Of a DNA stretch of 46,996 nucleotides, positions 1 to 46,996 are shown piece after piece (positions within the stretch are counted from its first letter, which is position 1; every line of letters begins with the position of its first letter). A model generated the notes under the pieces. It made no database searches, was not told the DNA's origin, and worked only from the letters and a program-made list of their open reading frames with translations. The DNA lies in assembly GCA_017651315.1 (NCBI GenBank), contig JAGCDE010000050.1, positions 1 to 46,996 on the forward strand, read 5' to 3'. A program made the translations under genes and the position numbers. The DNA comes from Bacteroidaceae bacterium. GTDB taxonomy: Bacteria; Bacteroidota; Bacteroidia; Bacteroidales; Bacteroidaceae.

Positions 1-568
1 AGCAGTCCGTCTGCACCCTGGATGTCACAATGTATCTGGTCGCTGTTGGATGTGACTGTCAGGTTCCTGAGTGTGCTATGTGACAATGGCTCTCCACTGG
101 CTGTTACGCATAATGAAGCAAAACGACGCTCGATATAGCAGGCGCAATCATCGTTGCTGTAAACCTTGCCTTTACCAAGTCCCAATCTCGTTGCAATGCT
201 CCAGACCAGATGACGGACATCGAAGCTGCTCAGTTTGGTCTTGTATCTCTTCCACTCAATTCAGGGCGGTAGTTGTGGTCCATCGCGAATCTCAACAGGT
301 CTGTGCAGAACTCGTCCATGTCTTCCTCGTAAATAAAAGGGGACATGATGTATTCTTCAAAGGCTCCGCTTTCAATTTCTTTCACGCTATCAGGCATTGA
401 TACTTTAGTCAGATCATTGCAACCAACAAAAGCAAATTCACAAATCCTTGTTGTTCCTTCCTTTATCACATACTCCACCAATGTGTCAGGGGCTTTAATC
501 CTGCTCGTTTTATCCATGCTGTATTGTACCCCAAACTCATCAATCCATAAACTTTCCGAGCTGTTCAT
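1..568 (-). pseudogene. Leucine-rich-repeat (BspA-type) protein, frameshifted and running off the window
   Basis: The intact 5' part (568 down to 230) encodes 112 residues. Around residues 32-70 it has the LRR_5/BspA pattern, with segments such as EGTTRICEFAFVGCNDLTKV and a following SVKEIESGAF. That frame stops at 230. A second open frame on the same strand, WKRYKTKLSSFDVRHL and onward, continues to the window edge without a stop. The two join near 258-263 if one A is restored to a short A run. I therefore read this as one gene with a one-base deletion: a real lesion, phase variation or a sequence error. It begins 2 bases after the DnaE-like stop at 570, so it is probably the last gene of the sigma/DnaE-like transcription unit. 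The function is unknown. LRR_5 proteins are often surface proteins, but no signal peptide is visible, so a cytoplasmic role is likelier. Confidence 0.6.
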
Positions 569-569
569 T

Positions 570-1493
570 TTATGATATTGCCTTAAAATAATACTTGGAT
601 AAAACTCTACTTACCGCATGCGCCTTCAGGAACGCCTTGGGGTTTGATGTCAGAACGGACCAGACAGTATCAAACTCTCTGTCTCCAAGACTTGTCTGGG
701 TGGCTGCATCCTGCAGTTCTGTTCTCAATGTATTTATCCGTTCCTTATCACCCCTTTGTATTATTAGTCTGGTGTCATTGGCGCTGGTACCATACACTCT
801 CAATGTGTACTTCAGTATATCAAACATCTGTTCCTGATAAGCCAGCAGCCCGCAGGTGGGTGCAAGTATCTCATCCAGCTTCTCTATACCAGTAGGTTTC
901 CAGACGGCTCCATTCTTCCGTTCTATGTAGGTCTTATACATATCCATCGTGTCCAGAAAGCTCAGGGCGTATTCGGCTATCTCATCGTCCAGGTTATCGG
1001 GTAGGGGCAGCGGGCTTACTCTCTCGCTGTTCAGGTTAGCCATAGGCTCAATATCGCCAATCACATATTTGCATCCGGTCTCAAAGTCAAGTATATCCGG
1101 ATTGTCTTTCAGCACCTTTGTTGCTTTTTCCTTGAACTCATCAAACCTGGCTTTCTCCACGTCAAACTGGAATCTGGGCGGCTCTTCGTTCACAAAACGG
1201 ACAGAGTGGAGTCCGTATTTTAACGGATCCACTTCGGTCAGCCCCAGACTGTAGCATACCACCGATGATGCCACAGCTCCGCGTGGCCACACATTAATAC
1301 CCAGTGATGTGGCAGTTTGTCTGAATATCCGGTAAGCCATCACGTAGAGGCCGGTATATCCCATCACATCAATGCACCTGTATTCAAATAACAATCTTAG
1401 CAAGGTTAGTTTATCCGGTTTCTCTCCGTAACGCTGCTCAAAGCCATGTGTTGCATGGCTTCTAAGCAATTCAATTGTTGCAGAATTATTCAT
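570..1493 (-). CDS. Short DnaE-like protein (polymerase III alpha palm fragment), probably inactive as polymerase
   Basis: About 307 residues with two blocks resembling bacterial DNA polymerase III alpha. The first (RCIDVMGYTGLYVMAYRIF, then GINVWPRGAVASSVVCYSLG, then LTEVDPLKYGL) matches the DnaE stretch containing GPGRGSxAGSLVAY and the DPLxxxLLFERF segment. The second (LLAYQEQMFDIL and later LKAHAVSRVLSKYYFKA) matches the YQEQVMxIA and NKSHxxAYxxxxYQTxxLKAHYP blocks. PHP, tail, OB and tau-binding domains are absent, and the distance between blocks is shortened. Where DnaE has PDFDxD, this protein reads FQFDVE, so by my alignment one catalytic Asp is Gln. I chose the ATG at 1493, which overlaps the sigma-fragment stop by 8 bases, the usual sign of translational coupling. 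A longer start at 1523 is possible. The role is unknown; a clamp- or replisome-binding mimic is one inference. Confidence 0.7.
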   Translation of the reverse strand: MNNSATIELLRSHATHGFEQRYGEKPDKLTLLRLLFEYRCIDVMGYTGLYVMAYRIFRQTATSLGINVWPRGAVASSVVCYSLGLTEVDPLKYGLHSVRFVNEEPPRFQFDVEKARFDEFKEKATKVLKDNPDILDFETGCKYVIGDIEPMANLNSERVSPLPLPDNLDDEIAEYALSFLDTMDMYKTYIERKNGAVWKPTGIEKLDEILAPTCGLLAYQEQMFDILKYTLRVYGTSANDTRLIIQRGDKERINTLRTELQDAATQTSLGDREFDTVWSVLTSNPKAFLKAHAVSRVLSKYYFKAIS

Positions 1494-1821
1494 GGCTATT
1501 CTGGCGCTGGATATTCGTTTCACGTGCTATACCCTTCAGGATATACTGGCGCACCCACCATACTGCATAAGCCATAAAGGTCACGCCTTTGCTGGTATCA
1601 AACTTCCGGGCAGCCCTTATCAGGCCCTCGTTGCCTTCTTCTATCAGCACTTCCATGCTCAGGCCCTGGTTCTTGTACTGCTCAGCCACCTTGGTTACAT
1701 ATTTGGCCTCCAGCTTCTCCAGCTCCTCCTCAGCCTTAATGTCGCCTTGCTTTACCAGGCTAATTAACTCCAGTTCCTTACTCTCTTCATTCTGTCTCTG
1801 ATTGTTGTTTTGTTCCATCAT
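1486..1821 (-). CDS. Sigma-70 region-2-only protein
   Basis: 111 residues. The N-terminus is acidic and Gln/Asn-rich. Residues from about 20 to 105 match region 2 of primary-type sigma factors: LSMEVLIEEGNEGLIRAARK, then FDTSKGVTFMAYAVWWVRQY. These correspond to the core-RNA-polymerase-binding and -10 recognition/melting helices (2.1-2.4). The protein ends 13 or so residues after region 2.4 in an in-frame stop, so regions 3 and 4 (needed for -35 contact) are missing. Full-length primary sigma factors in this phylum are around 285 residues. The downstream DnaE-like gene starts inside its last codons, so the short length looks fixed rather than a recent frameshift. It may redirect or titrate RNA polymerase, or activate a local promoter of unusual type; this is inference. 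An AT-rich motif lies 28 bases upstream of the ATG. Confidence 0.75.
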   Translation of the reverse strand: MMEQNNNQRQNEESKELELISLVKQGDIKAEEELEKLEAKYVTKVAEQYKNQGLSMEVLIEEGNEGLIRAARKFDTSKGVTFMAYAVWWVRQYILKGIARETNIQRQNSHE

Positions 1822-1849
1822 ATATATAGGTTTTTAATTATGCGCCTCT

Positions 1850-1863
1850 ATATATAATACGAT
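1850..1863. promoter_or_regulatory. 14-bp AT-rich motif upstream of the sigma fragment, shared with 6246-6259
   Basis: The plus-strand sequence ATATATAATACGAT occurs here and identically at 6246-6259. On the minus strand it reads ATCGTATTATATAT and lies 28 bases before the sigma-fragment ATG. It differs from the TAnnTTTG box used by the housekeeping genes in this window. It could be an operator or an atypical promoter core for the island. Confidence 0.4.
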
Positions 1864-1880
1864 GGAATTGTGCATTTTCA

Positions 1881-1923
1881 CGGAAAAAACCAACAATGCT
1901 GTGCAAAAACCTTGCACAGCATT
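1881..1923 (-). terminator. Rho-independent terminator after the WYL regulator gene
   Basis: A perfect 12-bp stem (1895-1906 with 1912-1923, arms AATGCTGTGCAA and TTGCACAGCATT) has a 5-base loop. Reading on the minus strand it is followed by GTTGG and a run of six T. It lies 10 bases after the WYL gene stop and separates that cassette from the sigma/DnaE-like unit. Confidence 0.85.
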
Positions 1924-1932
1924 GCATTTTCT

Positions 1933-2838
1933 TTAGTTCCTGTAGTATTTCAGACTCTTTTCTATGCGTTCCTTCATCTTATCTCTAAGCTCCTTTGGCT
2001 CCAGCACTTCGGCAAATTCACCCATGGACAAAAGTTGAGTAGTCAGCTCCGGAGTAAGGCACACTTTATACTTGAATTCGCTGTACTCGCCGTTCTTGGT
2101 AACAACCTCCTCCTGGCTCTTGTGGAGTGGCAGAGAGCGCACATAATCTACCTTATCACCATACACGCGTATGCGTACTGTCTGGGGCGTAAGGTCATCG
2201 CTCACGTATATGCCTACGGTGTTGGCGTAATACTCCTCGGCATCAAACTTCTTGGGCATCTTAAAGGTTACATCTGTCACGGCCAGATCAATCACTCTGT
2301 CCAAGGCAATGTTCCTGATTCCATTGGATTCATTCATAAAGCCCACCACATACCAGCGCCTGTTATACACCTTCATAGCGTAAGGCGCCAGATGATAGAT
2401 GTTATGGCCACCCTTAAACGGTTGGTAGTCTATCTCCAGCACCCGGTTCTGTTGCATGGCCTCAATAATGGTCTGCAGGTACTGGGTGCCGTGCGGAATC
2501 TCCTCAAACAGAATCCTGCCCTTCATGTTATGCCCAGCAATTATCATGTTTGACAGCGTGAAAGAGTTGTACAGCCACTGCTTTGTGCGGTCCTTCCTAA
2601 AGTTGTCCAGCTCGCCAATATAGTAGTGGTACCCGTCAGACGGGTTGCACTTTATCTCCACGCCAAACATCTCCTCAATGGCGCTCTTGTGCTGATGGAA
2701 CGTCCTCAGGGGCAGGGGATTGCCGTCACCCAGGCAACTCCTTTCCCACAGGCCGCTTATCTCCTCAAAAGTAAGCTTTTTCTTTTGCAGCAGTATGTCC
2801 AGCAGCCAGACGTATCGGTTTATTGTTTTACTTCCCAT
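1933..2838 (-). CDS. WYL-domain transcriptional regulator
   Basis: 301 residues. An N-terminal winged-helix region (about 1-65, with LTFEEISGLW and the recognition part PLPLRTFHQHKSAIEEMFG) is followed by a WYL core (about 118-190, including RVLEIDYQPF, HLAPYAMKVYNRRWYVVG and IALDRVIDL). A WCX-like C-terminal domain (about 205-300) ends in a basic helix. This is the standard architecture of WYL regulators, which bind DNA and sense nucleic acid or nucleotide ligands. Related proteins often control phage-defence loci (for example BrxR and CapW). Its start overlaps the metallophosphoesterase gene by 19 bases, and it is the last gene before the terminator at 1881-1923. It therefore probably autoregulates the cassette; the target site is not known. 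Confidence 0.85.
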   Translation of the reverse strand: MGSKTINRYVWLLDILLQKKKLTFEEISGLWERSCLGDGNPLPLRTFHQHKSAIEEMFGVEIKCNPSDGYHYYIGELDNFRKDRTKQWLYNSFTLSNMIIAGHNMKGRILFEEIPHGTQYLQTIIEAMQQNRVLEIDYQPFKGGHNIYHLAPYAMKVYNRRWYVVGFMNESNGIRNIALDRVIDLAVTDVTFKMPKKFDAEEYYANTVGIYVSDDLTPQTVRIRVYGDKVDYVRSLPLHKSQEEVVTKNGEYSEFKYKVCLTPELTTQLLSMGEFAEVLEPKELRDKMKERIEKSLKYYRN

Positions 2839-3497
2839 ATCATTTTTCCGTTACTGTGTATTCCGTATTCTTGCTCTTCCATTATCGCTCTGGCTAATCT
2901 CCCCATATTGTTGACGGGAAGTAAAAAACGCCTGGGATTATTTACCAGTTCCATCTTGTCATTCAGAAGTGCCGCATTTGAATAAATGGTTGCATCTATC
3001 TTCAGTATGCCGTAGCTTTCATGTGCATGACCAAACAGGTGATATCCGGGCTTAATTTCCTGAACACGGTTACGAATCTTGATGTTTCCCCAGTGTATTC
3101 CTGATGATTCATCTAGAATCATCGTAGGTGGCTCATGGGTAATCAGGTAATCAGTACCTTTCGGAATCAGCATCTCATCATGATTGTAGCCCAACCCAAA
3201 GAATTTAGCTCCACCTATTTCAACACTTCTGTCTTGCAGAAAATGTACATTTTCGGGTAAATCCTCAATACTCTCAGCATCCCAAAGGCACGTATCATGA
3301 TTGCCCGCCACGAATATCTTGTGTGCATTCGGCAGGTCAATAAACCAATTCAGAAAATCCAACACTTCCTGCTCCGTACCGCTGTTTGTTATATCACCGC
3401 TATGGATCAGAATATCGGCTTTGGGCAAAATGAGATTGGTCAATTGGTGGTGGAGCCCATGCGTATCAGATATGTGTAGGATTGTCATGCTAATCAT
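2820..3497 (-). CDS. Calcineurin-like metallophosphoesterase
   Basis: 225 residues with all the metal-binding motifs of the family in order: SDTHG (D11, H13), HSGDITN, GNHD, a TH motif (LITHEPP) and GHAHE. These coordinate a two-metal centre. Related small proteins cleave phosphodiesters or phosphomonoesters; the substrate cannot be told from sequence. There is no signal peptide, so it is cytoplasmic. The gene overlaps the upstream nuclease stop by 8 bases and the downstream WYL start by 19 bases, so all three are translationally linked. An alternative start 9 bases later (MTILHISDTHG) is equally plausible. In this setting it might act on nucleotides or nucleic acid ends produced by the two nuclease-like neighbours; that is inference. 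Confidence 0.9.
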   Translation of the reverse strand: MISMTILHISDTHGLHHQLTNLILPKADILIHSGDITNSGTEQEVLDFLNWFIDLPNAHKIFVAGNHDTCLWDAESIEDLPENVHFLQDRSVEIGGAKFFGLGYNHDEMLIPKGTDYLITHEPPTMILDESSGIHWGNIKIRNRVQEIKPGYHLFGHAHESYGILKIDATIYSNAALLNDKMELVNNPRRFLLPVNNMGRLARAIMEEQEYGIHSNGKMIWEVKQ

Positions 3498-4197
3498 TAT
3501 TTATTATTTGATTGTATTTGCCACTTTGATTGAATGTTATTGTTTTATTCAGGTATTTTTCAAATTTCTCATTCAAATCTTCCCATGAAACAAATTGAAT
3601 ATCAAATCCATAATCTTTTCCTGTTTTGATTTCAGAGTAATCACTTTTTGGAATGATTGCAACGTAATGGGCTGATTCGCATTCAGAAATTTGTTTCATA
3701 AATTCTTTCACAACTGGGTTATTTCCAGTTCTACGTTCAGCTTTCTTTTTCTGATCATAATATTTTATTAGGTCGGGAATTTTTAATTTATCCGTCTCAT
3801 TTTTTTTACACTTTGTCTCAAAGAAATAATACTTTTGTCTCAGTTGAAAAAACAAATTTGATGATTGACCGCTTTTATACTCTCTTTCTTTAACATATTC
3901 ATTATGTTCAGCATACTGTTTATGTATTTTATATTTTTTTCCACAACTAGCCTTTGCTTCAATAAATATCACCTCTTTTTCCTCTTTTTTATTATTTCTA
4001 TATTTAGCAATTATTACCATATCAGGATTTCCAAAATCTGATAATGAGAATTCTGAATATATTTCAAAATCGGTAAAATCCCCTTCTATGTTTGCTGTTT
4101 TTAAGAATTCTTTCATTGCTTCTTTGTCGTTACTCAAAGCAATTCCATGGAATAGAGCGTTCATAGCTCCTCTTTCAGAATAACCAAAAATTTCCAT
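3490..4197 (-). CDS. Putative PD-(D/E)XK nuclease of unknown specificity
   Basis: 235 residues and no close family recognised. The sequence NPDMVIIAKYR followed about 18 residues later by VIFIEAKAS fits the PD...(D/E)xK catalytic core, giving D59, E80 and K82 as candidate catalytic residues. The rest is Lys-rich with charged helices (residues 84-150). The gene is clearly more AT-rich than the genes around it, with frequent AAA/AAT/TTT codons, which suggests separate acquisition. It starts 4 bases after the MBL gene stop and overlaps the metallophosphoesterase start by 8 bases, so it sits in the middle of the operon. A restriction-like or toxin-like endonuclease is a reasonable inference; the call rests on the motif alone. 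Confidence 0.6.
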   Translation of the reverse strand: MEIFGYSERGAMNALFHGIALSNDKEAMKEFLKTANIEGDFTDFEIYSEFSLSDFGNPDMVIIAKYRNNKKEEKEVIFIEAKASCGKKYKIHKQYAEHNEYVKEREYKSGQSSNLFFQLRQKYYFFETKCKKNETDKLKIPDLIKYYDQKKKAERRTGNNPVVKEFMKQISECESAHYVAIIPKSDYSEIKTGKDYGFDIQFVSWEDLNEKFEKYLNKTITFNQSGKYNQIINND

Positions 4198-4201
4198 ATC
4201 T

Positions 4202-5497
4202 CTATATTTTTAATGTTTTATCAAATGTAGCTAATATCTTTTTATTAAACCGTTCACTTAATCCCAGCGTTTCCAAAGTTTGTCCTTCGTCTTTATGAAT
4301 GCCAACAATAGCCTCCTTAGGATTCACCGTCTCAATCACCTCCTTAATTGTCTGCCTGCTTGCATGCCCGGAAGTATAGATATCCACCACATTGTGGAAT
4401 GTCTCGCGGAACTTCTTGTATCCGGGGTTCTGCTCAACCTGTGCAGCATCCTTATAGTAGCCGTCCCATGTTGAATATATCAGCAGCGTTTCCTCTTCTG
4501 GCAATTGACTGCGTAGCTTATCAACCCTTTCAAGTTGCGATACACCAGCGCACATCACAAACCCACGCTTCAGGATAGGCTCAATAGGTTTCTTTTCATC
4601 ATAATAGCGGTGCTTAAAATAATAGCGGTGCTTAAAGTCAAATAGGTCACCCGGCCGCTTAGACTCTCTGTCGGTAAATATCCGCATGGTGGAATTTATG
4701 TATCCTGAGCATACACACAGAGGTTTGTGGGCCTCTTTCGCTGCCAGGTTGATGCTGGCTAACCGTTCAATATCTGTTGCTGATACCAACACAAATACAT
4801 ACTTAAACGCCTGCATCACATGAGCCATCTTTTCGGCTACCACGCTTTCATGAATGCACTCATCATCACGACTCAACATGGTACCCTCTGTTATCAGAAC
4901 ATCAATATCGGTTGCCTGCCACTTAAGCAACTTGAGTAATTTGCCTCCCATCCAGCCGTGCTGGCGGTAATCACCCATATGCCATATACGTTTCCCGTCA
5001 GCTTCAATCAGGAACATATAAGAGTCGTATATTGAGTGACAGTTATAGTAGGGGGTAATCCTGATGTCTCCAACAGAAAAGGCAACCGGCTTTGTGCTTC
5101 TTGGCCAGGTCTTGAACACTTTCAGCTTAGCATACTTGCGCTGATTGGTCTCTGGATCATTCCCAGCCAGTTTATCAGCCTCACAGAGCAAACGGTACTT
5201 CTCCAGAATGATTTCCTTCGCTCCTTCGCCAACCATCTGCTGTATGCCATCAGGGACATAATCAAACAGTCCAATATGGTCATCATGCACGTGAGTGTAA
5301 ATTACTGCAGTGTGCTCTTTCTGGTTATTCCGGAACAGTGTCTCCACCATATTCTTATCCTGTTCGGGGGTAGTTGCCTCGCCATTACCGGGCAGATTCT
5401 TTCCCAAATCAATAAACACACGTGATGTGGCGGTGCTTATCTCTGTTATGCATCCGCCAATCTGTTCCAATCCTCTGTGTATTATAATATTTACCAT
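4202..5497 (-). CDS. MBL-fold/beta-CASP ribonuclease J-like protein
   Basis: 431 residues. The metallo-beta-lactamase motif HVHDDH (H69, H71, D73, H74) is followed by the Asp motif HMGDYRQ. In the C-terminal third, SGHAS (about 376-380) and a distal His in VGIHKDEG match the beta-CASP motifs of ribonuclease J and CPSF-type nucleases. The segment between resembles a divergent beta-CASP domain. It is shorter than classical RNase J (about 550 residues) and lacks an obvious C-terminal dimerisation domain. It is the first gene of the four-gene cassette, with 133 bases of spacer upstream. An 18-bp in-frame tandem duplication (4601-4636) gives FKHRYYFKHRYY. RNA or DNA end-processing is the likely chemistry. 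Confidence 0.85.
   Translation of the reverse strand: MVNIIIHRGLEQIGGCITEISTATSRVFIDLGKNLPGNGEATTPEQDKNMVETLFRNNQKEHTAVIYTHVHDDHIGLFDYVPDGIQQMVGEGAKEIILEKYRLLCEADKLAGNDPETNQRKYAKLKVFKTWPRSTKPVAFSVGDIRITPYYNCHSIYDSYMFLIEADGKRIWHMGDYRQHGWMGGKLLKLLKWQATDIDVLITEGTMLSRDDECIHESVVAEKMAHVMQAFKYVFVLVSATDIERLASINLAAKEAHKPLCVCSGYINSTMRIFTDRESKRPGDLFDFKHRYYFKHRYYDEKKPIEPILKRGFVMCAGVSQLERVDKLRSQLPEEETLLIYSTWDGYYKDAAQVEQNPGYKKFRETFHNVVDIYTSGHASRQTIKEVIETVNPKEAIVGIHKDEGQTLETLGLSERFNKKILATFDKTLKI
4601..4636. repeat. 18-bp perfect tandem duplication inside the MBL gene
   Basis: ATAATAGCGGTGCTTAAA occurs twice in a row (4601-4618 and 4619-4636). It is in frame and duplicates the residues FKHRYY in the coding strand. 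It looks like a recent slippage event. Confidence 0.95.
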
Positions 5498-5630
5498 CCT
5501 TTTATTAAAGTTCCATATTCATCACATTTGTCCAACAATGCGATTGTAATACATTTCTTCAGTACTCTTCATAATCATTCGGTTTTAGGTCGATTTTTGC
5601 GCAAGTTATGAATTTAAATCAATACCGGCA

Positions 5631-6107
5631 TTAACACCGGAAGAATTCCAGTATTATGCCGTTAAGTTTCAGAATCGGGAGGTTGAAACGCATCATGGCC
5701 TTACCGTACACCACCTCGGCCAGCTGCACCAGGCGGTTGCGGTTCTCGTTGTCAATCGTCACGCCCACGTTCAGAGGCAGGTTGATGTCCGGGAAGGGGT
5801 ATTCCGGCAGGCCCTCATCCGGGAGCGGATTCGTAGCCGTCAGCCCCAGGCAGTAGGCCACCATGCTGTTTTCCAGTCCGCGATGTGCGTTGCCAATAGC
5901 GGCTCCCAGGGTAGTGCGGGCCTCATCCACAATGTTCCACATTTCCAGAAAGCCATCCTCCAGATGCTGCAGGCGGATCCAGTCCATCTCGCGCTCCCAG
6001 CGTTCACGTACCAGCGCATTCATTTCAGGATATACACTCTTCTGGCACTCCTTCACTCTAGCCTCAAAGGCCCCCATTTTCAGCAATTCTTCCTTCTTTA
6101 ATATCAT
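5631..6107 (-). CDS. Small DnaE-like fragment protein
   Basis: 158 residues. After a helical N-terminus (1-65), the segment LGAAIGNAHRGLENSMVAYC followed by LGLTATNPLP resembles the DnaE GPGRGSxAGSLVAYxLxITxxDPL block. Next comes PFPDINLPLN and IDNENRNRLVQLAEVVYGKA, resembling PDFDxDF followed by the RdxVIeyvxekYG helix. By this alignment the first catalytic Asp is kept and the second is Asn. PHP, thumb, fingers and C-terminal modules are all absent. It is a paralogue, in architecture, of the protein at 570-1493. It is separated from the MBL gene by 133 bases and may be the promoter-proximal gene of the same strand. A -7-like box lies about 22 bases upstream. Function unknown; polymerase activity is very unlikely at this length. 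Confidence 0.6.
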   Translation of the reverse strand: MILKKEELLKMGAFEARVKECQKSVYPEMNALVRERWEREMDWIRLQHLEDGFLEMWNIVDEARTTLGAAIGNAHRGLENSMVAYCLGLTATNPLPDEGLPEYPFPDINLPLNVGVTIDNENRNRLVQLAEVVYGKAMMRFNLPILKLNGIILEFFRC

Positions 6108-6129
6108 ACTGTTTTACTTTAATTTGATG

Positions 6130-6137
6130 CAAAAATA
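6130..6137 (-). promoter_or_regulatory. Possible -7 box for the small DnaE-like gene
   Basis: On the minus strand TATTTTTG matches TAnnTTTG and lies 22 bases before the ATG at 6107. The nearest TTTG upstream is only 13 bases away rather than about 19-21, so the match is partial. Confidence 0.35.
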
Positions 6138-6245
6138 TGGGTGCAGTGTGCAAAATCATTGCATAGGTAATCTTTTTTTTCTGTTTTTTCAAAATATTTC
6201 TTCATCTGCATTCTTTTTTGCACACCTATAAATGACATTTGCCCC

Positions 6246-6259
6246 ATATATAATACGAT
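6246..6259. promoter_or_regulatory. Second copy of the island's 14-bp AT-rich motif
   Basis: ATATATAATACGAT, identical to 1850-1863, lies in the divergent region between the small DnaE-like gene (minus) and the 101-residue gene (plus). In minus-strand orientation both copies are followed by a short G-rich stretch (GAGGC here as GGGGC), suggesting related upstream regions. It could serve the plus-strand gene, whose ATG is 25 bases downstream, or the minus-strand gene. Confidence 0.4.
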
Positions 6260-6284
6260 AGCGTTATTACAAATTGCAAGCAAT

Positions 6285-6590
6285 ATGGAATTAAAAGAAG
6301 AAACTGCTTATCTGGAGGCATTAGAAGCTTGCCGCAAATACGCATTGCTTCAATCCAATGCCGTTAATGCCTGGATTGATTCAGGAGTCAGCGTGGAGAC
6401 ATTGGTTAGTGTTATAAACACAAGCTACTCTACAGACTATGCAACAACCCGTTTATCAGAGATGACCGGAATAGCAGAGCCGCTTGTTAAGGAAATCGTC
6501 CGTCTTCCATTGGATGAATTATCCCCTGAATACTTTCAGAACCGTCTGGACTATTACAGTCAGGCTGCTGAGGTTCTCGAGATGCTGTAA
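6285..6590 (+). CDS. Unrecognised small acidic helical protein
   Basis: 101 residues, predicted mostly helical and acidic, without signal peptide, membrane segment, cysteines or a motif I recognise. It starts MELKEETAYLEALEACRKYA and ends SQAAEVLEML. It is the only plus-strand gene of the island, divergent from the small DnaE-like gene, and its upstream region carries the shared AT-rich motif. The start ATG is preceded by GCAAGCAAT, with no strong Shine-Dalgarno, as is common in this phylum. Its size and position suggest a regulator or accessory factor of the island, but nothing in the sequence fixes a function. Confidence 0.6.
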   Translation: MELKEETAYLEALEACRKYALLQSNAVNAWIDSGVSVETLVSVINTSYSTDYATTRLSEMTGIAEPLVKEIVRLPLDELSPEYFQNRLDYYSQAAEVLEML

Positions 6591-7075
6591 ACAATAGTTG
6601 GTTTCAATCATTCTATAACATTAAAGCCAAACGTATGAGCCGTAGTTATTTAAGGGATAAATTCATGAGAAAGATTATAGATGGCAGGTCTTTTTATGTG
6701 GCAAAATGGGATATTGAACCACGCAACAAACATCGTCAGGATGAGATGCCTAAAAACACACCTTCAAGATTCATTCAACAGTGTATTAGTTGGAGAAAAA
6801 TTTCATGGCTACTGGAACCAAGTACCTTCTGTAGTCATGCTGTGCCATCCAAGTCCTTTCTTAAATAATGCTGTCATAAACCTGTAGGTTTTGTAATTAT
6901 TCTAAAACAAAGGAGTCACCATTCATGCAATCAAGAGGTGCCCCGGCTGAGTGTCATGCACACATAGTTTTACAAAGGTCTTAAAAAAAATGAAAAACAG
7001 CAAAAAGGAGATTAAAATCTGTTTCGAACCGTCTGACCCGGGGCACTACTGGGGGCGGTCGGCTTCAGAATAAGG
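6591..7075. other. Noncoding stretch with a distant 9-bp inverted repeat
   Basis: I see no convincing gene in these 485 bases. Two overlapping short plus-strand frames (from 6635 and 6681) have no recognisable content. GTGCCCCGG at 6938-6946 pairs with CCGGGGCAC at 7038-7046, which could close a roughly 109-base structured RNA or mark the edges of a lost element. This stretch separates the accessory island from the xylanase region. Confidence 0.45.
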
Positions 7076-7114
7076 AATAAAAAAGAGAGGATGACCTTTC
7101 CGGGCCATCCTCTC
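7076..7114 (-). terminator. Rho-independent terminator after the xylanase gene
   Basis: Arms GAGAGGATG (7085-7093) and CATCCTCTC (7106-7114) form a 9-bp stem with extra pairing inside. On the minus strand this is followed by a T run (CTTTTTTATTCC). It lies about 22 bases after the xylanase stop. Confidence 0.85.
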
Positions 7115-7136
7115 CTTATGATTATGGGAGTTCCGG

Positions 7137-8543
7137 TTACTTCTTGAAGTCGCGGACTGTGTAGTAAACGGGCTTGCGCTTGTACTCGCGGTCAAACAAC
7201 AGCGGGAAGTTGTTGGCGCCAAGCCATGAGTCACGGTCGCCAAGGTTCCAGAATGTTACGCAAGAGAAGTTCTTCTTGTACTTACGCAGAATCTTGAACA
7301 GCTGGTCATACTTCTCCTGCTGCATCTGGGCGATAGTATCGGAGAGGACCTGACCTTCGCCGCGGTTGAACTGAAGCTGACCGCCGGCCTCATGATTGAT
7401 ACGGATATCGAACTCGGTGATCTGGATGTCGTCAACCAGCTCAAGGTACATCTGGATGGCCTTCTCGAAGTCCTCGAGGGTGGGGTTGTCATAGATGTTG
7501 TAGTGACCCTGCATACCGATACCGGTGATAGGAGCACCCTCAGACTGCAGTTTCTTGACCATGTTGTAGATATAGGTCCTCTTTGAAGGAGTCCATGCGC
7601 TGTAGTCGTTGTAGAACAGGCCGGCATTCGGATCAGCCTCATGAGCGAACTCGAAGGCTTTCTTGATGAACTCGTCACCGCAAAGCTGATAGGCGGTTGA
7701 CTGACGGAACGACTGCTCGTAGGGTGCATTCGGGTTGTTGGCATCGCTCATGGCCTCATTCACGACATCCCAGCAATAGACCACGTCCTTGTAACGGTTG
7801 ATTACAGTATGGATGTGGGCGCGGAGTGAATCATAGAACTCCTCCTTAGTGGCTTTAGCATACTTGGGAACCCTGGTCATCTGGGGAGCTGCTGCCTGAC
7901 CCTGCTGGCCCTGCGGACGCTGGCCCTGAGGCATCTGGCCGAAACCGCCGAAACCGCCCTGAGGCATCTGGCCCGGCTGGCCCTGCGGACGCTGGCCCTG
8001 TCCCTGACGCTGACCCTGTCCCTGACGCTGACCCTGGGGAGCTCCCTGCGGGGCACCCTGCGGACGCTGGCCCTGAGGCATCTGACCGAAACCGCCGCCT
8101 CCAAAGCCGCCGAAGCCGCCGCGTACGGGCTGTTCAACCCAGATGGTGTCACCATTCTCGTCACGTTCAACGACCTGGTTGCCGTTCTCGTCATACTTGT
8201 TGAACATCCAGTTTGCGAACTGGCTGTGCCATACGAGGCAGTGGCCACGCATCTTGATGCCGTTCTTGCGGCAGAAGTCAGCAATGGCATCGGCCTGGGC
8301 AAAATTCCATACACCGGGCTGGGGGTGAATCTCACCTGGCTTCATGCAGTTCTCAGCGGTAATGCTGTTGAATTCCTTAAGGATGATTGATGCCTGAAGC
8401 GAGTCAGTGACGTTACGCGGGGTAACGGCAACACCAATCTTGAAATAGTTCTTGTAGGCATCCTTCAGACCCGGGTCTTTGGGGCCACATGCGCTCACCA
8501 GTACGATTGACGCAATGAGTGCGATTGTCGAAAGCTTTTTCAT
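7137..8543 (-). CDS. GH10 endo-beta-1,4-xylanase, lipoprotein
   Basis: 468 residues. A lipoprotein signal peptide ends in the lipobox VSAC (Cys19), so the enzyme is anchored to a membrane and probably faces outward. The GH10 barrel follows: FNSITAENCMKPGEIHPQPG, HCLVWHSQ (101-108), acid/base Glu263 in WDVVNEA and nucleophile Glu377 in ITEFDI, then VTFWNLGDRDSW near the end. Family members cut internal beta-1,4 links in xylan. Between the HCLVWHSQ strand and the WDVVNEA strand there is an 80-residue insertion (142-221) almost entirely of Gly, Gln, Pro, Arg and Phe. GH10 enzymes in this phylum can carry carbohydrate-binding insertions in this part of the barrel, but this one is low-complexity. 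A TAnnTTTG promoter lies about 60 bases upstream and a terminator follows, so it is monocistronic. Confidence 0.95.
   Translation of the reverse strand: MKKLSTIALIASIVLVSACGPKDPGLKDAYKNYFKIGVAVTPRNVTDSLQASIILKEFNSITAENCMKPGEIHPQPGVWNFAQADAIADFCRKNGIKMRGHCLVWHSQFANWMFNKYDENGNQVVERDENGDTIWVEQPVRGGFGGFGGGGFGQMPQGQRPQGAPQGAPQGQRQGQGQRQGQGQRPQGQPGQMPQGGFGGFGQMPQGQRPQGQQGQAAAPQMTRVPKYAKATKEEFYDSLRAHIHTVINRYKDVVYCWDVVNEAMSDANNPNAPYEQSFRQSTAYQLCGDEFIKKAFEFAHEADPNAGLFYNDYSAWTPSKRTYIYNMVKKLQSEGAPITGIGMQGHYNIYDNPTLEDFEKAIQMYLELVDDIQITEFDIRINHEAGGQLQFNRGEGQVLSDTIAQMQQEKYDQLFKILRKYKKNFSCVTFWNLGDRDSWLGANNFPLLFDREYKRKPVYYTVRDFKK
7909..8096. repeat. Repeats encoding the Gly/Gln/Pro-rich xylanase insertion
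   Basis: A 41-bp unit at 7909-7949 recurs at 8056-8096 with one mismatch. Shorter CCCTG(A/C)CGCTG-type units fill the space between. The region codes for GFGQMPQGQRPQG-type repeats. Confidence 0.85.
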
Positions 8544-8603
8544 TTTAATGTGCTGAATTTAAGATTATGATTAATTGTTGTTGATTATTCGTTTTTTGTG
8601 CCT

Positions 8604-8611
8604 CAAAATTA
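8604..8611 (-). promoter_or_regulatory. -7 box of the xylanase promoter
   Basis: TAATTTTG on the minus strand matches TAnnTTTG. A TTTG lies 22 bases upstream, close to the usual spacing. The predicted leader is about 55 bases. Confidence 0.65.
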
Positions 8612-8815
8612 GGCATTTTTTGCAAAATATGTACAAATTCCATATTCAATACATAAAAAATTATCATTAATGGGCCGATTTGGCCGTTCCAGGTCATCTG
8701 TTCATCATTTGAAGGAAACAAATCAGACAGATTCTGAATTTCACGGAACAAATCACAGATTCTGACCTGCCCGCACATATTGGGGTATATGATTCCGGAT
8801 TCCGGATAAATGAAC

Positions 8816-8823
8816 TATCTTTG
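8816..8823 (+). promoter_or_regulatory. -7 box of the lipoprotein gene, very close to its ATG
   Basis: TATCTTTG matches TAnnTTTG and ends 5 bases before the ATG at 8829. The expected transcription start falls at or next to the start codon, implying a leaderless message. Confidence 0.6.
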
Positions 8824-8828
8824 CGGTG

Positions 8829-9806
8829 ATGATAAGGAACCGTATATATATAGTCGCTCTGTTGGCTGCATTTGCCGTAGCATGCGAGAACAAGGGATTT
8901 GATGGGGAGCCTGAGGACCCCTATTCACAGTCCGGAGGAGAGCAGGAGAGGATAACGGCCGACACTATATGGCTCAAGCAGTTCACCGTAAACAGGGGGG
9001 TCAGGTCAACAGCTGTCCTCAATGAGACCGGCGATACGGTTGAGTATGCCTCTTTCCATAGTGACGGTCGTCCCGATGTCTATCTCAGCGGCAGGGGCGG
9101 CGTGAGGTACGAGTTCGACGGGAACGGGCGGCCGTCGGTCGTATATGCCCTTGAGGGGTCATCGGTTTTCTATTATACCCTTGAATACAAGAACGATGCC
9201 GACCTTCTTGTGCCCGTATATGACAATCTTGGACCGGGACTGTACAACATGGCAGCCATACATGCTGACGACTCGCGACACTTCTCTATCCTGGCCGGCC
9301 TCTCCAAGGTTACCAAACGGTCATCGGACCAAAAGGTCGTCCAGAACAGGAAATATGTGTATGTGGATGACGGTAAGAACCAATGGATGAAAGTCTATAC
9401 CGAGAACCAGGCTACCGGAGGTGGCACTGAGGTTGATAGGATTGAATATAAAGGCAAGTTTCCCACACATTCCGACAGTCTCTCGATTGACACCGTCATT
9501 TTCAAGGGCAACAGGCTGCTTGACAGCTACCGCTACCACTATACCGGCGATAATGGCGCGGTTGTATATGAGACATGCACTTTCAGGACCTATGAGGGAT
9601 TCCTCTATCCCAAGAGCACGGTGCAGGAGGGGGGAGAGGCCCGTATGGAATACAGATACTCTTCACAAGGCAACCTGGAGAGCGTGGTTATCGGAGACAA
9701 CCCTGGTCAGGAATATTCCGCCACATACGAATATGACAGCTCGGGGAACTGGACAAAGATGCAGTTCAACGGGCTGTCATTCAGTCGTAATATCAAATAT
9801 TATTGA
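8829..9806 (+). CDS. Lipoprotein with YD/RHS-like beta repeats
   Basis: 325 residues from the ATG at 8829 (a GTG at 8826 would add one residue). A short hydrophobic leader ends in FAVAC, a lipobox, so the product is a lipoprotein. The mature part is rich in Tyr, Asp and Gly with segments such as VRYEFDGNGRPSVVYALEG, RMEYRYSSQGNLESV and YSATYEYDSSGNWTKMQF. These resemble the xxYxYDxxGNwt repeats of YD/RHS-type or DUF4595-type surface proteins. Length and repeat content suit a beta-structured outer-membrane lipoprotein of unknown function. It is divergent from the xylanase gene and convergent with the adenylate kinase gene. No polysaccharide-binding motif is recognised. Confidence 0.75.
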   Translation: MIRNRIYIVALLAAFAVACENKGFDGEPEDPYSQSGGEQERITADTIWLKQFTVNRGVRSTAVLNETGDTVEYASFHSDGRPDVYLSGRGGVRYEFDGNGRPSVVYALEGSSVFYYTLEYKNDADLLVPVYDNLGPGLYNMAAIHADDSRHFSILAGLSKVTKRSSDQKVVQNRKYVYVDDGKNQWMKVYTENQATGGGTEVDRIEYKGKFPTHSDSLSIDTVIFKGNRLLDSYRYHYTGDNGAVVYETCTFRTYEGFLYPKSTVQEGGEARMEYRYSSQGNLESVVIGDNPGQEYSATYEYDSSGNWTKMQFNGLSFSRNIKYY

Positions 9807-9884
9807 GAATCCGCCTCTTATTCCGCCGGGATAGACCTCGACAGTCTTCCCGGAACAATTCCAAACAGATCCTGAACAGATTTC

Positions 9885-10871
9885 TTATTTGAGCATGTTC
9901 TCCTTGGAGAGGGGAGACCAAGGTCCGTCCTGTGCCATGAAGATGATGGCCAGCTCCTCCACCTCGAAGGTATGCCACTGTCCTTTGGGTATGTTCACGC
10001 CGAGTACACCTGTGTCGCCTCCCATGTGGATGCGCTCCTTCTCAACCCCGTTGTCATTGTAGAATACGGTATCCATCTTGCCGCGCAGCAGCATGACGGT
10101 CTCGCTTGAGAGGTTGTGCTTGTGGATGGCGGTCATGGTGCCCGGGAGCATGACATTGATCATACGCTGTGACTGGTCCTCTTCGGTGTTGCGCAGGTCA
10201 TAGTTCATGCGCAGGCGGGGCGACTCCTGGGCGAGCTGCTGGACGCGGTCGAGCAGGTCGTTGTCTATAACTGTCTGACGGTCAACGAACCGCTTGTCTA
10301 TGCCTCGGAACACTGTGAGCATCCTGCGGCGTACCACATTGATGTCACCGCTTTCACCATCCACCTCGTAGTATTTGCCGGCGTTGCGGTAAAACTCTAT
10401 CAGAGGCTCGGTCTGCTTGTGGTATGTGGCTATACGGTTGTTGATGGTCTCGGGATTGGCGTCATCAGCCCGGCCCTCGATAGTGGCGCGGTGGGTGATG
10501 CGGGCATGGACGGTCTCATCGGAAATCATGATGGAAATCACGGCGTTGACCTTCTCGCCACGGCGGGCAAGCATCTCGTCCAGATCCTTGGCCTGGCCTA
10601 TGGTGCGGGGGAACCCGTCCAACAGAAAGCCTGCCTTGGTCCTGTTGTTGTTGAAGGTGCTCTCAATCATGCCTTCCACTACGCTGTCAGGAACAAGGTT
10701 ACCTGCGGCGATGAGGTCCTTGGCCTGCTTGCCGAGTTCGGTGCCGGCAGCTATCTCCGACCTGAGAAGTTCACCTGTACTTACGTGCAATAAGTTGTAT
10801 TTCTTTGCAATAGCACCAGCCTGGGTGCCTTTGCCGGCTCCCGGAGGGCCGAAAAGTATATAGTATTTCAT
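9885..10871 (-). CDS. adk: Adenylate kinase fused to a WbuC-like cupin domain
   Basis: 328 residues. Positions 1-190 are a short-LID adenylate kinase: P-loop GPPGAGKGT (8-16), STGELLRSEI, DGFPRT, and the GRADDANPETINNR region replacing the long zinc-type LID. It interconverts ATP and AMP with two ADP. Positions about 205-328 match WbuC-family cupins: DLLDRVQQLAQESPRLRMNY, VMLPGTMTAIHKH, SSETVMLLRGKMD and IPKGQWHTFEV, with His residues suited to metal binding. Bacterial adenylate kinases of this type normally end near residue 190, so the C-terminal half is an added module. A near-consensus -7 box (TATCTTCG, minus strand, 10894-10901) lies 23 bases upstream. The gene is convergent with the preceding lipoprotein gene. 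The cupin's substrate is unknown; a sugar-nucleotide link is only a guess from WbuC's usual context. Confidence 0.92.
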   Translation of the reverse strand: MKYYILFGPPGAGKGTQAGAIAKKYNLLHVSTGELLRSEIAAGTELGKQAKDLIAAGNLVPDSVVEGMIESTFNNNRTKAGFLLDGFPRTIGQAKDLDEMLARRGEKVNAVISIMISDETVHARITHRATIEGRADDANPETINNRIATYHKQTEPLIEFYRNAGKYYEVDGESGDINVVRRRMLTVFRGIDKRFVDRQTVIDNDLLDRVQQLAQESPRLRMNYDLRNTEEDQSQRMINVMLPGTMTAIHKHNLSSETVMLLRGKMDTVFYNDNGVEKERIHMGGDTGVLGVNIPKGQWHTFEVEELAIIFMAQDGPWSPLSKENMLK

Positions 10872-10936
10872 AATGACAGTTTTTTATCGGTTGCGAAGAT
10901 ACATCAATTACCCGTCATTTCCAAACCGGCAGACAC

Positions 10937-13255
10937 CTATTCTATGAACCATTCATTAGGCATGAGGATTCCGAGTGTCACTCCGAAAGTGGCGGAACGG
11001 CTGTCGGATGAGGTGGTGTTGAAATAGACGTTGAAATTCAGACGGTTATATTGTGCCACGAATGAGAATTCACTCATGAACTGCAAGCCGTCCAAACCTC
11101 TGCCGTATTCAGGATTGCCGTTGTCATTGACTATGGTCCTTTCAGGAATGAAGGCGTGGAATTCGGACCGTACATGGAATACGTTGTTTATGATCCAGAT
11201 GGGTTTTATGCCTCCTGCTATGTAGGCATTGGCCCTGAAGGACGGGTCGTACTGGAACCTGCTGTTCACCGTGGGTTCGTATTTCCCGGCCTGCATTACG
11301 GAGGCGTTGTAGTTCGACGCGAAGTTACGTGAGGAGTAGTATCCCCTGAAGCTGATACCCATGGAGATGTGGTGAGTCAACCTGTAATATCGGTTGCTCT
11401 CGATAGACATCTGCAGCCAGGACTGGTCTGTAGAAGTGTAATCGGATGAACGCCGGTTTTCCGGACGGAACAGACTGTTCTCTGTGAATATCTGTGCTGT
11501 TATTGTTTCGGAATGGCCGCGTGTGGGGTACTGTACAGAGTTCATGGTGCTTCCCGTGAACATGACGGAGCCTCCTAATATGTTGTGCCTGGTGCAGTCA
11601 TACTTGAATTTGTCTATGTTGATGCTGTTGGTCTGGGAGTAGAAGTCCTTGTGATGGGCTACACCGACGGAAAAGACGGCCTTGTAGTTGTTCAGGAATG
11701 GCCTGGACATCTTGAGCTTGGTGAAGAACTCAATCTCCTTGTTCAACGCGGGTGATATGTTGTCCGCAGAGACAAACCCTGTTCCTGAGTTGAAGTAGTT
11801 CATGTTGTTGTAGGCAAACTGCAGGGAAAGGGCCATAGGTATCCTGGTGGCCAGGTCGTTACGCATCATGAACTGGGCGTTGTTATATACCCTGCCTATC
11901 TGCCCCTCCATGTTGAAGGTGGTGGAGGCCTCACCGATGTGACGATACGATACCGCACCGTAGAGCTGGCTCGTATTGCCGGAGGAGATGCATCCGCCAA
12001 GATCGAAAGTGGGGTGGTCGTCGATAGTGACATCCAGCTTGAGGTTGAAGGTGGAGTCCTCAGGATTCATCTCGGTACTGGGGAGGGCTTTCTTTATTGC
12101 CTCGTCCGAGAGAATCTTGAAATAACCCATCTTGAAATCCTCGAAATCAAACCTGCCCTTGTCGGCGTTGAACTCCTTGGATATGTAGCGGCGCTGGGCC
12201 GAATTCACGCCTGAGACCTCTATACTGCTGAATATCATGGGCGGGACGTGGCTCTTGAAGGCCTGGCGCATACGCTTCAGCTCTACCGTATCCCTGCGTG
12301 CCGTCAGGCGGCTCCTGATGGAGTCGATCATGGGCAGGGTGTTGAGGTAGCCTATTCTCTCCACAACGTCAATCTTATGGAAATCAAGCATGCCTACGTC
12401 ATCGAGATTGAAATCCAGCTTGACTCCGAGTTCAGGGGCAAGGTTGTAGTCGCTCCGTTGCATGATCATGCTCCGCACCTGGCCCATTAGGTCATACTCG
12501 TCGGGTAGGGTGTAGTTCTCCGCCCTGTCCGTTGACATGGCCACCACACTGCCGATGATGAAATCCGGATGGAACTCCTCAATCATCACATCCACAGGGA
12601 AATTGTCGTAGATACCTCCGTCGTATGCTATTATGGAGTCTATGCGGATTGGACTGAACACGAACGGCAGTGACATGGAGGCTCTGACGGCATTGCCCAG
12701 ATCGCCTTTGCCCAACACAATGGAGCTCTTCTTGAACACATCGGAGGCCACCGCCCTGAAGGGAACCATGAGCTTGTCGAAATCATTCCCGCAGGCGGCC
12801 GATGCACCTGAATAGACATCGACGAATGCCAGATTCATCTGCAGGGGGTCAATCACGCTGTTGGTCATGGGACGGATGATGGTCATGGAATCCTTCACTG
12901 CAAGTCCCGCCTGCACTATGGATGGTGTAGGGGGGGACTGCTTGAAGTAGAACTGATAGCTCATGTCCTTCTCGCCGGTGTACCAGCGGCGGAACTCGTC
13001 AGACCGAATGAGCTCCTGCATCTCGTCCGGAGAGTAGCCCATGGCATAGAGGGAGCCGATGATGGCACCCATCGAGGTTCCTGCTATATAGTCTATGGGT
13101 ATGTCATTCTCCTCAAGGGCCCTTATGAGGCCGATATGAGCCATACCCTTGGCTCCTCCTCCGCTCAGGACGAGTCCCACCTTCTGGCCGCTTGCCGGTA
13201 TGACCGGCAGCAACGGCATCAGTGTCAGCAGTATGATTCTTGCCAATCTGCCCAT
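10937..13255 (-). CDS. Patatin-like phospholipase with C-terminal outer-membrane beta-barrel
   Basis: 772 residues from the ATG at 13255. This start gives a clean signal peptide ending ASG-Q, and the promoter box at 13273-13280 lies inside the longer upstream alternative, which excludes it. The patatin domain (about 24-230) has the oxyanion motif GGGAKG, nucleophile Ser61 in GTSMG and the catalytic Asp in DGGIYDNFP. A POTRA-like stretch follows (about 330-420, with FSSIEVSGVNSAQRRYI), then a beta-barrel of the Omp85/surface-antigen type ending MPNEWFIE, close to a beta-signal. This matches the type Vd (PlpD-like) arrangement, but with a retained barrel. It probably hydrolyses phospholipids at the outer membrane. 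It follows htpG on the same strand but has its own promoter after a terminator. Confidence 0.9.
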   Translation of the reverse strand: MGRLARIILLTLMPLLPVIPASGQKVGLVLSGGGAKGMAHIGLIRALEENDIPIDYIAGTSMGAIIGSLYAMGYSPDEMQELIRSDEFRRWYTGEKDMSYQFYFKQSPPTPSIVQAGLAVKDSMTIIRPMTNSVIDPLQMNLAFVDVYSGASAACGNDFDKLMVPFRAVASDVFKKSSIVLGKGDLGNAVRASMSLPFVFSPIRIDSIIAYDGGIYDNFPVDVMIEEFHPDFIIGSVVAMSTDRAENYTLPDEYDLMGQVRSMIMQRSDYNLAPELGVKLDFNLDDVGMLDFHKIDVVERIGYLNTLPMIDSIRSRLTARRDTVELKRMRQAFKSHVPPMIFSSIEVSGVNSAQRRYISKEFNADKGRFDFEDFKMGYFKILSDEAIKKALPSTEMNPEDSTFNLKLDVTIDDHPTFDLGGCISSGNTSQLYGAVSYRHIGEASTTFNMEGQIGRVYNNAQFMMRNDLATRIPMALSLQFAYNNMNYFNSGTGFVSADNISPALNKEIEFFTKLKMSRPFLNNYKAVFSVGVAHHKDFYSQTNSINIDKFKYDCTRHNILGGSVMFTGSTMNSVQYPTRGHSETITAQIFTENSLFRPENRRSSDYTSTDQSWLQMSIESNRYYRLTHHISMGISFRGYYSSRNFASNYNASVMQAGKYEPTVNSRFQYDPSFRANAYIAGGIKPIWIINNVFHVRSEFHAFIPERTIVNDNGNPEYGRGLDGLQFMSEFSFVAQYNRLNFNVYFNTTSSDSRSATFGVTLGILMPNEWFIE

Positions 13256-13272
13256 GATATTCACTCCAGAAA

Positions 13273-13280
13273 CAAAGGTA
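13273..13280 (-). promoter_or_regulatory. -7 box of the patatin gene
   Basis: TACCTTTG on the minus strand matches TAnnTTTG, 17 bases before the ATG at 13255. It decides the start codon choice for that gene. Confidence 0.65.
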
Positions 13281-13283
13281 CAT

Positions 13284-13321
13284 AAAAAAACACGGCACAG
13301 TTGCACTGAGTCGTGTTTTTA
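13284..13321 (-). terminator. Rho-independent terminator of clpC-htpG
   Basis: Arms AAAAACACG (13286-13294) and CGTGTTTTT (13312-13320) flank a 17-base loop. Both sides have T/A runs, so it may work in both directions. On the minus strand it follows the htpG stop by about 100 bases. Confidence 0.75.
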
Positions 13322-13420
13322 TTTGTTGCGGGCCTGGCTTCCGTCAGTATGGCAGCGTTCGTGCCGTCAGCCTGTCCGGATCAGCCAAAGCCAAGGCCAA
13401 GGCCAACTCCAATTTCAACG

Positions 13421-15469
13421 TCAGATCATCTCCACACTGCGGCGTATGAAAGATGAGAGAGCCTCGCCCTTGAGCATACCGTTCTGGAGCAGTGCAAGGT
13501 CTATCAGTTCGTGGACGATCCTGTTGCCGGCGGCATATTCGGAGTAGATGCCGGAAATCGTGTTTTCGGCCTCCGATATCTTGCCGTCAATCTCCTTCAT
13601 CTCGTCCTTCTCCGCCTGGGGGACATCCTCGTCCTTCTTGCCCTCGCGTGCCTTCCGCAGCTCCGACTGACGCTCTTTCAGGGCGGTGAGCCTGTCATCC
13701 TCAGGCTTGACTTTGGCGTCGCAGGCGGCGCCTGCATCTTCCAGGACACGCTGTATGAGCTTGTGGTCCTTGTTCAGGATGACGGTGTACATGTCAGGCA
13801 TCTCACCGTAGAAACCCATTCCCGGCTGTATGGCTGCCATATCCTTCATCCTGCGCATGTACTCGCTGCAGGTAACCATGACCGGCAGGGCGGATTCTCC
13901 GAGACTCTGGGCATCGACGTGGAAATCGGTCTTCTCCATCTTGGGCATCTGACTGCTGAACACCTTGGTTATCATGCGGAGCTGACCGGCCGGCAATTCC
14001 GTCTTGACGGTCTCCTCTCTGGCAATCAGGTTGTCTATGGAGTCGCTGTCAACCCTCTGGAAACGGCTGTTGTTGCCGAATTTCTGCTCCAGCATACCTA
14101 TCATCGGGATATCCAGCTGATTGTCCATGAGCAGCACGCTGTAGCCCTTGTTCCTCGCGGCCTCGATATATCCGAACTGCTCCTCCTTGTTGGTGGCGTA
14201 GAGGTAAATCAGGTTCTTGTTCCTGTCAGTCTGGCCGGCCTCTATGAGTTTCCTGTACTCCTCGAATGTAAAGTATGCCCCTTCTGTATCCTTGAAGAGG
14301 GCCACCTTCTCCATCTTGGAGTAGAAATCCTCCTCGGTGAGCATTCCGTAGTTGATGAAGAGCTTGACATCGTCCCACTTGCTCTCGAACTCCTTGCGGT
14401 CGTTCTTGAATATGGCAGAGAGACGGTCGGCCACCTTCTTTGTGATGTAGCCCGATATCTTCTTGACGTTGGAGTCGCTCTGCAGATACGAGCGGGACAC
14501 GTTCAGCGGGATGTCCGGAGAGTCGATCACGCCGTGGAGCAGGGTGAGGAAATCCGGTACTATACCCTCCACGGAATCTGTCACGAACACTTGGTTGCAG
14601 TAGAGCTGGATGCGGTTCTTCTGCAGGTCCAGGTTACTCTTTATCTTGGGGAAGTAGAGTATTCCGGTCAGATGGAACGGGAAATCCACGTTCAGGTGGA
14701 TCCAGAACATGGGCTCCTCCTGCATGGGGTAGAGTTCTCTGTAGAAGCCCTTGTAGTCCTCATCCTTCAGCTCGGAGGGTGTCCTGGTCCAGAGGGGCTC
14801 CACATTGTTTATGATATTGTCCTCGTCTGTCTCGACCTCCTTGCCGTCCTTCCACTCCTTCTTCTTGCCGCAGGCGATGGGCACGGGGAGGAACCGGCAG
14901 TATTTCCTGAGCAGGCCCTGAATGGTGGTCTCCTGCAGGTACTCCTTGCTGTCATCATCTATATGGAGGATAATGTCGGTGCCACGGTCTGTCTTGTCGG
15001 CATCGGTTATCTGGAACTCAGGTGAGCCGTCACAGCTCCAACGGACGGCCTGTGAGCCCTCCCTGTAGGATTTCGTGACAATCTCGACCTGCTTTGAGAC
15101 CATGAAGGCCGAGTAGAACCCGAGACCGAAGTGGCCGATTATGGCATTGGCGTCATTCTTGTACTTGTCAAGGAAATCGTTGGCACCTGAGAATGCGATC
15201 TGATTGATGTACCTGTCAATCTCCTCGGCAGTCATACCCAAGCCGCGGTCGCTCACGGTTATGGTATCCTTACCTACAGTGATACGCACCGTAAGGTCAC
15301 CCATCTCGCCGTTGAATTCACCCTTCGATGAGAGTGTCCTGAGTTTCTGGGTGGCGTCCACGGCGTTCGAGACCATCTCGCGGAGGAAAATCTCCCTGTC
15401 ACTGTAAAGAAACTGTTTTATGACCGGGAAAATGTTCTCGGTCGTTACTCCAATCTTACCTTTCTGCAT
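13421..15469 (-). CDS. htpG: Molecular chaperone HtpG (Hsp90)
   Basis: 682 residues, normal for the phylum. The GHKL ATPase domain shows REMVSNAVDA, DRGLGMTAEEI, GHFGLGFYSAFMV and GTDIILHI. The middle domain has FWIHLNVDFPFHLTGILYFP and the DSPDIPLNVSRSYLQ signature (here IDSPDIPLNVSRSYLQ). The C-terminal dimerisation domain ends in HELIDLALLQNGMLKGEALS. It is an ATP-dependent cytosolic chaperone. It starts 4 bases after the clpC stop, so the two heat-shock genes are one operon, which makes joint proteostasis control likely. Confidence 0.98.
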   Translation of the reverse strand: MQKGKIGVTTENIFPVIKQFLYSDREIFLREMVSNAVDATQKLRTLSSKGEFNGEMGDLTVRITVGKDTITVSDRGLGMTAEEIDRYINQIAFSGANDFLDKYKNDANAIIGHFGLGFYSAFMVSKQVEIVTKSYREGSQAVRWSCDGSPEFQITDADKTDRGTDIILHIDDDSKEYLQETTIQGLLRKYCRFLPVPIACGKKKEWKDGKEVETDEDNIINNVEPLWTRTPSELKDEDYKGFYRELYPMQEEPMFWIHLNVDFPFHLTGILYFPKIKSNLDLQKNRIQLYCNQVFVTDSVEGIVPDFLTLLHGVIDSPDIPLNVSRSYLQSDSNVKKISGYITKKVADRLSAIFKNDRKEFESKWDDVKLFINYGMLTEEDFYSKMEKVALFKDTEGAYFTFEEYRKLIEAGQTDRNKNLIYLYATNKEEQFGYIEAARNKGYSVLLMDNQLDIPMIGMLEQKFGNNSRFQRVDSDSIDNLIAREETVKTELPAGQLRMITKVFSSQMPKMEKTDFHVDAQSLGESALPVMVTCSEYMRRMKDMAAIQPGMGFYGEMPDMYTVILNKDHKLIQRVLEDAGAACDAKVKPEDDRLTALKERQSELRKAREGKKDEDVPQAEKDEMKEIDGKISEAENTISGIYSEYAAGNRIVHELIDLALLQNGMLKGEALSSFIRRSVEMI

Positions 15470-15473
15470 AATA

Positions 15474-18005
15474 TCAACTTGTTTTTACTACTGTTTCACT
15501 GTTTTCTACGGCTATCTCGAGCATGTCGCCAGGCTTGCAGCCGCCGTCAATCATCACCTCCGCGATGCGGTCCTCCACAAGGCTCTGTATGGCACGCTTG
15601 AGCGGACGGGCGCCGAATTCCCGGCTGTAGCCCTTCTCGGACAGGAGTGCAAGAGCCTCCCGGGTTACACCGAAGCGGTATCCCATAGCCTCCACGCGGG
15701 TACGGAGGCTGCCTATCTCTATATCGACTATCTTCGACACAGCCTCGCGGTCCAGCTGGTTGAAGGTGATAATCTCATCGATACGGTTTATGAACTCCGG
15801 CGAGAAGGACCTGTGGAGAGCCTTACGGATAATGTCCTGACGCGCCCCCTCAAGTGAGGAGTCCGATGTGCCGAAGCCTATCCCGTGACCGTACTCCTGT
15901 ATCTGCCTGGAGCCGATGTTGGAGGTCATTATAATAATGGTGTTGCGGAAATCCACGGTACGGCTGTCGCTGTCGGTCAGACGTCCCTCGTCCATCACCT
16001 GCAGCAGGATGTTGAATACGTCCTGGTGAGCCTTCTCTATCTCGTCGAACAGGACGATGGAGTAGGGCCTGCGGCGCACCTTTTCGGTAAGCTGGCCACC
16101 TTCCTCGTAACCCACGTATCCCGGAGGTGCACCCACGAGGCGGGAGACTGCGAACTTCTCCATGAACTCGCTCATATCCACCCGTATGAGGGCATCCTCA
16201 CTTCCGAACAGCTCCACGGCAAGCTGCTTGGCGAGCAGTGTCTTGCCCACGCCGGTGGGGCCGAGGAACAGGAAAGAGCCTATTGGTTTGTTAGGATTTT
16301 TCAAACCACAACGACTTCTGCGTATAGCTCTGGCAAGGGTATCTACTGCAGCATCCTGGGCTATCACCTTAGACTTGAGGGCAGGGGAGAGACCACGTAG
16401 GCGTTCACCCTCCTCACGGGCCATTTTCTGCACAGGTATGCCGGTCATCATGGAGACCACCTGGGCAATGTTTTCGGCATCGACCGTCTCGCGGCGGCTC
16501 TTTAGGGAGAGCTCCCAGTCACGCTTCATCACCTCCAGCTCATTCTCGAGACTCTTCTCGCGATCCCGGAAACGGGCGGCGAGTTCAAAGTCCTGACGGG
16601 ATACGGCATCGTTCTTGCCTTCACGGGTAAAGTCAATCTCCTGCTGTTTCTGTTCTATCTCCTTGGGTACCGAAATATTGGACAGATGTGTGCGTGAGCC
16701 CGATTCATCCATCACATCTATGGCCTTGTCGGGGAATGAGCGGTCAGTTATGTAACGCTCGGCCAGATGTACGCAGGACTCGAGGGCCTCGTCGGTATAG
16801 GTGACATTGTGATGCTCCTCATAACGCGACTTGAGGTTCTCCAGGATTAGCAGTGTCTCTTCCGGCGTGGTAGGTTCCACCATAATCTTCTGGAAGCGGC
16901 GCTCAAGCGCCCCGTCCTTCTCAATCGACTTACGGAATTCATCCACCGTGGTGGCTCCGATACACTGTATCTCTCCGCGCGAAAGGGCAGGCTTGAGCAT
17001 GTTGGCGGCATCCATCGAACCTGGTGCCGATCCGGCGCCGATTATCGTATGTACCTCGTCAATGAAAATAATAATGTCAGGATTTTTCTTCAATTCCTGA
17101 ATTATGGACCGGATTCTCTCCTCGAACTGTCCGCGGTATTTCGTGCCTGCCACCACAGCAGCCATGTCAAGCGCAAGCACCCTTTTGCCGAACAGCATCG
17201 GTGACACCTTGCGGGACACTATCCTTTGGGAGAGCCCTTCCACGATAGCCGATTTACCGACTCCGGGTTCACCTATCAGGATGGGGTTGTTCTTCTTGCG
17301 GCGGGTAAGTATCTGCGCCAGTCTCTCAATCTCTTTCTCACGTCCGACGACAGGATCCAGACGGCCCTCTTTAGCTGCCTGGGTGATGTCATTGCTGAAG
17401 TTGTCCAGCACGGGGGTCTTGCTGCCGGACTGGCGTGTAGCGGTCGCGGAGCCGCTGCCCCTTGTGTTCTGTGAGGCGGGGCCTGAAGGGGACGGATTGA
17501 GCTCCTCTTCGTCGTCATCGTCATCATCGCTGATACCCATGCCCATCTGAACAGCGGTGTCCTCTGTCTCCGTGGAGAGGACTCCGGTGAGGTTGCGGTA
17601 ATCTGCATTGTATGACTGGAGTATCCCTGCCGCCTTGGAGGAATGGTCCCTCGCGATGGCCATGAGCATATGCTCTTCCATGACCTCGCCGGACTTGCGG
17701 AGCCTGGCCTCAAGGGCACTGATCTTGAGAAGCCTTGTGACGACCATGGAGAGGGATATGTTCTCTATGGGCACCTTGCCCGATGCAGCCTGGTCCTGTA
17801 CCGGTTGTACGGCCTCAAGACTCTCCTTGAGGGCGTTGAGGTCCACATTCAGCCGGAGAAGCATCTCCACAGCCTTGTTCCGGCCGTCGCGAAGCATTCC
17901 CAGGATGACATGCTCGGGCATGACCTCAGGTTGGGAGAGCCGTTCAGCCTCCTCTTTGCTTAGCACCAGAATGGAATTGAGTTTGTCTGATATCCTGTTG
18001 TTCAT
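15474..18005 (-). CDS. clpC: ATP-dependent Clp protease ATPase subunit ClpC
   Basis: 843 residues from the ATG at 18005 ([13 protein letters not shown]). A longer frame to 18098 would overlap the -7 box at 18072 and has no supporting start. Domains in order: N-domain pair (about 1-140), an acidic Asp/Glu run (about 160-170), AAA1 with [14 protein letters not shown], a UVR-like middle region ([20 protein letters not shown]) typical of ClpC rather than ClpB, and AAA2 with [12 protein letters not shown]. The C-terminus retains the sensor region [10 protein letters not shown]. It unfolds substrates for ClpP. It is the first gene of the clpC-htpG operon and divergent from gyrA. Confidence 0.97.
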
Positions 18006-18071
18006 CTGTCTTTCTTTGCGGATTGTATCGGTTTGGTTTATGTTCGTGGCTGCTACATCACAGCCCGGGTG

Positions 18072-18079
18072 CAAAGGTA
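18072..18079 (-). promoter_or_regulatory. -7 box of the clpC promoter
   Basis: TACCTTTG on the minus strand matches TAnnTTTG, about 66 bases upstream of the clpC ATG. A TTGG lies about 15 bases further upstream, slightly short of ideal spacing. Confidence 0.6.
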
Positions 18080-18173
18080 TGAACAAAAGGCGTGCCAACG
18101 GGTCTTATCATGACATAAAGTCCTGACAACGCCACAAAAGTTATGAACACAATAAACAAAGTACGCGCGCGCG

Positions 18174-18204
18174 TTGGTCAAATGAGCAAAAAGAAGTAAT
18201 TTTG
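18174..18204 (+). promoter_or_regulatory. gyrA promoter (-33 TTGG, -7 TAATTTTG)
   Basis: TTGG at 18174-18177 is followed after 19 bases by TAATTTTG at 18197-18204, the best -33/-7 match in the window. An alternating CG run (CGCGCGCGCG, 18164-18173) lies directly upstream. The predicted leader before the TTG start is about 65 bases. Confidence 0.7.
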
Positions 18205-18274
18205 ACCGTTTAAAGCCGTAAGGCGGCAAACACTTCGAATAAGACAAAGAAAAGACAAACAAAATAGAGGAAAA

Positions 18275-20821
18275 TTGGAAAATCAGGACAGAATTATCAG
18301 GGTGAACATTGAGGAGGAGATGAAGTCCTCATATATTGACTATTCCATGTCAGTGATAGTGGCCAGGGCCCTTCCGGATGCCCGTGACGGACTCAAGCCC
18401 GTGCACCGCCGCATACTCTACAGCATGATGCGTGACGGCAACACTTCGGACAAGGGGTACCGCAAGTCGGCACGTACGGTGGGCGATGTGCTCGGACACT
18501 TCCATCCTCATGGAGATTCATCGGTTTATGGTGCACTTGTGCGTCTTGCACAGGATTGGATAATGCGTTATCCGCTTGTCGATGGCCAGGGTAACTTCGG
18601 CTCAATAGACGGTGACAGCCCTGCTGCCATGCGTTACACCGAGGTCCGCCTCAGGAAGATAGGCGAGGAGATGATGCAGGACATAAACAAGAACACAGTT
18701 GACTTTGTGCCGAACTACGACAACAAGGAGGAGGAACCCACGGTCCTTCCCGCCTGCATACCCAACCTGCTCATCAACGGTTCGTCGGGTATTGCCGTAG
18801 GTATGGCCACGAACATGCCGCCCCACAACCTGACCGAGGTGCTGAACGGCTGCATGGCCATGGTTGACAATCCTGATATAACAATAGATGAACTGATGCA
18901 GTTCATAAAGGCTCCCGATTTCCCCACAGGCGCATATATCTATGGTATCAGCGGTGTCCGTGAGGCGTATGAGACAGGACGCGGACGTGTCATCATGCGT
19001 GCCAGGACCGAGATAGAGGCCGGTGAGCAGCATGACAAGATAGTCGTAACCGAGATTCCCTACGGTGTGAACAAGGCAGAACTGATCAAGTTCATTGCTG
19101 AACTTGTCACAGACAAGAAGATAGAGGGCATAAGCAACGTGAACGACGAGTCGGACCGTGAGGGTATGCGTATCGTCATAGACGTTAAGCGAGACGCCAA
19201 TGCTGGCGTTGTATTGAACAAGCTCTTCAAGATGACCGCTTTGCAGACATCTTTCGGAGTCAACAATATTGCTCTTGTCAAGGGACGTCCCAAATGCCTT
19301 AACCTGCGCGAACTCATTAAGTGTTTCATTGAGCACCGTCATGAAGTGGTAATCCGCCGCACCAGATTTGATTTGGAGGAGGCCAGGAAACGCGCCCATA
19401 TCCTGGAGGGACTGATAATCGCATCGGACAACATCGATGAGGTCATACAGATCATCAAGAGCGCCAAGACACCCAACGACGCTATCCAGGGGCTTATGGA
19501 CCGCTTCGGTCTGGACGACATCCAGGCCAAGGCTATCGTGGATATGCGTCTGCGCCAGCTTACAGGACTGATGCAGGACCAGCTGCATGAGGAATATAAC
19601 CAGGTCATGGCACGCATTGAAGAGTTACAGAGTATTCTGGACGATCCCGAGAAATGCAAGCAGGTCATCAAGGATGAGATGCAGGCCATCATTGACAAGT
19701 ACGGCGACGGGCGCAAGACCGAGATAGTCTATGCAAGCGAGGAGTTCAACCCCGAGGACTTCTATGCCGACGAGCCCATGATCATTACAATGTCCCACTT
19801 AGGTTACATCAAGCGCACAGCTCTTACAGAGTACCGTCTGCAGGGCAGGGGTGGAGTAGGATCCCGCGGCAGCGACAAGCGTGAAGAGGACTTCATCGAG
19901 CACATATTCACGGCCACCACACACAACTATATACTCTTCTTCACACAGAAGGGACGCTGCTACTGGCTCAAGGTATATGACATACCCGAGGGCGGCAAGA
20001 CATCGAAAGGCCGTGCCATCCAGAACATGCTCAACATAGAGCCGGGCGATGCCGTGAACGCCTATATTGCGATAAAGAACCTGGCTGATGCGGAGTTCAC
20101 TTCCAACCATTATCTGGTGTTCTGCACACAGAACGGCGTAATCAAGAAGACAATACTCCAGGATTACTCACGTCCGCGCCAGAACGGTATCAACGCCATC
20201 AACCTGAATGAGGGCGACAAGGTTATCAACGTACTGCTCACGGACGGCAACAAGGAGATAATCATTGCCAACCGCAACGGCCGTGCCATCCGTTTCAACG
20301 AGAGCACCGTACGCGGCATGGGGCGAACAGCGACCGGTGTCCGTGCCATGACCCTGGATGATGACGGTGAGGACCAGGTGGTAGGGATGATTGCCGTGGA
20401 TGAAGAACCCGAGGAGACCATCATGGTGGTATCCGAGCAGGGCTACGGCAAGCGTTCCGAGATTGAGGACTACCGCAAGACCAACCGTGGCGGCAAGGGT
20501 GTCAAGACCCTCAACATAACCGAAAAGACCGGAAAGCTGGTTTCCATCCAGGCTGTTACCGATGATAACGACTTGGTAATCATCAACAAGTCAGGTATCA
20601 CGCTGCGTGTGAGCGTATCCGCTTTCCGTATCATGGGTCGTGCCACACAGGGCGTAAGACTCATCAACCTCGAGAAGCGCAATGACCAGATAGGCTCCAT
20701 CTGCAAGGTGGACAGCGAACCGGCCGAGGAGGAGCTGCAGGGTGAGGCAGGGGAGGCACCCGACCTCCTGCAGGGTGGGAAAACCGCTCCCGAAGCATCA
20801 CAGGAACCCGTCACAGAGTGA
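18275..20821 (+). CDS. gyrA: DNA gyrase subunit A, apparent TTG start
   Basis: 848 residues. The start codon is TTG: no ATG precedes the conserved N-terminus ([20 protein letters not shown]), and a Shine-Dalgarno-like GAGGAAAA lies just before it. The quinolone-resistance region is [10 protein letters not shown] (77-86), with Ser82 and, at the position of E. coli Asp87, Gly86. Catalytic Tyr121 is in AAMRYTE. The C-terminal beta-pinwheel has a degenerate GyrA box, QGRGGVG, and the protein ends in an acidic tail ([15 protein letters not shown] onward). With GyrB it introduces negative supercoils using ATP. It is divergent from clpC, with its own promoter. The next gene, a TPR protein, follows 61 bases downstream. 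Confidence 0.98.
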
Positions 20822-20882
20822 ATTTTAACATTCCATACAGAATAGTATAATATTAATGTAAAACCTATAAAACTTATTCAAA

Positions 20883-22181
20883 ATGAAAAAGGTATTATTT
20901 GTTTTGATTGCCGCTTTGGGCTTTTCATGTTCTTCATACGCCCAGATGAGCGAAAAAGAGATCAAGAAGGCCACTAAAGCTGCTCAAAAAAGCGTTAAGG
21001 ATGCCAGGAATTTCTACGAGAGGGACGATGCCTCCCAGAGGGACAAGGCCGATGGAAAGAGGATGATAGACGAAGCTATCAAGAATCCGTTGGTCATGGA
21101 CTGGGACCAGACCTGGGCCACAGCAGCCCTTATCTACAGGGAGCAGTTCTTCAACGAGACCGTCAACTTCAACAGTGGCAGCAAGTGCGATACAGTGGCC
21201 ATGTACGACTATCTTGTCAAGTGGTTCAACTATTCCATCAAGGCCGATGATATACAGCAGCATCCCACAGACCCGAAGGCCAAACCGAGCAACGAGGTCC
21301 GCAACAAGCAGGCCAACTATATCAACAATAACCTTTCCATGTTGATTAACGGCGGTATCTTCTTCTTCAACAACCGCGCAGACTTCAAGAAAGCCTACGA
21401 CATGTTCGACATGTTCTACACGATGGCCGATGCCGACATCATCGCAAGCTACGTCGCTGAACGTCCGGATTTCGATGAGGACAAGATCCGTTTCGCCTAT
21501 TTCCCCGCACTCTGCGCATGGAAGCTCGGGAACTGGAAAGACGTTCTCAAGTATTCGGATCTGGCCATCCAGGACAAGGGCCTTCTGCCTGACCACAACG
21601 GCGAGGCTTCCTATGAGATCACCTGCGACGCCTACGGCAACCTGGGCGACACAGTGAACTGGCTCAAGACCCTCAAGGCCGGTATGATAGAGTATCCAAG
21701 CCAGGATTTCTACTACAACAAGCTCCTCAACTACTACAATGACAAGGGCAATATGGATGAGCTCAAGGATTTTGCGCTTGAGATAATCAAGCAGGATCCC
21801 GACAAGGCTTACAACTACTATGTCCTGGGTTATGTGAACCAGAAGGCCGGTGACTACAATAAGGCCGAGGAGTACTACAAGACCGCTATTGAGAAGGATG
21901 CCGAACTCGTTGACGCTTACAACAACCTGGGTCTCTGCTATTTAGAGGAAGCCAAGGAGTTCTGGGCTGCCAATGAGAACGTCAACATCCGCTCAAACGA
22001 GTACAAGAAACTCTTGGAGCAGGAAAAGACATTCTACAACAATGCTCTGCCTGTGTTTGAGAAACTGCGTGAGCTTGCACCCGCAGACAAGGACAAATGG
22101 GCGCTTCCTCTGTATAACATCTACTACAAGCTCAATATGAGCAAGGAGCTCAACGCTATCGAGCCTCTGCTGGATGAGTAA
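20883..22181 (+). CDS. Secreted TPR-repeat protein
   Basis: 432 residues. The N-terminus MKKVLFVLIAALGFSCSSYA is a signal peptide with cleavage after AYA-Q. A Cys inside the leader (FSCSSYA) could instead make a lipobox, but the AQ junction is the better fit. The mature protein is helical and acidic. TPR motifs are clear near residues 300-350 (AYNYYVLGYVNQKAGDYNKA then EEYYKTAIEKDAELVDAYNN). Upstream helices show the same spacing more weakly. TPR proteins of this kind act as periplasmic or outer-membrane scaffolds. It lies 61 bases after gyrA on the same strand and ends in a strong terminator, so it may be cotranscribed with gyrA. Confidence 0.85.
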   Translation: MKKVLFVLIAALGFSCSSYAQMSEKEIKKATKAAQKSVKDARNFYERDDASQRDKADGKRMIDEAIKNPLVMDWDQTWATAALIYREQFFNETVNFNSGSKCDTVAMYDYLVKWFNYSIKADDIQQHPTDPKAKPSNEVRNKQANYINNNLSMLINGGIFFFNNRADFKKAYDMFDMFYTMADADIIASYVAERPDFDEDKIRFAYFPALCAWKLGNWKDVLKYSDLAIQDKGLLPDHNGEASYEITCDAYGNLGDTVNWLKTLKAGMIEYPSQDFYYNKLLNYYNDKGNMDELKDFALEIIKQDPDKAYNYYVLGYVNQKAGDYNKAEEYYKTAIEKDAELVDAYNNLGLCYLEEAKEFWAANENVNIRSNEYKKLLEQEKTFYNNALPVFEKLRELAPADKDKWALPLYNIYYKLNMSKELNAIEPLLDE

Positions 22182-22208
22182 AAGGTAAGCAAAACAAGAT
22201 TCCAGGAC

Positions 22209-22246
22209 AAGCCGGAGCAATCAGATGATTCTCCGGCTTTCTTTAT
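22209..22246 (+). terminator. Rho-independent terminator after the TPR gene
   Basis: Arms AAGCCGGAG (22209-22217) and CTCCGGCTT (22231-22239) form a perfect 9-bp stem followed by TCTTTATAT. Confidence 0.85.
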
Positions 22247-22320
22247 ATATGGATTATGGATTGGGGGCGGGTCAATATTTCCTATTTAACATAATAGTTA
22301 TTATGTGAAAAACTGGCTTG

Positions 22321-22352
22321 TAAAAAAAGCTTGCGGAATTTCTCCCGCAAGC
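22321..22352 (-). terminator. Rho-independent terminator after the small HTH gene
   Basis: Arms GCTTGCGG (22329-22336) and CCGCAAGC (22345-22352) are followed on the minus strand by seven T. It lies 55 bases after the stop at 22407. Confidence 0.85.
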
Positions 22353-22406
22353 ATAGAATTCCGGTTCAGCGGATACTGTCAGCTGTTGCCTTGAAACTGC
22401 CGGATC

Positions 22407-22664
22407 TCACTTCTGTTTTGTTTCCGCAAGGATTTCAAGAGCACGGTCAAGAACCGTTGTATCGTCAATCACCACACAGCCACCGTTCGGTCCCGGTTCC
22501 ATATGAAAACCTACGGCTGAGCCTTTCTTGTAGTCTGTCCCTCCGAAGAAATTCCGGACTGTGGCTACATCCATATTCAACTCCTTGGCTATGCGGTGCA
22601 TGCTGCCTTCAGGCAACTGGGCCTTGATCTGCCTAAGCTCATTAAATGTAATCAATCTGGTCAT
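22407..22664 (-). CDS. Small HTH-type DNA-binding protein
   Basis: 85 residues from the second ATG (MTRLITFNELRQIKAQLPEG); an ATG 6 bases earlier is also possible. A helix-turn-helix is visible around residues 20-38 (SMHRIAKELNMDVATVRNFF). It is followed by a GPNGGCVVIDDTTVLDRALEIL tail of a type common in short Bacteroidetes DNA-binding proteins. It is probably a nucleoid-associated or regulatory protein; the target is unknown. It has its own -7 box and terminator, so it is a single-gene unit between the TPR gene and the end of the bat operon. Confidence 0.8.
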   Translation of the reverse strand: MTRLITFNELRQIKAQLPEGSMHRIAKELNMDVATVRNFFGGTDYKKGSAVGFHMEPGPNGGCVVIDDTTVLDRALEILAETKQK

Positions 22665-22686
22665 AAGCATTATTTTTATCAGTAAT

Positions 22687-22694
22687 CAAAATTA
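22687..22694 (-). promoter_or_regulatory. -7 box of the small HTH gene
   Basis: TAATTTTG on the minus strand matches TAnnTTTG, 16-22 bases before the candidate ATGs. No clear TTTG at -33. Confidence 0.5.
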
Positions 22695-22734
22695 TCTTCT
22701 GTAATAACCGTTTCCCGTCCCCATAGGAATTCCA

Positions 22735-23439
22735 TCAGACCATTAAGCAGGCACCGCATAATATCAATGCAAATGAGCCGGCCAGGAAGCATAGAAAAGT
22801 ATATATGTCGTTCCTCAGGAATCCTGTCTTGGTGTAGAGAATCAGATAATCCCTGTAAATATGTTGTTTACGGTCTTTACGGATCAGGAACAGATACAGG
22901 AAATAAACTAACGTTCCGACCAAAGCCCCGAACAGCATCCCCACCAGGATATCACCTATATAATGTACACCTAAATAACAGCGTATCAACGAATTAATTG
23001 TAGCCCAGAAAGAGACTGCAATACTGAACCACAGTTCACGGACAAGCCATATCATGAATACGGCTATCCCGAACGAGTTGGCCGCATGTCCCGAAAAAAA
23101 GCCGTAAAGTCCTCCACGATAGCCATTTACAGTATCTACGAGATGCAGAATACTTTCGTCTCTCGTAGGTCTTAGCCTGTGGAACATGGGTTTGAAGATT
23201 CCGGATGAAACCTGGTCGCAGATAAGCACCACAAGAGCTATCATCAAAAGCACAACCAGAATCCTGCGGGGAGTGATATTCCTCACAATCAGAAATATAG
23301 CTATAAGAGCCAAAGGAACCCAGACATAAATTTCCGTATATAGTCCTGCCACACCGTCCAGAAAAATGGAGTCACTGCCATTTATCGCCAGTGTGGCAGC
23401 TCTGTCTGTCTCAATGAGACTCTTTAAAGCTTCAGTCAT
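22735..23439 (-). CDS. PAP2-family membrane phosphatase
   Basis: 234 residues with five or six membrane segments. The acid-phosphatase motifs are in order: KPMFHRLRP (KxxxxxxRP), FSGH (for PSGH) and RCYLGVHYIGD (SRxxxxxHxxxD with C for S-adjacent variation). Family members dephosphorylate undecaprenyl pyrophosphate, phosphatidic acid or lipid A. It starts 21 bases after the batE stop and is probably the last gene of the bat operon. The C-terminal two helices beyond the catalytic core are shared with many Bacteroidetes homologues. Substrate not determined. Confidence 0.9.
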   Translation of the reverse strand: MTEALKSLIETDRAATLAINGSDSIFLDGVAGLYTEIYVWVPLALIAIFLIVRNITPRRILVVLLMIALVVLICDQVSSGIFKPMFHRLRPTRDESILHLVDTVNGYRGGLYGFFSGHAANSFGIAVFMIWLVRELWFSIAVSFWATINSLIRCYLGVHYIGDILVGMLFGALVGTLVYFLYLFLIRKDRKQHIYRDYLILYTKTGFLRNDIYTFLCFLAGSFALILCGACLMV

Positions 23440-23460
23440 TCATACCGTGTATTTAGAACT

Positions 23461-24291
23461 CTATATAATCTCCATCACCTTGCGGAGTACCCATCCCGTA
23501 TTGCCGTCCTCAAGCCTGATTTCCACCCACTCCTTCATGGAGCTGTCAAGAATGTCAACCTTGCGGCCTTCATGTATTATGAACAGGTCCGTACCGCTGT
23601 CACTCGGGGTGCTTTTGACCGTGACGCTCGGCGAAACTATGATTGCCGTGTCCCGGTTTACAATGTTGCTCCTCTGTGTTGAAGCGAAGATAAATGATAA
23701 AATGGAGAAAACAAAGAAAAACAGGCTAAAAGCGAAAGATATTTTTTTCAGTGAGACTTTTCGGGATAGCAGGAACACTCCGGCCATGAGTGCGGCGACA
23801 AAGAAGAACAGCAGTGTAAGCGCCGCCCAGGTGTTGATGTCGAGAGCTGCCACGAGGTTCCTGAACCACACCACAATGAACAGCTGGTTCTTGGGAGTGA
23901 CCTTATCTACCGTCCTGGTCCTGGCAAGTTCCAGATTGAACTTGACATCGTCATCCGACGGGTCAAGCAGATAAGCCCTCTCATACCAGAGTATGGCCTG
24001 GGCTATCTCATCGAGCTTGAAATATGAATTGCCGAGGTTCATGCAGAGTGTGGCCGAAACACCTTCGTTACGCAAAACCTCCTGATAAAGGTCAATGGCG
24101 GTCAGGTAGTCACCCTGTATATATGCGCTGTCCGCATCGGCGGCCGATACGGTTGCCACTGAGAGCGAGTCCTGGTTCTGGACGAGCCGTGTGAAATCGT
24201 CCGTCCCCTCCTCCTGTGCCGATGCCTCTTGCGCCGATGCAGCGGGCAACAGGATGGACAACCCAAATAATACGAGCAGTATCTTTTTCAT
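23461..24291 (-). CDS. batE: BatE: TPR and SH3-like aerotolerance protein
   Basis: 276 residues from the ATG at 24291, which begins a signal peptide (MKKILLVLFGLSILLPAASA). TPR motifs occupy about 45-125 (AYIQGDYLTAIDLYQEVLRN, NLGNSYFKLDEIAQAILWYE). Two membrane segments follow (about 155-205). The C-terminus is an SH3b-like domain (VTVKSTPSDSG, GRKVDILDS, NTGWVLRKVMEII). It is the BatE member of the aerotolerance operon: an inner-membrane protein with periplasmic repeats. An upstream start at 24324 would precede the signal peptide and is unlikely. Confidence 0.9.
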   Translation of the reverse strand: MKKILLVLFGLSILLPAASAQEASAQEEGTDDFTRLVQNQDSLSVATVSAADADSAYIQGDYLTAIDLYQEVLRNEGVSATLCMNLGNSYFKLDEIAQAILWYERAYLLDPSDDDVKFNLELARTRTVDKVTPKNQLFIVVWFRNLVAALDINTWAALTLLFFFVAALMAGVFLLSRKVSLKKISFAFSLFFFVFSILSFIFASTQRSNIVNRDTAIIVSPSVTVKSTPSDSGTDLFIIHEGRKVDILDSSMKEWVEIRLEDGNTGWVLRKVMEII

Positions 24292-24346
24292 AATAATCAC
24301 CTTATCGTCAAATTCCAAATACACCTTAAATAATAATTATCCCACC

Positions 24347-26233
24347 TTATTTAATAACATCCTCAAGTGCACCTATAATACCGGAAGCCTCCTCATAGAG
24401 ACGGTCCATGCGTCCGGTGTCATCGCCTGGGGCATAACGGGCGAACTCACAGTCATCCAGCACTCCTGTCACCTTGCCTACCAGTTCATCGGACACTTTT
24501 CTCTGCCTCAGTTCCTCCCCTATGTTGTCCTTGGAGAGATTGGCTACAGGGATGACGAGCTTATCGCTGAGATAGCCCAGCAGGGCACGCATGGTCTCGT
24601 CATAGAACTTCTCCTTGTCTCCCTCGGCCATCAGCTTGCGGGCCACTTTCAGACGCTTGGAGGCCGTGGAGCTGGCTTTCTTGACCTTTACCCGTGCCAT
24701 GTTGGCATTGTCCTGAATCCTCTTGCGTGAAATCATGACCAACAGGGCAAGCAGCACTACAGGCAGAGCGAGCAGCAGCCAGAACAGCGTCGAAAGGAAG
24801 AACATGTCGCCGGTCTGACGGAAATTGCCCCCGGTGGTATGGAAGCGGACATCCTGTCCCACATACTTCAGGTCCTCCTTGCTCACGTAGGAGATTGAGG
24901 AGGGAGAGTCGTCCCCACCCTGCCCCTTGGCCACATTGAGCTGATACTCATCGGTTTTAAGGGTCTTGTATGAACCGCTTTGGGGGTCGAAGTACTGGAA
25001 CTCTAAGGCCGGAATCCTGTATTCGCCGGCATGACGCGGGATGAACAGGTACTCATATACCTTATTGCCGGTCTGACGGCCGCCCTTGATGGTATATTTG
25101 TTATCCACCTTGGGGTCATAGATGTCAAAATCCTTGGGCAGGTCCAGCTCAGGAGTCTTGACGAGCTTCAGGTTACCCGTACCGGAGAGGACCACCTTCA
25201 CCGTAACGGCATCATTGGCGGTCACTTCGGTGGAGCTTATGTCGGAACTGATGCTGAAATCCCCCACTCCGCCGTAGAACGACTTGCTTTTGCCGGAAGG
25301 CAGCGGCTTCACGTTAAGTGCAATCCTTCTGGTTACAAGATCTTTCTTTATGTCTATGTAGCGTCCTGAATTGTAGAAGAAATCGAAAATATCGTTGGTG
25401 TTTGTCCTGACAGGCTGCGATATCACGCCCTCGAAAGTTGTGGCCGGTATCTCAAGCTCACCGGACTGCTGCGGGAAGAGCACGTATTGCGCCCATACAA
25501 GTGTCTGGTAGTTGCGTCCGTTGTAGCGTTCAAGCTGGAACTCCTTCCTGCGAGGCAGCTCCACCTCCTGGACATGGAAGTTCTTAAGGTCCGGCATCTT
25601 GTTGCTCAGGCTCGACAGTTCAAGGGATGTGGAGCAATATACCTTGAATGTGAGCAGCAGGGCCTCCTGCTCATAGACTGTGGTCTTATCCACAGTAGCC
25701 AGCATGAAGAGGTCGTCGGAGCCTATCTCATCGCTGCCGGACTGGCGGTTCTGCTGGGTCTGACCGGTGTTGCCACCGCGTTGTGAGGATTGGTTCTGCT
25801 GGCTCTGCTGACTCTGTTGCGGCTGGTTGCTGTCAGGAGGCAGCACCTTTATGGTCAGTCCGTTGGAGGTATATGTGTTGTTGCCTATAGTGACGGTAGC
25901 GCCATCAAGCTTGTAATCGCCCTCCTCATCGGCCACTACTATGAAAGTGTATGTATATGATGATGACGTAGTGACCTTGCCGTTCACCACCGATGTGGAT
26001 TGCGACGTTGCCGTACTCGGACCGGCCAGCACCGACAGTCCCTTCATGTCGGGTGCCCTGAACTGTTTCGGGGTAGCGTCAGTCACCTTGTACGAAATCC
26101 TGAAACGTTCACCGCGTACCACAGCCGAAGGGGCCTGTGCCGTGAATGTCACGTCATCGGCGAGTACGGTCTGTGAAGCCATTGCAAGAATGAGCGTCAC
26201 TACAAGTCCTGCTGTTTTCCTGATTATATCCAT
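24347..26233 (-). CDS. batD: BatD: oxygen-tolerance membrane protein
   Basis: 628 residues from the ATG at 26233 (MDIIRKTAGL with a signal peptide to VLA-DD). The longer frame back to 26347 lies inside batB-batC and lacks a signal. BatD beta-sandwich repeats follow (VTFTAQAPSAVVRGERFRIS, LNVKPLPSG, DAVTVKVVLSGTGNLKLVKT), interrupted by a Gln/Ser-rich linker (about 138-170). A membrane helix near 505-525 (LFWLLLALPVVLLALLVMIS) precedes a cytoplasmic basic tail. It overlaps the end of the BatB-BatC gene closely (stop at 26235). BatD is thought to form a membrane complex with BatA-C. Confidence 0.93.
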   Translation of the reverse strand: MDIIRKTAGLVVTLILAMASQTVLADDVTFTAQAPSAVVRGERFRISYKVTDATPKQFRAPDMKGLSVLAGPSTATSQSTSVVNGKVTTSSSYTYTFIVVADEEGDYKLDGATVTIGNNTYTSNGLTIKVLPPDSNQPQQSQQSQQNQSSQRGGNTGQTQQNRQSGSDEIGSDDLFMLATVDKTTVYEQEALLLTFKVYCSTSLELSSLSNKMPDLKNFHVQEVELPRRKEFQLERYNGRNYQTLVWAQYVLFPQQSGELEIPATTFEGVISQPVRTNTNDIFDFFYNSGRYIDIKKDLVTRRIALNVKPLPSGKSKSFYGGVGDFSISSDISSTEVTANDAVTVKVVLSGTGNLKLVKTPELDLPKDFDIYDPKVDNKYTIKGGRQTGNKVYEYLFIPRHAGEYRIPALEFQYFDPQSGSYKTLKTDEYQLNVAKGQGGDDSPSSISYVSKEDLKYVGQDVRFHTTGGNFRQTGDMFFLSTLFWLLLALPVVLLALLVMISRKRIQDNANMARVKVKKASSTASKRLKVARKLMAEGDKEKFYDETMRALLGYLSDKLVIPVANLSKDNIGEELRQRKVSDELVGKVTGVLDDCEFARYAPGDDTGRMDRLYEEASGIIGALEDVIK

Positions 26234-26234
26234 A

Positions 26235-27998
26235 TTACCAATCCTTTTCCAACTGTTGTTTGGGTTGTACCTTGATGAGCTGTTGCTGGACGCGCTCCTG
26301 GACCTCCTTCTCGTCCTGCATGGCAGCGTCAAGAAGCTGCTCGGCATTCTCCTGGGACATCTCCTCGGGCTGCTGCTGTTGCTGCTGCTCCTGATTCTGG
26401 TCCTGATTCTGGTCCTGTTGCTGCTGATTCTGCTCCTGCTGTTGCTGTTCCTGCTGTTGCTGCTGGTCCTGGTCCTGATTCTGATCCTGCTGCTGTTGTT
26501 GCTGCTGCTGAAGCATTTTCTGCGCCAGAATCATGTTGTAGCGGGTCTCGTCATCGAGCGGGTTGTTGCGCAGTGCATCCTTGTAGGCCTCCACAGCCTT
26601 GTCATACTGCTCGCACGCATGATACACCACACCTTTGTTATGATATACCTTGGCCAGCTCCTCCTTGACCTTTGCATACTCCTTGCTGTCGGTCATCTTC
26701 TGTTCGAGGAGCGATTTCTTCTTCTCCTCAAGCCTGTTGGCGGCACGGCCGTACTGCTCTACAGCCTCGTTGGGTTTCTGCTGTGCGGTGTAGGAATTAC
26801 CCAGGTCGTAGAACCCCTCATACAGCTCGGGATTCGCGTCTATGGCCTTCAGATAGTTCTCCTCAGCCTTGATGAAGAGACTGTCCGCAAACATCTTGTT
26901 ACCCTTGCGCACGTATGAGCGGTCGCTGCGCTGTGCACTGACGCTCTGTGCCGGGATAAACAGTATCACCGGGAGCATGGCCTTGAAGAGCCTCAGCCGT
27001 TCCAGTCCGGGATTACGGCTCTCACCTATGAACATCTCTATCAGCAGCAGTGCCAGTATTATCCAGGCGAATATCCTGAACTGTTCGTCATACTCTGTAT
27101 AGACCGTTGTCTCAATGTCGGCCTTGGCCAGCTTGTCCAGCTCTTTCTGGAGCGCCTTCTCGGCAGAGTTGGAGTTATCCACGTAGAAATATGCGCCTCC
27201 TCCGGCAGAGGCAATCTCGCGGCACATGTTCTCGTTAAGGCGTGTCACCACCACGTTGCCATCCTTGTCCTTGCGGAACTCGCCGCTCCGCTCTCCGGGT
27301 ATCGGCGTGCCGGAGGGAAGTCCCACACCGAGCACATAGACCAGATATCCCTTCTCGGCGGCAGCCTGAGCGGCCTCCACAGCACCGCCCTCGTGGTTCT
27401 CGCCGTCGGTAATGACTATGATGGCCTTCCCTACCCCCTCGTTGGGCGTGAAACTCTTGGTGGCCAGGTCAATGGCAGCCTTGATGTCGGTACCCTGCCG
27501 GGCCACTATGCCGGGAGATATGGAGCCGAGGAACACCTTGGCAGAGATGTAGTCGCTCGTTATGGGCAGCTGGACGAAAGCATCGCCGGCAAACACTATC
27601 AGGCCGGTCTTGTCATCCTTGAACTGCTCCACCAGATTGGATATTATCCGCTTGGATTTCTCAAGGCGGTTTGGAGTCACATCATCGGCCAGCATGGAGT
27701 TGGACACGTCTAATGCGATTACTGTCTCTATGCCCTTGCGCGTCACTGTCTCCTGCTTAGAGCCGAACTGAGGGCGGGCCAGCAGGAGGCATCCCATGCC
27801 GAAAGCGGCAGTGAGGAGCCAGAACTTGAGCTTGGGCCTGCCCGTGGATGCCTCGGGCATGAGCTGACGGAGCAGTGAAGGGTCGCCGTAGGTCTCAAGG
27901 CGGCGGCGACGTATTATGTTTGTGAATATATGCAGTATGACCAGCAGCGGTAGAACTGCCAGCAGATACAGATACTCAGGATTGGCGAACTTGAACAT
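26235..27998 (-). CDS. batB: BatB-BatC fusion: VWA protein plus TPR protein
   Basis: 587 residues. The BatB part (1-about 330) has N-terminal membrane helices, a von Willebrand A domain with MIDAS motif DVSNS (D97, S99, S101), ITDGENH, and a membrane helix (FAWIILALLLIEMFI). The BatC part follows without a stop: a signal-like segment (LFKAMLPVILFIPAQSVSAQ), TPRs (about 365-485, AEENYLKAIDANPELYEGFY, YHACEQYDKAVEAYKDAL), then a Gln-rich tract (about 488-550). In many Bacteroidetes these are two genes. The internal signal-like stretch shows where BatC normally begins. No frameshift is needed to read through. It probably sits in the inner membrane with MIDAS and TPR domains in the periplasm. Confidence 0.92.
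   Translation of the reverse strand: MFKFANPEYLYLLAVLPLLVILHIFTNIIRRRRLETYGDPSLLRQLMPEASTGRPKLKFWLLTAAFGMGCLLLARPQFGSKQETVTRKGIETVIALDVSNSMLADDVTPNRLEKSKRIISNLVEQFKDDKTGLIVFAGDAFVQLPITSDYISAKVFLGSISPGIVARQGTDIKAAIDLATKSFTPNEGVGKAIIVITDGENHEGGAVEAAQAAAEKGYLVYVLGVGLPSGTPIPGERSGEFRKDKDGNVVVTRLNENMCREIASAGGGAYFYVDNSNSAEKALQKELDKLAKADIETTVYTEYDEQFRIFAWIILALLLIEMFIGESRNPGLERLRLFKAMLPVILFIPAQSVSAQRSDRSYVRKGNKMFADSLFIKAEENYLKAIDANPELYEGFYDLGNSYTAQQKPNEAVEQYGRAANRLEEKKKSLLEQKMTDSKEYAKVKEELAKVYHNKGVVYHACEQYDKAVEAYKDALRNNPLDDETRYNMILAQKMLQQQQQQQQDQNQDQDQQQQQEQQQQEQNQQQQDQNQDQNQEQQQQQQPEEMSQENAEQLLDAAMQDEKEVQERVQQQLIKVQPKQQLEKDW
26370..26515. repeat. Gln/Asp-rich codon repeat in the BatC part
   Basis: The minus strand encodes runs of CAG/CAA interrupted by GAC CAG and GAA CAG units (QQQQ, DQNQDQ, QEQQQQ). 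The CTG/TTG trinucleotide structure makes it prone to length change. Confidence 0.85.
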
Positions 27999-28009
27999 AT
28001 TCCTTTGTT

Positions 28010-29008
28010 TTAAGGTATGGTCTTCAGTATTGTCTGTTTAAGCAGGATTATCAGCAGCAGTGAGAGCAGCAGCACCATGGCAAAGGGCTGATACACCTCC
28101 TGGTTCTTGCTGAACTCTTTGACTTGCAACTTGGTACGCTCCAACTTATCTATCTCCTCATATACATCCTTCAGCTTGCTGTTGCTCGTGGCCCTGTAGT
28201 ACTGTCCGTTGGCGGTCGATGCTATCTGCCGCAGCACATCCTCGTCAATCTCGACGGGCATGTTCACGTACTGCACGCCGAATGACGAGCGCACGGGATA
28301 CGGGGCTGTGCCGTTCGTTCCCACACCGATGGTATAGACCCTGATTCCGAAGCTCCGGGCCATCTCGGCGGCTGTCAGCGGCGAAATCTCACCCCTGTTG
28401 TTTGAGCCGTCGGTCAGCAGTATTATCACCTTGGACTTGGCCTGGCTGTCCTTCAGTCGGCTTATGGCATTGGCGAGTCCCATTCCTATGGCAGTGCCGT
28501 CCTCGATTATGCCGTTGGCGGCAATGTCGCTGCTCACGCTGTGGAACAGATTGAGCAGTACGGCATGGTCAACGGTCATGGGGCACTGGGTGAAAGCTTC
28601 GCCTGCGAATATCGACAGGCCAATATTGTCATTGGGCCGGCCGTTTATGAAGTCGGCCGCCACGGACTTGGCCGCCTCTATGCGGTTGGGCTTCAGGTCC
28701 TCGGCCAGCATACTCGTGGAGACATCCATGCACATCATAATGTCAATGCCCTCTATCTCGGTGTCCTGCCAGCGGTCCGTGGTCTGGGGACGCGCCAGTA
28801 TTATGGCGAGCATGGCGAACGCCACGAGCTCAAGGACGAACGGAAGGTGCATGAGATATGATTTCCAGCTCCGGCCTATACCGCTGAACATGCCGGTGGA
28901 TGGAATCATGAGAGTGGCCTTACGTTTGCGGCCTCTCAGCACGTACCACACTACCGCCGGTATAATCAGCAGGAGCAGCAGCAGATATGCATTGTTTGCG
29001 AAAGTCAT
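28010..29008 (-). CDS. batA: BatA: VWA-domain aerotolerance protein
   Basis: 332 residues. Two N-terminal membrane helices, then a VWA domain with MIDAS motif DVSTS in CMDVSTSMLAEDLKPNR, a conserved Thr and LLTDGSNNRGE. A C-terminal membrane helix (AMVLLLSLLLIILL) follows. A Shine-Dalgarno-like AGGAG lies before the ATG, which is unusually good for this phylum. Paralogous to the BatB half of the next gene, 11 bases downstream. It is the first bat gene proper, after MoxR, DUF58 and a BatD-like helper. Confidence 0.95.
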   Translation of the reverse strand: MTFANNAYLLLLLLIIPAVVWYVLRGRKRKATLMIPSTGMFSGIGRSWKSYLMHLPFVLELVAFAMLAIILARPQTTDRWQDTEIEGIDIMMCMDVSTSMLAEDLKPNRIEAAKSVAADFINGRPNDNIGLSIFAGEAFTQCPMTVDHAVLLNLFHSVSSDIAANGIIEDGTAIGMGLANAISRLKDSQAKSKVIILLTDGSNNRGEISPLTAAEMARSFGIRVYTIGVGTNGTAPYPVRSSFGVQYVNMPVEIDEDVLRQIASTANGQYYRATSNSKLKDVYEEIDKLERTKLQVKEFSKNQEVYQPFAMVLLLSLLLIILLKQTILKTIP

Positions 29009-29020
29009 CTTTTCTCTCCT

Positions 29021-30094
29021 TTAGAAAAACACGAAATAGAGTTTGTAGAGCGCTATGCCGAGCAGTATGGCCGCAGCCGCAGTCGTGGCGAGAGTGAACG
29101 CAAGCAGGGCGTTGCGTGCCCCTTTGCTTCTTTTTTCCACCACGACCGTCTCCTCCTTGGGCATCAGCTCCTCCTCCGGAACCTCCACCATAGTCTCCCT
29201 GACGAACTCCACTGCACCGAGCAGGTTGCGGTCGTTCTCCCCTATCAACGGCCTGAACTTGGCGAACTTCACCAGGTCCGATGTGGAGAGCAGACTCGCC
29301 AGCTCCTGCAGTGACTCCTTGTCGCGGCTCTCGCGCAGATGCTCCAGTATCTCATCGGATGTCATCTCAGTGGCGTTGAAGCCGAAACGTTCGTTTATAT
29401 ACTCCCTGAGCAGGTCCGTCAGGCGGGTGTAGTAGAGTTTGGGGTCATCGCCCGATGTGAGTCCGGACCGGCGCAGCTCCTCCATGCCGTCAAGGGCACG
29501 CTTGTGCGCCGGAATCCTCGCCTCCACCTTGATATGGCGTATGATAGGCTTGTCATCCCTGTAGCGCCTGAACAGGAATATCGCTCCCACTATGGCGAAC
29601 ATGGAGAGCAGGTACAACAGCACAGGAAGCCATATCTCCCTGAACTGCACAGGAGTCCTCATGTTCTCCTTGGGGCCGAATATATTGTTCTCCTGTCCCT
29701 GCGGGATGTCATACGTCATGAATGCCAGGGCCAGGCGGTTGGAACTGTATTCCTGTCCGTCAATCCTGACCGGTATGGGAGCAATGTATATCAATGCCGA
29801 ATCAAAGCAGGTCACCGTATAGTGGCGCGTCACCGACATCCGTTTCCCGTCATTCAGCCAGACCGTGTCCGTCAGGACAGGCGGGACAATCTCCAATCCC
29901 GTCACTATGGTGTCCCTGAACTGCGGGAACTCTATCTGCCGGTCAGGGTCACAAGTAACCTCTAAATGCAGGCCGGTCTGCTGCCCCACCCACATCATCA
30001 TGGAATCCACGGTAGCCTCGACAATCACATTTGACTGGGCCTGCACAAAGACAGGCATCAGCCCCGCCACCATATATATAATCAATCGTCTCAT
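29021..30094 (-). CDS. BatD-like helper membrane protein of the bat operon
   Basis: 357 residues from the first ATG (30094); a TTG at 30109 would add 5 residues. A signal peptide (MRRLIIYMVAGLMPVFVQA) is followed by a beta-sandwich (about 25-125) resembling the BatD repeats. A membrane helix (about 155-175) follows, then a helical cytoplasmic domain with LYYTRLTDLLREYINERFGF, similar to DUF4381-type proteins of MoxR operons. A second membrane helix (ALLAFTLATTAAAAILLGIA) lies near the C-terminus. It sits between DUF58 and batA in the usual position for this unnamed component. The role is inferred from position. Confidence 0.8.
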   Translation of the reverse strand: MRRLIIYMVAGLMPVFVQAQSNVIVEATVDSMMMWVGQQTGLHLEVTCDPDRQIEFPQFRDTIVTGLEIVPPVLTDTVWLNDGKRMSVTRHYTVTCFDSALIYIAPIPVRIDGQEYSSNRLALAFMTYDIPQGQENNIFGPKENMRTPVQFREIWLPVLLYLLSMFAIVGAIFLFRRYRDDKPIIRHIKVEARIPAHKRALDGMEELRRSGLTSGDDPKLYYTRLTDLLREYINERFGFNATEMTSDEILEHLRESRDKESLQELASLLSTSDLVKFAKFRPLIGENDRNLLGAVEFVRETMVEVPEEELMPKEETVVVEKRSKGARNALLAFTLATTAAAAILLGIALYKLYFVFF

Positions 30095-30135
30095 CAATCC
30101 AACCACCAATCTGAACGAACAATAAAAAACAACCG

Positions 30136-31005
30136 CTATATCCGCCTGTCGAACAGTCCCATCAGTGCCTTGACATAGTCCTGGTCAGTCCGTATGGAGG
30201 TGCTGTCCACCCGGCTGCGGGTAAGACACTCCTTCATGCGTGCGCTGTTCCCGTCGAACCAGCTCTTCTGGGCGGCACGGACAGCCTTGGACGAGGTATC
30301 AATGTACATTGTGCGGCCCGTCTCGGCATCGAGCACCTTCATCAGCCCCACATTCGGCAGCTCCTCCATGCGCTTGTCATAGACCTGTATGGCCACCACA
30401 TCATGCTTGCGGTTGGCTATGGTGAGGGCGTTCCTGTAGTCATGGGTGTCTATGAAATCGCTTATCAGGAATGCCGTGCACCGTTTCTTGACGGCACCGG
30501 TGAGGAACTCAAGGGGCACTGAAATATCGGTCCCGTTGCTCTCAGGGGTGAAGTCAAGCAGCTCGCGTATGAGATACAGGATGTGCTTGCGGCCCTTCTG
30601 CGGGGGAATGAACTTCTCTATCCTGTCGCTGAAGAAGAGCAGCCCCACCTTGTCATTGTTCTCGATGGCGGCAAATGCCAGCGTGGCGGCAATCTCGGTG
30701 AGCATGTCGCGCTTGGTGCGGACGGCTGTGCCGAAATTCAGGCTGTTGGAAATATCCACGAGCAGCATCATGGTCAGCTCGCGCTCCTCCTCGAACACCT
30801 TTGAATAGGGCTTGTTCATGCGGGCGGTCACGTTCCAGTCTATGTCGCGCGGCTCGTCGCCGTACTGGTATTCGCGCACCTCGCTGAACGCCATGCCGCG
30901 TCCCTTGAAGGCAGTATGATACTGGCCTGCAAAGATGTTGCTTGACAGGCCACGGGTCTTGATCTCAATCTTGCGGACCTTCTTTATCAGTTCACTGGTT
31001 TCCAT
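30136..31005 (-). CDS. DUF58-domain protein of the bat operon
   Basis: 289 residues, cytoplasmic. The DUF58 signature is GRGMAFSEVREYQYGDEPRD with IDWNVTARM. It is followed by a VWA-like fold with VDISNSLNFG (MIDAS-like) and FLISDFIDT. Such proteins pair with MoxR ATPases, which are thought to remodel or load partner VWA proteins. It starts 27 bases after the moxR stop. Confidence 0.95.
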   Translation of the reverse strand: METSELIKKVRKIEIKTRGLSSNIFAGQYHTAFKGRGMAFSEVREYQYGDEPRDIDWNVTARMNKPYSKVFEEERELTMMLLVDISNSLNFGTAVRTKRDMLTEIAATLAFAAIENNDKVGLLFFSDRIEKFIPPQKGRKHILYLIRELLDFTPESNGTDISVPLEFLTGAVKKRCTAFLISDFIDTHDYRNALTIANRKHDVVAIQVYDKRMEELPNVGLMKVLDAETGRTMYIDTSSKAVRAAQKSWFDGNSARMKECLTRSRVDSTSIRTDQDYVKALMGLFDRRI

Positions 31006-31032
31006 ATAAAACTGATTGCCAAAGGATCCGGA

Positions 31033-32028
31033 TTATGGAACTTCCACCTTGTTCAATATACGGCTCACCAGCTCGTCCTGGGTGACGTTCGTGGCCTCAG
31101 CCTCGTATGTGAGCCCGATGCGGTGACGCAGCACGTCATGCGCGATGGCACGCACATCCTCCGGAACCACATACCCGCGCCTCTTGATGAAGGCGTACGA
31201 GCGGGCCGCGAGAGCCAGGTTGATGGATGCACGCGGAGAACCTCCGAACGAGATGAGCTCCTTTATCTCCTTCAGCCCGTAGCGGTCGGGATAACGGGTG
31301 GCGAAAACTATGTCGGCAATGTACTGCTCAATCTTCTCATCCAGATAGACCATGTCAACCACCTTGCGGGCCTCGATGATGTCATCGGTAGTCATGACAG
31401 GCTTCACGCTGCCTATCTCATGGTGAATCTGCTGGTGGATTATCTTCTTCTCCTCCTCAATCTTGGGATAGTCTATCACGGCCTTGAGCATGAAACGGTC
31501 CACCTGGGCCTCCGGGAGCGGGTATGTACCCTCCTGCTCTATCGGGTTCTGGGTGGCCATCACGAGGAACGGGGCCGGCAGCCTGAATGTCTCGCCTCCG
31601 AGAGTGACCTGACGCTCCTGCATGGCTTCGAGCAGTGCGCTCTGTACCTTGGCGGGGGCACGGTTTATCTCATCGGCCAGGATGAAGTTGGCGAACACCG
31701 GACCTCTCTTGGGGACGAAAGTCTCGTCCTTCTGACTGTATATCATGGTTCCCACGACATCGGCAGGCAGAAGGTCCGGAGTGAACTGTATCCTGTTGAA
31801 ACTTGCATCGATTAACGATGCCAAAGTCTTGATGGCAAGGGTCTTGGCCAGACCGGGGACACCTTCCAGAAGGATGTGTCCGTCAGAGAGCAGCCCTATC
31901 AGCAGGGATTCTACCAGATGTTTCTGGCCAACGATGACCTGGTCCATGCCGGCCATGATATTGGTGACGAACGCGCTCTGCTGTTCAATCTGCTCATTCA
32001 GTTTCCTGATGTCAACACTTTCATTCAT
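31033..32028 (-). CDS. MoxR-family AAA+ ATPase
   Basis: 331 residues. Walker A is GVPGLAKT, Walker B is LADEIN, and the following RAPAKVQSALLEAMQERQVT region is the MoxR hallmark. ATQNPIEQEGTYPLPEAQVD is the sensor 1 region, and the C-terminal lid domain has GGSPRASINLALAARSYAFI. It is an ATP-driven chaperone for VWA proteins. It is the first gene of the eight-gene operon ending in the PAP2 phosphatase, with a promoter box 67 bases upstream. Confidence 0.96.
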   Translation of the reverse strand: MNESVDIRKLNEQIEQQSAFVTNIMAGMDQVIVGQKHLVESLLIGLLSDGHILLEGVPGLAKTLAIKTLASLIDASFNRIQFTPDLLPADVVGTMIYSQKDETFVPKRGPVFANFILADEINRAPAKVQSALLEAMQERQVTLGGETFRLPAPFLVMATQNPIEQEGTYPLPEAQVDRFMLKAVIDYPKIEEEKKIIHQQIHHEIGSVKPVMTTDDIIEARKVVDMVYLDEKIEQYIADIVFATRYPDRYGLKEIKELISFGGSPRASINLALAARSYAFIKRRGYVVPEDVRAIAHDVLRHRIGLTYEAEATNVTQDELVSRILNKVEVP

Positions 32029-32094
32029 ATAGTTATTTCCTGATAGTTTACATTATTATTTTTATGCGTTTATTATGCGTCAACTTGCAAGCCC

Positions 32095-32102
32095 CAAAAT
32101 TA
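32095..32102 (-). promoter_or_regulatory. -7 box of the moxR-bat operon
   Basis: TAATTTTG on the minus strand matches TAnnTTTG, about 67 bases before the moxR ATG. The -33 element is weak. Confidence 0.55.
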
Positions 32103-32234
32103 GTTGTATTAGGGAATCGGTAGAGTTAAAAGAATTTTAAATAGTGTTGTCAATATCTGAAATTTAGAATCTCTTTGTATTAGTTAGGAGTATTTTCCGG
32201 CATATTGTCCTGTCTTAAGGTACTTTCCTCAGGT

Positions 32235-33614
32235 TTATCTGGCCTCAAGGGCAGGAATCAGTATCTTGGAACCGGCGTTCAGGGCGTTCGAGTTCTTCAT
32301 GCCGTTGTAGGCCGCGATGTACGGCCACAGTTTCTTTGTCCCGTATTCCGCAAGGGCTATCTGTGTCAGAGTCTCACCCTCCTTCACCTGATGGACAGCC
32401 ATCGTGCCGGTCATGCGGTAATTCACAGTGTCGGCAGCAGTGAACAGCCCCAAAGCCTTGCTTTCATCGGCAGGACTGAGAACGAACGCCTTGACAGTCC
32501 CTGATGCGGATTGAGACTCAGCCATCCCCGGCTGCGGAGTTGTTGAGGCCGGCTGAGGTGTTGAGGCTGGCTGCGGTGTCTGGACTGTAGGTTGAGGTGT
32601 CTGGACAGAAGGTTGAGTCGTAGAGACAGAAGGTTGAGTCGTAGAGACAGAAGGCTGCGGTGTCTGGACGGTCTGCCGAGGTTCGGGAGCTGTCCGGAGA
32701 GATTCCTGAGTTCCGGAATCAGTCGTTTCAGCATCCGCATTGGACTGCGGCCCGGGTTCTTCCGCGGAAAGTCCGACAGATTCCGGCCCCTCCGGGACGT
32801 AGGTGTTGTCAACCACGGATTCCACCCTCTCCAGACCATCTTCGTAATCACCGGATTCCGTCAGTTCCGTCTTCTCCCTCATCCTCTCGTCTATCCCGGC
32901 AAGCAGTTTCCGTCCGGCCAAGGGCCATAACAGCATAGCCAGAACAAACAGTATGAGCAGCAGCGAGAGTATCCAGACAATCAGTTTCAGGACTATCCTG
33001 ACCCAACGCTTCTGTGTTATCTCACGTACCTGAGGGCCGGATACAGTAACAGTTTCAGATTCAGCAACAGTATCCGGTTCAGCTATGGTTTCTGCAACAG
33101 CTATGGTTTCAGGTCCGGGAACAACAACAGTCTCAACCTCCGGCTCAACCCTCTCAGTATTATCCTTGTTGTCCGCAGTTCCGGATTCCTTGAATCCCGA
33201 ATCCGCCGTTTCCGCAGTTCCGGACTCCTTGAATCCCGAATCCGCCGTTTCAGCGGTTCCGGATTCCATTGCCTCCAGTATCGCAGCCTGCGAATCGGAA
33301 AGTATGACAGTCTCGAATGCGCTGAACGGCTTGTTGATCTCCTCCTTCAGCGCGGCTTCGGGAAGGAAGTTCACCTTTCTGTATCCCTGTATCACAAAAC
33401 GTTCACCGGTATTCACGTTAACGCTTTCGCGGTCCTCCACCATAACGGTCTTGAATGTGCCCAAGCCCTTTATCTTGACGGTCTCGCCCGAAGCGACACT
33501 GTCCGATATGATGTCGAAGAATGACTTGACAAACCTTTCGGCATTGGCCCTGGTCATCCCGCTCCTGCCGGCTAACAGCTCGGCTATCTGTGACAGATTC
33601 AATCTCTTATCCAT
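32235..33614 (-). CDS. HU-like DNA-binding protein with membrane helix and LysM-like C-terminus
   Basis: 459 residues. Positions 1-95 are an HU/IHF-like fold (NLSQIAELLAGRSGMTRANA, ETVKIKGLGTFKTV, VNVNTGERF). Positions 118-145 carry a 13-residue tandem repeat. A strong membrane helix occupies about 205-232 with a positively charged flank before it (QKRWVR), which puts the HU end in the cytoplasm. Next comes a Pro/Ser/Thr/Gln-rich repeat linker (about 310-370). The C-terminus (about 413-456, HQVKEGETLTQIALAEYGTK and later NALNAGSKILIP) resembles LysM, a peptidoglycan-binding fold. The protein could tie the nucleoid to the cell wall. It is the last gene of the ftsY-rimO-HU unit. Confidence 0.85.
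   Translation of the reverse strand: MDKRLNLSQIAELLAGRSGMTRANAERFVKSFFDIISDSVASGETVKIKGLGTFKTVMVEDRESVNVNTGERFVIQGYRKVNFLPEAALKEEINKPFSAFETVILSDSQAAILEAMESGTAETADSGFKESGTAETADSGFKESGTADNKDNTERVEPEVETVVVPGPETIAVAETIAEPDTVAESETVTVSGPQVREITQKRWVRIVLKLIVWILSLLLILFVLAMLLWPLAGRKLLAGIDERMREKTELTESGDYEDGLERVESVVDNTYVPEGPESVGLSAEEPGPQSNADAETTDSGTQESLRTAPEPRQTVQTPQPSVSTTQPSVSTTQPSVQTPQPTVQTPQPASTPQPASTTPQPGMAESQSASGTVKAFVLSPADESKALGLFTAADTVNYRMTGTMAVHQVKEGETLTQIALAEYGTKKLWPYIAAYNGMKNSNALNAGSKILIPALEAR
33181..33258. repeat. 39-bp tandem repeat in the HU-LysM gene
   Basis: Two copies (33181-33219 and 33220-33258) plus a partial third encode SGTAETADSGFKE. The copies differ at a few bases, and the period keeps the reading frame. 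Confidence 0.9.
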
Positions 33615-33618
33615 GGCA

Positions 33619-33909
33619 TTATCCGTTCCGGTCTATGGAATTGAGTCTCTCCTTGAGCAAAGGACTGGGTTTGTAGGATATGGCGAGTTTCGGGGGTATG
33701 AGCATCCTTACACCGGTTGACGGATTGACGGATACCCTCTCGTTCTTTTTTCTGACCTCCAAAACACCGAATCCTGACAGGCTTACGGAATCGCCCTCCT
33801 GCCAGATTCCTTTCATGACCCCGATCAGGTCATCGGCCCTCTTCCCGGTATCGGGCAGCGTAAGGCCGCTCCGTCCTGACAATTCGGTCAAAAACTGCTT
33901 GTTGTTCAT
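33619..33909 (-). CDS. HU-family DNA-binding protein
   Basis: 96 residues, the normal length of HU/IHF subunits. It has the HU start MNNKQFLTELSGRSGLTLPD, the beta-saddle GDSVSLSGFGVLEVRKKNER, and the arm VSVNPSTGVRMLIPPKLAIS. The DNA-intercalating Pro is in VNPSTG. It lies 4 bases upstream of the HU-LysM gene and 5 bases after rimO, so the two HU-type genes are cotranscribed. Soluble partner of the membrane-bound HU is an inference. Confidence 0.93.
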   Translation of the reverse strand: MNNKQFLTELSGRSGLTLPDTGKRADDLIGVMKGIWQEGDSVSLSGFGVLEVRKKNERVSVNPSTGVRMLIPPKLAISYKPSPLLKERLNSIDRNG

Positions 33910-33914
33910 ATTCC

Positions 33915-35225
33915 TCAGGTTAGTATGTTCTCAACAGTTCCATACAGGTCGAATTCCTCGGCCCCGGTAACTCTCACATCATAAAACTCTCCTATGCCAA
34001 GTGTTGCGGCTGAAGCGTCTATCAGCATCTCCGGATCCACCTCCGGCGAGTCGAACTCCGTACGGCCCACGTAGTAGCCGCCTTCCAGACGGTCTATCAC
34101 GGTGCGGAATCTCCTGCCCACCTTGGCCTCGTTCAGTTCAAGGGATATGCCCTGCTGCAGGCGCATGAGCGTGGAGAGGCGGGAGTGTTTCACGCTGTCC
34201 GGCACGTCATCGCTGTAATGGAGAGCGGAATAGGTGCCCTCCACCTCGCAGTATGCGAACGCCCCCATGCGCTCGAAACGCTGTTCCCGGACAAACTCCA
34301 TGAGCTGGCCGAAATCCTCCTCCGTCTCGCCCGGGAAACCTGTCATGAGTGTGGTGCGCAGGTGAATCCCGGGCACCTCCTCCCGGATGCGTGCCAACAG
34401 CTCACGGGTTTGCTGAGCCGTGATGTTGCGGTGCATACGCTTCAGGACAGGGTCGCTTATGTGCTGCAACGCTATATCCATGTATTTGCACACGTTGTCG
34501 CGCTCACGCATTACCGGCAGCAGGTCCATCGGGAACTGGTCCGGATAACCGTAGTGCAGGCGGATCCACTCCACTCCCGGTATGTCCGACAGGCCCTGCA
34601 CGAGTCCGGCAATAGTTGGCCTGTGCGCCACATCCGTGCCGTAATAGGTCAGGTCCTGTGCTATGAGCTGTATCTCCCTTACGCCCTTGGCCACCAGCTT
34701 GCGGGCCTCATCGAGTATATCCTCAGGACTGCGCGAACGGTAATGGCCTGTCATGAGCGGGATGGCGCAGTATGCGCATACGCGGTTGCAGCCCTCGGCA
34801 ATCTTGAGATAGGCGTAGTGCGGCGGTGTGGTGATACACCGGTCGTTCCCTATCTCCCCGTGCCACTTGCGGCCCATCTCCTTCAGTATGCCGTTCCAGT
34901 CGAACTTGCCGTACCATCCGTCCACCTCGGGTATCTCGGCCATAAGCTCCTTACGGAATTTCTGCGAAAGGCAGCCCATGACGTAGAGACGGCCTATCCT
35001 GCCGGCCTTCTTCAGCTCACCGCACTCCAGAATCATGTTTACGGACTCCTCCTGCGCGTCACCTATGAAACCGCAGGTGTTTATCACCACAGTCTCGGCA
35101 CTGATTGTCTCAGGGTCATGTCTCACTTTAAGTCCCTCGGCTCTGAACTGAGCAATAAGTCTTTCAGAATCAACAAGATTCTTAGAGCAACCTAAAGTGA
35201 TTATGTCAACACTGCCACGCCTCAT
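33915..35225 (-). CDS. rimO: Ribosomal protein S12 methylthiotransferase RimO
   Basis: 436 residues. The UPF0004 domain has TLGCSKNLVDSE, NTCGFIGDAQEESV and GCLSQ. The radical-SAM domain has CNRVCAYCAIP, with the three cluster Cys. A C-terminal TRAM domain (about 370-436) ends the protein. It adds a methylthio group to Asp of ribosomal protein S12. It starts 3 bases after the ftsY stop; this ftsY-rimO-HU order is a compact translation and targeting operon. Confidence 0.97.
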   Translation of the reverse strand: MRRGSVDIITLGCSKNLVDSERLIAQFRAEGLKVRHDPETISAETVVINTCGFIGDAQEESVNMILECGELKKAGRIGRLYVMGCLSQKFRKELMAEIPEVDGWYGKFDWNGILKEMGRKWHGEIGNDRCITTPPHYAYLKIAEGCNRVCAYCAIPLMTGHYRSRSPEDILDEARKLVAKGVREIQLIAQDLTYYGTDVAHRPTIAGLVQGLSDIPGVEWIRLHYGYPDQFPMDLLPVMRERDNVCKYMDIALQHISDPVLKRMHRNITAQQTRELLARIREEVPGIHLRTTLMTGFPGETEEDFGQLMEFVREQRFERMGAFAYCEVEGTYSALHYSDDVPDSVKHSRLSTLMRLQQGISLELNEAKVGRRFRTVIDRLEGGYYVGRTEFDSPEVDPEMLIDASAATLGIGEFYDVRVTGAEEFDLYGTVENILT

Positions 35226-35228
35226 GAA

Positions 35229-36188
35229 TCAATCCATCCTGAAGAGCGAATCCACAAATTCAGTCTTGTTGAACACCTGGAGGTTCTCCATACCCTCACC
35301 CAGACCCACATACCTGACCGGCACCTTGAACTGGTCCGATATGCCTATCACCACCCCGCCCTTGGCCGTACCGTCAAGTTTGGTTATGGCGAGCTGGGTA
35401 ACCTGTGTGGCAAGCGTAAACTGCCTGGCCTGCTCGAAAGCGTTCTGGCCGGTGGAGCCGTCAAGCACCAGCAGCACATCGTCAGGAGCTCCCTGTACCA
35501 CCTTGTTCATCACGTTGCGTATCTTGGTGAGCTCGTTCATCAGCCCCACCTTGTTATGGAGTCGGCCTGCCGTGTCAATCAGCACCACGTCCACGTCGTT
35601 GGCCACTGCCGAGCTGAGAGTGTCGTATGCCACCGATGCAGGATCCGAGCCCATCTCCTGGCGTATGACCGGTACATCCACCCTCCGGCCCCACTCCTGC
35701 AGCTGCTCTATCGCTGCGGCACGGAATGTGTCGGCGGCCCCGAGCATTACCTTAAGCCCGCGTTTCCTGAACTGGTAAGCCAGCTTGCCTATGGTGGTGG
35801 TCTTGCCCACTCCGTTCACTCCCACCACGAGAACCACGTACGGCTTGCGTCCTGCAGGGACGGAGAAAGGCTCGGTGTCATCCTGGGCACCGTTCTCCAC
35901 GAGCAGAGCCGATATCTCATCCCGCAGGATGCCGTTCAGCTCATCCGTGCCGAGATACTTGTCGCGTGCCACGCGCTCCTCTATCCTCTTGATAATCTTG
36001 AGGGTGGTCTCAACACCGACATCGGAGGTAATCAGCACCTCCTCGAGATTGTCGAGAACCTCGTCATCTACCTTCGATTTGCCGGCCACAGCACGTGCCA
36101 GCTTCGAAAACACGCTGGACTTGGTCTTTTCGAGCCCTTTGTCCAGGACCTCTTTCTTCTCCTTGCTGAAAAACGAAAACAAACCCAT
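35229..36188 (-). CDS. ftsY: Signal recognition particle receptor FtsY
   Basis: 319 residues, the short form without a long acidic A domain. NG domain: GVNGVGKTTTIGKLA (G1), DTFRAAAIEQLQEW, DTAGRLHNK (G3), TKLDGTAKGG (G4) and GLGEGMENLQVFN. It docks SRP-ribosome complexes at the membrane and hydrolyses GTP. A -7 box lies 24 bases before the ATG. Confidence 0.97.
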   Translation of the reverse strand: MGLFSFFSKEKKEVLDKGLEKTKSSVFSKLARAVAGKSKVDDEVLDNLEEVLITSDVGVETTLKIIKRIEERVARDKYLGTDELNGILRDEISALLVENGAQDDTEPFSVPAGRKPYVVLVVGVNGVGKTTTIGKLAYQFRKRGLKVMLGAADTFRAAAIEQLQEWGRRVDVPVIRQEMGSDPASVAYDTLSSAVANDVDVVLIDTAGRLHNKVGLMNELTKIRNVMNKVVQGAPDDVLLVLDGSTGQNAFEQARQFTLATQVTQLAITKLDGTAKGGVVIGISDQFKVPVRYVGLGEGMENLQVFNKTEFVDSLFRMD

Positions 36189-36211
36189 ATTCAGTCCATT
36201 GGCATTTTTTG

Positions 36212-36219
36212 CAAATATA
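36212..36219 (-). promoter_or_regulatory. -7 box of the ftsY operon
   Basis: TATATTTG on the minus strand matches TAnnTTTG, 24 bases before the ATG at 36188. Confidence 0.6.
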
Positions 36220-36255
36220 GCGCAAGCCGAGAGAAGAAAAAAGGAACTTGTTCAT

Positions 36256-36279
36256 TTTTTCTTCCAAGGCGCAGCCTAT
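36256..36279 (+). repeat. Dispersed 24-bp intergenic repeat, copy 1
   Basis: Matches 42103-42126 on the minus strand at 22 of 24 positions, sharing the core AGGCGCAGCCTAT. It lies in the 311-base gap between ftsY and the ribosomal block, which otherwise holds only the ftsY promoter and a terminator. Confidence 0.6.
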
Positions 36280-36444
36280 ATTCAGGCGAAGCCTAAATAT
36301 ATATAAATAAGGTGAAACAACAAAATCCGGACCTATTCCGGTATCAAGAATCATTTTTGGAATCTGTTTAAAAATGTTTCCTTGATTTTCACGGAACAAA
36401 TCAAAACCGATTCTTAACGAAGAGCGGTAAATTCCCGAAAATAA

Positions 36445-36475
36445 GGGAGGATGACCGTTATTCAGTCATCCTCCC
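36445..36475 (-). terminator. Rho-independent terminator of rpmB-rpmG-DUF4295
   Basis: Arms GGGAGGATGAC (36445-36455) and GTCATCCTCCC (36465-36475) form a perfect 11-bp stem, followed on the minus strand by TTATTTTC. It lies 25 bases after the DUF4295 stop. Confidence 0.85.
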
Positions 36476-36499
36476 CTGTATTCTGCGGAAAGCCTGGAA

Positions 36500-36646
36500 T
36501 TACTTCAGGGCATCCTTAAGTTGTTCATCAGTAACAATCTGCTCTGTGAAGACGTATGCACCGGTCTTGGGTGATTTCACCATCTTGATGACCTTGGCCA
36601 TTGATACCTTACCCTGACGCAGGGTAGCAACTACTTTCTTTGCCAT
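36500..36646 (-). CDS. DUF4295 small basic protein
   Basis: 48 residues (MAKKVVATLRQGKVSMAKVI and onward to LKDALK), basic and Lys-rich. It matches the DUF4295 family always found next to rpmG in Bacteroidetes, with the typical KSPKTGAYVFTE core. It lies 14 bases after rpmG. A ribosome-associated role is suggested by position and charge only. Missed by length filters because it is under 60 residues. Confidence 0.9.
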   Translation of the reverse strand: MAKKVVATLRQGKVSMAKVIKMVKSPKTGAYVFTEQIVTDEQLKDALK

Positions 36647-36660
36647 GGTTTAAAAGGATA

Positions 36661-36849
36661 TTACTTGATCTCGCGATGGACTGTCATCCTCTTGAGAATG
36701 GGGTTATACTTCTTAAGTTCCAGTCTCTCAGGAGTATTCTTCCTGTTCTTGGTGGTAATGTAACGGGAAGTGCCCGGCATACCGCTGTCCTTGTGCTCGG
36801 TGCATTCCAGGATAACCTGTACCCTGTTGCCTTTCATTTTCTTTGCCAT
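36661..36849 (-). CDS. rpmG: 50S ribosomal protein L33
   Basis: 62 residues: [40 protein letters not shown] and [17 protein letters not shown]. It has a single Cys in the first motif rather than the two CxxC pairs of zinc-binding L33, so it is the zinc-free form. It lies 21 bases after rpmB. Confidence 0.97.
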
Positions 36850-36870
36850 ACGTGTGTACTCCTTTCAGTT

Positions 36871-37131
36871 TTACGCGATTATCTTGATGTCCTTCCAATC
36901 GCAATAGCCGTTGGCCACTGCCTCCTTGAGAGCGGCATCCAAACCCTTCTTGTTAATAGTCCTCAGGCCGGCAGCACTGAGTTTAAGGCTTATCCAGCAG
37001 TTCTCCTCCACATAGAAGAACTTCTTTGTGAACAGGTTAACGTCGAATGTCCTCTTGGTCCTGCGCTTTGAGTGGGAGACATTGTTGCCAACCATTGCCT
37101 TCTTTCCGGTGATCTGACAAATTCTTGACAT
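36871..37131 (-). CDS. rpmB: 50S ribosomal protein L28
   Basis: 86 residues: [39 protein letters not shown] and [18 protein letters not shown]. It is the first gene of rpmB-rpmG-DUF4295. The 72-base leader contains a short hairpin (CTGTT-TTGAG-AACAG) that could take part in autoregulation, as in other ribosomal leaders, though this is unproven. Confidence 0.97.
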
Positions 37132-37202
37132 ATCTATCTGTTTTTATTCGTTTTTGTTGCTTTCCTGAAACAGGGCTTTTGCACTGTTCTCAAAACAGGG
37201 TG

Positions 37203-37210
37203 CAAATTTA
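37203..37210 (-). promoter_or_regulatory. -7 box of the rpmB operon
   Basis: TAAATTTG on the minus strand matches TAnnTTTG, about 72 bases before the rpmB ATG. Confidence 0.6.
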
Positions 37211-37301
37211 CACGATTTATTTCATTCTTCCAAACAAAACCAGCTTTTTTTACCCTGATTTTTACCAAGCTACGCTCCCACCTAAGTCAACATCCAAAGT
37301 A

Positions 37302-38327
37302 TCACAAACGCGTATTAGAGTAAATCGGAACGTCAATCCCGCAGAAATCCCCGTCAAGGTACTTGAAATACCCTGTGCAGGCTATCATGGCGGCGTTGTC
37401 CGTGGTGTATGAGAAACGCGGTATGAACACCTTCCAGCGGTAGCGGCGTGCGTGGTCCATGAACGCCTCGCGCAGTCCTGTGTTGGCTGACACCCCACCC
37501 GCCACGGCTATCTGACGTATGCCGGTGTCCTTGGCTGCCTGACGCAGTTTCTTCATCAGTATCTCCACTATGGTACGCTCGAGCGACGCGCACAGGTCCT
37601 CCTTGTGATGCTCTATGAAGTCAGGATCCTCCTTTATCCAGTCGCGCAAATTGTACAGGAACGAGGTCTTGAGCCCGCTGAAACTGTAGTCGTAACCGGG
37701 AATGTTCGGCTTGCTGAAGGTGTATGCCTTGGGGTTGCCCTGACGTGCCAGCCGGTCTATCACCGGGCCGCCAGGATAGCCGAACCCCATCACCTTGGAG
37801 CACTTGTCCATAGCCTCACCGGCGGCATCGTCGATAGTCTGCCCGAGAATCTCCATCCTGTTGTAGGACTCCACCCTGACAATCTGCGAGTTACCGCCGG
37901 ACACCAACAGGCAGAGAAACGGGAAGGCAGGAGTCTCTATTTCCTCGCCCGGCTGCCTTATGAAATGCGCCAGGATATGGCCCTGCAGATGGTTGACCTC
38001 AATCATTGGGATGTTCAGCGAGCGGGCGAAACCCTTGGCGAAGGAGACACCGACAAGCAGTGAGCCCATCAGGCCGGGCCCCCGCGTGAACGCCACCGCG
38101 CTGAGCTGACCGGCTTCGATTCCGGCCCTTTTCAGTGCGGTATCTACCACCGGAACAATGTTCTGCTGGTGTGCGCGTGAGGCCAGCTCCGGCACCACCC
38201 CGCCATACTCCTCATGAATCTTCTGGCTCGCCACAACATTGGAGAGGAGCTCCCCGTTGCGTATCACAGCCGCTGACGTGTCATCGCACGACGATTCTAT
38301 ACCTAATATAAAAATGTCCTTATCCAT
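37302..38327 (-). CDS. tsaD: tRNA N6-adenosine threonylcarbamoyltransferase TsaD
   Basis: 341 residues: GIESSCDDTSAAV, VVPELASRAHQQN (metal-binding His), RGPGLMGSLLVG, EVNHLQGHILAH (metal His pair), LVSGGNSQ, GGPVIDRLARQG and GGVSANTGLR. It transfers the threonylcarbamoyl group to A37 of tRNAs reading ANN codons. It is a single gene here, 41 bases after the Rpn nuclease stop. Confidence 0.97.
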   Translation of the reverse strand: MDKDIFILGIESSCDDTSAAVIRNGELLSNVVASQKIHEEYGGVVPELASRAHQQNIVPVVDTALKRAGIEAGQLSAVAFTRGPGLMGSLLVGVSFAKGFARSLNIPMIEVNHLQGHILAHFIRQPGEEIETPAFPFLCLLVSGGNSQIVRVESYNRMEILGQTIDDAAGEAMDKCSKVMGFGYPGGPVIDRLARQGNPKAYTFSKPNIPGYDYSFSGLKTSFLYNLRDWIKEDPDFIEHHKEDLCASLERTIVEILMKKLRQAAKDTGIRQIAVAGGVSANTGLREAFMDHARRYRWKVFIPRFSYTTDNAAMIACTGYFKYLDGDFCGIDVPIYSNTRL

Positions 38328-38367
38328 TCAGACCATCTATATATACGGCACAAGATTCAAGCATGTC

Positions 38368-39366
38368 TTACATTTCGGAAACCTGTTCTATTGTCAGGCC
38401 TGAAACCTGTGAAATGACATCGGGTTCCATACCCATGGCTTTCATCTTGCGGACGATTTCTCTCCGACCCTCAGCGAGTCCTTCAGCACGACCTTTAGCG
38501 AGGCCGCGGGCCTCACCGCGCTCCTCGCCGTCCATGATGGCGGTGGCGAGCTGGCCCTCGCGGTCCCACTCGGCCATCATCCTGCGAACGTATTTCATCT
38601 GCATGTCCTCGCTCATGCCGGCAAAACTACACATTTCGAAAAACTTATCAAAACCTTTACCCGAAAATTCTTTAGGGACCTCCTTCATCGTACCAGAGTT
38701 CTTTATGGCGAAAAGCATGAAGTCCTGCCTGGTTTCAAGACTCGACGGGGCCTTGCGGAACTTGGGCAGCTCCACCGTCACGAAATGGATGCTGTCGGTG
38801 AACAGACCATTGCCGTCATCATCCTCGCGGATGCTGAAGTGCCGTATTGTCTTTGGGCTCCGGCCAATGCCGTGTAGCTCGAAGTCTAGGATGCCTATCA
38901 CATAGATGGGCGGCAGCTTGTAACGGACATACGACAGCTGCCTCTCCTTTAGCCTCACGTCTTTGACAGGGAACGTGTAATCCTTGGCGGCCCCCTGGCC
39001 CACGCGGTTGCGGATGGGGAAGCTTGAGTAGAACACCATACGGTCGTTGAAGTCCTTCTGCGGACACACCTGCATCTCGATGGTCAGCGAGGAGCCGTCG
39101 CCTGTCTCGCAGTAGATGTCGTAAATGCCACCCTGGGCATCCTCACGGTCCGGTTCCTGCTCCTGCGCGCCGAGCTTTACGCTACGGATATGCTTCTCGG
39201 GAAGGAGGCTGTCAACCAACATCAGGAGCAGTTCCTCGTGGCCTTCCGTGCCGAACATCCATTTGAACGCGAAATCGCGCTTGAGGTCAATGAACTTAAC
39301 GTCCAACTGTGCGACTTTCCAATCCAGCCGCGATTCATTCTCACTCATGGTCTCTTTCCTTTTCAT
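38368..39366 (-). CDS. Rpn-family PD-(D/E)XK nuclease/putative transposase
   Basis: 332 residues. The N-terminal part has the family start (VKFIDLKRDFAFKWMFGTEG) and the catalytic region YDIYCETGDGSSLTIEMQVC, with D...ExQ in place of ExK as usual for this family. The C-terminus has the typical RGEARGLAKGRAEGLAEGRR helical repeat and ends VSGLTIEQVSEM. Rpn proteins are endonucleases linked to recombination and, in some hosts, phage defence; many copies occur per Bacteroidetes genome. A -7 box and a leader hairpin lie upstream. It marks the border between housekeeping genes and the surface-protein locus. Confidence 0.9.
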   Translation of the reverse strand: MKRKETMSENESRLDWKVAQLDVKFIDLKRDFAFKWMFGTEGHEELLLMLVDSLLPEKHIRSVKLGAQEQEPDREDAQGGIYDIYCETGDGSSLTIEMQVCPQKDFNDRMVFYSSFPIRNRVGQGAAKDYTFPVKDVRLKERQLSYVRYKLPPIYVIGILDFELHGIGRSPKTIRHFSIREDDDGNGLFTDSIHFVTVELPKFRKAPSSLETRQDFMLFAIKNSGTMKEVPKEFSGKGFDKFFEMCSFAGMSEDMQMKYVRRMMAEWDREGQLATAIMDGEERGEARGLAKGRAEGLAEGRREIVRKMKAMGMEPDVISQVSGLTIEQVSEM

Positions 39367-39454
39367 GATAAACCAGTATTAGGGTTAAACAAACGAGGGA
39401 GCATCCCAACGCCGAAACCAGCGTATGTGAACACTCCCTCTGTATCAGATGGCG

Positions 39455-39462
39455 CAAAGATA
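39455..39462 (-). promoter_or_regulatory. -7 box of the Rpn gene, followed by a leader hairpin
   Basis: TATCTTTG on the minus strand, about 88 bases before the ATG. The leader contains GAGGGAG and CTCCCTC arms about 32 bases apart. Confidence 0.6.
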
Positions 39463-39518
39463 GTTCAAAAAAATGGAAGGCCTGGAACGAAACACTCCTT
39501 TTTTGTTCATACTAAAAG

Positions 39519-41669
39519 GTGTTGTCATTCACAATTGACAAGAAGGACTTGACCATCACCGCCGATAGCGATTCAAAGGTTTACGACGGTACTGCTTTAA
39601 CTAAAAACAGCTACACGCATACATCACTTGCCGATGGTGACGAATTCGTGAGTGTAACAGTGAACGGCAGCCAGACATCAGCCAATTCAAGTGACAATGT
39701 TCCCAGTGGGGCAGTGATCAGGAACGGTAGCGATATAGACGTGACAGGAAGCTACAACATCACATATTTAAACGGCACGTTGGAGGTCACAAAGCGTCCT
39801 GTCACACTGACAAGCGCCACTGACTCAAAAGAATTTGACGGCAATCCTCTGACAAATAACACTGTGACGGTAAGTGGCGACGGCTGGGCAACTGGTGAAG
39901 GCGCAACCTTTAATGTGACAGGCACAATCACTAAAGTTGGCACTGATAACAATACTTTCACATACGCACTGAACGATGGCATACTGGCAAGCAACTATAC
40001 CATTACTCCAGTAAACGGCAAACTGACAATCATGCAGAACACATCAGAAATAACAGTTGTTCCGGGCAGCGGCAGCAAGACATACGACGGCACCGCATTG
40101 ACAAAGACTGAACAAGCCGACTTCGCGGTTACTGGTGTTCCTGACGGTTTCACCTGGACCGCTTCAGCCGACGGTACGGTGACCAACGTCGTTCCCGACC
40201 AAGGCGAGAAGGCTGTGAACGCGGTGTCCGAGTTCAAGATTCTATTGAGTAATGAAGATGTGACTGACCAGTTCTCCGGCATCGACGCGACCGCTACCGG
40301 CACCTTATCAATTACCCCGAAGGCAGTGACAGTGACAGCCGAGGATAAGGATTTCACTTATAACGGTACCTCCCAGAGTTGGGCTAAATATGTTGTGTAT
40401 GGTCTGGTAGGTAGTGACGAGATTGATGCAGTCGTGGACGGCAGCATACAGTTCCCGAGTGAAAGTCCTAGGATAAACGAACTGGTAAGCTATAGATTTA
40501 CTTATGGAAAACCTGGGAACTACAGTGTGACAACCGTAAACGGCATACTGACATTGACGAAAGCCTCACAGGCAATCACGATTACTGCAGCGAGTGATTC
40601 CTGGACGTATGACGGAAGTGCGCATACAAACACAGCTGTGAATGTCACAAGCGGCAACCTGTTTACAGGTGATGTACTCGAGGCAAGTGCTACCGGAAGC
40701 GTGACGAATGTATCTGAAACATCAAATGGAAACAACCCGATTGCTTCAGGCTACAAGGTAACGCATGGTAACAGGGACGTGACAGAAAATTATTCTATCA
40801 CTCCAGTGGCTGGTACTCTGACTATCATTCCGAGAACAACCAACAACGGCTGGATGACCCTTTCCGAGGGTGGTTCCTATACCGATGTTGCAATTGACGG
40901 CGATAAGCTTGAGGATTGCACTTATGATTTTGGCGATGGCTTAACAGCAACGAATGTTACTTTCTCGCGTAAGTTCACTACGGAATACGCGACCATTTGC
41001 CTGCCGTTCGAAGTTGATATCACAACAGCCAATAACAATGTCGGCACATTCTATCAGATAGTTAAAATCAGCGAAAATGTGGTTGAGGTTGCAGAGGTAA
41101 TTGAAGACCTTGCTGCAAACACACCTTATATAGTCAAGCCTAATGACTATACCGGTAGTGTCGCCGCTACCCTGTCTTCCGAAAACATTTCATTCCCCTT
41201 GACAGCTGCCAATGATATTGAAGATACAGATGGCAAGTGGACTTTCAAGGGAGCGAAGGCTGTAACATCATTCACTGATCTCACCGACGGACACGTTGTC
41301 TATTTCTTTGCATCAACGGATCAGAAAGATGATGAAGACAATATTGAAATCTATGCCGGCGATTTCGTTCAGATTGACAATGCGAATGCAAAGGCCGCTC
41401 CTTTCCGCGCATATCTGGATTATACTGGCGAAGGAAATCTTGACATTAAATCGTTCGCTCCCGGCCGCAACGCCTTGGCAGCAGCCAATAACCTGCCCAA
41501 GTCCATGTCAGTAATCATAGTGAACGGTGACGGTACCACCACCAAGATCGGCACCATCAGCGTGAGCGGTGAGGACACCTGGTTCACTATTGACGGTATC
41601 CAGCTGGAAGGCCAGCCCACTGAGGGCGGACTGTACATCAGGAACGGCCGTGCAGTCATGGTGAAGTGA
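39519..41669 (+). pseudogene. MBG/YDG-repeat surface protein, 5'-truncated
   Basis: The open frame (716 codons, first a GTG) begins in the middle of a repeat (FTIDKKDLTITADSDSKVYD). A TAA lies two codons upstream, and there is no signal peptide and no promoter box. Repeats: YDG-type units begin at about 8, 78, 163 and 345 (KVYDGTALT, KEFDGNPLT, KTYDGTALT, WTYDGSAHT), with an MBG-type unit near 255. A C-terminal beta region (about 440-660) and a tail (GGLYIRNGRAVMVK) are typical of Bacteroidales secreted proteins. The rest is intact with no stops. It probably derives from a gene like that at 45319 by deletion. It could be a silent source for recombination or an in-progress pseudogene. Confidence 0.7.
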
Positions 41670-41786
41670 TGATATGACTGTGGAACTGTCCGGATAAGTC
41701 AGGCCGACGATTCCGGACAGTTTCAGGAGTCATTCAGGAACCAAGTATTAATAAACAGAATAGATAACTATTAAACGATTACAGAT

Positions 41787-41933
41787 ATGAAAAAGAATTA
41801 TCAGAAACCGCAGACTGAGGTGTTTGAGATACAGTTTCAGGGGCAGATATTGCAGGCGAGCAAAAAAGGTCCGTACAGAGGTTGGGGTGCACAGGTTCCC
41901 GGCCTGAACGCAAGTGACGAGCTCATGGCTTAA
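41787..41933 (+). CDS. Short peptide with conserved MKKNYQKP start, type 1
   Basis: 48 residues: MKKNYQKPQTEVFEIQFQGQ, then ILQASKKGPYRGWGAQVPGL, then NASDELMA. The N-terminal 25 residues match the peptide at 42707 at most positions (YQKP, TEV, Q-LQAS), while the tails differ. No signal peptide or Cys. It lies 118 bases after the truncated MBG frame. Short proteins of this look are common near Bacteroidales surface-protein genes and are usually left as hypothetical. A leader plus variable core, as in modified-peptide precursors, is one reading; a regulator is another. Confidence 0.75.
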   Translation: MKKNYQKPQTEVFEIQFQGQILQASKKGPYRGWGAQVPGLNASDELMA

Positions 41934-42037
41934 TCTCTAAGCCCCGGCTGTTATCGAAAAGCCGAAAGAGCATACCGCTTGACTATTGACGGTTGATCCC
42001 GCCAATATATGTCAAGTCCCCACCCTAAAAAGGTCAT

Positions 42038-42069
42038 AATCCCAGGCGGGAATCACCCCGCCTGGGATT
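42038..42069. terminator. Hairpin terminator after the type 1 peptide
   Basis: A 13-bp stem with arms AATCCCAGGCGGG (42038-42050) and CCCGCCTGGGATT (42057-42069). The plus-strand T run is short (TTTCTC); on the minus strand ATTATGACCTTTTT follows. It may end transcription from either side. Confidence 0.65.
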
Positions 42070-42102
42070 TCTCGGCTTGCATACTTTGACTTTCGGTCCA
42101 AG

Positions 42103-42126
42103 ATAGGCTGCGCCTCGGAATAAAAA
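42103..42126 (-). repeat. Dispersed 24-bp intergenic repeat, copy 2
   Basis: Minus-strand copy matching 36256-36279 at 22 of 24 positions. Confidence 0.6.
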
Positions 42127-42541
42127 GAAGGCTAAAAGAAAATCATGGAAACAATTCAAAACAGATTCTATACCTATATATATGTTTTTCTCCATTTCTT
42201 CCCAACTCTCTTGAACGCTGTAAAATTATCGGAAAAAAATATTGTCCAAAGAAAACCCAGGCATACGGGATTATACCTGACTCCTGACGCATCGGGATTA
42301 CTCGATGGAAAAAGAATGTTTACTTTACGCTGCGCGGTGCAATGTGGTGAAAAATGATGAAAAAATCACACCTCTACTCTATTGTGCTCACAATTCAGTC
42401 ATTTTTTGGCGTTTGCGCATTTATTATACTTAAAAACATCCTTTTTCCATAAAAAAAAACTAAAAAAAGCCCCTGAGAGACTTATACGCGCGGCAAAAGC
42501 AAATTTCTTCTTTAATTGATTGATAATTAATTTTTTTTGTG

Positions 42542-42549
42542 TATCTTTA
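42542..42549 (+). promoter_or_regulatory. Promoter -7-like box, T-rich variant
   Basis: TATCTTTA follows a run of eight T and G (TTTTTTTTGTG). The same layout precedes the MBG gene at 45319. It differs from the usual box in the last base. Confidence 0.45.
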
Positions 42550-42706
42550 TTTAAAATTTGACAAATTCAAACAAGAAATGACATTCTATACTAACAAAAA
42601 AAAATTACAATTACTCAATGTTGCCCCTCAACATACTCATACGGTTGTTTAGTCTATCTACAAAATCTTTATTATAAACCTTTTATTAATTTAAATCAAA
42701 TCAAAA

Positions 42707-42835
42707 ATGAGAAAAAATTATCAGAAGCCGATGACTGAAGTCGTCAAGTTGAATGTAGAGATTCAGTTGCTGCAGGCCAGCGGTAGCAGGTCAGCACGTC
42801 GTAACTATGGTTATGGTGGTAGTCAGGATTGGTGA
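42707..42835 (+). CDS. Short peptide with conserved MRKNYQKP start, type 2
   Basis: 42 residues: MRKNYQKPMTEVVKLNVEIQ, then LLQASGSRSARRNYGYGGSQ, then DW. The first 25 residues parallel the type 1 peptide; the tail is Arg/Gly/Tyr-rich and unlike it. It is 35 bases upstream of the fimbrillin-like lipoprotein gene, so the two are cotranscribed. Function unknown; the conserved half and changing tail suggest a recognition segment plus a cargo or specificity segment. Confidence 0.75.
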   Translation: MRKNYQKPMTEVVKLNVEIQLLQASGSRSARRNYGYGGSQDW

Positions 42836-42870
42836 TTATCATTTAAAGTTAAAATTAGGAGTACAGAACA

Positions 42871-44709
42871 ATGAAAAAAACATTATTCAGCGTATTTACC
42901 ATGGCTTCCCTGCTGGTGGCAGGATTAGCCATGATTTCCTGTGACAACAAGGATAATCAGGCTGAAATCGAGGAGATTGCAGTCGATGACCCTCAGATTC
43001 CTGCCCAGACATTCACCTTGACTGTGAACGCAGCGAAAGGCGGTGACCAGACTACACGTGCCCTGACCTTGGATGGTGAGAATAATATTATAGCCACCTG
43101 GTCCGAGGATGATGTGGTTAAAGCGTACAAAGGAGAAGCCTATTTATGTGACCTCAAACCTGAAGATATCAGTGCCGATGGAAGTGAAGCTACTCTGAAA
43201 GGTGATTTTACAAGTAAAGAAGTTGCAAAAGATGATGTGTTGACATTGAAGTTCCTGAGCGGCAACTACTCTTCACAGGATGGTACACTGACAGGAAATG
43301 ATACGAGTATTGATAAAGTGTGTGACTATGCTATAGCCACTGTAACGGTTTCAAGTATTACCGGTTCCAGCATTTATACTACTGATGCAGTATTTGCAAA
43401 CCAGCAGGCTATAGTAAAGTTCACCCTTGTTGACAAGGCAGACCCGACAGTAGATGTTGAGGCTTTATCTTTGGTGGTGACTGTTGGTGGTAGTATTACT
43501 TATACTGTCACTCCTTCTTCTGCCACAAACGAGCTTTGGGTAGCTATCCCCGCCATTGAAAATGAAGCAATCTCTCTTGAAGCGACCACCGATGGCGGTA
43601 CTACATTCACTTTCAACAAGCCAGAAGTCACTTTTGAGAATGAACAATATTATGAGATTAACGTCGGGATGAAGAAACCTGCCCAATTACCCATTTTAGC
43701 TAAAGTTGCAGATTTCACATACGATGGTACAGACCATGCTCTGCTGACGTCAACCGGTACATCGGAAGGTGTCACCATTAAGTATTGCATTTCCGAAACT
43801 GAGCCGACAATTGATGGCGATGCATGGAGCGAAGACATTCCTGAGGCTGAAAATGCCGGCACCTACACTTTATGGTACTATGCTGAGATTGATGAAGCTT
43901 ACACAGGTTCTGCTGTTTCTGTCACGTCATTAGGTGCTGTTGTTATTTCCAAGAAGAATGTAGCGGTAACCGGAATTACGGCCAAGAACAAGGAGTATGA
44001 CGGCCTTACCACAGATGTTACACTTAATGTTGATGCAGTCGATCTTGATGCCGATGATATTGTCGCAGGTGATGATGTTTCGTTTGCATCGGCAACAGGC
44101 AATTTCGCAGACGTAGCTATAGGTACAGGTAAATCTGTAACTGTTGATGTAGTTCTGAGCGGTGCACAGGCAGATAATTACAATCCCGTATGCCCTGGTG
44201 TTACATCCAACATCATTCCTTTCCTCAAACTGAATGGTACTACTCATGTTGGTTATTATGTATGCTCTGACAAGAGTTATTTCTCTCCGACAACGGCTGT
44301 ACCGACTGATGGAAGGACAGTGATTGGTATGATTACCGCTGTCACTACCGCGGGTTCAGGTGAAGATGGAAGTACATCCGGTAAAGGCCAGCTCATCTCT
44401 GCAGGTGAGATAGCAAGCGGAACTTATGATGACGTTAGTGGTGCTATTAATACTCTTGCCAAGTTTGGTGGACTTTCCGATTGGGAGATACCTAGTGACG
44501 CTCAGTGGACTGCTCTCGGAGGAAGTGGGGCAACCACATTATACGGCTTAATGAATGCATTAGGTGACAAAATTACTTCTGTCTCAGGAAAAACTTATTT
44601 TTCAACAGATGTTCAAGGTAAAAAAAATCATCATTGGGTAAATATCGAGACAGGAGCTCATGATAAGGATCAGAATAATCATTATGGACGTGGTATAGCC
44701 ACATTCTGA
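42871..44709 (+). CDS. Fimbrillin-like lipoprotein with YDG/MBG repeats
   Basis: 612 residues. Lipoprotein signal MKKTLFSVFTMASLLVAGLA then MISC, lipidated at Cys24. Residues about 45-275 look like a Mfa-like/fimbrillin N-terminal domain (TFTLTVNAAKGGDQTTRALT, IIATWSEDDVVKAYKG). Two MBG/YDG-type units follow (about 285-355 with FTYDGTDHALL, and 365-450 with KEYDGLTTDVTLN). The C-terminal domain (about 455-612) has SDWEIPSDAQWTAL, similar to FISUMP/DUF1566-type domains whose motif is WRLPTxxEW. The product is probably surface exposed. The upstream type 2 peptide shares its transcript, and a strong terminator follows. Confidence 0.85.
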   Translation: MKKTLFSVFTMASLLVAGLAMISCDNKDNQAEIEEIAVDDPQIPAQTFTLTVNAAKGGDQTTRALTLDGENNIIATWSEDDVVKAYKGEAYLCDLKPEDISADGSEATLKGDFTSKEVAKDDVLTLKFLSGNYSSQDGTLTGNDTSIDKVCDYAIATVTVSSITGSSIYTTDAVFANQQAIVKFTLVDKADPTVDVEALSLVVTVGGSITYTVTPSSATNELWVAIPAIENEAISLEATTDGGTTFTFNKPEVTFENEQYYEINVGMKKPAQLPILAKVADFTYDGTDHALLTSTGTSEGVTIKYCISETEPTIDGDAWSEDIPEAENAGTYTLWYYAEIDEAYTGSAVSVTSLGAVVISKKNVAVTGITAKNKEYDGLTTDVTLNVDAVDLDADDIVAGDDVSFASATGNFADVAIGTGKSVTVDVVLSGAQADNYNPVCPGVTSNIIPFLKLNGTTHVGYYVCSDKSYFSPTTAVPTDGRTVIGMITAVTTAGSGEDGSTSGKGQLISAGEIASGTYDDVSGAINTLAKFGGLSDWEIPSDAQWTALGGSGATTLYGLMNALGDKITSVSGKTYFSTDVQGKKNHHWVNIETGAHDKDQNNHYGRGIATF

Positions 44710-44734
44710 TTGCCAAGCTTATCATAGTATCTGA

Positions 44735-44775
44735 AGAGACCGACTAAAAATCAATTTAGCCGGTCTCTTTTTTTT
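44735..44775 (+). terminator. Rho-independent terminator after the lipoprotein gene
   Basis: Arms AGAGACCG (44735-44742) and CGGTCTCT (44761-44768), extended by five more pairs after one mismatch, followed by eight T. Confidence 0.9.
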
Positions 44776-44927
44776 GCTATAATTGCGTTGTCATTTTGTT
44801 TACCTGCCCGTCTATATGGTCATGTTCCTGCAGCGGAAGCGCTAAAGCAACGCCGGTGAGTACATCCCCGACATCAGCGCCCTACTTGCTTAACAGAGTC
44901 TTATTCACCAGTTTTAACAAAATAAAC

Positions 44928-45023
44928 GATACCCAGGACGATGCCATCAAGGCAGCTCCTTTCCGTGCGAATCCGGAATATACTGGCAGTGGTGACCTGT
45001 CATTGAAAAATATATTAACATAA
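44928..45023 (+). pseudogene. C-terminal remnant of an MBG-type surface protein
   Basis: In one frame the segment reads AIKAAPFRANPEYTGSGDLS and ends LKNILT-stop. It matches NAKAAPFRAYLDYTGEGNLD of the protein ending at 41669. The upstream part is unrelated or scrambled. It is therefore a small leftover of a lost gene. Confidence 0.6.
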
Positions 45024-45200
45024 ACACTCTCGTCTCACACGGCATTCGCATTATAGTCATCTGCATCCATAAGCTGAAAAGATACCTTAATCAGCCTGTA
45101 TTTACCGTGATTGTGGTAATATGATATGCCTCAAAGAGATATACACGCATGGAAAACACAATTTTCTTTAATAACTGTTACGAAAACTGTTTTTTTTGAG

Positions 45201-45208
45201 TACATTTA
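45201..45208 (+). promoter_or_regulatory. Promoter -7-like box of the large MBG gene
   Basis: TACATTTA follows TTTTTTTTGAG, paralleling 42542-42549. The leader is about 105 bases. Confidence 0.45.
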
Positions 45209-45318
45209 TATTTTATTGATAACAACAAAACAAGAAAACATCATATTCTAAAGTAAAAATAGGCAACAAATTAAGTCTAAATAAATCAAATAATTATAAA
45301 CTAAAAAAGTATCATTAA

Positions 45319-46996
45319 ATGAAAAAAAGATTGTTTTTAACCCGGGCAGCCCTATCGCTGCTCCTCGCGCTTTTCCCCACTCTGCTGTGGGCGAAGCATC
45401 AAGTTACCACTGTTGTGTTTATTCCTGCATCAGAAACATATTCTGGTGGTGATTTGACCCCAAGCATTACAGTTAAAGACGACGCAGGAACTACATTGGG
45501 TAGTTCTAACTATTCATTCAGCTGGACTGATGCTAATAATCATTCCGTTTCTCAACTTGTAAATGCCGGGACATACACAGTCACCATCACCGGAAAAAGT
45601 CCTTATAAGGGTACAAAAACTGCTACTTTCACAATCAACAAAGCATCGGCAACCGTCACCACAGGAACGGCGAGCAAGCCATACGACGGTACAGCTCTGA
45701 CTAGCGGTGAGGCAAGTATCTCTGGCCTTGTGAATGGTGAGACGGCCACCGTGACCGCCACAGGCAGCCAGACCGAAGTCGGTTCCAGCTCGAACGGCTA
45801 CAGCATTGAATGGGGTACAGCAAACAGCAACAACTACTCTCTAATAGAGGAGTTGGGTACACTGACTGTTACGCAGAACGACACGGAGGTTACTTTGACG
45901 GCAGCGTCCGGCAGCAAGACATACGATGGCACAGCCTTGACTAACAGCTCCGTAACTGCTTCTGGCCTGCCCGAAGGCTTCACTGTGGATGCCACCGCGA
46001 GCGGCAGCCGGACTGATGCGGGCACCACTCCCAATGTGGTTGATGACGGATATGTCATTAAGAACGCCGCCGGAGAGGACAAGACTGCCAACTTCACTAA
46101 CATTGAAAAGGTTAACGGCACTCTGACAGTAAATCCTAAGGCAGTTACCATAACCGCAAATAGCGATTCTAAGACCTACGACGGCTCGGCACTGACGCAG
46201 AGCGGCTTTACCTTTTCCGAGCTGGAGGAAGGTGACACGCACACCTTCACTGTCGTCATGACTACAGAAAGTACCATCACCAATGTAGGAACCCAACCCA
46301 ACGTGATAGCCACTGTCGACGGCGTGTCAGTCACCACGGGCACCGAAACGGCTGTAGGCAACTATCTGGTGACCACCGCAAACGGTACATTGACTGTCAA
46401 CGCTAAGCCCTTCGCAGGAGATAATAGCGGTATAACAGTGGTGCTTAGTGAAGTATCAGGAACATATTCTGGTAATGATTTGACCCCAAGTATTACAGTT
46501 AAAGACGGTGAAACTCCGTTGGGTAATTCCAACTATTCAGTCAGCTGGACTAATGCTGGCGGAGACGCTGTGACAACAGGACTCGTCAATGCCGGCACAT
46601 ACACAGCAACCATAACTGCTTCCGGCAATTATTCAGGTTACCGTACTGCTGAATTCACTATCTCTCCCGTTGCGTCCGGTGTGACGGATGCTCCTGCCAC
46701 CGTTTCAGGCGATTTGACGTACACGGGTTCATCCCAGGCACTGGTCACTGCCGGAACCGCCACAGGCGGTACGCTGAAGTATTATGTATCTACTACGAAC
46801 AGTACTCCAGCAACAACAGCTGACGGCTGGATAGAGACCGTTCCTACCGGTACAGCTGCCGGCACCTACTATATATGGTACTATGTGGCTGGTGATGCGA
46901 ACCATACGAGCACTGCCGTTACGCCTATCGTTGGCAGCAAGGCCATCGATCCCAAGGCGCTTTCCATCACCGCGAAACCTCAGACCATCGCCTACG
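45319..46996 (+). CDS. Large secreted MBG/YDG-repeat protein (3' end beyond window)
   Basis: 559 complete codons with no stop up to the window edge. A signal peptide (MKKRLFLTRAALSLLLALFP then TLLWA) is cleaved before KHQVT. Repeats: an MBG-like unit (ETYSGGDLTPSITVKDD, about 42-110), YDG units (KPYDGTALT at about 121, KTYDGTALT at about 203, KTYDGSALT at about 287), a second SGTYSGNDLTPSITVKD unit at about 380, and a further repeat with LTYTGSSQALV. The likely role is a surface adhesin-type fibre. Two nearly identical 45-bp DNA segments mark the first and fifth units. The T-rich promoter upstream resembles that of the type 2 peptide operon. Confidence 0.85.
   Translation, partial: MKKRLFLTRAALSLLLALFPTLLWAKHQVTTVVFIPASETYSGGDLTPSITVKDDAGTTLGSSNYSFSWTDANNHSVSQLVNAGTYTVTITGKSPYKGTKTATFTINKASATVTTGTASKPYDGTALTSGEASISGLVNGETATVTATGSQTEVGSSSNGYSIEWGTANSNNYSLIEELGTLTVTQNDTEVTLTAASGSKTYDGTALTNSSVTASGLPEGFTVDATASGSRTDAGTTPNVVDDGYVIKNAAGEDKTANFTNIEKVNGTLTVNPKAVTITANSDSKTYDGSALTQSGFTFSELEEGDTHTFTVVMTTESTITNVGTQPNVIATVDGVSVTTGTETAVGNYLVTTANGTLTVNAKPFAGDNSGITVVLSEVSGTYSGNDLTPSITVKDGETPLGNSNYSVSWTNAGGDAVTTGLVNAGTYTATITASGNYSGYRTAEFTISPVASGVTDAPATVSGDLTYTGSSQALVTAGTATGGTLKYYVSTTNSTPATTADGWIETVPTGTAAGTYYIWYYVAGDANHTSTAVTPIVGSKAIDPKALSITAKPQTIAY
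45436..46506. repeat. 45-bp direct repeat marking two MBG units
   Basis: 45436-45480 and 46462-46506 agree at 42 of 45 positions. The high DNA identity among otherwise diverged repeats points to recent duplication or gene conversion. Confidence 0.85.

What the first reader, a model, noticed from the sequence alone, without database searches (positions are those of the whole stretch)
1933..5497. WYL-metallophosphoesterase-PD-(D/E)XK-MBL cassette as candidate defence operon
Four genes overlap or abut (8 and 19 base overlaps, a 4-base gap) and end in one terminator. Three encode nucleic-acid or phosphoester hydrolases and one a WYL regulator. Known: WYL regulators commonly control anti-phage loci. 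The combination does not match any defence system I can name.
Basis: partly seen in the sequence, partly recalled or inferred. Interest (0 to 1): 0.85.

Follow-up and report, generated by a model that had tools for sequence, protein, structure and literature searches.

The report
WYL-operator nuclease locus with polymerase mimics
A rumen bacterium carries a locus, probably an immune device, in which one regulator's likely DNA site precedes swappable nucleic-acid-cutting enzymes and also shortened, catalytically broken copies of the cell's own polymerase parts; the searches made here found no published system that combines these.

Summary
The four genes are real, at the stated coordinates, in one tight operon, but they are part of something larger. 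Of 62 full-length MBL relatives examined, 53 have a PD-(D/E)XK-like gene within three genes, also on plasmids of Alphaproteobacteria and Butyrivibrio. That gene is exchanged between near-identical MBLs; one pair shows a clean swap ending at the MBL start codon. Recurrent companions are a stand-alone, catalytically dead DnaE-palm paralogue (dnaEb) and a truncated sigma-70 (sig2). Of 31 stand-alone dnaEb genes found in 301 family genomes, 30 lie within 6 kb of at least one WYL, nuclease, sig2, MBL or MPE gene. A CapW-like palindrome, TGCAAN5TTGCA, sits before dnaEb and before sig2 in the window, and before WYL, dnaEb or sig2 in relatives. It tracks the WYL DNA-binding part (13 of 15 versus 3 of 23). 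So the hairpin read as a terminator is probably an operator. Best reading: a WYL-controlled, modular nuclease conflict system with polymerase mimics. Defence is inferred; no phage or structure test was possible.

The parts
1933..2838 (-). WYL regulator (WYL and WCX domains found; N-terminal DNA-binding part inferred), 301 aa
   Evidence: WYL 4.6e-14, WCX 5.9e-12; dN/dS 0.04-0.10 where not saturated
2820..3497 (-). MPPED2-like metallophosphoesterase, PADLOC candidate family PDC-S10
   Evidence: 18 of 60 relatives' places within 4 kb of MBL
3490..4197 (-). PD-(D/E)XK-like protein (PDX), fills an exchangeable nuclease position
   Evidence: E..(P/A)D..EAK conserved in relatives; found in 5 of 301 family genomes, own included; beside MBL in G250 and, as two ORFs, in G181
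4202..5497 (-). MBL beta-CASP (RNase J-like) hydrolase with intact motifs
   Evidence: HxHxDH, H154, D176, E204, SGH378, H401 (window protein numbering) invariant in 8 rows
5631..6107 (-). dnaEb: stand-alone DnaE-palm paralogue without the catalytic Asp motif
   Evidence: 31 strong places in 301 genomes; Asp motif lost
1486..1821 (-). sig2: sigma-70 region 2 only, truncated RpoD-like paralogue
   Evidence: residues 15-107 align to 39-131 of a full-length RpoD-like paralogue
570..1523 (-). dnaEa: DnaE-like palm plus finger without the stretch between, two catalytic Asp changed
   Evidence: dN/dS 0.18-0.37
1893..1925 (-). hairpin with palindrome core 1902-1916, candidate WYL operator 88 nt before sig2
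6149..6163 (.). palindrome TGCAAAATCATTGCA, candidate WYL operator between divergent dnaEb (49 nt) and the 6285 gene (129 nt)
6285..6590 (+). 101-aa protein of unknown family, divergent from dnaEb; found in 5 of 37 genus genomes, the same five that hold close dnaEb relatives, each with MBL

Best explanation
A WYL-repressed, modular conflict (probably anti-phage or anti-mobile-element) locus. Seen in the sequence: a WYL-WCX protein like CapW; matching palindromes before the dnaEb/nuclease transcription unit and before sig2-dnaEa; an exchangeable PD-(D/E)XK-like gene; an RNase J-like MBL with intact motifs; an MPPED-like phosphoesterase; and truncated paralogues of host RpoD and DnaE under purifying selection with DnaE catalytic aspartates lost. 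Inferred: WYL holds both units off and releases them on an infection- or damage-derived ligand; the MBL and PD-(D/E)XK proteins then cut nucleic acid and the phosphoesterase trims nucleotides or ends; the sigma and DnaE mimics act at the polymerases, most likely as bait for phage proteins that seize host RNA polymerase or replisome (about 0.35 given the rest), otherwise as subunit poisons (0.3) or tethers for the nuclease (0.2).
For: Operon and overlaps. PD-(D/E)XK-like gene immediately beside 47 of 62 full-length MBL genes and within three genes of 53 of 62. Partner exchange: at least 16 changes of partner group among the 50 rows with a labelled partner on the MBL tree, and a clean PD6/PD12 swap between two loci 97.8% identical across MBL and MPE. 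MBL and MPE co-occur in 22 genomes (51 and 53 of 301, p 1.7e-6), 18 of 60 MPE places within 4 kb of MBL. 30 of 31 dnaEb places lie near a module gene; stretches more than 6 kb from an anchor (209 kb) hold 1 WYL, 0 PD, 0 sig2 against 38, 76 and 24 in 803 kb nearby. Palindrome: 30 exact hits in 994 kb of loci against 0.6 in mononucleotide shuffles; 26 of the 30 lie within 260 nt before, or just over, the start of a dnaEb, WYL, sig2 or 6285-type gene, and presence tracks the WYL DNA-binding part. dN/dS 0.04-0.37 in unsaturated pairs. Catalytic Asp lost in dnaEb and dnaEa. Some sampled neighbours are defence genes: 3 AbiEii, 2 GmrSD, 1 HpaII, 1 ResIII among 63. CapW precedent: 19-24-bp palindromes (PMC9122588 passages).
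Against: No phage data. Defence families are few among the 63 sampled neighbours as far as the capped lists show (25 of 76 and 25 of 88 families), and the families shown for the rest of this window (25 of 61) are mostly housekeeping, Bat-type or TPR proteins. No MBL or PDX match in the phage collection. PD labels were built from neighbours of MBL, so the PD counts partly reflect that choice. Loci share ancestry, so the Fisher and hypergeometric values overstate independence. Where the WYL DNA-binding part is under 60% identical to the window's, 20 of 23 lack this palindrome, including L096 with WYL-PDX-MBL. Four of the 30 palindromes precede none of these genes.
Confidence: 0.5

Rival explanations
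1. Nucleic-acid repair or stress operon: the beta-CASP MBL and phosphoesterase work like the ligase-associated Exo/PdeM pair (recalled), and the DnaE and RpoD paralogues are alternative replication and transcription subunits induced by WYL (as PafBC induces repair genes, recalled).
For: MBL beta-CASP plus calcineurin-like enzyme; weak PdeM match (TIGR04123, E 0.061); WYL protein hits PafBC in the PDB weakly (E 0.0013); full-length RpoD paralogues occur in the sig2 slot, the L036 copy being 79-80% identical to an RpoD-like copy elsewhere in each of four genomes.
Against: dnaEb and dnaEa have lost catalytic Asp; no ligase or Lhr among the 9 proteins scanned; the nuclease partner is swapped between near-identical loci and distribution is patchy (51 of 301), unlike housekeeping repair.
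Confidence: 0.2
2. Cargo and debris of mobile elements: DnaE, DnaB and sigma pieces are remnants of plasmid or phage replication modules that happen to accumulate with nuclease genes at the same insertion places.
For: Homologues of MBL on plasmids, one near a Tn3 transposase; DnaX and a DnaE piece beside WYL-PD-MBL on a Butyrivibrio plasmid; dnaEa matches a phage polymerase family (PHROG 405, 5.4e-27).
Against: Purifying selection on dnaEb, dnaEa and sig2; recurrent palindrome at similar spacing, 84-96 nt before sig2 in 9 of 10 loci; 30 of 31 dnaEb near a module gene.
Confidence: 0.15
3. WYL-regulated toxin/dormancy locus in which sig2 and dnaEb poison RNA polymerase and replisome as dominant-negative subunits, with nucleases as further toxins.
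For: sig2 is region 2 alone in the window and in the compact loci L137, L138, L140, L141, L144; dnaEb lacks the catalytic motif.
Against: Full-length RpoD-like copies fill the same slot in G161, G147 and G692, which would be active rather than poisonous.
Confidence: 0.15

Closest known systems
ARG-centred systems with WYL or Nudix regulator, phosphatase and rapidly evolving REase (Iyer et al. 2022, PMC9503650; section 3.8 read whole)
   Same: WYL regulator, calcineurin-like phosphatase as an option, exchangeable REase; two proteins of relatives here match Pfam REase-ARP above its cut-off (9.6e-34, 3.3e-38) and one just below it (1.1e-5). That PF22558 is the REase of that paper is inferred from its name.
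   Different: No ADP-ribosylglycohydrolase among the 9 proteins scanned here; has MBL beta-CASP, dead DnaE and truncated sigma.
CapW/BrxR WYL repressors (PMC9122588; abstract and passages seen)
   Same: WYL-WCX protein; palindrome of about 19 bp near promoters, also between divergent genes.
   Different: Different effector set; binding not tested.
PADLOC PDC-S10 (single-gene candidate)
   Same: MPE matches over residues 3-191, E 1.3e-65.
   Different: PDCs are described as mostly unvalidated (PMC12988326 passages); PDC-S10 by name had no occurrence in the papers listed, so its usual partners are unknown to me.
RNase J / EF2904-type MBL beta-CASP proteins
   Same: Weak PDB matches 7pcr, 8cgl, 2az4; TIGR00649 E 4.4e-14.
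   Different: 51.8 bits against a cut-off of 400; not an RNase J orthologue.
MZA system (MzaA sigma factor; PMC9523054, one passage seen)
   Same: A sigma-70-like protein in a defence operon; sig2 matches MzaA (5.4e-17; 68.4 of 800 bits), as it does many sigma factors.
   Different: Only sigma region 2 here; no other Mza component matched.
DefensePredictor DS-8/DS-9 metallophosphatases (PMC13092281, passages seen)
   Same: Metallophosphatases shown to be needed for defence.
   Different: Different subfamily; the DS8 model matches MPE only at E 0.014.

Membership tests
ARG-centred system (Iyer 2022) | ADP-ribosylglycohydrolase domain | tested here: not met
   None in the 9 proteins of the operon and its sides; one occurs among 63 sampled neighbours in relatives, locus not identified
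ARG-centred system (Iyer 2022) | WYL or Nudix regulator | tested here: met
ARG-centred system (Iyer 2022) | REase-ARP domain | tested here: not met
   PDX does not match PF22558; of ten relatives' proteins two match above cut-off and one just below
CapW/BrxR WYL repressor | WYL and WCX domains | tested here: met
   N-terminal wHTH inferred only
CapW/BrxR WYL repressor | binds a palindrome of about 20 bp in the promoter | tested here: inconclusive
   palindrome found and tracks the DNA-binding part; binding not tested
CapW/BrxR WYL repressor | represses and is relieved on infection | not testable with these tools
   needs a reporter assay
PDC-S10 | match to the PADLOC profile | tested here: met
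   218.8 bits
RNase J | NCBIfam TIGR00649 score at cut-off | tested here: not met
   51.8 of 400 bits
PD-(D/E)XK nuclease (PDX) | D...ExK core | tested here: met
   PD/AD and EAK present in the window protein and the relatives that span that part
PD-(D/E)XK nuclease (PDX) | fold | not testable with these tools
MZA | MzaBCDE components | tested here: not met
   none; sig2 alone matches MzaA through its sigma domain
Lamassu | LmuA with SMC-like LmuB | tested here: not met
   LmuA E 0.0031 only, no LmuB hit among the 9 proteins
Ligase-associated Exo/PdeM | PdeM profile cut-off and ligase neighbour | tested here: not met
   12.7 of 150 bits; no ligase among the 9 proteins

The most novel reading that the evidence does not exclude
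An immune module built on mimicry of the host's central machines: a truncated RpoD and a dead DnaE, kept under selection and co-regulated with swappable nucleases by one WYL operator, serve as baits for phage proteins that attack RNA polymerase and the replisome and thereby trigger or aim the nuclease. This would be a bacterial integrated-decoy system with exchangeable effectors.
Probability: 0.22. Interest if true: 0.92.

Novelty: new variant of a known kind. Interest (0 to 1): 0.68.

Why it matters
If the polymerase mimics are baits or tethers, they show a way for bacteria to sense takeover of transcription and replication, and the slot beside MBL is a natural library of interchangeable nucleases. 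The palindrome gives a direct handle: the regulon can be found by a short motif and tested with one repressor. It may also explain why single-gene catalogues list only parts of the system (for example PDC-S10).

Tried and rejected
Rejected: (1) the four genes as a fixed unit: MBL, a labelled PD-type partner, MPE and WYL together occur in 6 of 62 full-length MBL rows, window included (labels), and 1 more (L046) by the operon runs. (2) Lamassu, MZA, RNase J orthologue and PdeM by profile scores. (3) A phage-borne origin: no relatives of MBL or PDX in the phage collection (MPE not searched there) and none of MBL, MPE or PDX in viral contigs (single-protein queries that find close relatives only). 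(4) Pure terminator reading of 1893-1925.

Led nowhere: Pfam on one member each of the c6, c4, c10, c12 and c20 partner families gave no match better than E 0.059; a strict Bacteroides promoter pattern (recalled) is absent at the locus, its three matches lying elsewhere in the window; a motif search for an ADP-ribosylglycohydrolase among the sampled neighbours printed nothing; literature searches did not show a description of the combination (open-licence library only, with no paper, off-topic).

Dropped or unexamined rows: of 60 MBL places not all were fetched; of 12 plasmid records nine were opened (of the other three, one has the same organism and match figures as an opened one). Seven MBL fragments are in the 69 rows but outside the 62. 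Of 180 neighbour proteins listed, 63 were scanned. ORFs were called by a simple longest-first rule, which miscalled dnaEb in L037 and L127. The other 8 palindromes of the own genome were only scanned for these families in about 1.7-3 kb each. In one search, two of the three low-identity WYL genes with a palindrome nearby are second WYL genes in L036 and L038.
Full report
Observation. Pfam gives WYL and WCX for the first, Metallophos for the second, an MBL fold for the fourth, and nothing significant for the third (Herpes_UL24 at 0.025). PADLOC gives PDC-S10 for the phosphoesterase at 1.3e-65 and WYL models for the regulator; MBL and PDX match only weakly. The phosphoesterase is closest in the PDB to MPPED2; the MBL to RNase J and EF2904.

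MBL and its partner. MBL relatives occur in 51 of 301 genomes of the family; in 8 of 395 drawn from the phylum at a stricter cut-off, of which two are the own genome and another of the same family and two are short matches inside 537-aa frames; and on 12 plasmid records, including Rhizobium, Sphingomonas, Cereibacter, Butyrivibrio and Prevotella. In the own genus 25 of 37 genomes matched the MBL profile, but most of these are a small, different MBL protein with frames of about 270 aa at 41-48 bits; 8 hold this family, one of them in pieces. The active-site residues are invariant in eight rows from several phyla. In 62 full-length copies examined, a PD-(D/E)XK-like gene is an immediate neighbour in 47 and within three genes in 53; of the nine without, six have at most one gene called between MBL and the contig end upstream. 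Of the nine plasmid loci opened, seven have such a gene within three genes and two (L092, L118) do not. These partners fall into several families: PD4, PD6, PD20 and the alphaproteobacterial one are linked by profile comparison at 95-99% probability; PD26 and c14 are linked at 96.9%, and a PD26 member matches Pfam REase-ARP at 1.1e-5, just below its cut-off; PD13 and the 240-aa protein of L036 are linked at 97.3%, and a PD13 member matches DUF6946; PD10, PD12, the Butyrivibrio family and PDX stay apart. The motif D...ExK is visible in the alignments of PD6, PD4, PD20/PD10 and PD12, and E..(P/A)D..EAK in PDX relatives.

Exchange. On the MBL tree (quick method, 29 of 58 inner branches starred) the partner group changes at least 16 times among the 50 rows with a labelled partner. 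The window MBL is 96% and 94% identical to those of L036 and L037, yet has PDX downstream where they have PD6 upstream and other nuclease-like genes downstream. L101 and L102 are 97.8% identical in DNA across MPE and MBL up to the MBL start codon, carry unrelated PD6 and PD12 genes, and become similar again (91.7%) beyond them. DNA similarity between the window and L036, L037 and L038 falls into blocks that end close to gene borders: the 6285 gene with dnaEb, MBL (except its last 60-120 nt), WYL, and in L036 and L037 dnaEa; L038 also shares MPE.

The phosphoesterase. It occurs in 53 of 301 genomes, in 22 together with MBL (p 1.7e-6), and 18 of 60 places lie within 4 kb of MBL, 15 of the 24 best. 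It is optional: next to PDX in the window, not called in L036 and L037.

Polymerase mimics. Upstream of MBL lies dnaEb (158 aa); downstream of WYL lie sig2 (111 aa) and dnaEa (317 aa). In the genus, close dnaEb relatives (78-100% identical) occur in 5 of 37 genomes, the same five that hold the 6285 gene, each beside MBL; elsewhere mostly frames of housekeeping size match at 29-36% identity, plus an 816-aa frame of the own genome at 27%. In the family, 31 stand-alone dnaEb places stand out (frames 146-217 aa, at least 145 bits, against at most 66 bits for the rest). Seventeen have MBL within 6 kb; the others include six compact loci in which dnaEb faces WYL, an exchangeable nuclease and sig2 of 101-148 aa (L137, L138, L140, L141, L142, L144). 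Overall 30 of 31 lie within 6 kb of at least one module gene: WYL 25, PD-type 26, sig2 17, MBL 17, MPE 8; the exception, L136, lies at a contig end. Sequence more than 6 kb from an anchor (209 kb) holds 1 WYL, 0 PD and 0 sig2. In the alignment, all 29 dnaEb sequences lack the aspartates matching host D468 and D472 and 28 of 29 lack D470; all 12 dnaEa lack D468 and D470, while 8 keep D472 (the alignment is gapped just before this motif, and that these aspartates are catalytic is recalled). The sig2 slot holds full-length RpoD-like copies in G161, G147 and G692, each of which has a second RpoD-like copy elsewhere; the G161 operon copy is 79-80% identical to those second copies and to the one of the own genome. 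Other loci hold versions lacking the middle, or region 2 alone, as in the window. These genes are under purifying selection in unsaturated comparisons: dnaEb 0.12-0.18, dnaEa 0.18-0.37, sig2 0.06-0.22, MBL 0.07-0.08, WYL 0.04-0.10.

Operator. Exact TGCAAN5TTGCA occurs twice in the window, at 1902-1916 and 6149-6163 (with one mismatch allowed, three matches against 2.05 expected, so the count alone is not striking and the case rests on position and recurrence). In 994 kb of loci there are 30 exact hits against 0.6 in mononucleotide shuffles (a weaker control than dinucleotide shuffles). Twenty-six of the 30 lie before, or just over, the start of a sig2, WYL, dnaEb or 6285-type gene: 68-96 nt before sig2 (84-96 in 9 of 10), 49-60 nt before WYL, and before dnaEb 38-50 nt in the window, L036, L038 and L136 (which has a second hit over the start) but 138-200 nt in the loci where dnaEb faces WYL. 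Where the first 110 residues of WYL are at least 60% identical to the window's, 13 of 15 genes have a hit within 5 kb; below that 3 of 23 do (Fisher 8.5e-6, without correction for relatedness). The own genome has 10 sites against 1 for the reversed pattern; the other 8 show none of these families nearby. CapW binds palindromes of 19-24 bp near promoters and can repress both ways (PMC9122588, passages). So the hairpin read as a terminator is probably the operator of sig2-dnaEa, perhaps with terminator function in the window, where its arms are the longest of the 30.

What it probably does. WYL regulators, exchangeable REases and calcineurin-like phosphatases are known together in predicted conflict systems (PMC9503650 section 3.8), and metallophosphatases have been shown necessary in two defence systems (PMC13092281 passages). 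By that analogy this is a conflict locus held off by WYL. The new element is the co-regulated DnaE without its catalytic motif and the truncated sigma. Full RpoD copies in the same slot argue against simple poisoning and fit bait or resistant replacement; dead DnaE argues against replacement; bait fits both, but nothing here tests it.

Limits. No structure could be predicted. Defence families are few among the neighbours as far as capped lists show (63 of 180 proteins listed). Functions are inferred throughout. An order-level search found dnaEb in one genome outside the family among 277 genomes, at a contig end, so the mimic-bearing form may be nearly confined to this family, while the MBL pair is wider.

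Noticed in passing
L131 9463-14825 (own genome, contig C32): An operon with a DnaE-like protein of 814 aa with intact PDIDID motif, a P-loop protein of 229 aa that looks DnaB-like by eye, and an AAA ATPase of the c9 family that also recurs near MBL loci, set beside housekeeping-like genes.
   Followed up: partly
L111 6918-7583, L114 6600-7265: A DnaB C-terminal-domain protein of 221 aa (Pfam 2.5e-67 for L111) next to MPE, in the same run of genes as dnaEb; another replisome piece.
   Followed up: partly
L040 6006-6569, L034 6505-7068: A 187-aa protein between sig2 and dnaEa, with a weak PHP-domain match (0.0046, L040).
   Followed up: no
L090 7492-10253 (Butyrivibrio plasmid pCY186): A DnaX gene and a 480-aa DnaE piece downstream of WYL, PD-type gene and MBL.
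   Followed up: partly
L091 4516-4992, L093 6256-6630, L094 4558-4953, L118 4561-5004: A small protein with a shared pattern (seen by eye) beside MBL on alphaproteobacterial plasmids.
   Followed up: no
L126 12028-12549; L117 6291-7469: PLD-type proteins near the module (Pfam for L126; by eye for L117).
   Followed up: no
window 7137-8543: GH10 xylanase interrupted by a Gly/Gln/Pro-rich low-complexity stretch.
   Followed up: no
window 230-568: Short BspA-type leucine-rich-repeat ORF directly after dnaEa.
   Followed up: no
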